Shown in pieces: positions 1-64,000 of a stretch of DNA of 64,000 nucleotides. Source of the DNA: Branchiostoma floridae (lineage: Eukaryota > Chordata > Leptocardii > Amphioxiformes > Branchiostomatidae); assembly GCF_000003815.2 (NCBI RefSeq), contig NC_049995.1, positions 15,657,163 through 15,721,162 on the forward strand, given 5' to 3'. Within the stretch, counting starts at the first letter, position 1, and every line of letters begins with the position of its first letter. Both the position numbers and the translations under genes were made by a program. Below the pieces are notes generated by a model. It worked only from the letters and a program-made list of their open reading frames with translations. It had not been told where the DNA came from and did not search any database.

Positions 1-1451
1 ACATATATACCAAAAATGATTTTTTCTGTGTATCTTGTTTTTCTTCCTCACAGAAAATTTATCTTCCAGGAAGAAAATTATTCTGTCCCCAAGAAATCTA
101 AGAAAAACATGCTTGTCCATGGGGCAAGCAAATTTTTGCTTGAATTTTTTTAGACATTTTTGAGATTAATATTCTTACACCAAGAATACTTTTCTTACAT
201 CAAGAGCAAAAATTCTTGTATTTCTTAAGATTTAAAAAAAAATAAGCATTTCTAGATTTTTTTTCTTGCACCATAAGAAAAAACAAGAAGATTTTGCTTA
301 AAGTTCTTAGGTGCGAGAAAAAATTTTCTTCACCAAAGAAGAATAAGAAAATTGTTCTTTGCATGAGAATTAAGATTTTTTGGTAGATTATTGTTTTGCT
401 TGTTTTGCTTAGAATTTTATTCTACATTTTCTTCCTGCAAGAATATTTTTTCTTCATATAAGAATTGTCCATGCACTACCAAAAATGGTTTTTCTTATTT
501 TTCTTGTTTTCTTATGTAGAGAAAGATTTTCTTCGGTAAAGAAAATTCAAGGAAAGTAAGAAACCCTCTGCAAAATCTCTGTATGTTAGTTCTTGGAGAA
601 AGAGTTTTTCTCTATTTTTTCTTAAGTGAAGAAAGTATTTCTATTAAGATACTTGCCAACAAGAATTTTCTAGAAATTTAAGAAAAACTTTATTTTTCAA
701 TCTTCCCATAAGATTCATTTTCTCTAAGATCAAACAGAGTATTCCATAGATTCTAACCGTAAGATCTTTAATCTTGTCATTTTCAATTTCTACATAAAAT
801 CTTGGTTTGCTAGAAGAACATTCTTGACTTTTCTTGATTTTCTTATCCAGGGGGTTTGAGAAAGATTATTCTTGTTTTTCTTTCTATCAATTAAGAAGAT
901 ACAAGAACTTTTTTCTTCACTTTCTTGACCAAATAATGTTAAGAAAAAGAAGAAAAAAAGAAACTCTAAAACAAGATATGACAAGCATAAAATTCACAAA
1001 TGTTCTTATTTTCCTTATCCAGAAAGTTTAAGAAAGATAATTCTTGATTTTCTTGGTTATGTTTAAGAAGATACAAGAATTCTTTTCTTCACTTACTTAC
1101 ATCATAAAATCAAGAAATCAAAACAAAAAGTTACAACTAGCATAAAATTCTTTAATGTTATGTTTTCCTTATTCAAAAAGCTTAAGAAAGTTGCTTCTTG
1201 TTTTTCTTGGTAATGTTTAAGATATACTAGAATATATTTCTTAACTTTCTTGATTAAGAAAAACAAGATATTTTTTGGGGGTTCATGGCACCTAGAGGTA
1301 GTTGCAAGATATAACATTTAGTTGAATAGTATGGTAACCTTTCTTTTGAAATTTCTGTTGGTGACCAAGCTATGTTTAGTTCAAAGTTATGTTAAACTTT
1401 GATTTCCTCAAATCAAACCCATTTGGTGTCTTTGTTAAGAATTAGTCTTGG

Positions 1452-1711
1452 TAACAAGAAAACATTTCTTGATTTTCTAGCCTATCTTGTCATGTGACTT
1501 TTTCTGAACTCCTGATTGGTTTATTTGTATCTCAGAGTACTGTTGGGCTACCCCAGGTGGTCCATCTCTATTTTGAACAGTTATAAGAAAATATTTCTTA
1601 ACATTTCTTGTTTTTCTAGCGTCTCTGGTCATGTGACTTTTTCTGAACCCCTGATTGGTTGATCTGTATCCCAGAGTACAGTTGGGCTACCCCATCTCCA
1701 TTTTGAACAGA
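1452..1711. repeat. Direct duplication, about 130 bp unit, two copies
   Basis: Two adjacent similar units (about 1452-1582 and 1583-1711) share the words CATGTGACTTTTTCTGAAC, CTGATTGGTT, CAGAGTAC, GTTGGGCTACCCCA and ATTTTGAACAG in the same order. Identity is roughly 80 percent by eye. It lies inside the TTCTT-rich element and has no coding content. Confidence 0.7.
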
Positions 1712-1739
1712 GTGACAGTTGCAGCAGTTCAGTTCACTA

Positions 1740-2800
1740 CTCTTTGTATCAGTTGATAACTCATGCCAGTTTTACAGTCAAAAGTAAGGTAAAAGGGACC
1801 ATAATCATGTGAGGCACTGGGGACTGGGTTCAATTTGCTAAAAATCTATGCAGCAGAAACAGCTGGGAACCAGATATGAAGGATAAGGTAAGTGTGCCCC
1901 CCTCCCCCACCTTCAAGATAAAAGAAGTCCATGCATAGACTTTAGAGTATAGGGTTCAAAAGCAACAAGGCACAGAATCTTGACAAAGCAGTAGATATGG
2001 AGAGGCAAGAGTTGTTTCCATAGCTATAGTTTATCCACCTTTTGGCTGCCAAATTCTATGTGCACATTGTATGTCTAACCAAAATAATCGTTGGGAGATT
2101 CCATTTCATATAACAGGGTTAGTCTGCTGTATTTCGGTTCAAAAACTTCATTACGGTATCAAGTAAACATATATATACATATCTATAGGTGTCACCAGTG
2201 GATTAAAGAATAGGTATATAGTACAGTGCATTACTGAAATTAATATATATTATTCAAAATTGTTTACTTTATACCTTTTTTGTTGTTTTGTGTAAGACTA
2301 CGAAGTAATAAAGGTCTTTCACTTTAGGTGTCTGGAGGTTTTGACCATACCAAATGTCAAGAATGAAAAGTTCACTGCAAGGGTTTGCTCTATTTTGGAA
2401 TGTGATACTCTGTAACCATATGGAATAGTTATATCTAAGTTTATAAATTATGGCCTTTAGTAGTAGTTAGCATATTCCGCTACAAAACAGCTACACTGCC
2501 ATTTAAGTAATGCAGTAATATTGCTGTAAATGCTTCTTTGAGAAGCGTAATGAATTTGAGACTCTTCTTCTTGTACGTATATCAAGATAAATAATTGGCA
2601 ATCTGAATGTAAAGGAATTATTGATGTTTGTCTGGTACTGTCATCGTAAAAGTATTTCCATTCAAAGACTGTTACTATTGTGATCATACTTCATAAGTCT
2701 TATGCAAGAATGTGGTAATAAACATTCCTATACTATTCACATAATTTGTTGAGATTTCTTCCTCTAACATTTTTGTAGTTGCTATTAACTATTTAGTGAT
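1740..2800. other. Unassigned A/T-rich interval
   Basis: This is the only part of the first 3.7 kb not dominated by TTCTT/AAGAA words. I see no splice-bounded exon, RNA gene or clear terminal repeat in it. Confidence 0.4.
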
Positions 2801-3782
2801 TTTCTGTTTTCAAGTATTTGACAGCAGGAATGATTGTTCAAGAAAGTGAATCTCAATGCGAGAGACATTTTCTTGGTGTGTCTTTAGGAAGGAAGAAATT
2901 CTTGAACCAGAAGCTGATTCTTGGTGCAAGTAAAATATTCCTGGTGCAAGATTTCCGGACTTGTACAGAGAATCACTGTCTAAGAGTAAGAGTATCAGTC
3001 TTAAGATTAGAAAGGAATTCTTGAGCAAGATCCTGAATCTTAGCACAAGACGCATATTCTGTTAACTGGTAACTTAGTTCTTTAGGGCAGAAAGGTTTCC
3101 TTGCTTCCAAATAACTTTCAAGAAACTGATTCTAGGTTTGACCTGCTACCAGAATCTTAATCTTTGTACAAGATAATATATATTTGGTTTAAGACATCTA
3201 TTCTTAAGGACGGAAGGTTATTCTTGTTGAAAGAATCTAAATCTTCATACAAGATGCATAATATGGTTAGTGCAAGAAGCAACAAGAAATCTATTATTAA
3301 GGACAGAAAGATTTTCTTGCTACAAGAACCTTTCAAGAAACATAATCTAGGTTTTCCTGCTATAAGTTATTTAATCTTTGTTCTAGAATAAGATGATTTT
3401 TCTTAGTTTAGAGAACATTTATAGGTTTAAAACTATGATTAGATATAAATTCTGTACCACAGAATCATTCTTGCCACAAGAAGATTTATCTTAAGTTTTT
3501 AGTCCCAAAACTTTAAGAAAGAACAGCTTGGCCTGAGAAAAATATTCTAAGAAAACTTTCACCTTCTAACTGACATTTTCTTGTTTTCTTATTTTCTCAC
3601 ACAGAGAATAATTTTCTTTGTGGAAGATAACTTTTCTTCCACAAAGATAGATAAGAATGGCATTTTTGGTAGTGTGGGGTAAGCAAAACAAGCAAACATC
3701 ATTTTTGGTAGTGATATACAAGATACATTCTTTATTGCACAACAGCTGTACAGGATAAAATGTATGACAAGTTCTAGGTCAT

Positions 3783-3882
3783 NNNNNNNNNNNNNNNNNN
3801 NNNNNNNNNNNNNNNNNNNNNNNNNNNNNNNNNNNNNNNNNNNNNNNNNNNNNNNNNNNNNNNNNNNNNNNNNNNNNNNNNN
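3783..3882. other. Assembly gap (100 N)
   Basis: Exactly 100 N, the conventional size for a gap of unknown length. Confidence 0.99.
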
Positions 3883-4682
3883 CCCGTGGAAGGTGCGGTT
3901 TGCTGGCCACAGAAAAACTAAACCGTTTACCTTAATTGCATGTCTCTAAACTACAGGCGAGCTTTTGACACCTTGTTGTGAGGTAAGTGTTACGTTTACT
4001 TCGAAGTTAGCAATGTAACAAAGCAAAAGGAACATATTCGTGAATGTGTTCTCACATAATTGATACGTCCCCGCCCCCCCATATAATTTTGAGATTAATA
4101 AAAATGTTCTATTTGCAATAAGACATTTCTATAATTTTGAGTACCTTAGCCGAGTTGTCACCTAGTACGTTTACCAAGCATATGAAAAGTTATCTCGAAG
4201 CAGTCTATAGCAATGAAGAGCAATATGCTTTCAAAGGTCGTGGCAGAGAAATAACGTATCTGAGGTTTGTTGTAGAGGTGAAATTCCCCTACCCTTAGCT
4301 CTTTTGGACAAGCACAGTGAACAACAACAACTTAACAGCATAACGTCACGTCCTAAGTTAGCCGCGGGCGACAGTTGTAGACATTATCTCGTACAGCATT
4401 GGCTAATGTAAAAGACTAGCTGATCATATTGTCTCCCGCTGCTAGTCCGAAGTAACTCTGTAGCTAACCACTAGGTAAGCACGATGAAATATGTATGTAT
4501 GTACCTGAAATACCTGTTTTATCGACTGAAACATGTAATGTACTCATTGTACTCGAAGCTGGAAATAACCTCGTTAAAAAAGAAATAAGCACGCTGCAGT
4601 ACTAGTTATTGTCATGGTCCTAAACCTTTAGAAAAATCAGAATTCTGGTGCGGCAATACTATTTGAGAGGCCTGGTGTACAT
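3883..4682. other. Unassigned non-coding interval
   Basis: About 800 bases of ordinary sequence after the first gap. I see no exon-like frame with splice signals, no terminal inverted repeat and no RNA gene. It may contain the upstream region of the weak gene candidate that starts at 4683. Confidence 0.4.
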
Positions 4683-4772
4683 ATGGCGGCGTTGAGTTGT
4701 GTGCAGCTTGTCTACAGAAAGCAGAGTAAACAGGACTACCTGGCCGTGTCTTGTTACGATCTCAAAGTTTCG
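4683..4772 (+). CDS. Possible first exon of an unidentified small gene (weak)
   Basis: An ATG at 4683 in a favourable context (ATATGGCGGCG) opens a 46-codon frame beginning MAALSCVQLVYRKQSKQDY. Its amino-acid make-up looks protein-like up to the residues CYDLK at about 4770. After that the sequence enters a TTCCTCTTTTTT-containing repeat also seen near 5380, so I end the possible exon near CTCAAA|GTTTCG, a weak donor. The phase does not match the next candidate exon at 5563, so another exon would be needed between them. I do not recognise the protein. Confidence 0.22.
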
Positions 4773-4976
4773 GTTCCTCTTTTTTGCATTGTTTGCCTGG
4801 GTGTCAGTTCCTCTTTTTGATCAATCGTGCCGCTGTGCTTCACCTGAATCGCATCACTAACACAATAAGAATGTAATGTAATACATGTACCTCTGAAGGG
4901 AACATTGCTACAATCAGCACTTAGCTTCAACCTAATATCAAGTACCGATCGAGCTCCCACCTAGTTCAAGCAGACG

Positions 4977-5275
4977 TGAGTGAGTGAGTGAGTGAGAGAG
5001 TGAGAGTGAGTGAGTGAATGGGGAGTAAATTCGAATGAGTAAGCATGAGTTAGAGAGTGATCGTAACCTGGTCACCATTCTCCTCTGGTAAATGAGTATG
5101 AGTGAGCGAGTGCTCACGAGTGAGACAACGACTGAGTGAGTGAATATGGATGTTTGTGATGAAGTGATCACAAGTGAGAGTAGATAAGTGTGAATTAGAG
5201 TGAATGAGTGTGAGTGAGCAAGTGAGCAAGTGAGCGAGTGAGTGAGTGAGTGAGTGAGCGAGTGAGAGTGATGAA
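4977..5275. repeat. (GAGT)n microsatellite, degenerate
   Basis: Runs of GAGT/GTGA, interrupted between 5020 and 5215, form an imperfect tetranucleotide repeat. On the minus strand it produces artificial SLTHSLTHS-type frames, which are not genes. A longer array of the same motif lies at 18380-18790. Confidence 0.95.
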
Positions 5276-5562
5276 GAGTGAGGGGAAATTGTGTGACTTG
5301 TGCATGCAAACAGACGTAAATATATGCTTGTTTCGGAAATACCATGGCCATTTAAAACTCACTTGGGACTTTCCCATAGTTTCAGTTCCTCTTTTTTCTG
5401 ACGCCTTTGAGAGCATAAGGTACTTTCCCATGCTAGTAGTTTCACATCACTTTTTGTTATGTGTTTTTGTGATAACACATGCAAACTAGCTTTGTACAAT
5501 CATACACCTATCGATATGGGAGTTGTCTGTCTAAATGAGCCTTTCTCCATGTTATTGTTTAG

Positions 5563-5615
5563 CTAGCAAGAGCACATCGAGACCTACTGTGAAAATGACA
5601 CCCCCTTTGAAGCAG
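5563..5615 (+). CDS. Possible internal exon of an unidentified gene (weak)
   Basis: A 53-base segment is bounded by a pyrimidine-rich acceptor (TTATTGTTTAG) and a good donor (CAG|GTAAGCG). After two bases completing a codon, the open frame reads SKSTSRPTVKMTPPLKQ and ends in phase 0. The next candidate exon at 5837 also starts in phase 0. The basic, Ser/Thr-rich sequence has no family I recognise. Support comes only from splice signals and phase agreement. Confidence 0.35.
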
Positions 5616-5836
5616 GTAAGCGTGTATCAACATTTTGTCACCTTAAATGCACGTCCTGATATTTCTCTTTCTGGTGGCATCGTGTTTTTTTGTGTGTTTA
5701 AGACCGAGATTAAGAAAACCTTGTAACAGTCCATCGGATATTCTATGTGCACAGTCGAGGTGATTTCTAAATAATAGTCACTGTAGATTTAATATTATAA
5801 GCTGTCTGATCTTGATCATGTTGATAATGTTTACAG

Positions 5837-5920
5837 ATTACATGCAAGCGCCCAAAGGCGCAGCAACAGAACGAGACCGACGAACAGACTGACGAGACCG
5901 ACGAACAGACTGACATGCAG
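5837..5920 (+). CDS. Possible internal exon with ETDEQTD repeat (weak)
   Basis: An 84-base (28-codon) segment lies between the acceptor GTTTACAG and the donor CAG|GTAGTT, both in phase 0. It encodes ITCKRPKAQQQ followed by two copies of the heptad ETDEQTD and then MQ; the DNA carries an exact 21-base duplication here. The protein would be a short polar, acidic linker. It could be joined to the exons at 5563 and 8136. No family recognised. Confidence 0.35.
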
Positions 5921-6438
5921 GTAGTTTAGATTTGATCACTAAGACTGTTTTTCCGTGAATCTATAATCAACTTCCACAATTACCTAATGGTGACAGACAT
6001 AGTGTACTAACATAAATATTGCGCAAGGAAGTTGATATGTCAGATGTAATGCTATATAATGCTATTATTATATGCTCAGACATTGATTACAGTTATTCTT
6101 CATCTATTTTTGTCCCTAAGGACATAGCATGTAAATTTTATGGATGACATTACCGCGCTCACTGTTTTTCGCCTGATTTGAAAAAAAAAAACTTCCCTCT
6201 CTTTGGTCTGCAAAAGATGCCATCCATGAAATATACTTGCTGTGACCTTATGTTCTGCCAAGACAAATCCATGCGGTGTTAAAAAATAAACCTATACCTT
6301 GCCTTGCTCTGCTTTCAAAGCCTGTACGCATACGTTTTCGCGGTTGTTTTTAGGAATTGAATTAGAATGCATTCTTAGGGGACCAAAATGTAAAATACTC
6401 ACATTATCTGTTATGTTGCTAACACACTATCAAATATC

Positions 6439-6538
6439 NNNNNNNNNNNNNNNNNNNNNNNNNNNNNNNNNNNNNNNNNNNNNNNNNNNNNNNNNNNNNN
6501 NNNNNNNNNNNNNNNNNNNNNNNNNNNNNNNNNNNNNN
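6439..6538. other. Assembly gap (100 N)
   Basis: Exactly 100 N. Confidence 0.99.
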
Positions 6539-6782
6539 AGTAACGGAAACGACCAAAACGACGTAGCAGCTCTCCCTATTATGTACTAGTATTTTATACC
6601 ATTTATGTAAAGATGTGTGTATATAGACTAATAGGACTCCGAAGTTAGGACTTTAACTGATGTAAACTGTATCTCTGTTATATACTTTGTCTTACCCTTA
6701 CCTCCCTCATGACCTCAATCAGAAGCATCCTGCAGGACGATTTGAGCTTTCATAAATAAATAAAGGTTCAAACAAACAAAAT
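6539..6782 (+). mobile_element. Probable 3' tail of a LINE-type element
   Basis: Just after the gap, non-coding sequence ends in CATAAATAAATAAAGG followed by an A-rich run. A polyadenylation-like tail of this shape is usual at the 3' end of CR1/L2-type LINEs. No reverse-transcriptase frame is visible; the body may lie in the gap or be missing. Class inferred from the tail only. Confidence 0.35.
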
Positions 6783-6939
6783 CTAGTGAAAGAAGACAAA
6801 GCAGTGTGGTCTACAATATCCCCGATTTATCCAAGAACACTAGGCTGGGTCACCCTACTCTTCTCGAAAAGTGTTTGGGGTTACTAGCATTTTACGTGCT
6901 GAGTTCGTGGCCTGAAGCTATAACGATAATTAAGAATGA

Positions 6940-7060
6940 ATGAATGAAGACTTTTATTGCACATTTTTGTCACATAGGGCTAAGTACAGGTCACAACAAG
7001 AGTCAAGACATGTTGAAAAGATACAGTTAACAGATACAAAATGACTATTGCTGGATAAAT
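6940..7060. repeat. Dispersed repeat end with TTTTATTGCACA motif
   Basis: The segment starts with GAAGACTTTTATTGCACA. Similar TTTATTGCACAAC-containing segments occur at 3729-3780 and 50516-50580, and inverted at about 13925-14010 (GTTGTGCAATAAACTTG). They look like ends of one old dispersed family, possibly containing a poly(A) signal in the reverse orientation. Confidence 0.45.
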
Positions 7061-7730
7061 TCAACTTCTCCTCGTTTTCATTTATAGTGGAGATAAAAGA
7101 GCAGATATGTTCAGTTATGATCGATGGTTTGTCTAGTTGCATTAGGAATATGAATTTTTTCTACAGAACTTAGCTGTACGAAATAAGGAAATTGGTTTTG
7201 TATAACCTTATACAGATCATTTCTCTCTACTACGGTATACAATCTACACTCTACCTCAAAATTATATTAGAGCTTTACAATTCATTAAAAGGTTGCTGAA
7301 CGCAGCGCCCGTTAAGTTCGAACTAGAGAACGTATGGTCCGAACGCCTGGCGAACTCTAGTTACCTTCTCATTACATCATTTTCCCACGTTTCATCATTC
7401 ACATGTTCACAGCTACAGCTACGTTGGTACTGTCACGTTTCTCTGTGCATCAATTTTGAATACCATGTATGAGTGAATCCCTGATGTCATGTGACTTCTG
7501 TATTATTTATTTTCCCCTACGTTTGGAGATGTTTGTGTATGGTCTGAAGCTTTAGCCGTTAAACAACTTCAGGTTAAAGACCCCAAAACTTCGTCGAGAA
7601 GTGCAAAATGGAAAACTGCCCTGCCGTTCTTCATAAACTTGATACATGTAGATGAAAAAAGAATTAACTAGGAAGGTAACATTCGTAGCCTAACATACTA
7701 CTGCTCTGTTTATTCATACTCAAACACATT
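7060..7730. other. Unassigned non-coding interval
   Basis: No gene, RNA or clear repeat boundary seen. Confidence 0.4.
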
Positions 7731-7735
7731 TATAT

Positions 7736-7922
7736 ACACAGTTAATAAACACAGCCAGTTAATTGCACATCGGATTAACGCACACTCCTGTTAATGAACG
7801 GAATCTCAAAATCCCAAACTGGTGCGGTCCAGCTAGATAACTTCGCATTATTGCACCAGCCGGATAATTGCACGAGATTCACTGGCAAATAGGCCGTGCA
7901 ATTAAGCGGCTTCTACTGTATT
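7736..7922. repeat. Dispersed repeat, copy 1 (GCACCAGCCGGATAATTGCA family)
   Basis: This segment shares ordered words with 11888-12030: AATCCCAAACTGGT, AGCTAGATAACTTCGCATTA, then GCACCAGCCGGATAATTGCA and CTGGCAAA. Identity is roughly 80 percent. It has no coding potential. Confidence 0.65.
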
Positions 7923-8135
7923 ATGAAAAGTCTCCCCAGCTCTGTCCGTCCACTTGCTACAATCGAACATACAGGGTATCTGCTACTTTACCAGTAACTA
8001 TAGTGACGGCCGTCTGTTCTAGGTCAATGATCTTATTTGGTATGAAGAAATGGAGCACATAAAAAAACATAAAACGCTCACTATGACAAGCTTTTCTTTT
8101 ACTCTTCAACACTGAAAATGTCGTTTCTGTTTTAG

Positions 8136-8186
8136 GAAGTAATCGCTAAAATCAAATCTTTGCCCCTACACACACACGACGCTTAA
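8136..8186 (+). CDS. Possible terminal exon of the weak gene candidate
   Basis: A strong acceptor (CGTTTCTGTTTTAG) is followed by 16 open codons in phase 0 reading EVIAKIKSLPLHTHDA and then TAA. Its phase agrees with the candidate exon ending at 5920, so the pair could encode ...EQTDMQ-EVIAKIK... and end the protein. There is no clear AATAAA close downstream. Support is limited to splice signals and phase. Confidence 0.3.
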   Translation, partial: EVIAKIKSLPLHTHDA

Positions 8187-8389
8187 CATAGACAATTATC
8201 ATTACGCTCTAAACGGATATTTACCGTGTTGAGTGAAAGGCAAGCATATCGATTGCTTGAGTCTTAACCATAATAATCAGACCTATATGTGCATCAAAAC
8301 AAATCTACACACGCCCGCATAACAATATTCAAAACAAATATCTTTACACCAGTAACGTTAACACAATTAAAACAACATGGATGAAATTT

Positions 8390-9004
8390 NNNNNNNNNNN
8401 NNNNNNNNNNNNNNNNNNNNNNNNNNNNNNNNNNNNNNNNNNNNNNNNNNNNNNNNNNNNNNNNNNNNNNNNNNNNNNNNNNNNNNNNNNNNNNNNNNNN
8501 NNNNNNNNNNNNNNNNNNNNNNNNNNNNNNNNNNNNNNNNNNNNNNNNNNNNNNNNNNNNNNNNNNNNNNNNNNNNNNNNNNNNNNNNNNNNNNNNNNNN
8601 NNNNNNNNNNNNNNNNNNNNNNNNNNNNNNNNNNNNNNNNNNNNNNNNNNNNNNNNNNNNNNNNNNNNNNNNNNNNNNNNNNNNNNNNNNNNNNNNNNNN
8701 NNNNNNNNNNNNNNNNNNNNNNNNNNNNNNNNNNNNNNNNNNNNNNNNNNNNNNNNNNNNNNNNNNNNNNNNNNNNNNNNNNNNNNNNNNNNNNNNNNNN
8801 NNNNNNNNNNNNNNNNNNNNNNNNNNNNNNNNNNNNNNNNNNNNNNNNNNNNNNNNNNNNNNNNNNNNNNNNNNNNNNNNNNNNNNNNNNNNNNNNNNNN
8901 NNNNNNNNNNNNNNNNNNNNNNNNNNNNNNNNNNNNNNNNNNNNNNNNNNNNNNNNNNNNNNNNNNNNNNNNNNNNNNNNNNNNNNNNNNNNNNNNNNNN
9001 NNNN
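8390..9004. other. Assembly gap (615 N)
   Basis: 615 N of estimated rather than arbitrary length. It directly abuts a CATA microsatellite, which is the likely cause of the gap. Confidence 0.99.
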
Positions 9005-9141
9005 TCCATCCATACATACATACATACATACATACATACATACATACATACATACATACATACATACATACATACATCCATACATACATACATACATACA
9101 TACATACATACATACATACATACATACATACATACATCCAT
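9005..9141. repeat. (CATA)n microsatellite
   Basis: Nearly pure CATA repeat with rare CATC units. Frames reading MYVC or YIHT through it are artefacts. Confidence 0.99.
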
Positions 9142-9565
9142 AATTTACAGTATTCAGTCCAAAGCAACCGTAGCAAAGTTTCCTGGCAGCTTATTCTCCC
9201 TATCACGTTAATATCCAGCGTAGTCAGTCTGGTAGAGACTAGTGCTAGTGCCAAAGTACCATTGTTGGCTAGTGTACAGGATATAGGGCTGACAGCTCTA
9301 ACTAACGTTACACAAACACAGCTGTTATTTGTTCACTGGGTGCGATATCCGACATGCTCGGTCAGCGGTTTGTCTAGACGGGGTGTTGGTGACCTTCGGT
9401 GACCCACTGACCTTGACCTGGTAATGACGTCAAGGTCAGGAGTAAGAGGGCGTTTCTGTTTGGAACATGGTAACAGGCAGCCATGATTGATTGTTTTGAA
9501 TTATAGCGGATGATGCAATATGTACTATATGGCAAAATATCAAAACATTAACTTGTAAAAGATAA
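9142..9565. other. Unassigned interval with a GGTCA-rich stretch
   Basis: Between 9380 and 9440 the motif TGACCTTG or its complement CAAGGTCA recurs, as nuclear-receptor half-sites do, but spacing is irregular. No exon, RNA gene or terminal repeat is visible. Confidence 0.35.
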
Positions 9566-9568
9566 GTA

Positions 9569-9712
9569 CTCTCCAAGTAGATGTTAGGTTCTGGTTGTAT
9601 TTTGAGGCCATTGCATGCGTTTTAGAAGGCATAAAGAAAATCTGATAAAATGAAAAGCTTGAAAAAAAAAAAAAGACGTACAAAAACTAGCCGGAGCCTA
9701 ACCTCTGCCTGG
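9569..9712. mobile_element. Small inverted-repeat MITE, CTCCAAGCAGAGGTTAGG family
   Basis: The left end reads CTCTCCAAGTAGATGTTAGG. The right end, reverse-complemented, reads CCTCCAGGCAGAGGTTAGG, so the ends are inverted and about 75-80 percent similar. Related left ends occur at 19108 and 55489. It is non-coding and about 145 bp long. Confidence 0.6.
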
Positions 9713-9719
9713 AGGGTAA

Positions 9720-10170
9720 AAGACAAGATACGAAAAGTGGTAGACATAACAGAACGATCAGCATATATTCAAAAAGAATATTCCAATGGTCTATCAAGTA
9801 CTATTTTGATTGAATATGACTACAATTGGTGACGGTTTACATAGTAGTCACTCATAGTATGGTAGTGTAAGATTTGGTCATGATTTTTCAGAGTGTTGAT
9901 ATCATGTCGTATTATTGACATTAGTTATCAAGGCAAAAGAAATATTGAAACAACGAAGATCAAATCTCTTTGTGTAATCAAAAGCCGACATAACATCAAC
10001 AAACATGTTTTGACGGAAAGACTGTTTACGTTCATCAGACGTTAGTTCAATGTTGTATGAAAGTCACGTCCTCTCTCGCGCGAGTTCAGAGTTGTTTACA
10101 AGTTCGAGAGAACCCCCGATGGGAAACAACGTGCTGAACCGCACGTAAGCACGCCTGGCGTGTGCGAGTG
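9720..10170. other. Unassigned interval
   Basis: No supported feature. The GC content and CG count rise between 10070 and 10160 (TCTCGCGCGAG is a perfect 10-base palindrome plus one base), but nothing downstream looks coding. Confidence 0.35.
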
Positions 10171-10176
10171 GGTTCG

Positions 10177-11250
10177 GTGGGATAGCGATAGGGTAAACTA
10201 ATGAATTTAATATCCCGCGTATCGTCTTGGTCACGTTTATACTAGTAATTGTCGCCGGTAGCTCTTTTCTCTGTAGGAGATATTATATAACTTAACGTTA
10301 TAACGTTACATAGTTATATGATATACACGTAGTTATACATATAGTTATATATTTAATTTTTCGATTGGGTTGGGTGGGATAGCGATAGGGTAATGAATCT
10401 AATATCCCGCGTATCATCTTGGTCACGTTTATACTAGTAATCGTCGCCGGTAGCTCTTTTCTCTGTAGGAGATATATAACTAAACGTTATAACTTTACAT
10501 AGTTATATGATATACATGTAGTTATACATATAGTTAACGTTATATATCTAATTTTTCGATTGGGTCCGGTGGGATAGTGATAGGGTAATGAATTCAATAT
10601 CCCGCGTATCATCTTGGTCACGTTTATACTAGTAATCGTCGCCGGTAGCTCTTTTCATTCTACACGTATCCAACATTCTCTGTAGTTGAGATTACCAAAC
10701 TTTATTACGTTACACAGTTACTAGTATATGATAAACGTGTAACGTTAGTTATAGAAAATATTTAATCATATATTTCATTTTTCGAAAGAGAAGCATATTC
10801 GCATAGTGATAGGGTAGCAAATTTTCAATATCCCGCGTGTCATCTTGGACTCATAATCATCGTCACCGCTAGCTCTTTTTATGCTTTAATAATATTCTAC
10901 ACTTGTCCAACATTCTGTGTAGGAGATGATGTTATATAGGTTAACGCTATAACGCTACATAGTTGTATGATATACATGTAACGTTAGTTATATAATATAG
11001 TTATGTGTTTAATTTCTCGAAAGGGAAACATATATATACTTTTTGCTGCGTTTCTTCTTCTCCTGAACTTTTGTTCCAAACAAAAAAGGTCAACGACCTT
11101 GACCAGACGGCTGTCACCATGGTTACTGGATAAGTAGCAGACGTTATAGGGTAATAAATTTGATATCTGGCGTATAATCTTGGTCACATAATCTTCGCCG
11201 CTAGCTCTTTTCATGCCTTAATATTCTACACGTGTCCAACATTCTCTGTA
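10177..11250. repeat. Tandem array, about 195 bp basic unit, five units
   Basis: Successive units carry GATAGCGATAGGGTAA, TATCCCGCGTATC, CATCTTGGTCACGTTTAT, TCGCCGGTAGCTCTTTTC and TGTAGGAGATAT. They begin near 10181, 10378, 10573, 10801 and about 11133. The first three are regular (197 and 195 bp); the later two diverge and are longer. Each unit also contains a TAACGTTA-rich section with self-complementary words. No coding content. Confidence 0.85.
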
Positions 11251-11331
11251 GTTGAATGCGAGCGCTCGCGATGATGTCACGGTGACACAGTGGTAGAGAA
11301 AAAGCAGGTTTTTGCAAAATATTGATTACAT

Positions 11332-11431
11332 NNNNNNNNNNNNNNNNNNNNNNNNNNNNNNNNNNNNNNNNNNNNNNNNNNNNNNNNNNNNNNNNNNNNN
11401 NNNNNNNNNNNNNNNNNNNNNNNNNNNNNNN
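11332..11431. other. Assembly gap (100 N)
   Basis: Exactly 100 N, next to a CA repeat. Confidence 0.99.
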
Positions 11432-11546
11432 ACAAATACACACACACACTAACACACATACACACAAATACACACACACACACACAAATACACACACACA
11501 GATACACACACAAATACACACATGCACACACACAAACACACAAACA
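11432..11546. repeat. (CA)n-rich microsatellite
   Basis: Imperfect ACAC / ACAAATAC repeat directly after the gap. Confidence 0.97.
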
Positions 11547-11561
11547 TAGCTAAACTACGAG

Positions 11562-11672
11562 CAAGGCTTGACTGATTAAATCACGCTTATAGCGGCCCGC
11601 CAAACATTGCCAACCCCTCTGCAGGAAGGGGCCAGTTACAGCCCTGTCAATAAACAGACTAGGGTTTGGGGC
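11562..11672. repeat. Dispersed repeat (CTGATTAAATC ... GGGGCCAGTT family)
   Basis: Shares CTGATTAAATC, CTTATAGC, GGGGCCAGTT and CAGACTAG in order with 32250-32345, and in inverted orientation with about 38290-38365. It is non-coding. The element boundaries are not visible. Confidence 0.6.
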
Positions 11673-11887
11673 GAGACAAAATGGACCAGATCTACATATA
11701 ATTGCATATACCACAAGGTGAGATAAAGTCATGTATAGCAGGTATAACTAACCGCCCTTTGGCGTGACACGCCTGCTTCTGTATCTTTATTGCTCAGCCG
11801 GTATAACCGCCGTTGGGTTCAATACATCGGCTTAAGGTTTGGGGCAGGGGATTTAGTGATAATACCTTTTGCCAGCAGGTTTGCATA

Positions 11888-12030
11888 ACAGGTTTAAGCA
11901 CACTTCAGTTAACTGCACTGAATTCCAAAATCCCAAACCTGTCCAGCTAGCTGGATAACTTCGCATTATTGCACCAGCCGGATAATTGCACGAAATACTC
12001 TGGCAAACAGGCTTTGCAATTACTTTGAGG
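11888..12030. repeat. Dispersed repeat, copy 2 (GCACCAGCCGGATAATTGCA family)
   Basis: Second copy of the sequence at 7736-7922, in the same orientation, including the identical 20-base word GCACCAGCCGGATAATTGCA. Confidence 0.65.
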
Positions 12031-12261
12031 ACACCCGATTTGAAGAGCTTGTGTGACATCAACTCACATATATCCACGTCAAAACAACATTGTTATAGAG
12101 GCCTTCTCAAAATTGTCTTGAACACCTGAATATCTGGAGTGTATACCTCAGGATTGCTGATGTTGCGTTGGTACATCTTTGAATCACTTCATTCATATTT
12201 TCTTTCTCATTTGGCAGTATTGAGGCGCACACACAACACTCACAGAGCAATACTTTTGTAA

Positions 12262-12375
12262 ACACAATAATAGACACACACACACACAGCTGAAATACAG
12301 ACGCACTGCACACATCTTATACAAACACACAGACGCACACACACACACACACACACACACATAAACCCACGCACA
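12262..12375. repeat. (CA)n microsatellite
   Basis: Imperfect CA dinucleotide repeats. Confidence 0.95.
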
Positions 12376-12433
12376 CATTGGCTCTAAAAACAATACTTAG
12401 TTCCTCGCGATGACGGAAAAAGCTGAAAACAGC

Positions 12434-12615
12434 TACAGTCAAACCTGTATTAGGGGCCACCTCTACAGAGGGGCCACCTGTCCATAGTGGCCACTTTTTG
12501 TCGGTCCCTTGGGTATTTTATCTACAAGTTGCCACCTCTATACAGAGGCCACCTGTCTATAGTGGCCAAATTTGTCCGGTCCCTTGAGTGGCCGCTATAG
12601 ACAGGTTTGACTGTA
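12434..12615. mobile_element. MITE with TACAGTCAAACCTGT ends (family C)
   Basis: The element starts TACAGTCAAACCTGT and ends ACAGGTTTGACTGTA, a perfect inverted repeat at the outer 15 bases. The interior repeats GGCCACCTCTA/ACAGAGG, CACCTGTC and ATAGTGGCCA. About 182 bp. Further copies are at 34112-34295 and 50600-50776, with partial copies at 22110-22190, 38889-38959 and 55233-55420. Confidence 0.85.
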
Positions 12616-12828
12616 CTAGAAGGCATTGCGGTTGGCCACACGACAAGCAGTTTCCGATGAATAGATAACAACAACTGAAAGCCTACTTAGACCCAAATAG
12701 CTTCTGCACTGGAAATACATCGATCACGTCATCCACTGCCACGTTCGTTCTCTATCTTACTCTGATGCTTGAGTAGGGATCGATTTGTTACTACAGTATA
12801 TATGAATATACGTGGCATTGTATAGTAG

Positions 12829-13025
12829 CATCGTGTGGCGCAATCTGTAAGGTTTTTGACCCAGACCCCAGAGGTAACTGGTTCGAAACCGCGGATTTGT
12901 CCCGATGTTGTGCCCTTGGGAAAAGGGCTTTACACGACTTTTCCAACTTCACTCCGGTGAAAAATGAGTCCATAGCTTCGGCTAAGGACGTCCCTTGTAT
13001 AGGAAGTTAAATAAAGACTGTGCCA
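12829..13025 (+). mobile_element. tRNA-derived SINE
   Basis: An A-box-like GTGGCGCAATCTGTAAGG is followed about 50 bases later by GGTTCGAAACC, a good RNA polymerase III B box. An unrelated body and an AATAAAGACTG tail follow. A functional tRNA is unlikely because the arms do not form a full cloverleaf by eye. Confidence 0.65.
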
Positions 13026-13439
13026 TATTAATGATCAACATAATGATCGTGGGCACTAAAGGAAGAAACAAGAAAGAAAGTTAAATGGTTTGCAGGCAAC
13101 TCTAAGGGCAGTGAAGTCTAAGTCATTCACCCCGTTTGGCCAAACCCTGACATTTATCCGCAAGCAAAGAAGTATGATATAGACTAAGGAAATGCATACG
13201 TGTCGAAAAGCATGATAAACGAAGTACCAGGAATTGGACGTTTATGTTCATTTGCATGTTCCCTCTCGTCCCAAGTTCATCGCTTGCCCCATCCCCTATA
13301 TGTACCAAATCCAGTGCTCGTCATCTGCATATAAAGATATAGTACGGGTCAAGCTCTGATAGAGTACTCTACATGTTGTGTTATTTGAAAAAAAATCCAT
13401 TGCTACTAGATTATAGTGAACTAAATTCAACGCAAGTAG

Positions 13440-13580
13440 ATCTTTGGATCCAGAGGGCAGAGGTTCTAACACCGCTCCGGCACGGTTAGGGTTGCGTCAA
13501 CGATTAGATCGTCGTTCGGCTGGGGAAGTCAATCCCTAGGTCCTGTGTATGGATGGGGGACGTTTAAGAACCCAATACAC
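13440..13580 (+). mobile_element. Possible SINE fragment
   Basis: A B-box-like GAGGTTCTAACACC lies at the head. It is followed by a body with GGGGAAGTCAATCCC and a tail ending near AAGAACCCAATACAC. The resemblance to SINE tails is from memory and the boundaries are uncertain. Confidence 0.4.
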
Positions 13581-13599
13581 TAATCACTGTATTGTAGTG

Positions 13600-14550
13600 T
13601 CGGCTTATTCATCAATTTCTTGTGGATATCATGCCTCCCTTCGTCACCCAAGTCTGTAATATATAAATGCACTCGTCTGGAAACACAGAATATGTCGATA
13701 CTATAATGAAGAAAGGAAAAAGTTATTGACCATATGTAACAACAGAACAACATTACCCAAATCAAGCAGAGAAATATTCAATGTACTTCTATCATGTCCC
13801 GACTTCATATCTGTCCACCTAGGCCAATATATATATATATAATGCTATGCAAAAGAGAAGTAATGTTCTAACAATTTGAAATACACTATGCCGCCATATT
13901 TTCTGTTATGTTAGATTAGTATACTGTTGTAGATAGTTTGTAGTTGTTGATAATACATGTTACTTGCTATACATTGTACCAGTTGCCATCGTTGTGCAAT
14001 AAACTTGACTTGACTTGTAATCTAGATAGAATAGAAGATAAACAGCATTTTTTTAGTAGACTGTGGATTATTACAAGAAAGAGAGAGCTAAACCTTATAG
14101 ACTGATAGATCCTTTGTTTTCCTACTATAGACAAATCCATATTTCTAATAATTTAGAGGTTTTACACAGACCTATGATTGTAAAACGGGCCTGTTCCTAC
14201 ATTTTCACCATCACAAAGAAGCGAGAAGAACTCGAATTCACTCCTTGGAAGAGCATAATTCTGTGGTAGGATGACTTTGTATATGTGTCAGGTAACGTTA
14301 TATGTAAACTGTTCTTTTGTTGTAACCTGTACGTATGCGAGTGGGTAGATATGTACAATAAAGGTATTAATTCATTCATTGAATGAAATATTGTTCAACT
14401 TCCCCCCTATTGTGTCATTTTACACACCTGCAACCCCCCTCCCCTTCCAGTGGCCTTCTAGGAAAGGCCCGACGAGCTTGGAGTAAAGTGTAAGGTGTAC
14501 GTGCGAGTTGGCTACAATTCACCAAAGGGAGTCCAGAACAAGTCAAATCA
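13600..14550. other. Non-coding interval with old repeat remnants
   Basis: Contains an inverted remnant of the TTTATTGCACAAC family (about 13925-14010) and another AATAAAGG-type tail near 14355. No exon or RNA gene is supported. Confidence 0.4.
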
Positions 14551-14558
14551 AATTTAAT

Positions 14559-14708
14559 TAACCTCCAAGCAGATCCTACGGTAGCATAAGATAGTATCAA
14601 AAGCTGACAGAGGAGTGAAGCCGGCTTAGGACTGTGTATTTTGCCAGAGGTACCCGCCTGGCTCCCTTTGGCCGGCTATACTCCTCTGCCAGCTTTGATA
14701 CTATCTCC
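14559..14708. mobile_element. MITE family A (CTCCAAGCAGATCCTACGG), 3' end lost
   Basis: Left half CCTCCAAGCAGATCCTACGG, GCATAAGATAGTATCAAAAG and GGAGTGAAGCCGGC; inverted right half GCCGGCTATACTCC, TCTGCCAGCTTTGATACTAT. The final 20 bases of the right terminal repeat are missing. Complete relatives are at 20744-20916 and 31610-31782. Confidence 0.8.
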
Positions 14709-15041
14709 CTTATGTTCGCATTATTTCTAAAAGAGGTATCAGTTCCCCCTAGGGCTTTGCCATTTACTGCTCACTGCACTTAAAGTTGTTGACAAAAATT
14801 AGGCCTTGGCCCGGCAGAATGTTACGTGTGTTACGTGCCTCGTGTCAGGGATGCCCACTATAGGGCCGTTCCATTTTTATACCCAGGGGTATCGAATAAT
14901 TACGTAAGAAATATCGATGAATTTATCAGTCAATATAGGTATCTATATGTTATAGAAAAGATGTTGGTGTCATAAAGGGAAGGTACAAAGTAGCTGATGT
15001 AATACATGGTTTCGATTGCGCTTTTACTGAAGTCCCTCCCG

Positions 15042-15160
15042 TGACGTCATAACAAATGAGTCATTCCAATATTGCACAACTATACTCAGTATTGGCTTGA
15101 CGCCGGCCGGTATATTCATATTGGCACTCTCAAGTAGTCGCTGCATTCTATCACTCAAAG
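15042..15160 (+). promoter_or_regulatory. CRE-like site in a possible promoter
   Basis: A perfect cAMP-response-element palindrome TGACGTCA lies at 15042-15049. It is about 420 bases before the ATG of the candidate exon at 15463. A TATATTCATATT stretch follows near 15110. Regulatory use is only inferred from position. Confidence 0.3.
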
Positions 15161-15462
15161 GCGGTATATCGTGAGAGCTTTTTTGCTGGGAGAGTTATTT
15201 ACAGAATTTGACAAATTCATCCGTCAATATCTGGTACCATCGCTGTCGATTGTAGCTGAGTCCAACGTTAGAGAGAAACTACATTTTACCGGCGTCCGGT
15301 CTGCTTTTTTAGTGTCTACCACTACCAATTCGCGTAGCATATATGTGAGGCATTCCAATTTTTCTGAGGCGGTATTTTGGTGGACTGAGAAGCTTTGTTG
15401 GAGTCTCAGAGTTTTTGATTTCGAAATCTCTTGACTACCGTGAGGAAAACAAAAGGTTTAAC

Positions 15463-15701
15463 ATGTGCAGACACTGCACCAAGCGACCCAAGTTTCCGGA
15501 AGAGGTTGGTCAGAAGATGCAACAACAACAACAAGAGCACAGCTATGGACTGAGGGAAATACTGATGATCGGAAAATTCAGGAAACAACCTTACGAAGAT
15601 CCGGGCACTCTTTCTGAAGAAAATGGCAAGAAGAAAGTGGAGGAAGAGGTCACCCAGCGTCCACCAACGCCTTCCAACGAAGTCGAGATCGTCACAAAAA
15701 G
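15463..15701 (+). CDS. Possible first coding exon, unidentified protein
   Basis: The ATG at 15463 opens 79 codons beginning MCRHCTKRPKFPEEVG. A QQQQQ run follows, then a charged region with KKKVEEEVTQRPPTPSNEVE. The frame has a plausible donor AAAAAG|GTTGGT (phase 2); unspliced it would read four more codons and stop at 15714. The polar, low-complexity sequence looks like real protein, but no family is recognised. The CxxC near the N-terminus is alone. It may join to the segment at 16087 (phase-compatible) or to the exon at 17617. Confidence 0.38.
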
Positions 15702-16086
15702 GTTGGTAACTTAAATGTTTTATTGCACCACCTGTATCTAATTATTTCCAAGCAGATGTTAGGGGGAAAGATCTGACACTTTCTGACTACCGAGCTTTTT
15801 CTGACAGTCTCGCTTCCCCCATTCTCTACCGCGCTTCGTAGGTTGCTGGAAAATGATAGGAATTGGTCAAAAGCTAAGTTATAATTTGCGGGTAAACCTT
15901 TACACCAATGACCATCCGAAGTCAAGCCCTCTGGTAAAATGTTCTCCCTATTTTGTCCAGTTTTTACCATTGTTTTTTAGTCTTACCAAAAGCCTGGTAT
16001 AGACTATCGTTTTCCACAATTTCCGGCAAATTAATAGAATTGACATCCTACCTTCAACTCTAAATTACCGTAGTGTCTTATTTTAG

Positions 16087-16306
16087 CGTGACGTGTTTTT
16101 CTGCCTACCTTGAACGTGAGGTCATCGTAGGTCACACGTACTGGTGGCACAGTTTCAATACAAGAGTCAAGGTTAAAATATGTGGTAATTTGAGAATGTT
16201 GTTGTCAGACACTCGTATATTATTCTTCCGAATGAAATTCACCAATGGATGCTCTGAATGTCGTAGCGGGCTAAAATCTCAAACGCAAATTGGAGAGAAA
16301 GATTGA
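16087..16306 (+). CDS. Possible terminal exon, unidentified (weak)
   Basis: An acceptor GTCTTATTTTAG at 16075-16086 is followed by 72 open codons and TGA, in a phase that fits the donor at 15701. The frame ends SECRSGLKSQTQIGEKD. Phase agreement has a one-in-three chance of arising by accident and the sequence has no recognised domain. Confidence 0.22.
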
Positions 16307-16594
16307 TTTTTAGATTGCCTTTAGCGTGGGTGTGATCACACGTTGAAGATGACACTAACGCCGATACCGAATTTTCGAATCGTTCGATTTCTAATGTTGT
16401 TCTATTTGTACTTTAGTACAATGTAGATTATAACGGTGCATGCAAAATTGATATATCTATGAACACTGTATATTATATGCACTGTTTTGATCCAAAGCCT
16501 TGTTTCGTAGGTAAAATGTGTTCGCTAGAGAGTACTATAGGTACGGATTGTGCTAGTACTAACTGTAGAACGCTATCTCTAATCCTACACATGG

Positions 16595-16715
16595 CATTTT
16601 TGTGACTTAGTGCAAAATGCACTGGCAACGTTTGATGGTGCAAATTGCACTGGTATAGTGCAAATACAATGCAATGGTGCAAAATGCACTGACATGACAC
16701 AAAGTGCACTCTGAC
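16595..16715. repeat. Cluster of GTGCAAAATGCAC-type palindromes
   Basis: Four imperfect units with dyad symmetry occur in 110 bases: GTGCAAAATGCACTGG, GGTGCAAATTGCACTGG, GTGCAAATACAATGCAA and GGTGCAAAATGCACTG. An ACAAAGTGCACT unit follows. They look like a short tandem array of a palindromic word, either a binding-site cluster or a mini-satellite. Confidence 0.6.
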
Positions 16716-16951
16716 TAAGGAATAGAACAAAATCCACGTGGGGAGTTTACGCAAGGACCTTGGTTTAGTATTACGATGTTACACCATGTCGCAATCGGCT
16801 TTACACCGTGTTGCGATCTAATAAAAGGAAATTGCAACATTGTTCGAACGGGGTCAACGATCTACCGGCCGACTGTGTGACTCGCGTATCTCACAAATGT
16901 TGATGATTTCAACATAATACAAAAACATTGAATTGATGATAGCGATTCAAT

Positions 16952-17019
16952 ATGAAGATGAAAATACAACTTTGCCCCAAGTATGCTGTCATCGGAGGAA
17001 TGCTGTTCGTGGAAAGAAG
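16952..17019 (+). CDS. Possible first exon of a small membrane protein (weak)
   Basis: The ATG at 16952 opens 22 codons (MKMKIQLCPKYAVIGGMLFV...) ending GAA AGA AG|GTAATA, a phase 2 donor. It fits the acceptor at 17617, giving ...VERRWRRS.... No upstream promoter motif is obvious. Confidence 0.27.
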
Positions 17020-17616
17020 GTAATATCAATAATAGTTTTAGGCATCTAATTAATATATTCTAACGTTAATTGTCGCTGATATAGTATCTATAGTGTTGTA
17101 AAATGTGAGATACGTTCCCTTAGTTTACGTTATAATGTTGCGTTTAAATCTTGATATTTATGTTTGTCTAGTAAGTAATTGTCATAATCCTAAACATTAT
17201 CCATTATATTTGTCCTTTGGTTCGTTCAATTGGGAATATACAGAATGCATCGTTTGGTAAACTCACAATTCAACTGTTTGAAATGTTCAGAGTCGTGAAA
17301 TACAACGTAAAGTGCATGCGATGCCAATGTTAATTGTCATCTCTGTCACGGCTTGGTCTTGGACGCCGTAAGAAGTAATCATTAGTATGGTTTGCACTGC
17401 TATCGTTAGTCCATCGTAACCTAGCAGCGACAAATGTAAAGCGAAGCAGTCACCCTTGATATTTGTAAAGGCACAATGGGTATTTAATTCGCAGATTGTG
17501 CAATTTTGTTCATCAAGGCCGTATAGAATATCTTCGTTGAATATTTCACACATCTTGTGTGTGTTTTTATAAGAGTTTGGACGTATTTATTGCTTTTTGC
17601 CTTTCTATCACTTCAG

Positions 17617-17829
17617 GTGGCGAAGGTCCATACTCTTATGGGCGTCTTGTATGTTTGTTTATGTATTTTTCAATTGTTTTAAAGTTCCAAACTTTCCCCA
17701 ATCGCAGAACCTAGTATTTAGAATGCGTAGAATGGAGAAACGTTCACTCTTTGGTTACCTGCTCAAGACTGCTCTCTTTATTGTCTCTTTATCAATCTTT
17801 ATTACCATTTTGTCGATGTCTGACGAAAG
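17617..17829 (+). CDS. Possible internal exon with two membrane segments (weak)
   Basis: The acceptor CTATCACTTCAG and the donor GAAAG|GTAATG enclose 213 bases, phase 2 to phase 2. The frame encodes two hydrophobic stretches, SILLWASCMFVYVFF and TALFIVSLSIFITILSM, separated by a basic loop (RMRRMEKRS). Either could be a transmembrane helix or a type II signal anchor. No family recognised. T-rich DNA often gives hydrophobic frames by chance. Confidence 0.3.
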
Positions 17830-17947
17830 GTAATGGATGCTGCCTGAAACGTCTGACCATTTCGAAAATCATATCCAGTTGCTTGAGTAACTGCTATTTG
17901 GAGTATCGTATTACATGGATGTCTAACCTTCACGGACGTATTTGCAG

Positions 17948-18104
17948 GTGTGACTTTCTGTCCTCTACGTCTATGACATATTGCATCATTTTGCTGTGCT
18001 GTCATCACTTGACCTATGCATTTAGGCATGTTGGTATTATGTCTTTTGACTTGTTACTTACAAAGATTATTCTGCTTTTAAGTAATCTAAGCGCGTGGAA
18101 GTAA
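17948..18104 (+). CDS. Possible terminal exon of the small membrane protein (weak)
   Basis: The acceptor CGTATTTGCAG is followed, in the phase left by the donor at 17829, by 52 codons and TAA. The frame contains two more hydrophobic stretches (CIILLCCHHLTYAF and LLLTKIILLLSNL). With the exons at 16952 and 17617 the product would be 145 residues with up to four membrane segments. The three-way phase agreement is the only support. Confidence 0.27.
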
Positions 18105-18379
18105 GAGTAGATCATTAGGTCTTTGTGTGTCTTTTGTTGGGCCTATTCACGGTAGGGTAGTTTGTGCTTACGATTGGTAAATTTAGTTTAAAGGCATTTA
18201 ACCCCTGTAGTTTTTGCCTACGGGTGTTTTGAGACCCAGCGACATTCTTTCTGAAATTGACCGTAAAATAGTGCTAAACACCCCTTCAAGGTTTAGAAGC
18301 ATTTGCTTCTTTGCTTGTCCAACACGTGTAGCCGGTGTATTGGATGGTGTGTTCACTTTGTTTGATCGTCTTTGTCTTA

Positions 18380-18795
18380 GGGTGAGTGAGTGAGTGAGTG
18401 AGTGAGTGAGTGAGTGAGTGAGTGAGTGAGTGAGTGAGTGAGTGAGTGAGTGAGTGAGTGAGTGAGCGAGCGAGTCGAGTGAGTTAGTGTGTGTGCTTGA
18501 GTGAGTGAGCGAGTGAGTGAGCGAGTGAGTGAGTGGAGGGAGTGATTGAGACAGTGAGTGAATGAATGAGTGAGTGAGCGAGCGAGTGGGTGAGTGAGCG
18601 AGCGAGCGAGTGCGTGCGTGCGTGAGCGACCGAGCGAGCAAGTTGAGTGAGTGAGTGCGTGCGTGCGTGCGTGAGCGAGCGAGCGAGCAAGTTGAGTGAG
18701 TGCGTGCGTGAGTGAGTGCATGAGAGAGTGAGTACATGTGTGAGAGTGGACATATGTGAGTGAGTGACCGAGTGGGTGGGTGAGGCAGTGTTTGG
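18380..18795. repeat. (GAGT)n microsatellite, long
   Basis: More than 400 bases of GAGT repeats. It is pure in the first 90 bases, then mixed with GAGC and GTGC variants. The minus strand gives long SLTHSLTHS frames that are not genes. Confidence 0.98.
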
Positions 18796-19089
18796 GGGTA
18801 CAAAAATCCCACATCTGTCATAGTCTGTACCTAATTGCTATTGGACAAATATAGGACCAAAATAGATCGTAACTACGTAGTCCCAGCTCAGGTGACTGGT
18901 TTTCCCAAGACTATTGGACAAACCCCGAGGTCCAGTCGAACAGTGGGAGTGGGCGGGGCAAACCATCGCCCACAGACTGTGTTTGTTCTCCGTAAGGTCA
19001 TCTGCCACCTGCCGAAGATAAATTAAACACACCAAGGCTATGCTCGCAAGCAGATTTCTCGGTTGCCATGATAGTATCCATTGGGCTGG

Positions 19090-19268
19090 CCTTGGATATT
19101 AATCTCCAAGCAGAGGTTCGGCTCTGGCTGTTTTTGACGCGTTTAGGCATTTTTATTAATCTCCAAGCAGATCCTACGGTGCCATAAGATAGTATCAAAG
19201 CTGGCCAGGGAGTATAGCCGGCTAAGGGAGTCTATACATTACGCACCGCGGATCTGGTTGGAGATAAT
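19090..19268. mobile_element. Two abutting MITE ends (families A and CTCCAAGCAGAGG)
   Basis: Left ends TCTCCAAGCAGAGGTTCGG at about 19102 and TAATCTCCAAGCAGATCCTA at 19157 occur 55 bases apart. The second leads into a family A interior and a degraded right end GATCTGGTTGGAGATAA at 19251-19267. A copy of one family appears to have inserted beside the other. Confidence 0.7.
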
Positions 19269-19872
19269 TTTTTTATCAGGTTTTCTATTTTGTGCTATTT
19301 CTTTACTTATGCCTTGCACTACAAGTTCCAGTCGGACATTTATAAAACAGCACCCAGTAGAAAGTCCGATAAAACGCCTAAAAATGCATTTAAAAAACAG
19401 CCAAAGCCGGACTTATGTTTGTAGAATACTGGATACTGTTTCGGCCTTCATTGTTTGGATTTTCTAACTTTCTACTCATGTTATCGATGTTCCTATTTAT
19501 TGATTCAGTCATTGTTGTTTGGAAATACTGTAAGAGCACCTTTAGAATGCAAATCAAGTTAGGGATGATGTAATGGAATATATAAACCATCACTGCTTTC
19601 CCGCGAAGCCAGAGCGTTGCGCCGAAGGCCGGTTACATCCAGAAAATACTGGATAGACTGGATTTGAATCTACTCTCGCTTTGGGAGACTTTTTTTAACC
19701 AAAAATGGGAATGACAGATCGCTCATGCTTCAGTTTCAAATAAGATCGAAATTCAGAGCTCTTAGAAGTAAGAAATCTTTATTGACACAGCAAAAGCAAA
19801 GCGATTTTCGTAAGGTTTACAACTACTTACAGTACATATAAACAGACATATCTATACATATGAATAAGTAAC

Positions 19873-20090
19873 GATAGTTCACCTTTATACGTGGGGTGAC
19901 CTTTATCCGTTGTTTTTAAAAACAGCGCATCTAGGAGTATTAAGTCTGCGGACAGTGGTTTCAAATTTGCAATATTTTCAAAATGTTCCGATTTGAAACC
20001 ACCGTCTGTCGACTTCATATCTCTAAATACGTTTTTTCTTACAAACAACGAATATAGGTTACCCTCGGATAAAGGTGAACCAGCGTTAAA
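19873..20090. mobile_element. Inverted-repeat MITE (GTTCACCTTTAT ends)
   Basis: The left end GTTCACCTTTATACG is mirrored by the right end GGATAAAGGTGAAC. Inside, TGGTTTCAAATTTG is mirrored by CCGATTTGAAACCA. About 215 bp and non-coding. Confidence 0.75.
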
Positions 20091-20224
20091 CATATTGAGT
20101 CTAGCGTGTCATTTTTTTTATCATTGGTTCTAAGGTATAAACATTCTTGGGTGTATTTGCCTTTAGAAATGAACTCCGTTTGATTGTCAAGCGAAAATAA
20201 CAACGGTCGTGAGAAGACAAGCCG

Positions 20225-20248
20225 AGAGAGAGAGAGAGAGGAGGGTTT
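20225..20248. repeat. (GA)n run
   Basis: Short perfect GA dinucleotide repeat. Confidence 0.9.
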
Positions 20249-20743
20249 CCAAGAAGAAATAAAATACGATTGACTGATCGTTGATATTAGCAATTAAAAA
20301 GAGCCCGACAATTGTAGGACGAGATGCACAGATGGTTTTCGCGCCATTTCGCGCGGGGTTGTGGCATACGTGCGACTTTGCTACAATCGCGGCTCTTCTT
20401 GGAAAGCGAGGGGAGATGTAGCAATTTTAACTGCCGTCTGCTTCCGCACGCTAGATGTCGCTCTTAATTTTACCCTGATGCCCGCTATATACTAGTACTG
20501 TATCTATTACTATTTCTGTATCATGTAAAATCTAGGAGCTTTCTTTCTTCACAATATCGAGGCTTTTTGTGGCGCAAACAACATGAATCTGAGAACTTAA
20601 AAAACAACATCAAAACAAAACAGATCACAAGCCAAAAGCGCAAACGAATAGTGACAGTTCAAAATTAGAGGCTAACGTTACAAATGTAATGGCACCGATG
20701 GTTGATAGTTGTATGTATGAAGGCAATGATAGAATCACTATCG

Positions 20744-20916
20744 TAATCTCCAACCAGATTCTACAATGACATAAGATAGTACCAAACTGGCCAAGGAGTG
20801 TAGTCAGCCAAAAGGTGTCCATTTGCCTTGTAGCGAAACACACTCCTAGGCCGGCTTCACTCCTCTGTCAGCTTTTGATACTATCTTATCCTACCGAAGG
20901 ATCTGCTTGGAGATTA
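20744..20916. mobile_element. MITE family A, complete copy
   Basis: Ends TAATCTCC...GGAGATTA with the extended inverted repeat CCAAGCAGATCC/GGATCTGCTTGG (one mismatch in the left end). The interior carries the paired words AAGATAGTACC and GATACTATCTTA. 173 bp. Confidence 0.88.
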
Positions 20917-20919
20917 TCA

Positions 20920-22440
20920 CTATCGATCAACGCAATATTCAAACATGTGCTATAATAAAGATCTGAACCGCTAAGGGGCGATTTGATGTATCATCCTGTT
21001 AAGATCAGATAAGATAGGTTTTATCGATTTTCTTGGAGATGGATCATGGAACGCTGCTGTTTCGAACGAACACAAACAAAAGAGCGAAGTCAGCAATGTC
21101 TCAAAACATATTGTGCATACGTGCAACTTTATGCGATTCTGGCTGGCTGGCGAATTGTTTTTATTTATCTATCTATCAACAATCTGTCACGTAAACGCAA
21201 GTGTCAACAATAACTAGATACCGTTTTAATCTTTGACAAGCATTGCCTCAGTTGCAATGTGTTGTTGTCTTGTAGTAGTAACATAGAATTCACAACAGTT
21301 TCTGTAATATGTTTGGTCAACGTTGCATACGATATCTTTTCCGCGATCCGCCACAGCATTTATTGTTTATTTCTGGATATATAGATCTAGATGTGTATGA
21401 TTGTTTTCATTGTTACAAATATATGATTGTTACCATGTGACCTGTACTTACTTATTTATTAGGATTCTCCATATACAACGACAATACTTAGCCCAGTGGG
21501 TCAAAAATGTGCAATAAACATAAAGATCTCCATTCATCATTGTTTATTAAGATTTTCAGACTCCTACTAGGTAGTCCGATTCAGTTTTGGCAAACTGATT
21601 TCCATCGGGGCCCAGGTACACATACGAAGAAATCAAAACATATCACATTATTCGGAAACTCAACCTTATAACGTTATACGCGAACAACAAATTCACAGTA
21701 GAATTTTACCGCAATGCGTTCTGTCCAAGGCGAGTAGCTATAGAGTCCAAGGCCTTTGTTCTTTTGTCAATGGGCGTGATATATGTTCATGATTGACAGG
21801 TGTAAATAAACGACAAGACGTAGCCGTGTTTCTTGGAGACGATTGTAAACAATGGACGATGGGTTGCCAAGATGTTACTGTATCTGAAGTTTGTTTAACC
21901 AAGTAGCTAGACCAAGTTATTTTAAGTGAAACTAACAATTTTGTAGGACCTTTTTCTCGATGGGAATTGAAAATGTTGGTACTCTTCAAAACATCATTTT
22001 CCATCCATCTATTTATCTACGTTATAGATCTACTGTATAAGTATAACATAACGTTAATACATCTCTCGACTTGGAAACCATTGAGTCTCGGTCTTATGTT
22101 GTCGTCAGTCGATTCTCTACAAAAAGATCACCTGTCCAAGATGACCACTTTTCATTGCTCCCTACCTGGTCGTCTTGAGCAGGTTTGGCTAACAATGCCA
22201 CATGTAGTCGAGAATATATGACACCCTTTGGTGCTGTTGGCGAAAGAAATAGCACAACGTCCAGCAATAGCAGATTTTTGTCACCGTCTGCCCAACTAAA
22301 TAGACGACCAGGCCACGTTTGTTGCCTCTGAGGCCCTAAATCCTTATTCTAAGCCGCCCCTCTGGGTAGAAATGTGGAAACGTTCCAACAAAACATCCCG
22401 AAAAGATTGACGACCGAAGAACCCAAAAGATCAACATGAC
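20920..22440. other. Non-coding interval upstream of the ZNF395-like gene
   Basis: About 1.5 kb with no supported exon. It holds a partial family C remnant (about 22110-22190: AGATCACCTGTCCAAGATGACCAC ... GAGCAGGTTTGGCT) and otherwise nothing I can assign. Confidence 0.4.
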
Positions 22441-22465
22441 CCTGGTCTAATTACATTCCCTCACT

Positions 22466-22572
22466 GACCAATCACAGTCGAGAACGGTGCAGCCAATCGA
22501 TGCCAAGGGATGGGCCGCTTCGACCAATCAGAGGCCGAGTATCCTAACTTATCACAGATGTCATGTGACGTT
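22466..22572 (+). promoter_or_regulatory. CCAAT-box cluster and E-box, possible promoter of the ZNF395-like gene
   Basis: Three CCAAT pentamers on the + strand occur within 60 bases (22468, 22493, 22524), the usual arrangement for NF-Y sites. They are followed by TCATGTGACG at 22561, which contains CATGTG. The cluster is about 850-950 bases upstream of the ATG at 23417. The intervening 23000-23400 sequence could be a long 5' untranslated region, or a 5' exon may be missing. No TATA box is evident. Confidence 0.4.
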
Positions 22573-23416
22573 GTTTTTCTTGAAAACGCCGGTGGCAAAA
22601 ACAAATCTTTATTGTGGTTTTGGATAACGCAAAAGTAAAACAATTTCCCTCCCTCTATGATGCAATAGATGCGATGAAATTTCGGAAGGACAGTGTGTTG
22701 GGGTAAGTCTGATTTTTAGTTCTTTCAATTGAAATAAGAATCAAAAGATAAAATATCAGAAAAAGATTCGGAGGTTGGAGTCTAACATAGCGTTAGTAGT
22801 ATTTCTTTGCGGCATATCAACTGTTACAAGTTCATTTTAATTCATAACTTAATAGTAATTATGATTTTAAAGGATCATTTACAAGTGTGTATTCCATGTT
22901 TATCTTCTTAGAATTGATATGCGAATTAGTGGCTTGTTTGGCAAGATAATAAAAGTGACGTGAACCAAGTTATCGCTCGTTTTACCGGTGCGGTGGGCAC
23001 ACACGCCCCCAGTACCAAAACAAACCGGTACGAAAACACCGGCTTTTGCAAGACTACGGAAGGCACGTTTCTTCCTCCCCCCGTACCTCCTTGGATCATT
23101 TTCTTATCTTTTCAAGACACAATTGTCCGGATACACGATTTCTGACGGGAGTTGAAGAGCTGACTGTCCGCTGCGAAGGAATTTGAGGTGAATTTTGTGC
23201 CGTTTTGTGCCAACTTTGACCGGAGTATTGTAGCAAAATAATTTTCGAGACGAAAACATGCCGGTGCCCGTCTGTGATTGACCGGTATCTCCTTGGACAA
23301 CATCTTGTGGCAAGAATTGTCAAATTTCTTGACAGATTCTCCGCAAATTTCCACGTTTTTGAGCCACATTTCTTGACAAGACATTGTGGAGTTCAACACA
23401 ACCTCGTCACCCAAGC

Positions 23417-23964
23417 ATGCTTGTCGGCAAGCGGCTCGCGAAGAGGTCCATCATCGGGAGCAGAGTGTGCGTGCCCGGCAAGGATGGCTACCTTCACCCG
23501 GGGGTGATTCGAGCTACCAAGTCGGGCTCCCCACCCCCTGAAGCAGCCACCACCACCCCTGGGGAAGCCATCGCCTACTCTGTCGCCCTAGACACGGGAG
23601 AAGTCGTCGAGTTAACCGAAGAGAAGCTGATAGGGTGCGGGTTCCGCGGCATGTGCGGGCTAAAGCTTGAACCGGGACAGCGGGTGTTCCTCACCCACCA
23701 CGGGCGGGAGGTATCCGGCTCTGTCACCGAGCATAAGCCCGAGAATCTCACGGTGATGGTGCAGCTATGTGACCGGGACCAGGCCACCGGCAAGCCGGTA
23801 GTTGTCCAGCGGAGGCTCGAGGATTTGCGGTTGCTGGAGAGTCGAAAGTCGGCCCGCCTCGTGGACCACCAGGACCGGGACTTCGCCAAACTGGCCGACC
23901 CTGCGCCGCAAGACTCTCGCAAGCGGGGAGTCTCACATAGCATCGATGTCCCCAAGAAAGACAG
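23417..23964 (+). CDS. ZNF395-like: ZNF395/ZNF704/SLC2A4RG-family protein, exon 1
   Basis: This exon begins a nuclear DNA-binding protein of the HDBP / GLUT4 enhancer factor family. In vertebrates these are C2H2 transcription factors that bind GCCGGCG-type promoter elements. The N-terminus GKRLAKRSIIGSRV matches the family's conserved start. It is followed by a beta-rich module (GQRVFLTHHGREVSGSV ... VVVQRRLEDLRLLE) like the family's N-terminal domain, and it ends with the conserved SIDVPKK. I chose the ATG at 23417 because family similarity starts there; an in-frame ATG at 23384 would add 11 residues. The exon ends at GACAG|GTATTT in phase 2 and joins 45376 exactly. The high GC content and CG count suggest a promoter-proximal exon. 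Confidence 0.9.
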
Positions 23965-24339
23965 GTATTTGAAAATCTCAACCCTTTTAAAACGTATTTT
24001 GAAGACTTTTCCCAGATTTAAAGCACGTATTTTTAGTCGTAAATCAAGTCCGCTTCTTCGTAAACAACTCGAGTTACAAAGCGTGAAAAAAGCCGGTTGC
24101 CCAACGCCGGCACCCATGCCGCATGGGGCCCACATGTGTCCCGCCAAAAAGTCCGGATATCTTCTATATATTTCAATAAAAACAACGCTACCAGCTGATA
24201 TAATATTTGTCATACTACTGGAATATTTCTAATGTTATATTTGGTGCAATATTTGGTAACATTTTGCCGGTAGCCGGTTGGATTTGGAAAACGCCCCCGA
24301 CCTAAAAACCGGCTCCGGCCGACAAAAACACGCTTCTAG

Positions 24340-25650
24340 TGTTACAATGCGTGCCTTCCGGCCGTCTTTGTTCTTATTTGTCAGCACGTTTTATCTATTT
24401 CTTCTCACTTCCAAGCCTCAAAAACTCATCCTAAACTAGAATTATACCTTACTTTGTAATGTAGAATCTTTTAAAAACAACATTTTTGTTCTTTTCAATG
24501 TTTGCGGTGTATTGTGGAGTATTTTTCTTCCCCGAGACACAGAAAAAGTCCCTGACTCAAAATTATGGAAGTCCCCTTCCTCTGTGCGCAATTGTTTATC
24601 TATCGTTATGCCCAAAGGGACTTTTGAAAGTGTGCCGTCGAGCTGTTGTAACAAAGAAAATTTGGCCACAGCCCAAGCTCCTTTTAAAGATTTTTAAATG
24701 AAAAATTAGGGTTGTAATTCTCCATTCCAAAATCTTAAAAATCATGGCCAAAATCATTGTCTTAATTTCGCTTCTTTTCTCGTGAACATTCGAGAAGGTC
24801 TCGCTTTAAAAGTAATCCAAAACCATTGGTGTATCATATATAGCCTGGCAGTAGCGAAATATTTGAACTCCGTTGACTTCTGCCAACAAAGAACGGATTA
24901 TACTAAACGCAAGCCGGTATCAGTTCTTTCCTGTTTTAATCTATCAATTCCTGCGGTTTCAAGACATTTTTATCCGGCGCGTTTCCTTTCAGTCGGTTGC
25001 TCTTTTTACGAGGGTGACTTTGGGACCGCAAAGTGTATGTCTGCGGTTTTCTGGGCGTTCCAAAGTCCCCCAAAACCCCCGCAAAGTGCCAAGGAAAGGC
25101 GGGTTTGAGCCCTGAAGTTGTTGTTTTCGCCGGCCGGCTCCTGTGTTGACATAGCGCGTGATGGATATTGATATGCAAATGAGGGTCGCGGCAGGTCAAA
25201 CTTGTTTTCGTCCTAGCCGGCTCTCTAACCAGGACCCCATAGGTGGTAATTACTCCACATGATGATCAATAAATTAAGTCAGAAATAATTTATTTTCAAA
25301 CAATCGATATTTCTGAATACTTTATTTATATTTGTTGATATAAAGAATTCAAATCATCTTGTCGTCTTGTAGAATAGCACTCAGAATTTGAGTACCAGTA
25401 GGTGAATAAGTTTGAGAGTATGGGGTCTTGCTTCCTTTTGAAGTCCCTACTAATACACTATGCAATGCAATGCAGAGGTTGCAAGAGGTTGTAATGCATC
25501 ATTTCGGGTTCAAATTCGTGGCTCAAAATAAAGTCTATGGCACTGTCTGATTATGTAAGGTCAGAAGTGAACCCCAAAGTTTCGAAAAATGGCCTAGTCG
25601 TATTTTGCAGGGATTTTTCCGTAAAATAGCAAATTGTGGATGAGCTCTGC
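24340..25650. other. Intronic interval without recognised features
   Basis: About 1.3 kb between exon 1 and the left end of the pogo element. No coding exon, RNA gene or terminal repeat is visible. Confidence 0.4.
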
Positions 25651-25652
25651 TA

Positions 25653-25696
25653 ACGGGGGGGGTCCAAAGTCCGGTAAGGTCCAATGTCCGGTAACG
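25653..25696. repeat. Left terminal inverted repeat plus subterminal copy
   Basis: The terminal GGTCCAAAGTCCGGTAA (25661-25677) is followed directly by GGTCCAATGTCCGGTAA (25678-25694), a direct repeat with one mismatch. Confidence 0.88.
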
Positions 25697-26200
25697 TTTT
25701 AAAAATCATTGTTGCGGAGACATGCATGGGTAGCTGCGCATGATAAGTACAACTAGTTATGGACTAAACCTTGTTGTAAATAACTGCAAAGCGGAAGTAT
25801 GTGTTGAAGTTCGTAAGTCCCAGTAGATAAAGATCGAAAAAATTGCACAAGTTTCACGCCTTCCGTACAGGCTGACGAGGGAACTTGCTGAGAACATGGT
25901 CTTCGAAACTGTTGAATTATACTTCGTACAATGCATCATGTGATAATATGTCACCACATACATGAAGGTTATTTATTAAACTTTCCATTGAAAACACAGA
26001 CGAGTCTTGTCTTTGTCTTTACCTTGGATAATCGGAGCTAAAATGATGACCATTGTTTCCACTCCATCGCTGCATCCGCCATTTTGACTAATCACGTGAT
26101 TCTCGTCATGTGATCATTCGAACGTAACACAAGACGACTCGCAGCTGTTCAACAACTCACAACACAGCTTCAAGTTACGTGCAGTTTTGCGCTTTTCCGC

Positions 26201-26576
26201 ATGTCGTCGCGGTAAGTTGACATCTCTGGATTATTCCTTGGACGTTTCCGTTTGTATAAGTTATATTTTGACAACGAAACATGTGATACGGGAACGAAAA
26301 CATAAAAATTCTCACTATACATGACTTCTCGTTCGATTGAATGCCCATATTTAATTCGAACTCCACAAGGTTAAAGAATTAATCGCGTATTATTATCGTA
26401 ATTTGTTGAGTACAAGTTGAAATACTTAAGTCGTGTTGGCCATGAGCAAACAAGTAAACAAACAAGTAAACAAACAAACAAACAAAGAGGTGCATTTTCT
26501 TTTTAATATCTGATTGATGGTGTATTATTTGGGAAGGGAAATCTCAGTTCATAAACGACATTTGTCTCATTGTCAG
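26201..26576 (+). other. Possible 5' leader intron of the transposase gene
   Basis: The sequence CGCG|GTAAGTTGA at 26212 is a strong donor and CTCATTGTCAG at 26566-26576 a fair acceptor directly before the ATG at 26577. Splicing would place the transposase ATG at the very start of exon 2. An ATG at 26201 just before the donor would be out of frame with the transposase after splicing, so it would be a short upstream frame. Transcript data are needed to settle this. Confidence 0.4.
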
Positions 26577-28532
26577 ATGGCGTCAAGGAGGAAAAAATAT
26601 AACCAGGAAGACATGGATAGAGCTCTACAAGCATTGGAAGAGACAGACGAAAACACACTCAATAATACAGCAAAGGAATATGGTATTCCTCAATCAACAC
26701 TGCATGACAGAGTAACGGGCAAATCGAAAGAAAGGATGGGCAGACCCTCCATCCTCTCACCAGAGGAGGAGGGGGCCCTCGTGGTCTATGCCAAGTATCT
26801 GGCAGAGAAGGGGTTTCCCCCTACAGTCAGGGTGATCAAAGCCCTTGCTTTTGAAGTGGAGAAGAAACGTGCCAAAGGAAGGGGTGAAGAACCTCGCTTC
26901 AAGGACTCCGGCCCCGGGAAGAGATGGTGGAAGGGATTTAAAGGCCGCCATCCCGACCTCAGCTTAAGGTCACCAGATCAACTCGACAAGGAAAGAGCGG
27001 CCTTTTCCACAGCCGGCGTAGTCTTTGAACACTTCGAACGACTGGAGCAAATTCTGACGGATGCAAAAGCCAAGGACAAAAGACCGCATGTTATCTACAA
27101 TGCAGACGAAACTGGCATGGATTTGTCTGCTAAAGTGTCCAAGGTCGTTGTTCCCAAGGGCTGGAAGAGATCTCCGTCACGACGAGTCGGTGGCCGTGAC
27201 CATGTGTCGGCACTTGTGTGCATCTCAGCGGCAGGGCAGACAGTGCCACCCATGATCATATATAATAAAGCGTTTCCGGGGGGGAAATACACTGAGGGCG
27301 GACCTGCTAACGCATTGTACGCTTACTCCGACTCAGGTTTCATTGATGATGAGCTGTTCGAGAGATGGTTCAAGCTATCTTTTCTCAAGCACTGCACAAG
27401 CGACAGGCCGGTAATCCTTATCCTGGATCAGCACTACAGTCACATCACGCTTAGAGTGCTAGAGGATGCAATTCAAAACGACGTTATAATCTTAGGTCTC
27501 CCCCCTCACACGACCCACTTCCTCCAGCCCCTTGATGTGAGTGTGTTCGCGCCACTCAAGAAGAAGTGGGCAATGACCCTGGAAGTGATGCAGGCAGCGA
27601 ACACCTCGTTTCATGTTACAAAACGGAACTTTGCTAACATATTTAGTTCAGTTTATGACAACGCCATCAATCCTGCCATCATCAAGACATCGTTTGCAAA
27701 AACGGGAATTTATCCATTTAATGACGAGGCCGTCGATGACAAATGGATCCGAATGTCTGCAGCGGAGTTGGGGGAGTCAACTTCCACCACGGCGACTCCA
27801 ACTGCCGCGTCATCCACCACGGCAACTCCAACTGCCACGGCCACGTCGTCCACCACGGAAACTCCAACTGCCACGGCCACGTCGTCCACCACGGAAACTC
27901 CAACTGCCACGGCCACGTCGTCCACCACGGAAACTCCAACTGCCACGGCCACGTCGTCCACCACGGAAACTCCAACTGCCACGTCGTCTACCACGGCGAC
28001 TCCTTCCGCGATGACTCCAACTGCCGCTTCTTCTTCTCAACAGGACAGAACACCTGCCAGTGCTTCCAATACTGCTTGCCCAACATGTAATGCGGCATGT
28101 ACAGTTTGTAACCCGCTGCAAAGTCCGTTGATTCAAACTCTCATCCCACCGGAACTGCATGATATCCTCATCCCAATACCACCAGCAAAAAAGTCATCAC
28201 GCTGCAATCTCAACAGACGACTGACTGGTAGAGTGTTAACGCACTCTGAAGTAATGGAAGAGATGCGGTTGAAAGAGAAAGAAAAGAAAGAAAAGGAAGA
28301 AAAGAAAGAACGAAGGAAAGAAGAGATGAAGAAGAAACGCGAGGAGAAGGAGCAGAAAGAGTTGGAAAAGAGGCTGCAGAAAGAAAAGAAACAAGCCGAG
28401 AGTGTAAAGAAGTTGGCAGAAAAGGAAGAGAGAAAACGAAAGAGACAGGAGCTTGCGGAGGCAAGGAAGAAACAACGCATAGAAGGGAAAGAAAACCAGC
28501 GGCCTACTATGCTATGTACTAGGCCACGAGAC
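26577..28532 (+). CDS. Pogo/Tigger-type DDE transposase, main exon
   Basis: This 652-codon exon encodes a cut-and-paste transposase. Residues 1-48 form a Psq-type helix-turn-helix (KYNQEDMDRALQALEE ... YGIPQSTLHDRV). Residues about 55-130 resemble the CENP-B/Tc5 DNA-binding domain (RPSILSPEEEGALVVYAKYL ... RWWKGFKGRHPDLSL). The DDE_1 catalytic core follows, with Asp177 (YNADETG), Asp284 (ILDQHYSH) and Asp320 (LQPLDVS), a DD35D spacing. Then come a Thr/Ser/Pro-rich tandem repeat, a CxxCxxxCxxC motif (about 501-511) and a long K/E-rich coiled-coil or basic tail (about 560-645). I chose the ATG at 26577 because conserved sequence starts there; an in-frame ATG lies at 26514. The exon ends at CGAGAC|GTAAGAG in phase 0. 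The frame is unbroken, so it is recently active or under selection. Confidence 0.9.
27780..28010 (+). repeat. 36 bp coding minisatellite in the transposase
   Basis: The core is a 36-base unit encoding TATATSSTTETP, repeated about four times with near identity and flanked by shorter STTATPTA-like units. It forms a Thr/Ser/Pro linker between the catalytic core and the C-terminal region. Such in-frame repeats are prone to length variation. Confidence 0.92.
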
Positions 28533-28884
28533 GTAAGAGTACGTATCAGGCACATGTTTTTTTCCATATTCAATATCTAATCTTTCAAAATGTTTTTCCC
28601 AGTTCGATAATGTTTATCATATTCGGACAATCCGACTCAATTGATGGAGGTATTCTGGTTCATTTGCTATATACATTTGCTATATTCAGAATTTTGGATT
28701 GTAATAAGAGTGTAGCGAATACAGACACAATAGAATACGTGGTCTTGTGAGCATAACTACATATATCTATAGTTCTCTTTACTATGATCTTAGTTATGAA
28801 TGATGTCTATGTTTTAGTTATAAATGAATTTTTTTTCGTCGAATCAGTTTTACTTTCATGGTTTGTTGTTATACTCGGCCACAG
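28533..28884 (+). other. Predicted intron in the transposase gene
   Basis: The strong donor GTAAGAGTA at 28533 and the acceptor ATACTCGGCCACAG at 28871-28884 bound 352 bases, phase 0 on both sides. Without splicing the frame would read only 15 more codons (VRVRIRHMFFSIFNI) before a stop. Confidence 0.65.
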
Positions 28885-28974
28885 GAAGGTTCCAGTCGTA
28901 GCCGTCCCGTGAAGCCGCCGTCGTGGTATGCAGAATACGAAATGGGCCAGGAAGAAGATGAAGAAGCAGAGTAA
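28885..28974 (+). CDS. Predicted C-terminal exon of the transposase
   Basis: Twenty-nine codons follow the acceptor in phase 0 and end at TAA (28972-28974). They read EGSSRSRPVKPPSWYAEYEM and then an acidic tail GQEEDEEAE. The first part is basic and proline-containing, the end strongly acidic. Together with the main exon the protein would be 681 residues. A short acidic C-terminus is common in pogo-type transposases. It is predicted from splice signals only, but the coding character is clear. Confidence 0.65.
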   Translation, partial: EGSSRSRPVKPPSWYAEYEMGQEEDEEAE

Positions 28975-28979
28975 AAAAG

Positions 28980-30690
28980 ATTCTAGTGTACCCTTAAATC
29001 CACACGATTGATAGCGTTCCTCTTACGCCTATGATCGGTTTACAGAATTGAAAACTTCAATTTTTGGATTAAAGATTTTGCTGTATGTAGACCGTATTCG
29101 CTTGTTCAGTAGGACTGCAACTTCTGCAAGGTCGTCAGAATTCAGTACGGGGAGTTTTGATCTTCTGTATTAAGGTCTGTAACAGTTCCAAGTTCTTATC
29201 TCAGCTATGATAGAAATTTAAGATGAACAAGTTCACAATGTTCGTATGTGCACGGATCTATACATGGAACCGTTTCCGCCTTTCACCGTAAACGTGTAAC
29301 GTTACATCCTATCACTACCAGTGCCCTCAGTGCGGCGAAAACTGTTATTATCGTATCGTTTAGCTATCTATTTCATTACATCGAAAAATGTTTAAAATAT
29401 ACCTGTTAACAAAAGTTTGTATTAATGTTCTTCCACTACGAGCAAAATACTGAGACGTTTGGGCGTAACGGTAGGTTTCAGGCGTAAGATTCTGCAGGTC
29501 AAATAAACAGACTGTCAGATATACTGTTTCCGTAGACTCACACTAGTGCGAGTGTTCAGTGCTTTATTTCTTCGGTAAATATCATTATAGGGCTGTTTTT
29601 TCAGACGTTAGCCTAAAAAGAAAAGAAAAGACAAAAGGCAGACCACAATTGTGGCGGCGTGTGTGTCATGCTAAAACTAGTAACAAAATTTCCTAAAGCC
29701 GTCTCTTGACAGTCAGCAATATTACGTGCTAGAAGATAAAAACATCAAGTACCATAATTGCAAACTGTCGTTGTTGATCAAGAAGATCGTTACGTACCTG
29801 GGACATCCTCATCTTCAGACCTGACAAACGTGCTCACTTGACGTTTCTGTCACAGTCAAATAGTCAGTCGCAAGGATGGGAAAATGACTGGTCGGCTGGA
29901 CGATGACAATATGTACACACGAACTACTATTTATCTACCCCTTTTTTATTCATTTACTCACCTTAGTTTATCTCTTTAATTTTTGAAATGTCATATATTA
30001 TTAAGTTTTTATGCACCGTCAGGAGTTGAAACAATATGCAACATCAACGAATGAATTACTCTTACTCTAGTCCCCTTTTTAAAAAAATGTAAATGTCCCG
30101 AGCCACTTGTAAACATGCCTTGACGATACCAATCGTCTCGGTGCAGGTGTAGCACGCGGGATACAACAAACGTTTGAAAGCGATTAAAGGTTGTCAGTAA
30201 CTAAAGCTAAATGATTCTTCCTACATTGCGTACCTAAGACACATAACATTTATTTATTCCTGCAACAAACATCTGAGCCATGGCTGAGACAATAGTGGCA
30301 ACCGTACCACCCCCATCGCAGTGCTGTTTGCTCTTGGTATAGGCCGATGACCCGTGTTATCACCTTACAGTTTCCGCCGGGTCAGCAGTTTGCATGGAAT
30401 TTTACAAACTGTAGTCCACTCATCATAGTTACTCACTTTGTTATAGCTGTAGCAGGCCCGAAAGAGATCGACCCAAAGGCAAGGTTATTGGAACATAAGA
30501 ACAGATCTGCCGCAGGCCCACAGGACGATGTTTTTCATGACTTTATTTTGATCGCAGCTATCGTGAGTGTATCGGCGTAATGAAACAAATGGACCATGTA
30601 TGTAAATTTCGGAACAGTGTAGTAATGTTTTGTGTTATTTTGCGCACATGGGATAATCAAACGTAGCCAGAAATGACTTCTTAGTTACAT
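28980..30690. other. 3' non-coding part of the pogo element
   Basis: About 1.7 kb between the transposase stop and the right subterminal repeat. No second gene is visible; short frames here (for example near 30347) lack coding character. Confidence 0.5.
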
Positions 30691-30691
30691 T

Positions 30692-30951
30692 ACCGGAGTT
30701 TGGACCCCCTTTTTGTGCTGGAACGTTCCACTGGAACGCGAGCCAAAAACCTTCCGTAAGTTTTGTGTGTGGCCAAACCACAGTGCGGAACGCTACCGTT
30801 AGATGAAATATATGTCCGTACAGCTTAAGCCATAGTTATATAGCTGTTAGAAGATGTAAGTTTGTTTTTGATGGGTTCAAGGTAAAATTGACAAGGACAA
30901 AAGCCATGCGCATTCACTTAGAACAGTTACCGGACTTTGGACCTCCCCCGT
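30692..30951. repeat. Right subterminal and terminal inverted repeats
   Basis: TTACCGGAGTTTGGACC at 30692-30708 and TTACCGGACTTTGGACC at 30927-30943 are inverted copies of the left-end word, 235 bases apart. At the left end the two copies are adjacent, so the ends are asymmetric. Confidence 0.85.
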
Positions 30952-31461
30952 TACTGTAAAAGTTTTAAGCAAAGAAGTAGCTAAAGCTTTTGATGAAAGG
31001 ATTTGAAATTTTGGAAATGTTTCATGTCAGAAATTTTGAATATTTCTGGGTCCAAATTCTACTTCGGTTATTTTTTTTTGTTGAGTAAAATTTTAATCAT
31101 ATTTGATAGTACCTTGGTCGCAAAACATCATTTTATTGGCAATCAAAAGGGTGAGAGGAAATCTAACATTAAGTAATTATAATCATCGTAACATTGTCAC
31201 CCTTTGTATATGATGATATCTCATGACACAAGGTGTGATAATTCAATGTGATAAAAATCACCCCAAGTTATCAGCCAGGTATTGTGTGCTAATAGGCTTA
31301 ATGATAATAGTGGCATCTGTAAGGTGTTTTTTTTTTACGTTTTAGAATACAGTTATTGATAAGTATCCTGTCCTTGTCCAATTCTATTTGTATTGTCCCT
31401 GTTTTTGTCAGCAGACCTAGCCCTTTGTAATAGCCACAGGCTCGTTGGGCAGCCCTGGCTG

Positions 31462-31608
31462 TGTGAAACAACCAGAGGGGCAAGTAGTACAGAAAGGAAC
31501 AATATCCAGACTCCTGGGATTCGAACTAATGTCGAACCTGGGCAGCCGGATTACAAATCCAATGTGCAAACTAGAAGTACAACACTAAAAGCTCAGAGCT
31601 GTTGGCGT
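31462..31608 (-). mobile_element. tRNA-derived SINE, copy 1 (antisense)
   Basis: On the minus strand a B box GGTTCGAATCC-like word (here AGTTCGAATCC) follows a tRNA-like head and precedes CAGGAGTCTGGATATTG. A near-identical copy lies at 31785-31945 beyond an inserted MITE, and a related head is at 62603-62703. Confidence 0.65.
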
Positions 31609-31609
31609 G

Positions 31610-31782
31610 TAATCTCCAAGCAGATCCTACAATGGCATAAAATAGTACCAAACTGGCCAAGGAGTGTAGTCAGCAAAAACATGTCCATTTCCCAGGTAGC
31701 CAAACACACTCCTAAGCCGGCTTCACTCCTCTGCCAGCTTTTGATACTATCTTATGCTACCGTAGGATCTGCTTGGAGATTA
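31610..31782. mobile_element. MITE family A, complete, at a SINE junction
   Basis: The ends AATCTCCAAGCAGATCCTAC and GTAGGATCTGCTTGGAGATT are a perfect 20-base inverted repeat, flanked by T/A. 173 bp. It sits exactly between two tandem SINE copies. Confidence 0.92.
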
Positions 31783-31784
31783 AC

Positions 31785-31945
31785 AACCAGAGGGGCGAGT
31801 AGAAGTACTAGAACAGAAAGGAACAATATCCAGACTCCCGGGATTCGAACCAATGGCAAACCTGGGCAGCCGGATCACAAATCCAATGTGCAAACTAGAA
31901 GTACAACACCAAAAGCTCAGAGCTGTTGGCGTGGTCAGCTTGGCA
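31785..31945 (-). mobile_element. tRNA-derived SINE, copy 2 (antisense)
   Basis: The minus strand carries a B-box GGTTCGAATCC and the same body words as copy 1 (CACATTGGATTTGTGATCCG, CTGCCCAGGTT). Identity with copy 1 is about 90 percent. Confidence 0.7.
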
Positions 31946-32249
31946 GTGCTTGAACCCCACATTACATACATGCGTGTTGAAACTTGAACAGCCAAGCCAA
32001 TAAATAAATAGATAAATCTTTAAGGTGGGGGGTTTTACAGCCAAAGGTGTTAACGACTAAGTGCTAAGCCCCTATAGATACTGATCTTGTTTGTCCCAGG
32101 GTTAGTATTTAGTATCCCATTCCACAAGTCTAGCCAAACAGTAAAGGATGACCTTGGATGAAAATCTGGCACTTGTCCAGCCCAAATACTGTACTCAAGA
32201 TGAGGGCTCAGATAAAATCTGGTTTAAATACTGACAGGTAGCCTGATTA

Positions 32250-32345
32250 AATCTGGCTTATAGCAGCCCACAAAACATCCACCAACTCTGCGGGGAGGGG
32301 CCAGTTGCAGCCCTGAACTGCAGAGTTTGTGTCACACAGACTAGT
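32250..32345. repeat. Dispersed repeat (CTGATTAAATC ... GGGGCCAGTT family), copy 2
   Basis: Shares CTGATTAAATC, CTTATAGCAGCCC, GGGGCCAGTTGCAGCCCTG and CAGACTAG with 11562-11672. Confidence 0.6.
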
Positions 32346-33500
32346 GGACAGGTGGTCACTATAGATGGAATTCTTACCACTTGTGTCAATGGGAAAAGTG
32401 GTCATACTGGCCAGATGGTCCTTGTGTACAGGTGGTCACTTGTACAGTTTTGACTTTATCTAGACTAAAGAAAGAAATTCAATAACTTTGACATTGATTC
32501 TTTAGGTTTGGAACTCATAAGAGGAGGTCTGGAATTTGAAGGAACTAGTTTCAATTTCAACCTTTCTTGTTGCCTTCTTGTTGGGTCGTTTGAGGTCACT
32601 GTGGTCATTTTTTGGTTGATAGTTGCCAGGAGTAAATATATAAACAAGTGGACCGAAGCTACAAAGTGGTCAGCGGTCACATTGCCCAGATGGTCCTTGT
32701 GTACAGGTGGTCACTTGTACAGGTTTGGCTTCATCGAAAGAAAAGAAATTCAATATAACTTTGACATTGACTCTTTAGGGTTACAACTTGGAAGAGGCGG
32801 TCTGGAATTTGAAGGAACTAGTTTCAATTTCAACCTTTTCTTGTTGCCTTCTTCTTGGGTCGTTTCAGGTCACCATGGTCATTTTTTGGTTGATAGTTGC
32901 CAGGAGTAAATATATAAACAAGTGGACCGTAGCTACAAAGTGGTCAGCGGTCACATTGCCCAGATGGTCCTTGTGTACAGGTGGTCACTTGTACAGTTTT
33001 GACTTTATCTAGACTAAAGAAAAGAAATTCAATAACTTTGACATTGATTCTTTAGGGTTACAACTTGGAACGGAAAGTCTGGAATTTGAAGGAACTAGTT
33101 TCAATTTCAACCTTTCTTGTTGCCTTCTTGTTGGGTCGTTTGAGGTCACCATGGTCATTTTTTGGTTACTAGTTGTCAGGAGTAAATATATAAACAAGTG
33201 GACCGTAGCTACAAAGTGGTCAGCGATCACATTGCCCAGATGGTCCTTGTGTACAGGTGGTCACTTGTACAGTTTTGACTTTATCTAGACTAAAGAAAAG
33301 AAATTCAATAACTTTGACATTGATTCTTTAGGGTTACAACTTAGAATAGGAGGTCTGGAATTTGAAGGAACTAGTTTCAGAGGAAGCCTCTCTTGCAGCC
33401 TTCATGTTGGGTCGTTTGAGGTCACCATGGTCATTTTTTGGTTGGTAGTTGCCAGGAGTAAATATATAAACAAGTGGACCAATCCCAATGCTAGCAAACG
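32345..33500. repeat. Tandem array, about 275 bp unit, four units
   Basis: The word AAATTCAATA starts at 32475, 32746, 33025 and 33301 (spacings 271, 279, 276). Each unit carries GGTCTGGAATTTGAAGGAAC (GTCTGGAATTTG in unit 3), TAGTTTCA, GGGTCGTTT, GGTCATTTTTTGGTT, AGTAAATATATAAACAAGTG and, in units 1-3, GTGTACAGGTGGTCACTTGT. The last words resemble family C MITE interiors (GTGGTCAC...), so the array may have grown from a MITE. Repeated minus-strand frames (MIADHFVATVHLF...) are a by-product. Units are roughly 90 percent alike. Confidence 0.92.
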
Positions 33501-33720
33501 TCTTTCTCGTAACACAGTCAACCCTCAGTAAGACAACCGGAGCCGCATAGTTCCCGTTTAGGCTAGGTTCACTAGGGCTCTTCTGTATTTTGTTCATGGG
33601 ATAGGAATGGTTCCAAAGCAGTTATTAAAGGGTAAAGGGGTGAAGTCTGCCATCTCTGATGGCTTTGTTTCAGCTAGGTTAGAACTATGGTTATAACAGT
33701 CGAACCTGTACAAGTGACTT

Positions 33721-34087
33721 AGGCCCAATCTACACGCAGTTTTTACCGATATCTGTGGAGATGTCGGGAGGGATCTAGAACGTAGGGGGCCGGACACCCA
33801 TGGCGCTTGCAGTCATAAACATATAGCGCGATTTTCCACATGGCGTTATATGCTAATGAGCCTTCCCGAAGTCGGGAAGCATCTACACGCGCGCGAAGCT
33901 GTCGGGGACCCCTGCTAAGCTATCGGTAAGGTATCGTAGTATTGTACGAATGGTCCGGACCTTTCGGGAGAAATTTTCCCGATATCGTAATGGCGATATA
34001 GTAGTTCCATCTAGACGATGAAAAAAAGCTGTCGGCGAGAGGTTGTAGGCTCGCCAATATCGGGAAAAACTGTGTGTAGATCGTGCC
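33721..34087. mobile_element. MITE with GGC...GCC ends and TTA target site
   Basis: Left end GGCCCAATCTACACGCAG then TTTTTACCGATAT; right end, reverse-complemented, GGCACGATCTACACACAG then TTTTTCCCGATAT. The inverted repeat is over 30 bases. TTA flanks both ends (33718-33720 and 34088-34090). A 3 bp TTA duplication with GGC ends fits PIF/Harbinger-type MITEs. It is inserted next to a family C MITE. Confidence 0.8.
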
Positions 34088-34111
34088 TTAGTGACCACCT
34101 ATCCATTGATA

Positions 34112-34295
34112 TGCAGTCAAACCTGTACAAGTGACCACCTCTATGTAAGGACCACCTGGCAATTGTGACCACTTTTGGGTGATTCCTTGGATAATTTTCC
34201 CCATTGACATATGAGTAGGTCTATAGCAACCACCTGCTCAAATAGACCATGCTCTATTGGTCCATTGAGTGGTCATCTTGGGCAGGTTTGACTGT
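34112..34295. mobile_element. MITE family C
   Basis: Starts GCAGTCAAACCTGTACAAGT and ends GGGCAGGTTTGACTGT, with GACCACCT-rich interior. About 184 bp. Confidence 0.8.
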
Positions 34296-34299
34296 TCGT

Positions 34300-35985
34300 G
34301 TCCTTACATTGCTTTTTTTAAGTCTTTAGATGTTTTGTATTTATCCAGTGTCTGGGGGTGGCATGGTATTTCTCAATCAGCAAAGATCTTTGTAAATGGC
34401 TGAATGACCGAATTGTTCCTCTTCAAAAACAAGTTTGCTGTTTTTAGGTCCTCTACTTTGAAGTGACTCTTTGGGTCGTACCACCGGGGTGGATTGGTGC
34501 GGGGGTGGTCTAGCCTCCACCAGGCCTTCCTTCAGCAAAAATTGCAAAGTCAATCCATGGTAAAGGAAACATTTTCCATCAGAAACTAACAGCAGACGAA
34601 TAAAACCCTCTGGTGGCCAAACTCCCCTCACAAATTATCCTCCCTATAGCCAGTTAATCTAGTAGAGACAAAGGGGGTGGTGAAAAAATGGACTGTCCCA
34701 CCAGAGGAGTCGAAAACGTGGTAAACAGCACGCGGAAAGGGGCACTGGGGCGTGAAATCTGCTTTGTGATTGGCCACAAGACTTGCGGGTGAAAACAGAG
34801 TGCGTCAAACAAAGGGCCTGCGGTTTTTGGCAACCTATCAATGGGACCTACACCTGTACTTAGCGGCTAAGTGTGCTAGTAAAACAGTGGTAGGGATTCA
34901 AAGTGCACATCTCAAATGATGCCCAGATTTTTGCCCTCAAGGCATCAACTTTCGCTGACTGGGCATTTCTTTTAGGCTTCTTTGTAGTAACTTTTGTACA
35001 GATCTGTCTATACTGTATTGTTTTAAGAAATAGGCCAAGGCTATAGCTACACAGTATTCTACTGTTGTTGACAGAAGTAAAGGGCCTTGGTAGAGCAGGT
35101 GACAAGGCTTGTTTGTCAGACAGTCGTCAGACTTGCTGTAGGGTTTTGGGGAAAGTTCACTGATGCTCTAGTAAGTCTACGGTTAGGATGTGTGTTACGA
35201 GGGGAGGTTCAGTAACACTCCTTAATTGGGTTTGGTGCATGTCTTTAAATCTCTGTATCAAGAGCGAATCTTGATGACTTTATTTGACTTTATTTATGTC
35301 TTGATACCATGTTATTTTCTTGGCTATTTGACATTTTAAGATAAAGGAAGAAAACTTGAATCTTAACTTTTTTCACTCAGCCTCATTTTCTTACTGCAAT
35401 TTATATTCACTCCTTGGAACTTTGTTGTATATACAAAGGCAGAGACTCTTTTCTAACTTCATTTTTTGCCAAAATATTTCTTTTATTGAATCCAAATGTG
35501 AGAGACAACAAATCAAATAGGTAGGCCTTTGATTTAGATCTAGTACATTTGTTTCATCAGATAAAAGAAACGGAATACGGATAAAAACTCTTGCCTCCCC
35601 CCTTCCCGGAGCTACAATGGTTTGGTCTCGTCTAACCAGCCTTGTTGTTGACCCGCTCGTGCCAAGTGGCATATGGACGTCTGGTGTTTTTGGCGGGAAA
35701 GAGGCGGTCATGTGACCTCCGCGTCGGACAATGGCCACTTTGAGGAAAGCTAAAAGCCTTATTGTGCGCGCTGCTTTCTTGTTGTTGTGGCGAACAAAAG
35801 ACTTCTTAGCATCTTAAACTTAAAGAACACTAGCGTGACTGCACATGGTTTTGTGTATATCATGACACACTTTATATAGTAAGATAGACTTAAAGGTCTT
35901 ATAGCATTTTCCTGCACTGAATTGTCTGTACAAGTTCTTCTACAGATTTTTCTTTGTTGGCTAAGAATCTTACTCTTAGACGAGT
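34300..35985. other. Intronic interval without recognised features
   Basis: About 1.7 kb. A 115-codon minus-strand frame at 35391-35738 is open but has no recognised domain and no convincing coding character. Nothing else is supported. Confidence 0.4.
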
Positions 35986-35991
35986 AGTATG

Positions 35992-36198
35992 AGGGTCTGC
36001 ATGCTCTTTTGCGTAAGGCGTAGGGGGGCCTTTTTAATTTCCCGTAATTCGTACGGAAGCTATTTTATTTTATGTAGTTCGTAGTGGAATGAAGCGTAAA
36101 GCGTTGGTAGCTTTTGTGAATTTCATGTAAAGCGAAGTCAGCCATCCCGAATTTAGCATAAACGATAAAGCATTGTCAGGACCCCCCATACAGACCCT
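35992..36198. mobile_element. hAT-like MITE with 8 bp target duplication
   Basis: Ends AGGGTCTGCATG...CATACAGACCCT are inverted with one mismatch. Flanking octamers GTAGTATG (35984-35991) and CTAGTATG (36199-36206) match at 7 of 8 bases, as expected for hAT insertions. A solo related end CATGCAGACCCTCAT lies at 36601-36615. 207 bp. Confidence 0.82.
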
Positions 36199-36619
36199 CT
36201 AGTATGGCCACTTGTCCTGTGTTTTGAAGTTGCAAACTGCTTGGGCAGTCCTCAAAGAGACATGATACGAAATCTGTACAACGATATTCACTATTGTAAT
36301 CTTAATTCATTGCAGTTATTGCGATACTGACAAGTTACGATCTTTTAGACCTTTGCTGTCCTGAATAAACTGTACAGACAAATTTTCCTGTAGGTTTGTT
36401 GGATGGCGTCCAGTATGTTGTGGTCCAAGAAATTGAAGAATATTACTGCAGCACACTTGCACAAACAGAAAGGATAATGATGAAAGCCTCAGGCCTCTAC
36501 AAAGAGGTTGCAAAGGTCCTGGAGATTATAGTATTATAAACCTTGTTGTTTGCCATGAAGGAATTTCAAAGAGTAAAACGTTGTTGTTTGGACCCCCCCC
36601 ATGCAGACCCTCATAGCAG

Positions 36620-38880
36620 TAAAATTTACAGTGCACTAATTTATGACGTCAGTTACATTTGATTTGGCACTAGAACAAGAGACAGTGCTGACAAGGCGCC
36701 CAAGATATACACCCCGCACTTGGACGCTGAAAAGGCCTCTTCAAAAGACATCTGTTCTAGCTCGGTCACTCTGCCAGCAAAACTCTCCTAGTCCTACATA
36801 AGCAAAAAGGGAGGGACGTAGTATGGCTTTTTCAATACAGTTTGTTGGTTTTTACTCTTAGATTCAAGAAAATGCCGCATAGGAAAAACTACTTGAAAAC
36901 AGCCGTAGTGCTACCTTTATGCCTTGGTAAGTTGTGCCAGAGATTTTGGCAGTGAATATACAGTTGAGACCACTCAGGGGACAGATAAGATCTGGTCAAT
37001 GTGGACAGGTGGTCAGATTGTGACTCAGAAAGATTGTAGACATTGTGTCAATGGCTAAATTGTCTAAGGGATCACCAAAAAGTGGTCACTTTGGCCAGGT
37101 GGTCATTAGGCCACACCAATTTAATTTCTTGGTTCACGGATTTTTTCATAAAAAATGTAGAGCGAGAGAGCAAAATAAAAATAAGAATTGTAAAATGGTT
37201 GGGGTAAAGGTAACAGCTAATCCAAAACATAAAGAAAAAAAGTTTTCAGCTTGAAAAAAGTACGAAAACACTGTAATTGTACAGTAACAGAACGTGTACC
37301 CACACTTTTTTTTAAAGGAGCTTATAATATAAAGGCCAATTTGCTACACCAGAAAGTTGGTCTATGGTTTCATTAATGGTGAAAATTTGCTGAGTGGTAA
37401 TTTTTATTTTAATTTTTTTTTTCCAAAAAAATAGGAGAGAGCGAATCCGTGAACCAAGAAATTAAATTGGTGTGGCCTTATGTAGAGGTGGCCACCTGCA
37501 CAAGTTCAACTGTAATCAGATTCAAGTTTTTCTCCCAGTCCTGTTCCCACCTTACCTATTCCTCAGATTTTACTCTTAATATCAGAGACAAAGAAACGAA
37601 TTGGTCCAGCCCAATGACTACACCACATTTCTTAATAAGTGTGTCTATGGGAAAAATCATTTAAGGTAGGGCACCACCAAAAAGTAGTTGCATTGGCCAG
37701 GTGTCCATATCTATATGCAGAGGTTTTTACTTGATTGAATGTAGTCAGCCCTGTATCCACTGTACCTATTGCTCAGATTTTACTTTAAATGTCAGAGAAA
37801 CAAAGAAATGACTTGGTCCTGCCTAAAGACTACACCACCTGACTGGATAATAGTATGGCACATCAAAGTTGTTGGCCCAAATCCAACATAGACGTTCCCT
37901 GCTCTTTGGTCAAGGACATTGCCTTTTTCCTTGCCAGTTTTTCTGCCCTGGACATTCCATCCTTGGCATGGATTCAGGAATTCGGTGTCTTTTTAAAATT
38001 GTGTCTGGCTGCGGTTTCGCTGTCTTGGCATGACTGTCACATGGTGGAAACGATGTAATGTGTAATGGCTAATACTTAAAGTAATAGGCGCAGGGGAGGG
38101 TGTTGTAATGGGTATAGCACACATGCTGAACTCTATGTAACCCCCAGCGGCAGTTTTTGCCATTTAAACTTCACTCAAGGCTGTTTGGGCCAGTGGAAGA
38201 GAAATGAACAAACTTCTGGTGTGTTCTTCCTTTTTGGCGTGATGGCCTTTGGCTAGTCTGTGTAACGCAAACTCTGCTGTCCGAGACGGTACTGGCCCCT
38301 CCCCGTAGAGGAGGCCGGCGGATGTTTGGCGGGCTGCTATAAGCAAGATTTAATCAGGCTAGTCTTTGGCAAGATGTACTTTATGTTATAAAGATAATCA
38401 CCTATTGGGGAAACTTATCCAAGGGACCACCAAAAAGTCATCACAAGTCAGGTGGTAAAGGTGGTACAGGTTTGACTGCACTCTATTTTCTTTTTTGGTC
38501 AATTGCAACATCTTTTCCTATGTACTCAGCCAGAAGGTTTTGTAGCGACTCTGAGGGCAGGGATAGGCAGTGTTTAAGAATGCAGTTTAACCAGGGTATC
38601 CTTGAACCAATTCAAGCAGACATTTTTAAAGGTTCTGTCTGTTTGGCACCATTACAGGTGGTTCAATTACAATTTACAGAGCTTTGATGCCTTATCCTTG
38701 GCAGTTCCTATAGTTGGCCCTATAGTTTACCTTAGAGGTTTTTTGAAGGCCGCCCAAGAAAACGGAGGTTTCTTCCTGCCAAGTTTTGAAGTTGTTTGGG
38801 TGTCTGGTGGTTTTGGGAGTGAACCCAATTCAAACCTAGCAAGGCACTTGAACTTATTGCTTGGTCAATTGATCAGCATT
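36620..38880. other. Intronic interval with MITE fragments
   Basis: Family C-like words (GTGGTCACTTTGGCCAGGTGG and similar) recur near 36990-37115, 37480-37500 and 37690-37730. TTCTTGGTTCACGGA at 37127 is mirrored by TCCGTGAACCAAGAA at 37446, so 37110-37475 looks like an inverted-repeat element inside a family C copy. Dispersed repeat words occur inverted near 38290-38365. No coding exon is supported. Confidence 0.55.
37113..37479. mobile_element. MITE inserted in a family C element
   Basis: GGCCACACCAATTTAATTTC, then TTGGTTCACGGATT, is mirrored by AATCCGTGAACCAAG, then AAATTAAATTGGTGTGGCC. This is a nearly perfect inverted repeat of about 35 bases enclosing 300 bases of A/T-rich sequence. 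On both sides lie the family C words GGTGGTC and GTGGCCACCTGCACAAG, so the element seems to have interrupted such a copy. Confidence 0.82.
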
Positions 38881-38888
38881 TTCTCTAT

Positions 38889-38960
38889 AGTGGCACCTGT
38901 CTATATTGGACACATTTCTCCAGTCCCTTGAGTAGCCGCTATAGACAGGTTTGACTGTAG
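38889..38960. mobile_element. MITE family C, 3' end fragment
   Basis: ATAGTGGCACCTGTC ... GCCGCTATAGACAGGTTTGA followed by CTGTAG matches the right end of the copy at 12434-12615. The nearby sequence CCTATAGTTTACCTTAGAGG is duplicated either side of it (38718 and 38966), so it lies within a local duplication. Confidence 0.75.
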
Positions 38961-38999
38961 TTGGCCCTATAGTTTACCTTGAGGTTTTTGAAGGCCGTC

Positions 39000-40020
39000 C
39001 AAGAAGACGGAGGTTTCTTGGTGCCAGATTTTGAAGTTGTTCGGTGTCTGGTGGTTTTGGGAGCGAACCCAATCCCAACCTAACAAGGCTCTTAAACTTA
39101 AGAAGGCAGACTTCACCCCCTTACCCATACTTCCTTGCAGCAAAGAAATTACTTATTTCTTTTTTCTACTTTGTTAGTATGATACTTCTTTGACGAACAA
39201 GTTCTAAAGAGCACGTGTTCAAAAATTCAATCTAAATGTCTAGTTTTATGATGTTTACATATTTTAGAAGATTTGTGACCCCTTGTTGCATGTAAAAATG
39301 ACTGATTTTTTTTTAAATTTTAAAGAAACCTTAACACAGAAAACATGTTTCATGAGCAGTTCCAATTTGAGGGTAAAGTAGCAGATGTTCTAACCGCTAA
39401 GGCATTTAAAAGGGGGATGGTACGCGGTCATAGGACTTCAACCACAAACCATGTGACTCCAAAGTCACAGGACATCTTTTCTGGAAAACTTCCAAGTTCG
39501 TCATTTTTCAAACAGGGGGAGCGACTGTTTACAACGTCAGTACGTGACGAGACAAGTCTAGCATTTGTTGTCGCTTTGTCAAGGCGAGCGTCCACGCTCT
39601 AAAAATAGTCTGAAAAACAAGTTCGGTAACTGAGGGCGGTGACGGAGATCGATCGAGCCATGGGCTCGTGGTTTGCAAAAATTTCTTTTAGAACGCACGA
39701 GAAGGTCAGGGATGCATACCTGTTAGAGGTTTAGAACTTCCTGAAGTTACATACATGTAATGTACATGTGTAGTTACAGTCTTTTGGTGGGAACAGTTCT
39801 TGCTGCAGAAGTAAGGAAACTCGTTGCCTTATATGCCTCAAGGCACCAAAGGGACTGAACAACAAGTATGTTGTATTCTGTCAGGCTAGTGTTTGAGACA
39901 GAAGCTAAATACAAATCACACACATACGATGGTCAGTTGTGGACTTTGGCTTTGATCATAATGGCCCTTGTAATAGCATAAGGAGATTGTAATGAGATAA
40001 TGGATGTCGAAGGACAGGTT
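39000..40020. other. Intronic interval without recognised features
   Basis: About 1 kb. An 85-codon frame at 39345-39602 has an ATG and mixed composition but no domain or splice support. Confidence 0.4.
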
Positions 40021-40053
40021 CAATTCAAACTGTGGTCTGTACCATTTTCAGGG

Positions 40054-40262
40054 TCATGTGGCGTGGTGTTTGGCCCAGAAGCCAGAAGTCCTTGGTTCAA
40101 ATCCTGTCATGCTTCCAATTTTTTGCTCTTGGAAAGACACTTTACATGACTGTCCTCATTCCAGTTAGGTGTAAAAATTGGTACCTGACTTTGGTTGGGG
40201 AGGTAAAAGGCGGTGGAAGGAAAGTGTTGGGCCCTGCCTCACTATACTTAATTCCCTAGACT
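40054..40262 (+). mobile_element. tRNA-derived SINE
   Basis: The A-box-like TGTGGCGTGGTGTTTGGCCC is followed about 35 bases later by GGTTCAAATCCTG, a near-consensus B box. An unrelated body and a tail near CTTAATTCCCTAG follow. It is related in layout to the copy at 12829. Confidence 0.68.
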
Positions 40263-40454
40263 CAGTAGAAAACAGCCCACTACCTCTACAGCATTAAAAA
40301 GGCTATGAAACTACATATATCATTACATATGCCTATAGAAAAATAAGAGGATGTCATCAGAACTTTTTTTTTTACCTTCCACCTGTTGCATCATGCACAG
40401 GTGCACATACTCTGGTTGGCTGGCATAGATACATAACAACATTGTTGGTCTACA

Positions 40455-40510
40455 TGCACACACAGTAACACACATGCACACATACACAGATACACACATA
40501 CAGAAACATG

Positions 40511-40542
<32 letters not shown>

Positions 40543-40770
40543 CACACACATACACACACACACACAGATATACACACAAACACACACACACACACATACA
40601 GAAACATACACACACACACATACACAGACTGATCACACACAGATACACACACACATACACACATACATACACACACACACACACACTCTCACACACAGAG
40701 ACAGATACACACAGACTGATCTTACACACAGAGATACACAATCACACATACACACACAGACAGACAGACA
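40455..40770. repeat. (CA)n-rich microsatellite
   Basis: About 300 bases of ACAC repeats with ACAT and ACAG variants. Confidence 0.98.
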
Positions 40771-40970
40771 GATGGAGAGGGAAGCTAAAAACAATCTTCA
40801 CAACAAACTAGAAAGTATCAGAAATGTGTAGCACAATTATCTACTACCAACAGGACACTTTAAATGTTTAAATGCCCAGAAAACACTCTAAATCGAGGAC
40901 ACCCAGCCCGTCCGGTGGTGTCGAGTTTCACAAATAAGCGACCAGGTGTTTCACAGATCAGTCTGCAAAG

Positions 40971-41420
40971 TCTCTATAGATAACTTGGCGCCACCCAAAG
41001 AAGTCTACCTAAGTCCTCAAACTATGCCAAAGCAATAACTTGTTTCTTGGTCACAATCTTAAGAATGACAAAATATAGATATTTAGAACTAAGAAGTTTT
41101 CTATCTAAGATTTTGTTAAGTCTCCATAGATAGCTTGACCCCACCCAAAGACTTCTACCTAAGTCTTCAAGCTATGTCAAATCAGTAAAGTGTTTCTAGG
41201 CCAGAATCTTTAGGATAGAAAATTTAGATTCTTAGAACTATATATGAAAGTTTTCTATCTAAGATTTTGTAAGTCTCCATAGATAACTTGATGCCACCCA
41301 AAGATGTGTACCTAAGTCCTCAAACTATGTCAAATCAGTAAAGTGTTTCTAGGCCACAATCTTTAGGATAGAAAGACTTAGAAAATGAGAACTTAAAAGT
41401 CATCTAAACCTAGAATTTTA
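40971..41420. repeat. Tandem array, about 151 bp unit, three units
   Basis: TCTCTATAGATA/TCTCCATAGATA starts at 40971, 41121 and 41274. Each unit continues with ACTTGGCGCCACCCAAAGA-like words, CTACCTAAGTC, CAAACTATG and TTTTCTATCTAAGATTTTGT. Units 2 and 3 are closest to each other. Confidence 0.9.
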
Positions 41421-41868
41421 ATCTTTTCTAAATTGTAATGACCGTCTTAATGTTTTCATCTGTACTATTAATTGTTTTATGTTAATTGTCTATATGTTAC
41501 TAGTTCACTGATTCTGTTTTCTTTCTGAAGTTTTCATCTGTTGTTGGCTGCCTTTGAATGATGAAAACAAAGTTGCTGATGTAGAATTCGACAGTGTGTT
41601 TGTATGCACAGTAATTTCCGCCTTAAGGGTTTTCCCCATTTTAAAACCTAATAGTGTGTTACAAATCTGTTTCTTTGTCTTCTTTCCATAGTGCTCCAAC
41701 TTTGTAAACAACATCCGTTCTGTCAAAAATGAGATATAACATTTTAAGATATAACGTACTGTACTCGGCCTTTGGAACTACTTATATCAAATCTTTTTAA
41801 GTATTTACCTTGCAACCCCCCAAAAACGTTTTAAGCTTGGCACATGAAAGACATTTGCTTCTGTTGTC

Positions 41869-42080
41869 TACTGTAAATGTAGAAATGTTCGCGGTTGATT
41901 AATATTGGCGGTTTTCGCGGTGACCACTTCACCGCGAACTTAAAACCGCCGCGACCATTTTTCTATTATGGTATTACACTGCAGTCTATGGTGTTACCGC
42001 GAACTTACATCCACCGTGAAAAGTCCTTTTTCCCGCTACCGCGAAATTAAATCCCCGCAAACTTAAATGCATTTACAGTA
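41869..42080. mobile_element. MITE family B (TACTGTAAATG ... GCATTTACAGTA)
   Basis: Terminal inverted repeat TACTGTAAATG/CATTTACAGTA. The interior has mirrored GTTCGCGG and ACCGCGAACTTA words. 212 bp. Other copies: 48199-48401, 48592-48786, 49932-50127, 57742-57962, 59017-59220. Confidence 0.88.
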
Positions 42081-42347
42081 TTTGAAATTATGGCAAACGC
42101 AAAACAAAGTTGCTTTTGCCAAAAAGGGTAGGCTCAAGTGGCTTTATTGTACAAGTCTAGAGTAATCTATGTACCCACATAATGGACAAACAAGACGGCC
42201 GGCAGATTGCAAAGTGTTTTTATTAAAATGTTTGTCCTTTCAAAAATAGGTCAGTGGTCACAAAGAATGGGATCAGGTCTTTGTACTGTTTGTAGGTGGT
42301 GACTGGAGAACAATAGGGTCTTTGTAATTGTGTTGTTTACCTGTGCA

Positions 42348-42632
42348 AGTACACCTGGCGCATTTTCTTGAAAATTGCATTGTACTTATTGTTGTATTTG
42401 CTTAGAAGTTATGCATTTGGTAAGGTAAATTATATTGTATCAGGACTGTTTCCAGATTTATTTTTATCTTTTCTGTGGCTGTCTCAATATTTGTAACCTG
42501 GTGTGTTTTCCTGAAAACTACATTGTTTGTACTTATTGTTACCTTTGCCTAGAAGTTATGCATTTGGTAGGGTAAATTGTATCAGGACTGTCTCTAGATT
42601 TATTTTTATTTCTGTTTCAATATTTGTTTGGG
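42348..42632. repeat. Tandem duplication, about 155 bp unit, two units
   Basis: Both units carry CCTGG...ATTTTCTTGAAAA-like words, TTGTACTTATTGTT, AGAAGTTATGCATTTGGTA, TTGTATCAGGACTGT and AGATTTATTTTTAT. Confidence 0.88.
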
Positions 42633-43273
42633 AGCCCATTGTAATTTTCTGGTACTAGTGTTTTTAGCTTACAAAAATACTTCCTCATGTATTTTGATGT
42701 CGTAAAGTCAATATTTTTTTTGATAAGTGGGAGATTTTTTTGTCTGTCAAAATTAACAAGTTTCTGACCTGGGATGAAGCTTCAGCCCTAGTGTTCATTC
42801 TTGGTTAAGAGAGATGTCTCTAAAAGCTATGGATGGATTGTCTTGACATTTGTTCTGTGTTTAGGTCTTGTCCTATTGAGAAGATTTTGGGCCCCCTGGC
42901 AGCTTTACTAGGTACTGCAGCAGAATCATGAATTTTTAAAAAACAGTTTGGCTACTAAGAAGATTAAAGCACTTTAAAATTTAAAGGGACATATGGCAAC
43001 ATTCTAGTAATGGTTTTGTGCACTCGTTAGGAATAATTTAATGACTTAAGTTAACTGGACAAAGATAAAGATACGAACAATACCTGTCAAGATTTCTATG
43101 GGATTATCACGGTACCCAAAAATAGCCTGGTGTCAACGGAACAATTCTTTTCTTAAATCTTCCTTTCTGTATTTTCAAAGAGAAGACACAACAAGGCAGT
43201 AGTCCCATGGGAAAAGTGAAAGCTGTTCTTTTCTTAGCCAGTGAAAGTACTTCCAAATAAGGATTTGTTTTTT

Positions 43274-43435
43274 AGATATATGTGGAGAAGGAGACCTCAA
43301 GCCAACCGTTCACACTTACGCCACATCTTCAGAAAAGACGCTGGAGCCGTATGTTCCCCGTTTAGGAACTTTATTCGAACCGACACACCACAAACATGTT
43401 TCGCCGTGTGGCTTCCTCAGTGTTATGGGCTCGAA
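43274..43435 (-). mobile_element. Short Penelope-like (hammerhead-bearing) insertion
   Basis: A 162-base segment is flanked by the direct repeat TTCCAAATAAGGATTTGTTT plus TTT (43251-43273 and 43436-43458), a perfect 23-base target-site duplication. The minus strand reads CACTGAGGAAGCC ... GGCGAAACATG, the hammerhead-type sequence found in the pseudo-LTRs of Penelope-like elements. No coding sequence is present, so it is a solo fragment or a short ribozyme-bearing non-autonomous element. Confidence 0.7.
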
Positions 43436-43436
43436 T
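43373..43436 (-). ncRNA. Hammerhead-ribozyme-like fold
   Basis: On the minus strand, distal stem I pairs AUUCGAGCC with GGUUCGAAU (nine pairs, one G-U). An internal loop follows, then proximal stem I ACA/UGU. The core CUGAGGA is followed by a three-pair stem II (GCC-ACAC-GGC) and by GAAA. The palindrome ACAUGU can form a minimal, dimer-favouring stem III; cleavage would fall after GAAACAUGUU. This is the layout of type I hammerheads in Penelope-like elements and retrozymes. One deviation is visible: an extra A between CUGAGGA and stem II. Activity is therefore uncertain. Confidence 0.58.
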
Positions 43437-43891
43437 TCCAAATAAGGATTTGTTTTTTGTTAGAATTTTTTTCTGCACAGCCTAAAGTCTACCATGATGA
43501 AGAATACACATAAAGATACAAATACAGACGCTGGTGTATTACACGGAATTGCGGTTATACCAGCTATATAGATACAGATAGAGAAGCTGGCGTGTTACCT
43601 GGTTGGTGGCGGGATAAAGTTTTAAAGTAAGCCAAAGGGCGGTAGCTAGTATTTCGGCTATACAGATACAGATACAAAAGCTGGTGCGTTAAGTCAATAG
43701 GCGGTTAATACCGATAGCTGTACAGATAGAAAATAAACTTAGATGCATTTAAAGCCACGCGATATCACAATCCCTGAAAAAGAAGTCCCCCAATCTTATA
43801 ATTACCCCTTTTTATGTGAGCACCATAGGCTTAACAATTTTTCACGGATATTTTAACTGTCAAATTTCTATAACCACCTGCATTGTCCTGC

Positions 43892-43906
43892 CCCCCCCCC
43901 CCCCCT
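43892..43906. repeat. Poly-C run
   Basis: A run of about 15 C within TGCCC...CTGCGG; copy number in the assembly is probably imprecise. Confidence 0.9.
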
Positions 43907-44183
43907 GCGGCATGAATGGCACGGCCCAGTTCCTGGGTCGCCTTGACCCATATTGATAAGGGGTGCTAAAAAGCGACATGCAGCTGTTGTTTTTCAGTTA
44001 GGCAGCCGACCAATCACAGCTTAGGTTGAAGGTTTGAACTCGGGTTACCTCTAGTTGGAGGGCCTAGGAAAAAAAAATTGTGTTTCCTGTTTGAGGCCGA
44101 AAAAAATAGGGTTGGTAGGGAGGATTGTATTTTTTCTCTTTTTTTAGACTCTGACAAAAACTCTTCTGGTAGAATATAATTAA

Positions 44184-44624
44184 AGGTCTGCTACGCATTT
44201 TTTTGTGCTCAAATTTGAAATATTCTAGAACTAAGAAATCTCAGATTTACTACTACTTTTTGACACTTTTTGACACTTTTGCGTCATTATTTCACGTTTG
44301 CGACGTAGAGAATTAGCCTACAAACATTTCGTCCTACGCGCGCTGTAACTTTCTGACCTCCCTAGTAAGGCACCGGTGAGAATTTGAACAAGAATCAATC
44401 ATCAACGGTTCGTTCGGAAGAAACAAAAGGGCTGAAACCCAGCACGGGCGTGCAGATTCACAGGTTTTCAAACGGGCTTGCACTGCGAAAATATCGACTC
44501 CCGACATGCCTTGAATAGTGTTCCGTAACGTGGTAGGCTTGATTCAACTAACTATATAAAGAAATGATCGGAAAATGGATTTTTTGTTTTCAGTTTGAAG
44601 CGCAAAAAACTGCGTAGCAGACCT
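44184..44624. mobile_element. piggyBac-like MITE (TTAA target)
   Basis: Perfect 14-base inverted ends AGGTCTGCTACGCA / TGCGTAGCAGACCT are flanked on both sides by TTAA (44180-44183 and 44625-44628). A TTAA duplication is diagnostic of piggyBac-type transposition. The 441 bp interior is non-coding. Confidence 0.85.
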
Positions 44625-44768
44625 TTAAACAAAGCAAAATTGAAATGCATGAGGACACATTGATTTCAATCTCAAATTTTAATTTTAAGATTGACAAACA
44701 AACAAACAAACAAACAAGCAAGCAAACAAGTAAACAGCTACCTAACAACATGATTTTATTTTTTGCAG

Positions 44769-44808
44769 AAAAGCGAGTGAGGAGTTTGACATGGATGAGT
44801 GCATAAAA
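44769..44808 (+). pseudogene. Exon 2 copy, 5' half (copy 1)
   Basis: After TTTTTTGCAG it reads AAAAGCGAGTGAGGAGTTTG, then ACATGGATGAGTGCAT, matching exon 2 closely before ending in an A-rich tract. Its upstream flank (CAACATGATTTTATTTTTTG) is shared with copy 5. Confidence 0.88.
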
Positions 44809-44839
44809 ACAAATAAACAATTGTTATTATTTCTTTCAG

Positions 44840-44876
44840 AAAAACAAGTGAGGTGTTTGACAATGGAAAAGCTCTT
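44840..44876 (+). pseudogene. Exon 2 copy, 5' half (copy 2, degraded)
   Basis: After TTTCTTTCAG it reads AAAAACAAGTGAGGTGTTTG, then ACAATGGA; matching is lost afterwards. Confidence 0.8.
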
Positions 44877-44933
44877 CTAAAAAACAAACAAATGAATAAA
44901 CAACTTGTTCTTATTCCATGCAGAAAAACGATG

Positions 44934-44967
44934 AGTTTGACATGTATGAGTGCATTAAGCACTTCTA
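44934..44967 (+). pseudogene. Exon 2 copy, 5' half (copy 3, degraded)
   Basis: After CCATGCAG it reads AAAAACGATGAGTTTGACAT, then GTATGAGTGCAT, with a short internal deletion relative to exon 2. Confidence 0.82.
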
Positions 44968-45035
44968 AACAGACAAACAAACAAACAAACAAAGAAGTGA
45001 ACAGCTATTAACAGCTTTTACTTTATTCCTTCCAG

Positions 45036-45052
45036 AAAAATGAGTGAGTGCA
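45036..45052 (+). pseudogene. Exon 2 copy, remnant (copy 4)
   Basis: Only AAAAATGAGTGAGTGC remains after the acceptor CCTTCCAG. Confidence 0.6.
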
Positions 45053-45109
45053 AACAAACAAACAAATAAATTAACAGCTACGTAACAACATGATTTTATT
45101 TTTTTGCAG

Positions 45110-45180
45110 AAAAACAAGCAAGGATTTTTGACATGGATGAGTGCATGGCCGCCATGATGTTGAGGCCTTAACTGCTTCTT
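45110..45180 (+). pseudogene. Exon 2 copy, 5' half (copy 5)
   Basis: After TTTTTTTGCAG it matches exon 2 through ACATGGATGAGTGCATGGCC and GCCATGAT, then diverges to GTTGAGGCCTTAA. That divergent tail is shared with copy 6. The joined frame would hit a TGA early (AAGGATTTTTGA). Confidence 0.9.
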
Positions 45181-45254
45181 AACAAACAAACAAACGAACA
45201 AACAAACAAACAAGTAAGAAACTACATAACAAGAATTGTTTGTTTTTTCTCCAG

Positions 45255-45327
45255 GAAAACGAGTGAGGAGTTTGACATGGATGAGTGTATGGCTGCCATG
45301 ATGTTGAGGCCTTAAGTGCCTCATAAC
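45255..45327 (+). pseudogene. Exon 2 copy, 5' half (copy 6), reading frame intact to a stop
   Basis: After TTTTTTCTCCAG the sequence is nearly identical to exon 2 for 50 bases. If spliced to exon 1 it would encode RKTSEEFDMDECMAAMMLRP followed by TAA (45313-45315). It has no donor, so it could only serve as a terminal exon yielding a protein that lacks the zinc finger. Whether it is ever used is unknown. Confidence 0.85.
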
Positions 45328-45375
45328 AAACAAACAAACAAACAAACAAACAAATCTTGTTGTTATTCGTTGCAG

Positions 45376-45497
45376 GAAAACGAGTGAGGAGTTTGACATG
45401 GATGAGTGCATGGCCGCCATGATCCTCACCAGCCTCTCCTGCAGCCCTGTCTGCAGACAAGCATCAGACGACAGCTCTGTGAGCTCCGGTACATCAG
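45376..45497 (+). CDS. ZNF395-like: ZNF395/ZNF704/SLC2A4RG-family protein, exon 2
   Basis: This 122-base exon joins exon 1 in phase 2 (AG|G restores Arg) and encodes KTSEEFDMDECMAAMILTSL, then SCSPVCRQASDDSSVSSGTS. The block DECMAAMILTSLSCSPV is the strongest family signature: vertebrate ZNF395 has a nearly identical MAAM-LTSLSCSPV stretch at the same place between the N-terminal module and the Ser-rich linker. It is followed by SGTSG as expected. Acceptor TTCGTTGCAG, donor ATCAG|GTACGT (phase 1). It is the only complete member of the surrounding array of exon copies. Confidence 0.93.
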
Positions 45498-45584
45498 GTA
45501 CGTTTGTACTTACTGTAAAAACAAACAAACAAACAAACAAACAAACTTCTGTTCCTACCCTATCCTAACCAGTCTATCCTGTAG

Positions 45585-45625
45585 ACAAGCGTCCGACGAC
45601 AGCTCTGTGAGCTCCGGTACATCAG
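45585..45625 (+). pseudogene. Exon 2 copy, 3' half (first downstream copy)
   Basis: Matches the last 41 bases of exon 2 (ACAAGCGTCCGACGACAGCT ... GGTACATCAG) and the donor GTACGT. Upstream CCTAACCAGTCTATCCTGTAG also aligns, with a 12-base deletion. If spliced after exon 2 it would shift the frame to an early TGA. Confidence 0.9.
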
Positions 45626-45691
45626 GTACGTTGTCCTCACTGTAAAAAACAAACAAACTTCCTACCCTGTCTTTACCAGTCAATCCTGCAG

Positions 45692-45732
45692 ACAAGCGTC
45701 CGACGACAGCTCCGTAAGCTCCAGTACATCAG
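45692..45732 (+). pseudogene. Exon 2 copy, 3' half (second downstream copy)
   Basis: ACAAGCGTCCGACGACAGCT, then CCGTAAGCTCCAGTACATCAG and a donor-like GTATGT. It is slightly more diverged than the first downstream copy. Confidence 0.9.
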
Positions 45733-45790
45733 GTATGTTACATGGTCATCCATGGACCACTACTATGATCCTGGAAGACAGGCTGTTGCC

Positions 45791-45890
45791 TAATCTCCAA
45801 GCAGATCCTACGGTAGCATAAGATAGCTGCCATTGGTAAGCCGGCCTAAGAATGTGTTTGGCTCCCAGTGGCTGGTGACTCCTTTTGGCC
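45791..45890. mobile_element. MITE family A, partial
   Basis: Left end TAATCTCCAAGCAGATCCTA followed by CGGTAGCATAAGATAG and a truncated interior. Confidence 0.75.
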
Positions 45891-46210
45891 AACTTAAAAA
45901 ACAAACTATTTTTATGGTCTTAAAATGACATGTTTTAACCAGGAAAAGGAATAACATGGGCTCCCGATCCCAAATAATGAGTGGGACAGAAAAAAATGTA
46001 AAGCTGGAGATGTCCCTTCTTTCAGGACATGATCACAATTTGCAATTGACTTATAAACTTTTATAGACCTTTTTTTCTTCTTCTTGTTCTTCAGGAGAGA
46101 AGCCGCCTTGTATAATAATTTTCATTGTTCAAACAAATGACCTGGATACTAAAGAATACTAAAGGAGTTTACCTGGATAATAAGGAGTTTTTGTTCATCT
46201 CATTTTCCAG

Positions 46211-46470
46211 GAGAGAAGCCCCCAATGAGTCCCCAGCACTGGCACGAAGGTCTCCTGTCCTCGTCACTAAACAGCAGCAGTGGGGCAAGCAGCATCAGTA
46301 CCCTCAGCATGCGCTCCTCCCCCTCCCCCCCACACAAACCCCCCACCCCTCCCTCCACGTGCGACAACCCCCCCACCACCATGTTTGGAACTCCCCCTGT
46401 GGACGAGGGCATCGACCTGGGGGAGAGCCACGACTTCTTCTTGGAGGGGAGATCACCGAGGAAGAGGAAG
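46211..46470 (+). CDS. ZNF395-like: ZNF395/ZNF704/SLC2A4RG-family protein, exon 3
   Basis: The acceptor CTCATTTTCCAG and the phase 1 join with exon 2 give GEKPPMSPQHWHEG, then a Ser-rich segment and a long Pro-rich run (SPPHKPPTPPSTCDNPPTTM). Next comes FGTPPVDEGIDLGESHDFFL, ending SPRKRK at the donor AAG|GTGCGT in phase 0. In family members the same order is seen: W-x-Ser-Gly/Ser-rich, FG(S/T)P, an acidic D/E-F stretch, then RKRK directly before the C2H2 finger. The basic RKRK is a plausible nuclear-localisation signal. Together exons 1-3 encode 310 residues. The zinc-finger exon is not in this window as far as I can see. Confidence 0.9.
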
Positions 46471-46479
46471 GTGCGTCAA

Positions 46480-47225
46480 GTTTCCTTAGTATAAGTACTC
46501 TGTAGACGTACTGTTTTGACGTAGGGATTGGGGAATGGATGATTCCTTGACGATAAGACTGTCACTGTGAAACCGTGAACGTAAAGCACCATTATACATT
46601 AAACAGGAATAACTGTATTTGGCACTGCAGAAGATCTTGCAACCAGTTTTCTCCACTCTTCTCTATTTTCTGTTCTTTTTAGTGTTTCACTGCCTCCCAT
46701 TCTCTGATTTGTTGGGCTCCGCTGACTACATGGGGAGTCACAAGAACTTGAGCTTTACGCTAAGAATGACCAAATGTATGCATTACGCTAAAATCAAAGA
46801 CGGCAATTATGCAACATTTGGTTGCCTTGCTACACTGACTTGAACATGGCAAATCAAAATAGGCTGCCTACGACTTATGGTAAAAAGCATGTATGGGATA
46901 TCAGCCAGTTGCCTGTTGGCAAGTTCATCCAACTCCAATGTCACACTGTTAGCCTATTTAGCAGTATTACCATATCCCAGACTTCCAGTTCTGTGACACA
47001 GACAGATTGGCAGGGAGTTAGAGTTAGAGCTGGTATCATATTCCTCAAAACACATCCGAGTGAAGACTGGGAGCAGCAGCAAGAGATATGCTTTCATCCA
47101 GGGTTGTGTTGACTTGGTAGGGACATGGGAGGGGGCTCGGTTGTTTTGTGTGGAGGAAAAATCCTTCGCAGATGTCATTTCTTGAATCCGAGCCATTTAA
47201 GGTGAATGAGCCTTGAATATAGGAA
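46480..47225. other. Start of intron 3, no recognised features
   Basis: A 96-codon frame (46822-47112) and others here lack splice support or domain character. No zinc-finger exon was found. Confidence 0.45.
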
Positions 47226-47229
47226 TTTT

Positions 47230-47660
47230 TCTGGTGGCCTACAGATGTTGAAAATAGGTCTCATTCATTCATTTCTTTCATCCTATTCAATCATAAGTAT
47301 AGTTCTTTCATTTATTGCAAAGGAAACATTTTAAATGGTCACAGAAACATTACTTTCAGAAAGTATTGCAAGGTTCTAGTGGCCTATAGATATTGAAAAT
47401 ACATGTAGGTCTCATTCATTCATTTCTTTAATCCTACTCAACCATAAGTACTATAGTTCCTCCCTTTGTTGCAAAGGAAGCATTTATGTGATCACAGAAA
47501 CATTACTTTCATATAGTATTTCAAGGTTCTAGTGGCCTATAGATGTTGAAAATAGGTCACAAACTTTAATTTCTTTTATCCTACTCAATCATAAGTATAG
47601 TTCTTCCCTTTATTGCAAAGGAAGCATTTTATGTGGTCACAGAAAATCATTTTTCATCAT
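47230..47660. repeat. Tandem array, about 150 bp unit, three units
   Basis: GGCCTA(C/T)AGAT(G/A)TTGAAAATA starts at 47236, 47391 and 47534 and is followed in each unit by AATCATAAGTA or AACCATAAGTA, TTGCAAAGGAA, and (T/A)GGTCACAGAAA or TGATCACAGAAA. Confidence 0.9.
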
Positions 47661-48195
47661 CAGAAAATCATCACAAGGTTTTAAACATGGTTTTAACAAG
47701 GAAAAGAAACAGATATACTCTTGCTACTTTGGAAGCAAAGGTTGGTGCCAAAATCATTTGTTGTATCAAGGAGCTTGTATCATTAAAAGTGTCATGGTTG
47801 TATTGGGGCTTTAAGTACATTTATGTGTTAATTTCTAATACATGTATAGCATAAACATATTAACTACCACTACAATACCTGCAAATTAACAGATACACCC
47901 TAACTACGTTAGTCTATTGACATGATAAAACCAACAGTTTATTTTGTATGGACTCCCTGCAGTTTTATGGAGTCTACCAAATGATCTGCCACGAACTTTC
48001 CAGTCTGACATTCAGTGATGAATTCAATTCATGAGAGTTCTTTCCTTTCTCTTTATGTACAAGCACACTTCTAAATTTTCTAGATTTTATAAAACACACA
48101 GTTTATTTTGTATAGACTCCCTGCAGTTTTATGGAGTCTTCCAAATGACTTGCCACCCACTTACTAGTCTGTAATTGTTTACTTAGTGATGTCCC
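47660..48195. repeat. Interval containing a direct duplication
   Basis: TTTATTTTGTATGGACTCCC, TGCAGTTTTATGGAGTC at about 47940 recurs as TTTATTTTGTATAGACTCCC, TGCAGTTTTATGGAGTC at about 48102, a spacing of about 163 bases. Confidence 0.8.
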
Positions 48196-48198
48196 TAA

Positions 48199-48401
48199 TA
48201 CCGTAAAGGCAGAAATGTTTGCGGTAGTTTTATGTTCGCTGGTTTTCACGGTAGCTGCTTCAACGCACAAACTTAAAACCACCGCGAACATTTTTCCATG
48301 GCAGTAAGATACTACAATGCATGGCGCCACCGCGAACTTAGAACCACCACGAACAGTTCTTTTTCCCCGCTTCTGCAAATTAAATCTTTACATTTACAGT
48401 A
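48199..48401. mobile_element. MITE family B
   Basis: Ends TACCGTAAAGGCAGAAATG and CATTTACAGTA; interior TTGCGG/CACCGCGAACTTA. The flanking word CTGTAATTGTTTAC occurs on both sides (48170 and 48407). Confidence 0.85.
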
Positions 48402-48591
48402 CCAGTCTGTAATTGTTTACGTTAGTGATGTCCCCAATACAGGACAGGCTGGCATAAGTGTGTCCTCAATAGGGTGACAATTGGCCCATCACCATGCATG
48501 CAGGGACAATCGATTTGGCATGGACTCAGAATTTGGGTCAGCTCTTGCTCAGGCCTAGGGACTAGTGTACAAGATGAACTTTCTGTTAGAT

Positions 48592-48786
48592 CACTGTAAT
48601 TGCATTTATGTTTGCGGGGATTTAATTTCGCGTTAGCGGGAAAGTGGAGTGTTCGCAGTGGTGTTAAGTTCGCGGTAGTGCCATACACTGTAGTCATATA
48701 CTGTAATGGAAAAATGTTCGCGGTGGTTGTAAGTTTGCAGTAAGACTGCCTCGCAAAAAAACGTGAACATTTCTGCATTTATAGTA
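48592..48786. mobile_element. MITE family B, opposite orientation
   Basis: Starts CACTGTAATTGCATTTATG and ends TTCTGCATTTATAGTA; the interior is inverted relative to the copy at 41869. Confidence 0.83.
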
Positions 48787-49189
48787 TTTAGAATAGGTAA
48801 GCTCCAAGCTAACATGTTGCGCTCCCAAAAAAGAGGTGGAATAGAGAAAAATTCAAAGCTATAGACAGCCCTGGTATACAACCAGTTTAACCATGCAATA
48901 TTTACTCAGAAATCATTGTCTCATATGTATAATCCTTTCTCTAAAACATGTGGCGTAAACACCGCAAGTTAAGTACAGTCTGAATTTTGGTTTCAGTCTT
49001 GGATTATCCATACCTTTTGTAAATGTAAACTTACCACTAAAAAGGACTCAACCACAGAAGCAGATTAAAGCCATGTTTTTGACCACAAAATCACAGCAGG
49101 CTCACCTATAAATAGTTCAGAAGGCCACTAGGATAAACCCTATAAAACCTTAGTATAATCAGGTTAAGCTGTTTTTGAACCCACAGTTT

Positions 49190-49480
49190 GCTTGTAAAGC
49201 TTCTTGCCCAAAGTAGGCCTAACTTCTTATTTCCAGGCATTGCTTTCATAACTCTAGAGGTTGGGCTTCTGCTAGTTGTTGCTTCTCAAGGAGTTTAAGG
49301 TAGAAATCAAGCAAGACAAGACAAGACACAGATTGCTTGTAAAGCTTCTTGGCGCTAACCTCTTATTTCCAGGCGTTGCTTGCATTAAAATCCAGAGGTT
49401 GGGCTTCTTTTAGTTATTTCCCTCCTTCTCAAGGATTTTAAAGTAGAAATCAAACAAGACCAGACCAGATAAAAACAGCA
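49190..49480. repeat. Tandem duplication, about 145 bp unit, two units
   Basis: TTGCTTGTAAAGCTTCTTG begins at about 49190 and 49332. Both units continue with CTTATTTCCAGGC, AGAGGTTGGGCTTCT, TTCTCAAGGA and AAATCAA(G/A)CAAGAC. Confidence 0.88.
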
Positions 49481-49931
49481 GGCTAGGAGTGAAACTTGCA
49501 TCTGACTTTTAAATGATGTGAACTACAGAAAAATAACTGTACCAATGCATAAACTTTACCTTTAGGCCCTGTTTTATGTTTTTTCCCAGTCTTGTTTTTT
49601 TTAATCCAAGAAAACAGCAAAGAAAATTGGTGTGGCTTGAGTTGAGGAAAACAACAACACAAAATGATGTTTTGGTTGGAGCCTTCTATTTTATTAAGAA
49701 CCAGCAAATTAAATTGTTTCAGCCTTATTTAAAGAGAAAACACCACATAGTGATGGGTTGCCGGGAGCTTCTGTATGTAAAAGGAACCAATTATCGGACC
49801 ACCCTAGCTACCAACTCAACTGGGTACAGCTACAAAATGTTATCTATTTCTAAAGGTATTATCTCATGCTGCTTTTTATGTAGGTCAAGCCCCTTGTTAC
49901 ATGTTTCTAAACTTGTTACATGTTTCCTGGT

Positions 49932-50127
49932 TACTGTAAATGCATTTAAGTTTGCGGTAGCGGAAAAAATGACTTTTCGCGGTGGTTTTAAGTTCGCGGT
50001 AGCACCATGCACTGTAGTCTCTTACTGCCATGGCAAAATGTTCGCGATGGTTTTAAGTTTGTGGTGAATTGGCCACTGTGAAAACCGTGAACATAAAACT
50101 ACGGCGAAAGTTTCTACATTTACAGTA
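49932..50127. mobile_element. MITE family B
   Basis: Ends TACTGTAAATGCATTTAAG and CTACATTTACAGTA. The interior has TTCGCGGTGG and TTAAGTTCGCGGTAG. Confidence 0.87.
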
Positions 50128-50129
50128 AC

Positions 50130-50595
50130 TCAACTGGATGGAGCTGCAAAACGTTATCTGAAGTATTATTTGATGCTGACTTTTATGAGGGTCAATCCCC
50201 TTGTTACATGTTTCTAAACGCACTGGTTACCACGAAATGAGAGCCGCGAGCACTCAACGCTCTACCGACACATATTTCAGATTGTGTGATAGCGTGTGTG
50301 GGTTGATGGCTTGCATGTCCTGCCAGTATTTAATAGGCCAGTTTTGAATTATTGCTTCCGCTACATTAATGATAATTTGACTTGACAAGTGACAGCGCTA
50401 GGTTAGTGGCCTCTTTGGGTTACTTGTACGGTAAATTGTGAAATGTTGGCGATGGTGTTATGTTTGTTGTGAGAGCTTACAGTAAACGTTGAGCGCTGCA
50501 AAACAAGTTGAGTCCATTTTATTGCACAACAATTGTAAAAGGTACAATGTAAGGCAAAGTGATGTAAACTGGTATAAGACAACTGGCTAATGTTA
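50130..50595. other. Non-coding interval with old repeat remnant
   Basis: A segment of the TTTATTGCACAAC family lies at 50516-50580. Nothing else is supported. Confidence 0.4.
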
Positions 50596-50599
50596 TATA

Positions 50600-50776
50600 T
50601 ACAGTCAAACCTGTCTATAGCGGCCACTCAAGGGACCGGACAAATTTGGCCACTATAGACAGGTGGCCTCTGTATAGAGGTGGTAACTTGTAGATAAAAT
50701 ACCCAAGGGACCGACAAAAAGTGGCCACTATGGACAGGTGGCCCCTCTGTAGAGGTGGCCCCTAATACAGGTTTGT
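50600..50776. mobile_element. MITE family C
   Basis: Starts TACAGTCAAACCTGTCTATA and runs GCGGCCACTCAAGGGACCGG; ends with CTAATACAGGTTTG. It is inverted relative to the copy at 12434-12615 and matches it closely. Confidence 0.87.
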
Positions 50777-50779
50777 AGT

Positions 50780-52735
50780 ACATTCTAAGCTATACAATAT
50801 TGAGCGAAAAAACAATGTACTGAATGTACAATCTAAGCCTAGAGTTTCCCATTTTTCCTGTTCCTTGTTGAAGATTTATTCAATAGCCTGTTATCTTGGG
50901 TTGGCTTTTTCCCACACAGCTGTTTTTCTGAAGTTCATTTTATTTGATAGTCAGCAAATGTTAGAGACACTTGGCAGTTGGCACTGCTGATGTTTCAGTT
51001 TCCTTTTTTGATAGTTGGTTCCTCTTTTCTTGTCATGTGTTCATGTTGTCATCTGCCAAAAGAAATACAAAACCAGACCACGAGATATCAAACCCAAAGC
51101 TTCTCTTGCAGTACCTTAGAAAGCTGCTATGAGGCCTTTTTTCAAACTTGACCTTCATTTTCTCGACCCTACCCACATACCAAATATCATTAGGGTCCAT
51201 CCACAGCTTGTAGCATTATGCTAGCAACAAAAAACAGACAAAAAAATGACATCGAAAACAAAGCCTTCTTGGCGAATTTATAAAAGAGAAATGAAATGAG
51301 GAATTCATTTCTTTCCAAGTCTGAAACCACCCCTTTCTTTTACTGGTATTTGTACCTTTGAGAAGAAAGGCTTTCTTTCAAAACATGCTACAGCGGCTGC
51401 CTGTGTTTGGGTCAATCTCTGCATCCGGCAACAAAACATCAGTTGCCTCGATCACATGTTGTTGACAAAGTATCCGAAGTAGAACAGGTTCTTCAAAATG
51501 AACGTTTTAATCTGTTTCCAGTTTTCTTCACGCCAAAGTCCTACTAACAAAAATCATAGCAAATAAATTACTATTACATAGAATAGCATCTAAGTCTTAT
51601 GTACATTTTTTCCAAACTGTTTTTAAGGCATTCTAACTCAAACAAGAAATGTAAGAAGAAACTGTGAAACAAACAGTCTTTGCTACATTAGTCTTATTTT
51701 TACGTTGACAAAAATAACGTTATAGAAACAAGAATCCCCTTTTTTGCTTATTGTGTAGGTCCTGGTATTGATATCAGCATTGATATTAGAACTTCAGGTA
51801 GACCCATGTTATTGACAACTGGTAATTAGCAGGAGACAATTTGTCATTTTCATAGCTGCACCTGTTATTTTGAACTTTATAAGAAGGAATTTTTTCAAGA
51901 TAAGTCATAATGTTGTGTGAGGAGGGAAAAGTAAAAGTACAGCTTTCTTGCAAGAATGCCAAGCCACAGGAAAGAGAAAGTGGGCAGGGATAGTAAGGAT
52001 GCTTGCGATGCTTTAAACCTTAGCTCTTACCCACCAACTCTTGTGCTAGCTTCACTCCCTTGGGAAATATTGTTTTTGGCTTGTCTGTGTGTGTTTCTGC
52101 GATCTGCAATATACATTACAGGTACTAGGTTATAATTAAGGATGTCTCCAGGACCTGTCCCTCTATCTTAGAACTTTGCTTGTTAGAATAAAGATTCCCT
52201 TCTGTCAAAAAAATCTGAACTTCAGTACATGATCATGAAATTGATGAACATGTATTTTTGTAAGCTTAAAATTACAGATTTAGCAACAAAAATCAACAAC
52301 GTTGGCTCCCAAATAATGAGTGGGACGGAAAAAAAAATTTAAGCTGTATAAGACAACCCTGTTGGCTTGTGTGTCTATTTGTGTGTTTCTGTGATTCCAA
52401 TAGACAAAATAAAGCATTGTCAACCATCCCTAGAACTGGTATTTTTGTCTGGGGGCTTGGAAGCGTTGCAAAGCAGTATGGGTAAGGGGGCGAAGTCTGC
52501 CGCCACATCAAGTCAATGAACTCTTTAATTGGGACGTAGGCGAAATAACAAGTTGTCGGAAGAACAGAGGACCAAAAACTAAGAGGAGTTCAAAGTTGTT
52601 TTTATCCCGCTACTGCTGAAAGACACTTCACACATTTGTTTTGACGACCGTCAATACATTTGGTGTTTTTTTGTAAATTTTCAGGTTTAGAGCTAGACTC
52701 CCTTGCAGTCTACGGAACGGGGCTGGGGTTTTTTT
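50780..52735. other. Non-coding interval, no recognised features
   Basis: About 2 kb of A/T-rich intronic or intergenic sequence. No exon, RNA gene or clear terminal repeat is visible. The word CCCAAATAATGAGTGGGACGG at 52310 also occurs near 45967 (CCCAAATAATGAGTGGGACAG), so an old dispersed repeat is present. Confidence 0.45.
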
Positions 52736-52738
52736 TTT

Positions 52739-52930
52739 GGTGTGTGTGTGTGGGTGTGGGTGCGTTGGAGTTTGCCGTGATAGCGAGTCTTTGCCCCGTC
52801 CGACGCAATCACGGCAAACTCCCTTCCTCGGCAAACTCCCTTTCCCGGCACAAGAGAATATACCCAACACACACACAACTCACACACACACACACAGATA
52901 CACACACACACACACACACATTCACATACA
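52739..52930. repeat. GT/CA arms around a 15-base inverted repeat
   Basis: (GT)n at 52739-52760 precedes GGAGTTTGCCGTGAT (52767-52781), which is mirrored perfectly by ATCACGGCAAACTCC (52808-52822). (CA)n follows at 52866-52920. The whole segment is a large imperfect hairpin. GGCAAACTCCC recurs once more at 52830-52840. Confidence 0.85.
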
Positions 52931-52984
52931 CATACATTTACTATACTACTACATGTACACAGGCTCATTGTGTATATGTAATAT

Positions 52985-53640
52985 GTAGACCAGTCCTTGT
53001 GTGTTATTGACTAGTGTCTGTGGCTCACTTGTTTGAGGAAAGTCCACGATCCCCCCTGAGGTAATTCAATCCGGTTGTTTGCGAGAGTCGGGAGGAAGGT
53101 TGAACGGAACGGTTCATTGGCTACATTCAACACCGGGCGCTTGTTTACGACCCGGGTCACTCGGTCACGGGCGCAAAGCATGCTGGGATGTGTTATTGTC
53201 TGTGGTGGCGGCTGTTGTACCGCCTATTGTGTCGCTGAATAGAACATTTACATCCAGCTTGTCAATCAAAACAAGTCATTGAACCAATAAGAGAACGGAT
53301 GAATCTCAGTAGAAATATTTTGCATTTTTCTTAAAGGTTGCTTTATGTTTTTATGGCATAAGGCTGTACCAATGTATTATCTTGGTTCTAGTGCTTTTTA
53401 AGGTGAAAACATAACAATTAAGACCACATCATAAAAGCAGAGGGCAGGGAGGAAAACTTAATTTTATGAGTATTTGCTGAGTTTTTACGACTTAAAATCA
53501 AGGGCATCAAGGTATAAACCCAGGGTCCTTAGGTTCGGTTTTCCAGCTAAGCCTAAGGATATTTTTCAACAAGATAACTGATGTTCTTCAGTCAAATTTT
53601 CACATTAATGCATTTTTTCTTTTGTGTTAGAAAGATACGA
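52985..53640. other. Non-coding interval
   Basis: The 53080-53230 part is richer in CG than its surroundings and has an open 67-codon frame, but no splice or domain evidence. Nothing else is seen. Confidence 0.4.
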
Positions 53641-53654
53641 TAATTCAAAACATT

Positions 53655-53960
53655 TATCCGTGATGGTGCTTGCATTTGGAAACCACTCTTTTTATAGATT
53701 GGAAGGTCAAATTTTGTCCGAAAGAGGACTGTACAGGTCAATAGTGTCTTTCTTGCTTGTTTAGAACCGTAGCTTTTGATGTACGTCGGTATAAACAAGA
53801 CTTCAGTAGTAATAAGCCCTTAGGGTTATGATAGTCAGTGCTTACATTTGGGAAACATCATTTTTAATAAAGTTGAAGGTGAAATGTGATCGAAAAGAGG
53901 ACTGTTCAGGTCAATAGTGTCTTTCTTGCTTGTTTAGAATCTTAGCTTTTGATGTACATC
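53655..53960. repeat. Tandem duplication, about 178 bp unit, two units
   Basis: TGCTTGCATTTGG/TGCTTACATTTGG starts the similarity at about 53667 and 53840. Both units continue with AAGAGGACTGT, CAGGTCAATAGTGTCTTTCT, TGCTTGTTTAGAA and TAGCTTTTGATGTAC. Confidence 0.88.
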
Positions 53961-54020
53961 GGTGTAAACACAGCTTCGCTAATTGTCCTTTATGTATGTC
54001 TGCCCCAAAAGTGTGCCACG

Positions 54021-54384
54021 CAGGGTTGTAGCCAGCACCCGTCCTTCAGTCCTTTGAAGGAATTTTGCAGCTGGGGACTGAAAAAAAATTTGCCCATTCC
54101 GTCCTCTGTAATGGACAAAAATCTATATTTAAAGTCAGTAAAGATATGAAAAACTGTCTTCTTGTGTAATTTTTCACCTAAACAGATGAACAGCTTAGTC
54201 TACCAGCAAAATCTACACGCCAAAATGCAGGAAATTGGGTTTCAGAGGGTCTAGATTTCAAAATTTTTCAGGGAAGTATGCCCCCGGATCCCCTTAGGAA
54301 CGTTATGCCTTCGGCTCGACGTCTCATTCCTTTGGATTCAAAATCGAGGGGACTGAAAACGATTTCAGGCTGGCTACAACCCTG
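54021..54384. mobile_element. hAT-like MITE with 8 bp target duplication
   Basis: Ends CAGGGTTGTAGCCAGC and GCTGGCTACAACCCTG are a perfect 16-base inverted repeat. Flanking octamers GTGCCACG (54013-54020) and ATGCCACG (54385-54392) match at 7 of 8. The interior shares GCAGGAAATT, CAGAGGGT and GTATGCCCCCGGATCCC-like words with the large elements at 56612 and 60443, which suggests recombination or a shared core. Confidence 0.88.
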
Positions 54385-54523
54385 ATGCCACGCATCGCTC
54401 GCTCCTGTCAATATTGACATGATACCCAGACAAGGCGGGAGTCATTGGACTTTACATGTTGACTCCAGTGGGGACCTGTTTTGTGGCTTATAGCCAAGTA
54501 GAATTAGGCCTTAGTAACATGTG

Positions 54524-54874
54524 CAGGGCTCGAAATACCACCTGCATATGCAGGTTAGTGCAGGTAAAATTGGAGCTGTGCAGGTATTTCTGGTGTCTAC
54601 CTGCACCTAACCTGCACTGATCCATGTAAAGGGTTTTATACATGAATGTCCTATGATGTGGTTGTTTGCGGATTGTTATTAGCTGCATTGACTGTTACGA
54701 CGTATTAAGTATAAAAGAAAAAAAATAGCAATGGTTCCTGAACAATTTTAGTATGATTGATACTTCCTAAACTCTGACTGTCTGAGTGGTGCAGGTAAAA
54801 TTTGTCTGGTGCAGGTAATTTTCAGTGTTACCTGCACCAGTGCAAGTATGCAGAAAATAGTGTTTCAAGCCCTG
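54524..54874. mobile_element. hAT-like MITE rich in ACCTGCAC/GTGCAGGT words
   Basis: The left end CAGGGCTCGAAATAC is mirrored by GTGTTTCAAGCCCTG. ATGTG flanks both ends. The interior repeats GTGCAGGTAAAATT and its complement several times, with inverted CAGGTTAGTGCAGGT / ACCTGCACCTAACCTG. 351 bp. Confidence 0.8.
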
Positions 54875-55232
54875 ATGTGTAGTTTCAAACCTTCTCAGAG
54901 CGGGTTGCGGGTGTTTGTTTGATCTGAGCAAGCTGCTAAAAGCGAGAGTTGTAAATCTCACTTTTATGAGATCCAGCTTAAAGTATCCTGTAAGGTTTTA
55001 CGACATCTTAAGTCTCTTTACACGTGTGCTTGCATGTAAATGGTCCTTCTCAGTTTCTTGGCTGTTTCTCAACATGTATCATGCTGATCCTACAAGTTTT
55101 TATGTCGTTTCCAAACATCTATTGTTGTTGCAAAATGGAAAAGATTAGAAGCACTTTGCTATACTGTATGCCTCTTTGATAGATGATTTTGAATTTATGT
55201 ATGAAAAGAATTCAAAGACATTTTTTTAAATA

Positions 55233-55430
55233 CAGTTAAACCTACCATAAGGACCACAAGGCTATTGATATACAGTCACCTGTACTAGTGACCACCTCTA
55301 TAAAAGGACCACCTAGCCATTGTGGGACTACCTTTTTGGTAGTCCCTTACATGTAGATATTTGTTCCGTCTATTGTGACCACCTGTACGCATAGACCAAG
55401 GAAATATTTATATTTATGTAACGTCCTTGC
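55233..55430. mobile_element. MITE family C, diverged
   Basis: TACAGTTAAACCTACCATAA is followed by a second start TACAGTCACCTGTACTAGTG and GACCACCTCTA. The right end is degraded. Confidence 0.6.
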
Positions 55431-55485
55431 ATAGACCAGATTTTCTTTGTCTCCTGAGAGATCGATCTTCCTGTGGAGTTTCCAT

Positions 55486-55629
55486 ACTCTCCAAGCAGAG
55501 GTTAGGCTCTGGCTGTTTTTTTTAACGTTTTTTTAGTCGTTTTTATCGGGCTTTCTATTTTGTATTTTATCTTGCTGTGTCAAAACCTACTACTGGTGTA
55601 CTTCAAGAAAAATGACAAAATAGAAAGCC
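55486..55629. mobile_element. Left part of a MITE of the CTCCAAGCAGAGG family, cut by the gap
   Basis: CTCTCCAAGCAGAGGTTAGG leads to GGGCTTTCTATTTTGT, which is mirrored by ACAAAATAGAAAGCC at 55615-55629 just before the N run. The hairpin may have hindered assembly. Confidence 0.65.
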
Positions 55630-56543
55630 NNNNNNNNNNNNNNNNNNNNNNNNNNNNNNNNNNNNNNNNNNNNNNNNNNNNNNNNNNNNNNNNNNNNNNN
55701 NNNNNNNNNNNNNNNNNNNNNNNNNNNNNNNNNNNNNNNNNNNNNNNNNNNNNNNNNNNNNNNNNNNNNNNNNNNNNNNNNNNNNNNNNNNNNNNNNNNN
55801 NNNNNNNNNNNNNNNNNNNNNNNNNNNNNNNNNNNNNNNNNNNNNNNNNNNNNNNNNNNNNNNNNNNNNNNNNNNNNNNNNNNNNNNNNNNNNNNNNNNN
55901 NNNNNNNNNNNNNNNNNNNNNNNNNNNNNNNNNNNNNNNNNNNNNNNNNNNNNNNNNNNNNNNNNNNNNNNNNNNNNNNNNNNNNNNNNNNNNNNNNNNN
56001 NNNNNNNNNNNNNNNNNNNNNNNNNNNNNNNNNNNNNNNNNNNNNNNNNNNNNNNNNNNNNNNNNNNNNNNNNNNNNNNNNNNNNNNNNNNNNNNNNNNN
56101 NNNNNNNNNNNNNNNNNNNNNNNNNNNNNNNNNNNNNNNNNNNNNNNNNNNNNNNNNNNNNNNNNNNNNNNNNNNNNNNNNNNNNNNNNNNNNNNNNNNN
56201 NNNNNNNNNNNNNNNNNNNNNNNNNNNNNNNNNNNNNNNNNNNNNNNNNNNNNNNNNNNNNNNNNNNNNNNNNNNNNNNNNNNNNNNNNNNNNNNNNNNN
56301 NNNNNNNNNNNNNNNNNNNNNNNNNNNNNNNNNNNNNNNNNNNNNNNNNNNNNNNNNNNNNNNNNNNNNNNNNNNNNNNNNNNNNNNNNNNNNNNNNNNN
56401 NNNNNNNNNNNNNNNNNNNNNNNNNNNNNNNNNNNNNNNNNNNNNNNNNNNNNNNNNNNNNNNNNNNNNNNNNNNNNNNNNNNNNNNNNNNNNNNNNNNN
56501 NNNNNNNNNNNNNNNNNNNNNNNNNNNNNNNNNNNNNNNNNNN
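55630..56543. other. Assembly gap (914 N)
   Basis: 914 N. It probably hides the rest of one MITE and part of an inverted large element. Confidence 0.99.
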
Positions 56544-56611
56544 GCATAAAAGACTCGCACACGCATATTCAGTGGAACAAGACAATTTATTACGACGCTG
56601 TGAAGGAGCGT

Positions 56612-57143
56612 GTCAAAATCCCAAAATTTTCATATAGACATGACTGGACAAATAATACCCGGGCCAGATCACGGACTGCTGATTCCCCGAGCTTATAGTT
56701 ATAACGTATTTTGGGGGAGAAGGCGGACGTCGATTACTGAAAAACGGGAGTAAAAAAGTCAAATACCGGCATCCAATCTCAAGGGCATAATTTTCCTCTC
56801 AAATTGCAGGAAATTCTGTTTTAGAGGGTTTGAAAATCCAAATTTTCCCGGGGGAGCATGCCTGCCCCGACGCTGTGAAAAATCCTGGCGAGAACACTGG
56901 CGCCCTTGTGCCCTGACGTTTCTTCTTCTTCTTCTTCATCTTCATTCTTAAGATTATTTTATCGGTTGTTTTTCTACCCGTTTAATTATGCCTATCGGGG
57001 GGAGGGCCATGTTGATTTTTTTAGGTGGAGGGGGAGGGTCACGTTGAATTTTTTTGAGATGTGGGGGAGGGCCATCAAAAAAATTTTTGATCAGACTTCC
57101 AACGCACCAGCCCTCCCCCCCCCCGATAAATATCGTACGGTCC
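56612..57143 (-). mobile_element. End of a large TIR element, opposite orientation to 60443-62227
   Basis: Read on the minus strand, the segment starts GGGACCGTACGATATTTATC with a G run and continues AGGGCTGGTGCGTTGGAAGT, then GAGGGCCAT-containing repeats. A core with GCATGCTCCCCCGGGAAAAT and GAGAGGAAAATTATGCCC follows. It matches 60443-60968 over about 530 bases. TAA follows its end at 57144-57146. The other end is absent or inside the gap. Confidence 0.85.
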
Positions 57144-57548
57144 CTAATAAACTTCCTCTTACCAGTCACAAGAGCCAGTCGCCCAGTGAGCCGTCCTTCT
57201 TTGCTTTCTGCCATACTTGTACTTTGTGTACTCGTGTCGGTAAACTGGTTTGTCAAGAGAGTGACCTTCGACCTGAAAAGCACTGCCTGCGGCACAAGAC
57301 AACAATTGGGACACCGTTGGTTTGTTTCTCTGAACCTTTATTTATTCATGAACGCTCAAATCGGCCTGCTTTTCATTTAGATCTATAATAACCACGTATG
57401 TGGAAGGATTGACAAAACAGGTGACTATCAGCTTTTCAAGATGTCAACCCGAAGACCATGTCTGTAGGTTTGATCCACTCACACCGCGGTAAGGTCCCCT
57501 ACACTTTTCGATATTAAAGTGCGGCGGGTTCTGTAATGTGCGTGAGCT

Positions 57549-57742
57549 GTAGTCTCTACCAGACTCCGGATCGCTGGAAAATCGTAGAAATGGAACAAAT
57601 AGAGGAGTAAGCCGGCCAGAGGAATATAACCGTCCAGGGAACAGCTCGCGATCCTGGCCAGTTATATTCCTACTGGGCCGGCTTACTCTTCTATTTGTTA
57701 CATTTCTACGATTTTCCAGCGATCAGGAGTCTGGTAGAGACT
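57549..57742. mobile_element. Near-palindromic MITE (194 bp)
   Basis: Left arm GTAGTCTCTACCAGACTCC, then GATCGCTGGAAAATCGTAGA; the right arm is its inverted copy, ending GGAGTCTGGTAGAGACTAC. The arms are about 75 bases long with few mismatches. It abuts the family B MITE that starts at 57742, with the shared TA. Confidence 0.9.
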
Positions 57743-57962
57743 ACTGTAAATGCAGAAATGTTCGCGGTGGATTTATGTTCGCGGTTTTCGCGTTGGCCAT
57801 TTCACCGCGAATTTAAAACCACCGCGAACATTTTTCCAGGGCATTAACTTGATTAAGATACTACAGTGCATGGTGCTACCGCGAAATTAAAACCACCACG
57901 AAAGGTCCGTTTTCCCTCTACCGCGAAATTAAATCCCCGCGAACTTAAATGCATTTACAGTA
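57742..57962. mobile_element. MITE family B
   Basis: Ends TACTGTAAATGCAGAAATG and GCATTTACAGTA, interior with mirrored TTCGCGG and CCGCGAA words. 221 bp; it starts on the last base of the palindromic MITE. Confidence 0.9.
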
Positions 57963-57969
57963 TCTATGA

Positions 57970-59010
57970 TCTATGCATGCGCTGGGCTTGCCTGTGCTCG
58001 GCAGGGAACATCCATAGACTTTTTGGGGTGGGCAGTGGAGTCACACAGCTTCCAGTTAGAATTTTTATTCAGCCTGCTTACTATAATAAATAAATAAATT
58101 GAAGTAGAAACACTGCTTGTCCGATGTAATAAAGGATAAATGTGTCTATTATTCACAACATTTAAGTTTGACATTGAAACTGAAAGACACTTAGTGTCCT
58201 TATGTATTTCAGTTTACTTAATTGTTCAACTGTATTGTTATATGTCACACTAGAGTTTTGGCCAGCCCAATTTGAGAGTCATGTTTAGCCCGTAGGTGAC
58301 CTACTTCTGGTGGGGCTTGGCCTTCGCATCAAATATGTTTCGTTTACGATCTGCTGCCCCCGAGTTTATGATCTATGCGCTCTGCTTGCCTGTGCTCGGC
58401 AGGGTATGTGTTGGTTTTTATTGAAGGGGGGTCTCCATGTGCTCTTGCTCATGGCTGGTGGTGCATGCAGTTCATTGCCTTAGGACACTCCATCTTAATT
58501 TCTTGGTTCTTGGCTTGGAAAACTGTGGAAACCATAATATTTAATTTCATTTCATTTATGAAGGAATAACCGAATGAAACTACACTTAAGATGAGAGTCT
58601 GAAGAAAGTAACTCCATACTCACAGTCTCAGAGAGTGAATATAGTCAGATTCAAGTTTCATTCAAGCCTTCTGCTGTCATTTCATTTCGTGAGATTTTAC
58701 TTTGGAAAAAAAGTAAAAGTTCGACTAACTGAAATTTACTTTAAGTCCCCAAAATTTAATGACACAAAATTGATAAAAATCTATTTTCGTAAGTTTCAAC
58801 TACGCAAAGTAACAACATAGACTCCCCAACAATGACTCCCTGGTTCTTTTGGTAGAATTTTGCTTTTAAATATCTGACAACCAAGGAAATACTTTGGCGT
58901 GGTCTACATGTAATTTCCACCTGATAGGTTTTGCCCCACTTGTGAAGACTTGTTTACCTCCCTGTCCACAAGGCCAGTTATGTAGGTCACCCTGAGGTGC
59001 AGCTCTGTAC
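57970..59010. other. Non-coding interval with a short duplication
   Basis: TATGATCTATGC...GCTTGCCTGTGCTCGGCAGGG occurs at about 57964-58008 and 58367-58404. No exon or RNA gene seen. Confidence 0.5.
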
Positions 59011-59016
59011 TATAAG

Positions 59017-59220
59017 TACTGTAACTGCAGAAACTTTCACAGTGGTTTAATGTGTGGGTTTTCGCATTGGCTGCTTCACCGCGAACTTAAAACCACCGCG
59101 AACATTTTTCTATGGCATTAAGAGACTACAGTGCATGGTGCTACCGAGAACTTAAAATCACCGCGAAATCACCTGCTACAGCAAAATTAAATCCCCGCGA
59201 ACTTAAATGCATTTACAGTA
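59017..59220. mobile_element. MITE family B
   Basis: Ends TACTGTAACTGCAGAAAC and GCATTTACAGTA; interior CACCGCGAACTTAAAACCAC. It is flanked by ACTTGTTTAC...TCC words on both sides (58946 and 59221). Confidence 0.85.
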
Positions 59221-59224
59221 ACTT

Positions 59225-59765
59225 GTTTACTTCCATGTCCACTAGGGCAGCTATGTAGGTCAAACTGCTCAACTGATTACAGCCTTTCAAGTATTTCAAA
59301 GCTTCTGGTGAGCTAAAATTATCCCCTGGTACTTTCTCTTGGAGCAAAAGTGGAACGGCCCACTTTTTGTGGAGGGGGGGTGATCAAAATTGAGTGATGA
59401 AAGTAAAAAAGGAGATGTAAGGGTTTTTAAGACAATTTAAAAGACTTGCCTAAAATTTAGTAAAAACAGGACAGTGAGGTAAAGAGTAGGTAAAGACATG
59501 GCTACATGATAAAATGGAAAGGTCTGAAGTTGTAAAGAAATCTAGGTTTACCGACACAGGTAGCTGTCAAGAAAAAAAAAAAAAACATGACAAGGCCCTC
59601 GTTTTCATTTTAATATTCATAATGGTGACATATGTTACTTTTGTTAGTCCTAAAAAATGGAGCACTGGATTGTGTGAATGAAAAATCAAATGGAATAGCC
59701 CACAGGTGTTTCTAAATTCAGGTCTACCAACACCAGACTGAGAAAAACAATGTTGACCCACATGT
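59225..59765. other. Non-coding interval
   Basis: A G run at 59373-59380 and an A run at 59570-59584 are present. No gene or repeat boundary is recognised, apart from weak similarity of its last 80 bases to the following tandem array. Confidence 0.4.
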
Positions 59766-59774
59766 TATAGAAAT

Positions 59775-62470
59775 GTGCAAATCCTAAAGAATGTTGGAAG
59801 CTCACAATCTAACGTTCTTAAATGGAATTGGCCTACTGTTATTACAAAATCCAGATCAAGCAATACCAGAGTGGCAGAGAAGAAAAACAACATGGAGCCC
59901 CTACTGTATCTTCATGCTTGTGACATTGACCCACATATGATAGTACATGTAATTCGTAAATCCTCAAGAATGTTGGAAGCTGGTAATCTAACGTTTTTGA
60001 AATGGCATTGGTCTGCAGTTGTCGCAAAATCCAGGTCAACCAATACTGGAGCAGAGAAAAACAACATGGGGCGCTGTACTCTATCTACATAACATTGATC
60101 CAGATATTATGGTAATGCCTGAATCCTAAAGAATGTTGGAAGTTTGCAATCTATTTGTGTATGTTTTTTTTCAATGGAATTAGCCAGCCGTTGTGGCAAA
60201 ATCCAGGTCAACCAATACTAGAGCAGAAAACAACAACATGCGGCTCTGAACTGTTATCTACGTACGTGATTGGAACACTGACCCTAACTTTGCAAGGTAA
60301 TTTGAAAATCCTAAAGAATGTTGGAAATTCACAATGTAATGTCTTTAAAAAGGCACTGCGACAAAATCCAGTTCAACCAATACTAGAGCAGAGAAAAACA
60401 ACATGGGACTCTGATGTATCTACATAACATTGACCCAGATAAGGGACCGTACGATATTTATCGGGGGGGGAGGGCTGGTGCGTTGGAAGTCCGATCAAAA
60501 ATTTTTTTCATGGCCCTCCCCCCCATCTCAAAAAAATTTAACGTGACCCTCCCCCTCCACCCCAAAAAAATCAACATGGCCCTCCCCCCGACAGGCATCA
60601 TTAAAAGGGTAGAAAAACAACCGATAAAAACTTAAAGTAATAATTTAAAAGTTAAAGTAATATAGACGTCAGGGCACAAGGGCACCTGGCGTCCACCTGG
60701 TGTAGCCAGTGTTCTTGCCAGGATTTTTTCACAGCGTCGGGGCAGGGGTCCGGGGGCATGCTCCCCCGGGAAAATTTGGATTTTCAAACCCTCTAAAGCA
60801 GAATTTCCTGCAATTTGAGAGGAAAATTATGCCCTTTAGATTGGATGCCGTTTGCCTTTTTCTACTCCCGTTATTCAGAATAAACAAAATAACTATAAGC
60901 ACGGGGAATCAGCCGTCCGTGATCTGGCCCGGGTATTATTGTCATGTCTATATGAAAATTTTGGGTTATCGATGCTTCGAAACAGGGCTCTAGCCAGTGA
61001 GTTTGTCAGCCCATGGAAAAATCCTGCTAATTTTCTTCCGGCATTGACTGAGTAAAAAAATGTCTACCTCGTGCGATCGATGGTGCGTCCTCCCGCATCA
61101 AATACTAGTTTTTCCAGAGCATAGAATAACGACGCCATCACACCTTGTGTTTTTTTTTCTTCTATTTTGCCCGATGATTTTACTCAAATTAATTAAATTG
61201 GTCGGGTTTTACACGGGCGGGCCGCGCCGTCATTTTCCAGGAGCGTGCGTTCGTTTCCTGCGACCTCAGGTAACCCCGTTTTCGGCGTGAAATATTTGGC
61301 TGGATTTCTTTTTTTACATAGACCAAGAACGTTATACAAATGTACAATATACGAAGGAAGGCGATCTGCTGCGTCTTTGGCAGTGATCAGTGCCGGTGTA
61401 GCCTTGAAGGAGTAGCCAGAAAAGACGTCCCAACGTGCTGGGCGCTGCGATCGACCGTCCGTCTGGGGAGGGGGGGGCGTGCCGCGCCATGTGCCACGGA
61501 GTGCACAGCCGACTCGATCGACGCTTGACAGCAATATTGCGGCCCCTTTTCTGCCGCAAATTTTGCCCTTTTGAAACAAAAGAAATGTTGTAAATAAAAA
61601 AAATAAAGTTTATAGCTTTGGATTCTTCGCATAATTACCGCGCACCGCGCGTAGTTGAGGAAACCGTTTAATAGTAAATTGTTGGGGAAGAAACTTGCCA
61701 GACGACACGGGCGGCTCTGGGCGGCTACCAATATATCTAAAACGTGCCGCGCTCCGCCCATGCCCCAGTATAAATTGTAAAGGTAGGATTCCTTCTTATA
61801 AAGATAGATTTTTAAAAAGATTCCACACCGGTGGTACAGGTCAGCCTTTCTTTCAGATTTTTTATGGACACACTCACCCGAGCCGAGTGCGTCTTTCCAG
61901 AAAAAATAAGTCCCAAGACGGAATGACGTATGCCTGGCGGGAACGCTGGTCCAGGGCAGCGCCACTTTTTGGGGGACTTAGGGGGGCGAAGCCCCCCGGA
62001 AGCTGTTGCATTTTAGGCTATTCAGAAGGCTTATTTTATCAGTTTTAGGGCCATGTCAAGATATCAAAACAAACATAGTATAAACTATTCTTTCAAAAAA
62101 AATTAACATGGCCCTCCCCCTATCTTAAAAAAAATCAACATGGCCCTCCCCCCACCTAAAAAAAAATTAACATGGCCCTCCCCCCCTAACGCACCAGCCC
62201 TCCCCCCGATAAATATCGTACAGTCCCTAACATGTTAATGTGCAAATCCTAAAGAATGTTGGAAACTCACAATCTAACGTTTTAAAATGGAATTGGCTCG
62301 CAGTTGTCGCAAAATCGAAGTCAACCAATAACCAAAGAGAAAAACAACATTGTGGCCTAGTTCTGTGTAACATTGACCCACTTATGGTAATATCTATATC
62401 CTCGAAAGTGGAACACCTAACCTTGGAAACGAATCTCTTCTGTCATGTGCCAAAATTAGAAAAGCCTAGC
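59775..62470. repeat. Tandem array, 150-185 bp unit, five units, split by an insertion
   Basis: CCTAAAGAATGTTGGAA (CCTCAAGAATGTTGGAA once) starts at 59783, 59962, 60125, 60310 and 62248. Units continue with CACAATCTAACGTT, AATGGAATTGG, CAAAATCCAG, TCAACCAATACTA and AAAACAACATGG. The spacings are 179, 163 and 185. The last gap of 1938 becomes 150 after removing the 1785 bp element at 60443-62227 and one 3 bp target copy. Confidence 0.92.
60443..62227 (+). mobile_element. 1.8 kb non-autonomous TIR element, TAA target duplication
   Basis: The left end GGGACCGTACGATATTTATC, a G run and AGGGCTGGTGCGTT are mirrored by the right end AACGCACCAGCCCT, a C run and GATAAATATCGTACAGTCCC, a terminal repeat of about 42 bases with one clear mismatch. 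TAA flanks both sides (60440-60442 and 62228-62230). Subterminal GAGGGCCATGTTAATTTTTT-type units repeat several times at both ends. No transposase is visible. A 3 bp TAA duplication with GGG ends fits PIF/Harbinger-like elements. Confidence 0.88.
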
Positions 62471-62602
62471 TAAGCGCTATTCAATGTTGACGCTGGGTAT
62501 CATCATACTTTCAGTATCAGCCACAAATCTTACAATACATCTTTTCTTGCACATGACAGTGTGCAAGAACATAATTGTATAAATAGGAGGCGAGTAGAAA
62601 TA

Positions 62603-62703
62603 GACAGAAACAATATCCTGTTCCCTGGTATTCGAACCCGCACGGAGTCCAGGCCGCCAGATCACAAAGCCAGCAACGCAAACCACTATGCCAAAAGGCT
62701 AAG
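62603..62703 (-). mobile_element. tRNA-derived SINE head (antisense)
   Basis: On the minus strand an A box TTGGCATAGTGGTTTGC is followed about 45 bases later by a B box GGGTTCGAATACC, then CAGGGAACAGGATATTGTTT. The last words match the SINE at 31462-31945. A tRNA-like head is clear, but no intact tRNA cloverleaf is claimed. Confidence 0.75.
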
Positions 62704-62709
62704 AGCCCA

Positions 62710-64000
62710 TTCGGTTCCTTGTTGTCTTGAAGTCAAATTCCCTTCCCTTAAGATAGAACCTTAACCAAGATGATGAAGGGTTGGGAATTTTGTCACTGAC
62801 GTCGAATGTCATGTATTGTTTCTTTTTAAATATTTCATAACTTAATACCTTGCTGTAGCATCTTGTTATGAATTTATGACAAGCAAGCATTTGTATATTA
62901 TGAATTATTTGTGTACCCCATAGCTGTATAGCCATTGTTATGGTTTCTAAATGGCAAACATACAACCTTCCACCCTACTACTATACTTGTATATTCAACA
63001 AAACCGCAAATAGTCGGAACCTGTAAACTGGCCCCATCCTAGGCGAGAAGCTTATTGGCAGGGCCCCCTAGGCCTCTGTTTTCAAGGCCAGGCGAGTTTG
63101 ATGAATGCTGCCGAAGGATGTAAACAAACCGAGCATGTGACCAACCACTGACCTAGGGGGACTGGTGGAAGAAACCAACTGAAAAGGGGTGTTGCGGTGA
63201 ACAAATTCGTTTTAGATTTTACCCTTAATACCAAACAAATTTTAGGAAACACCTGTAACTGTATAGTTTAAGCATTTCAATTTTATGTTTTAGCATCAGT
63301 TTTGATCAGTATTAGTACTAAATTCGTGCACAAACGTTTTTATCAAGCTAGAGTTTCCCTAAAAGATGTTGAATGTTCCATATTCCATGTTGTTTTTGTC
63401 GACCTATATCTGGTTTCTTGGGGATGGTCTTTGGTATAATCGCATTTGTAGGCAGTAACACAGTTTGCACCAATTTGGTACCTTGCACTAGCACTATTTT
63501 GATTGAAATGATTAAGTGCTATTATCTACATATCACATGACAATATTTGGCAAAGCCAATCAATTTATCAATATAAGATCAATGAAATAATCAATTAATT
63601 GATTGAATGACTGAAACCTAGAAATTGAATTTCAACAGCAACCAAGATAGTCCATACTTAGATATTCTGACACACGCATGTTTCTTGTAAATTATAATTG
63701 CCCCCAAATTGATTTTTGATAGATGATACTTTCCAGGAAGGGCGTTGAATAAATTTCGAATGTATGCTGGCAAGGTCGTTGTCAGCTAAGGGTCGTCCCG
63801 CGCTATTTTTGTCCCGAGCGCATAGCAACAGCGGATCATTCTGACAGGTTGTTCCAAACAGGTTACCTCACTAGGCCCCGGGACATGAATATAACACTAT
63901 TTTAGAACCTACCATTGCTGACAGCGGGGGTGAATCTCAAAAATATTATTCTGAACTTATCCACGGCTTTTTTTGCATTTAAGAGAAATATTAGCATTCA
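62710..64000. other. Unassigned interval to the window end
   Basis: About 1.3 kb without a supported exon, RNA gene or terminal repeat. AATCAATTAATTGATTGA near 63589 is a short palindromic stretch. The zinc-finger exon of the ZNF395-like gene was looked for here and not found. Confidence 0.45.

Follow-up and report, generated by a model that had tools for sequence, protein, structure and literature searches.

The window, that is, the whole 64-kb stretch of DNA that was analysed, carries on its + strand three exons of a ZNF395/ZNF704-like transcription-factor gene: (i) exon 1 (23417-23964), which encodes the Pfam domain PF15997 (DUF4772), ends in codon phase AG| and is followed by the donor GTATTT; (ii) an intact exon 2 (45376-45497; hereafter, E), which encodes KTSEEFDMDECMAAMILTSLSCSPVCRQASDDSSVSSGTS, including a conserved MDE.MAAM.LTSLSCSP motif; and (iii) exon 3 (46211-46470). 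Exons 1 and 3 each match P0001, a B. floridae record named "zinc finger protein 395-like", at 100%, and the translation of exons 1-3 does so over the whole query; the locus is assigned to B. floridae through P0001, in which the intact exon 2 is used. The same translation has an 88% match to a second record, P0002, entered under B. floridae x B. belcheri and named "zinc finger protein 704-like isoform X1". P0001 ends at residue 320 (46470), where P0002 continues as a zinc-finger region, and this public gene model looks truncated when both records are compared.

In human ZNF395, the region CR1 contains a nuclear export signal (NES), which is abolished by altering M169 and M172; the CR1 deletion described in the same source removed residues 165-188 (PMC3781154). 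Judging from the motif, exon 2 probably encodes this CR1/NES region.

Intron 1 contains an uninterrupted frame of 688 amino acids (26514-28580) with a DDE_1 domain, sub-threshold matches to Tc5/Psq-type HTH domains and five 36-bp repeats at 27804-27983; we take it to be a pogo/Tigger-like transposase. Tandem arrays are present at 10165-10656 (195-bp unit), 32400-33480 (276-bp unit), 40968-41400 (153-bp unit) and 47229-47645 (153-bp unit). By their coordinates, the 276-bp array and both 153-bp arrays fall in introns of the ZNF395-like gene.

Exon 2 is surrounded by an array of partial copies of itself, as a previous, sequence-only reading of this DNA had proposed: its 5' boundary is repeated six times to the left (L1 to L6) and its 3' boundary twice to the right (R1 and R2), all the copies being on the + strand. 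Each left unit is formed by a pyrimidine tract, an AG and then the first part of exon 2, and the AG acceptor is indeed kept in all six. L1 (44694-44804, bounds approximate) starts with an (AAAC)n tract, followed by a polypyrimidine stretch, the AG and an exonic part from 44769 which matches the exon at 33/35 bases. The exonic part of L2 (44805-44878, bounds approximate) begins at 44840 and has a 1-nt insertion, while that of L3 (44879-44966, bounds approximate) has a small deletion and begins at 44924, and not at 44934, the latter position being a miscount in the previous reading. L4 (44967-45051), which was aligned with the other units, has an exonic part from 45036 that is mostly missing. 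In L5 (45052-45180, bounds approximate; repeat family D10), the exonic part begins at 45110 and is followed by a non-exonic tail. Finally, L6 (45181-45327) contains exonic bases 45255-45302, 46/48 of them matching the exon, and a tail at 45303-45327. The distances from each acceptor to the following one are 71, 84, 112, 74, 145 and 121 nt. The left copies had been described as decayed, which is correct for L2 to L5, with their indels, but not for L1 and L6.

The non-exonic tail is common to L5 and L6 (22/25 bases); it starts after ATGAT and, in L6, runs to an in-frame TAA. When folded as RNA, the tail of L6 can form a short hairpin and that of L5 a weaker one (-8.5 and -4.5 kcal/mol, respectively), which may be a relic of the event that created the first junction. 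Further to the left, at 43690-44690, no additional copy is supported (161/1000 shuffles were as good). The left units contain three AATAAA polyadenylation motifs, a number reached by 71/1000 shuffles and, hence, not significant.

On the right side, R1 (45562-45625) and R2 (45669-45732) correspond to the same 64-base segment of the 3' part of exon 2 (ILTSLSC/RQASDDSSVSSGTS) and share a 12-nt in-frame deletion that removes four exon codons (SPVC or equivalent register). Both retain a GT donor, at 45626 and 45733, as previously read, and the donor-to-donor distances are 128 and 107 nt. When aligned with the 12-nt gap, an arrangement preferred to the one given by MAFFT, R1 matches the exon at 58/64 bases. 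In addition to the donor, both copies carry an AG acceptor-like site; in R1, this internal AG would give a 41-nt exon at 45585-45625, while the acceptor position in R2 is 45692.

The similarity to exon 2 is better than chance for seven of the eight copies, whose score was never equalled in 2000 dinucleotide shuffles each. L4 is marginal, with 11 matched bases only and a score equalled by 11/2000 shuffles. A tree of the units, another suggestion of the previous reading, could be built, but none of its four inner branches is supported. Protein searches for such arrays in other individuals or species gave no match at E<=1 among 87 candidates with the + strand frame at 45308-45565, and none at E<=0.001 among 7976 scored sequences with the - strand frame at 44968-45564.

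The sequence-only reading knew of no named system of this kind. Actually, the phenomenon has already been described in amphioxus under the name of "mirages" (PMC3087553; PMC3902484), minisatellite-like tandem duplications of exon/intron boundaries (PMC3087553). We consider, with a probability of about 0.86, that the array is a mirage, that is, a minisatellite-like boundary duplication, in this case on both sides of one exon.

Regarding the junctions between units, nearly all of them had been described as AAAC tracts. By eye, 8/8 internal junctions look AAAC-like, but Tandem Repeats Finder reports a 4-base tract at only four of them (L3/L4, L5/L6, L6/E and E/R1), plus another one to the left of L1. 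These tracts span 44694-44729, 44967-44993, 45181-45213, 45325-45354 and 45519-45546, the last one being an (AAAC)7 tract between E and R1 on the + strand. There is no AAAC tract at the outer edge of R2. Counting either strand, the array holds four of the five perfect tracts of at least four AAAC repeats in the window.

It is hardly credible that the half-copies were created by misassembly due to high heterozygosity, as the stacking of two haplotypes of a whole exon cannot give half-exons bounded by AAAC, and every unit has its own substitutions or indels. The window does include five N gaps elsewhere, but the closest ones are approximately 33 kb away on the left (ending at 11431) and 10 kb away on the right (beginning at 55630). 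In favour of an artefact, the mirage of the globin gene BflGb6 appeared aberrantly assembled in the draft genome (PMC3087553), P0001 is a gene prediction on a genome and, in consequence, no independent proof of the array, and the copy number of the array in the assembly could be wrong.

As far as the origin of the mirage is concerned, the initial duplications would have run between an AAAC-rich stretch of the intron and a point within exon 2, just past ATGAT, with the acceptor side of the exon being copied leftwards and the donor side rightwards. We infer that the array then grew by using the AAAC tracts as points of exchange or slippage, the left unit reaching six copies and the right unit two. 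The central exon, the sole keeper of both boundaries and of the full frame, is presumably the spliced one, and its splicing would be normal; the half-copies would be decaying intronic by-products, although the closest one on each side retains a coding appearance. The repeated exchange or slippage at AAAC tracts put forward in the previous reading is a plausible account of the growth of the array, but no special centring on the exon is needed. Nor is the polarity of the array a signature of such centring, since it is forced by tandem duplication across a boundary and is uninformative on the mechanism: a duplication from the intron into the exon leaves the intact exon beside the rest of the exon, and hence 5' halves are found only on the left, while the mirror geometry leaves 3' halves only on the right. 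In an alignment of 19 rows, including enteropneusts, vertebrates and protostomes, the MDE.MAAM.LTSLSCSP stretch is ungapped, with substitutions, in the 18 rows that reach it (P0003 stops short of the motif). As the half-copies split a motif that is ungapped in relatives, uninterrupted coding would be ancestral at the protein level and the halves derived.

The inner breakpoints of both sides overlap by 2 nt: exon offset 47 is the last one present in L6, and offset 46 the first one present in R1. Two random points in 122 nt fall within 2 nt of each other in around 4% of trials, and only L5 and L6 among the left units reach the inner breakpoint. This overlap fits one split of an exon copy, and it is something that two independent duplications would not explain. 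Furthermore, the substitutions in the innermost copies are of a particular kind: the six differences between R1 and E are all synonymous third-position changes, and the two differences between L6 and E are also synonymous, while R2 shows 11 differences (seven synonymous and four nonsynonymous). Under a model in which the copy is neutral and E is free to change only synonymously, copies with indels being cut at the first indel, P is 0.004 for R1, 0.06 for L6 and 0.09 to 0.51 for the other six copies; these tests are post hoc and based on small numbers, and the P value of R1 multiplied by the eight copies is about 0.03. Distinct changes over the eight copies, merged by hand, amount to 13 synonymous and eight not, an excess with P of 0.01 or 0.04 for expected fractions of 0.35 or 0.40, respectively. 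From the substitutions, there is a hint that the copies nearest to the exon either were still constrained as coding sequence while much of their divergence accumulated or have been renewed from the exon.

Both the breakpoints and the synonymous changes can be read as exon turnover: L6 and R1 would have belonged, not long ago, to a complete exon 2 that was being translated and that was split by an exchange that installed a new exon. In a special form of turnover, a single old exon would have given rise to both L6 and R1, its two halves, with E inserted in the middle. We regard this possibility as doubtful. Although the abutting ends and the lack of nonsynonymous changes in R1 and L6 are in its favour, as is the overall synonymous excess, the numbers are small and the test was selected once the data had been seen, four conserved codons are missing from R1, none of the remaining six copies departs from the neutral model, L5 has the tail of L6 without its conservation, and gene conversion from the working exon would look similar. 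Its extension, according to which the working exon is not a fixed one and AAAC exchange repeatedly halves the old exon while leaving a fresh intact copy in between, L6 and R1 being the halves of a former exon 2 whose translation lasted up to the split, is rather unlikely; if true, exons that replace themselves would have left their history in the mirages.

The consequences for splicing were deduced by checking the frame of the possible combinations, with exons 1 and 3 held fixed. When any of the six left acceptors is joined to the donor of E, R1 or R2, a premature stop results in 18/18 cases, as it does when E is extended to the donor of R1 or R2. Inclusion of R1, of R2 or of the two together as cassettes after E gives a stop or a product out of frame, and exon 3 is read in a shifted frame if exon 2 is skipped. 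The in-frame options are, then, the following: (i) E; (ii) three internal AGs of E, with the donor of E; (iii) R1 alone; and (iv) R2 alone. On paper, the array would offer mostly unproductive splice alternatives, together with a short in-frame exon without the motif.

It had been suggested that the array provides decoy sites that may tune the inclusion of exon 2; in that case, the left acceptors and the right donors would compete with the real sites and yield stop-containing mRNA. Use of a half-copy site would lower the protein output, given the stops in 18/18 pairings and in both extensions of E. The AG is never lost in the left copies, the pyrimidine fraction surpasses that of E (0.71) in L4 (0.88), L6 (0.82), and L2 and L3 (0.76 each), and the right donors read CAG|GTACGT and CAG|GTATGT. 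Nevertheless, the retention of the AG across six related copies may have no significance, the outer copies decay freely, and, as reported in PMC3087553, globin RT-PCR and the Adh3 data suggest that regular splicing is undisturbed. Selection keeping the decoy acceptors was considered and not adopted, because the units are not independent of each other and the AG itself served to anchor their alignment. Tuning of splicing is improbable and not needed to explain the array, which probably results from the instability of the repeats rather than being a device for splicing.

A different role, even less probable, would be the use of R1 or R2 in place of exon 2, as a short alternative exon that gives a protein without the MDE.MAAM.LTSLSCSP motif. 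Both right copies are open in the frame from exon 1 to exon 3, and the joining of exon 1 to R1 (45585-45625) or R2 and then to exon 3 is in frame, whereas skipping of exon 2 is not. However, the three AGs inside E already have the same phase, so that the phase of the short exon is inherited, not evolved. Its acceptor tract is weaker than the others (pyrimidine fraction of 0.65), and four of the six synonymous changes of R1 lie upstream of its AG and are left unexplained by the cassette idea. We consider this role very improbable.

Exon 2 is likely, although not certainly, not the only exon of this gene with a duplicated boundary. A candidate copy of the 5' boundary of exon 3 (CAG|GAGAGAAGCCGCC; 15/16 bases) is present in intron 2, at 46092-46107 on the + strand, preceded by a pyrimidine-rich tract (0.94). 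It contains the AG and 13 exonic bases, and its exon-like part starts 116 nt upstream of exon 3. Its score was reached by 1/2000 shuffles, and by 14/2000 when the exonic side alone was considered; with only 13 exonic bases, it would represent a second boundary duplication in the ZNF395-like gene. By contrast with this candidate, copies of the 3' ends of exon 1 and exon 3 in the following 1 kb are not supported (601/1000 and 947/1000 shuffles, respectively).

Mirages have been reported at Adh3 (Canestro et al., 2002) and at the globin genes BflGb6 and BflGb9 (PMC3087553), as well as at PGBD5, troponin C (TnC) being also cited (PMC3902484). The array shares with them (i) the organization in tandem units spanning a boundary, here six 5' and two 3' units, with the AG or GT kept in many of them; (ii) the scale of the units, with spacings of 71-145 nt on the left and 107-128 nt on the right, the published range being 10-160 bp (PMC3087553); and (iii) the host genus, the cephalochordate origin of this DNA being given by P0001. 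In BflGb6, the 5' boundary of exon 2 is present in six and three units on two haplotypes, while BflGb9 has a 3'-boundary duplicate; the Adh3 mirage, as cited in the same source, occurs in two Branchiostoma species and shows somatic instability (PMC3087553). The units of BflGb6 are 81-100% identical (PMC3087553); here, the exonic parts of L1, L6 and R1 exceed 90%, whereas those of L2 to L5 are lower and have indels, so that most left units are more decayed than those of BflGb6. Imperfect repeats that overlap splice sites have also been described in PGBD5 (PMC3902484).

There are, on the other hand, several differences from the mirages as described in the available portions of PMC3087553 and PMC3902484. 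Both boundaries of one exon are amplified here, whereas the published mirages involve a 5' or a 3' boundary, and a two-sided amplification of one exon is not described in those portions. They do not mention AAAC either, whereas the junctions here are AAAC-rich. Unlike in the published mirages, the inner breakpoints of the two sides overlap, and the innermost copies differ from the exon solely at synonymous sites. Among the papers listed on Branchiostoma mirages and on amphioxus minisatellites, none is titled for the ZNF395-like gene.

Mutually exclusive tandem exons (PMC9013439) are also local tandem copies located beside a source exon. But while those are complete exons, here the 3' half and the donor are missing on the left and the 5' half on the right and, hence, the copies are not interchangeable. 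Mirages have been proposed as a route to new introns, and some of their units could act as cryptic splice sites (PMC3087553); the RdRp gene of potato is reported as a case of intron gain by tandem duplication (PMC4974935). The array resembles the model of intron gain by tandem duplication of splice sites (PMC3087553) in that a coding exon is flanked by duplicated pieces bearing acceptors and donors, but its intact exon is uninterrupted and it shows no new intron. To the amphioxus mirages named in PMC3087553 and PMC3902484, the ZNF395-like gene adds a conserved regulator, in which the half-copies on either side can be set against the intact exon, and this comparison would allow a test of neutral turnover versus new introns versus exon replacement.
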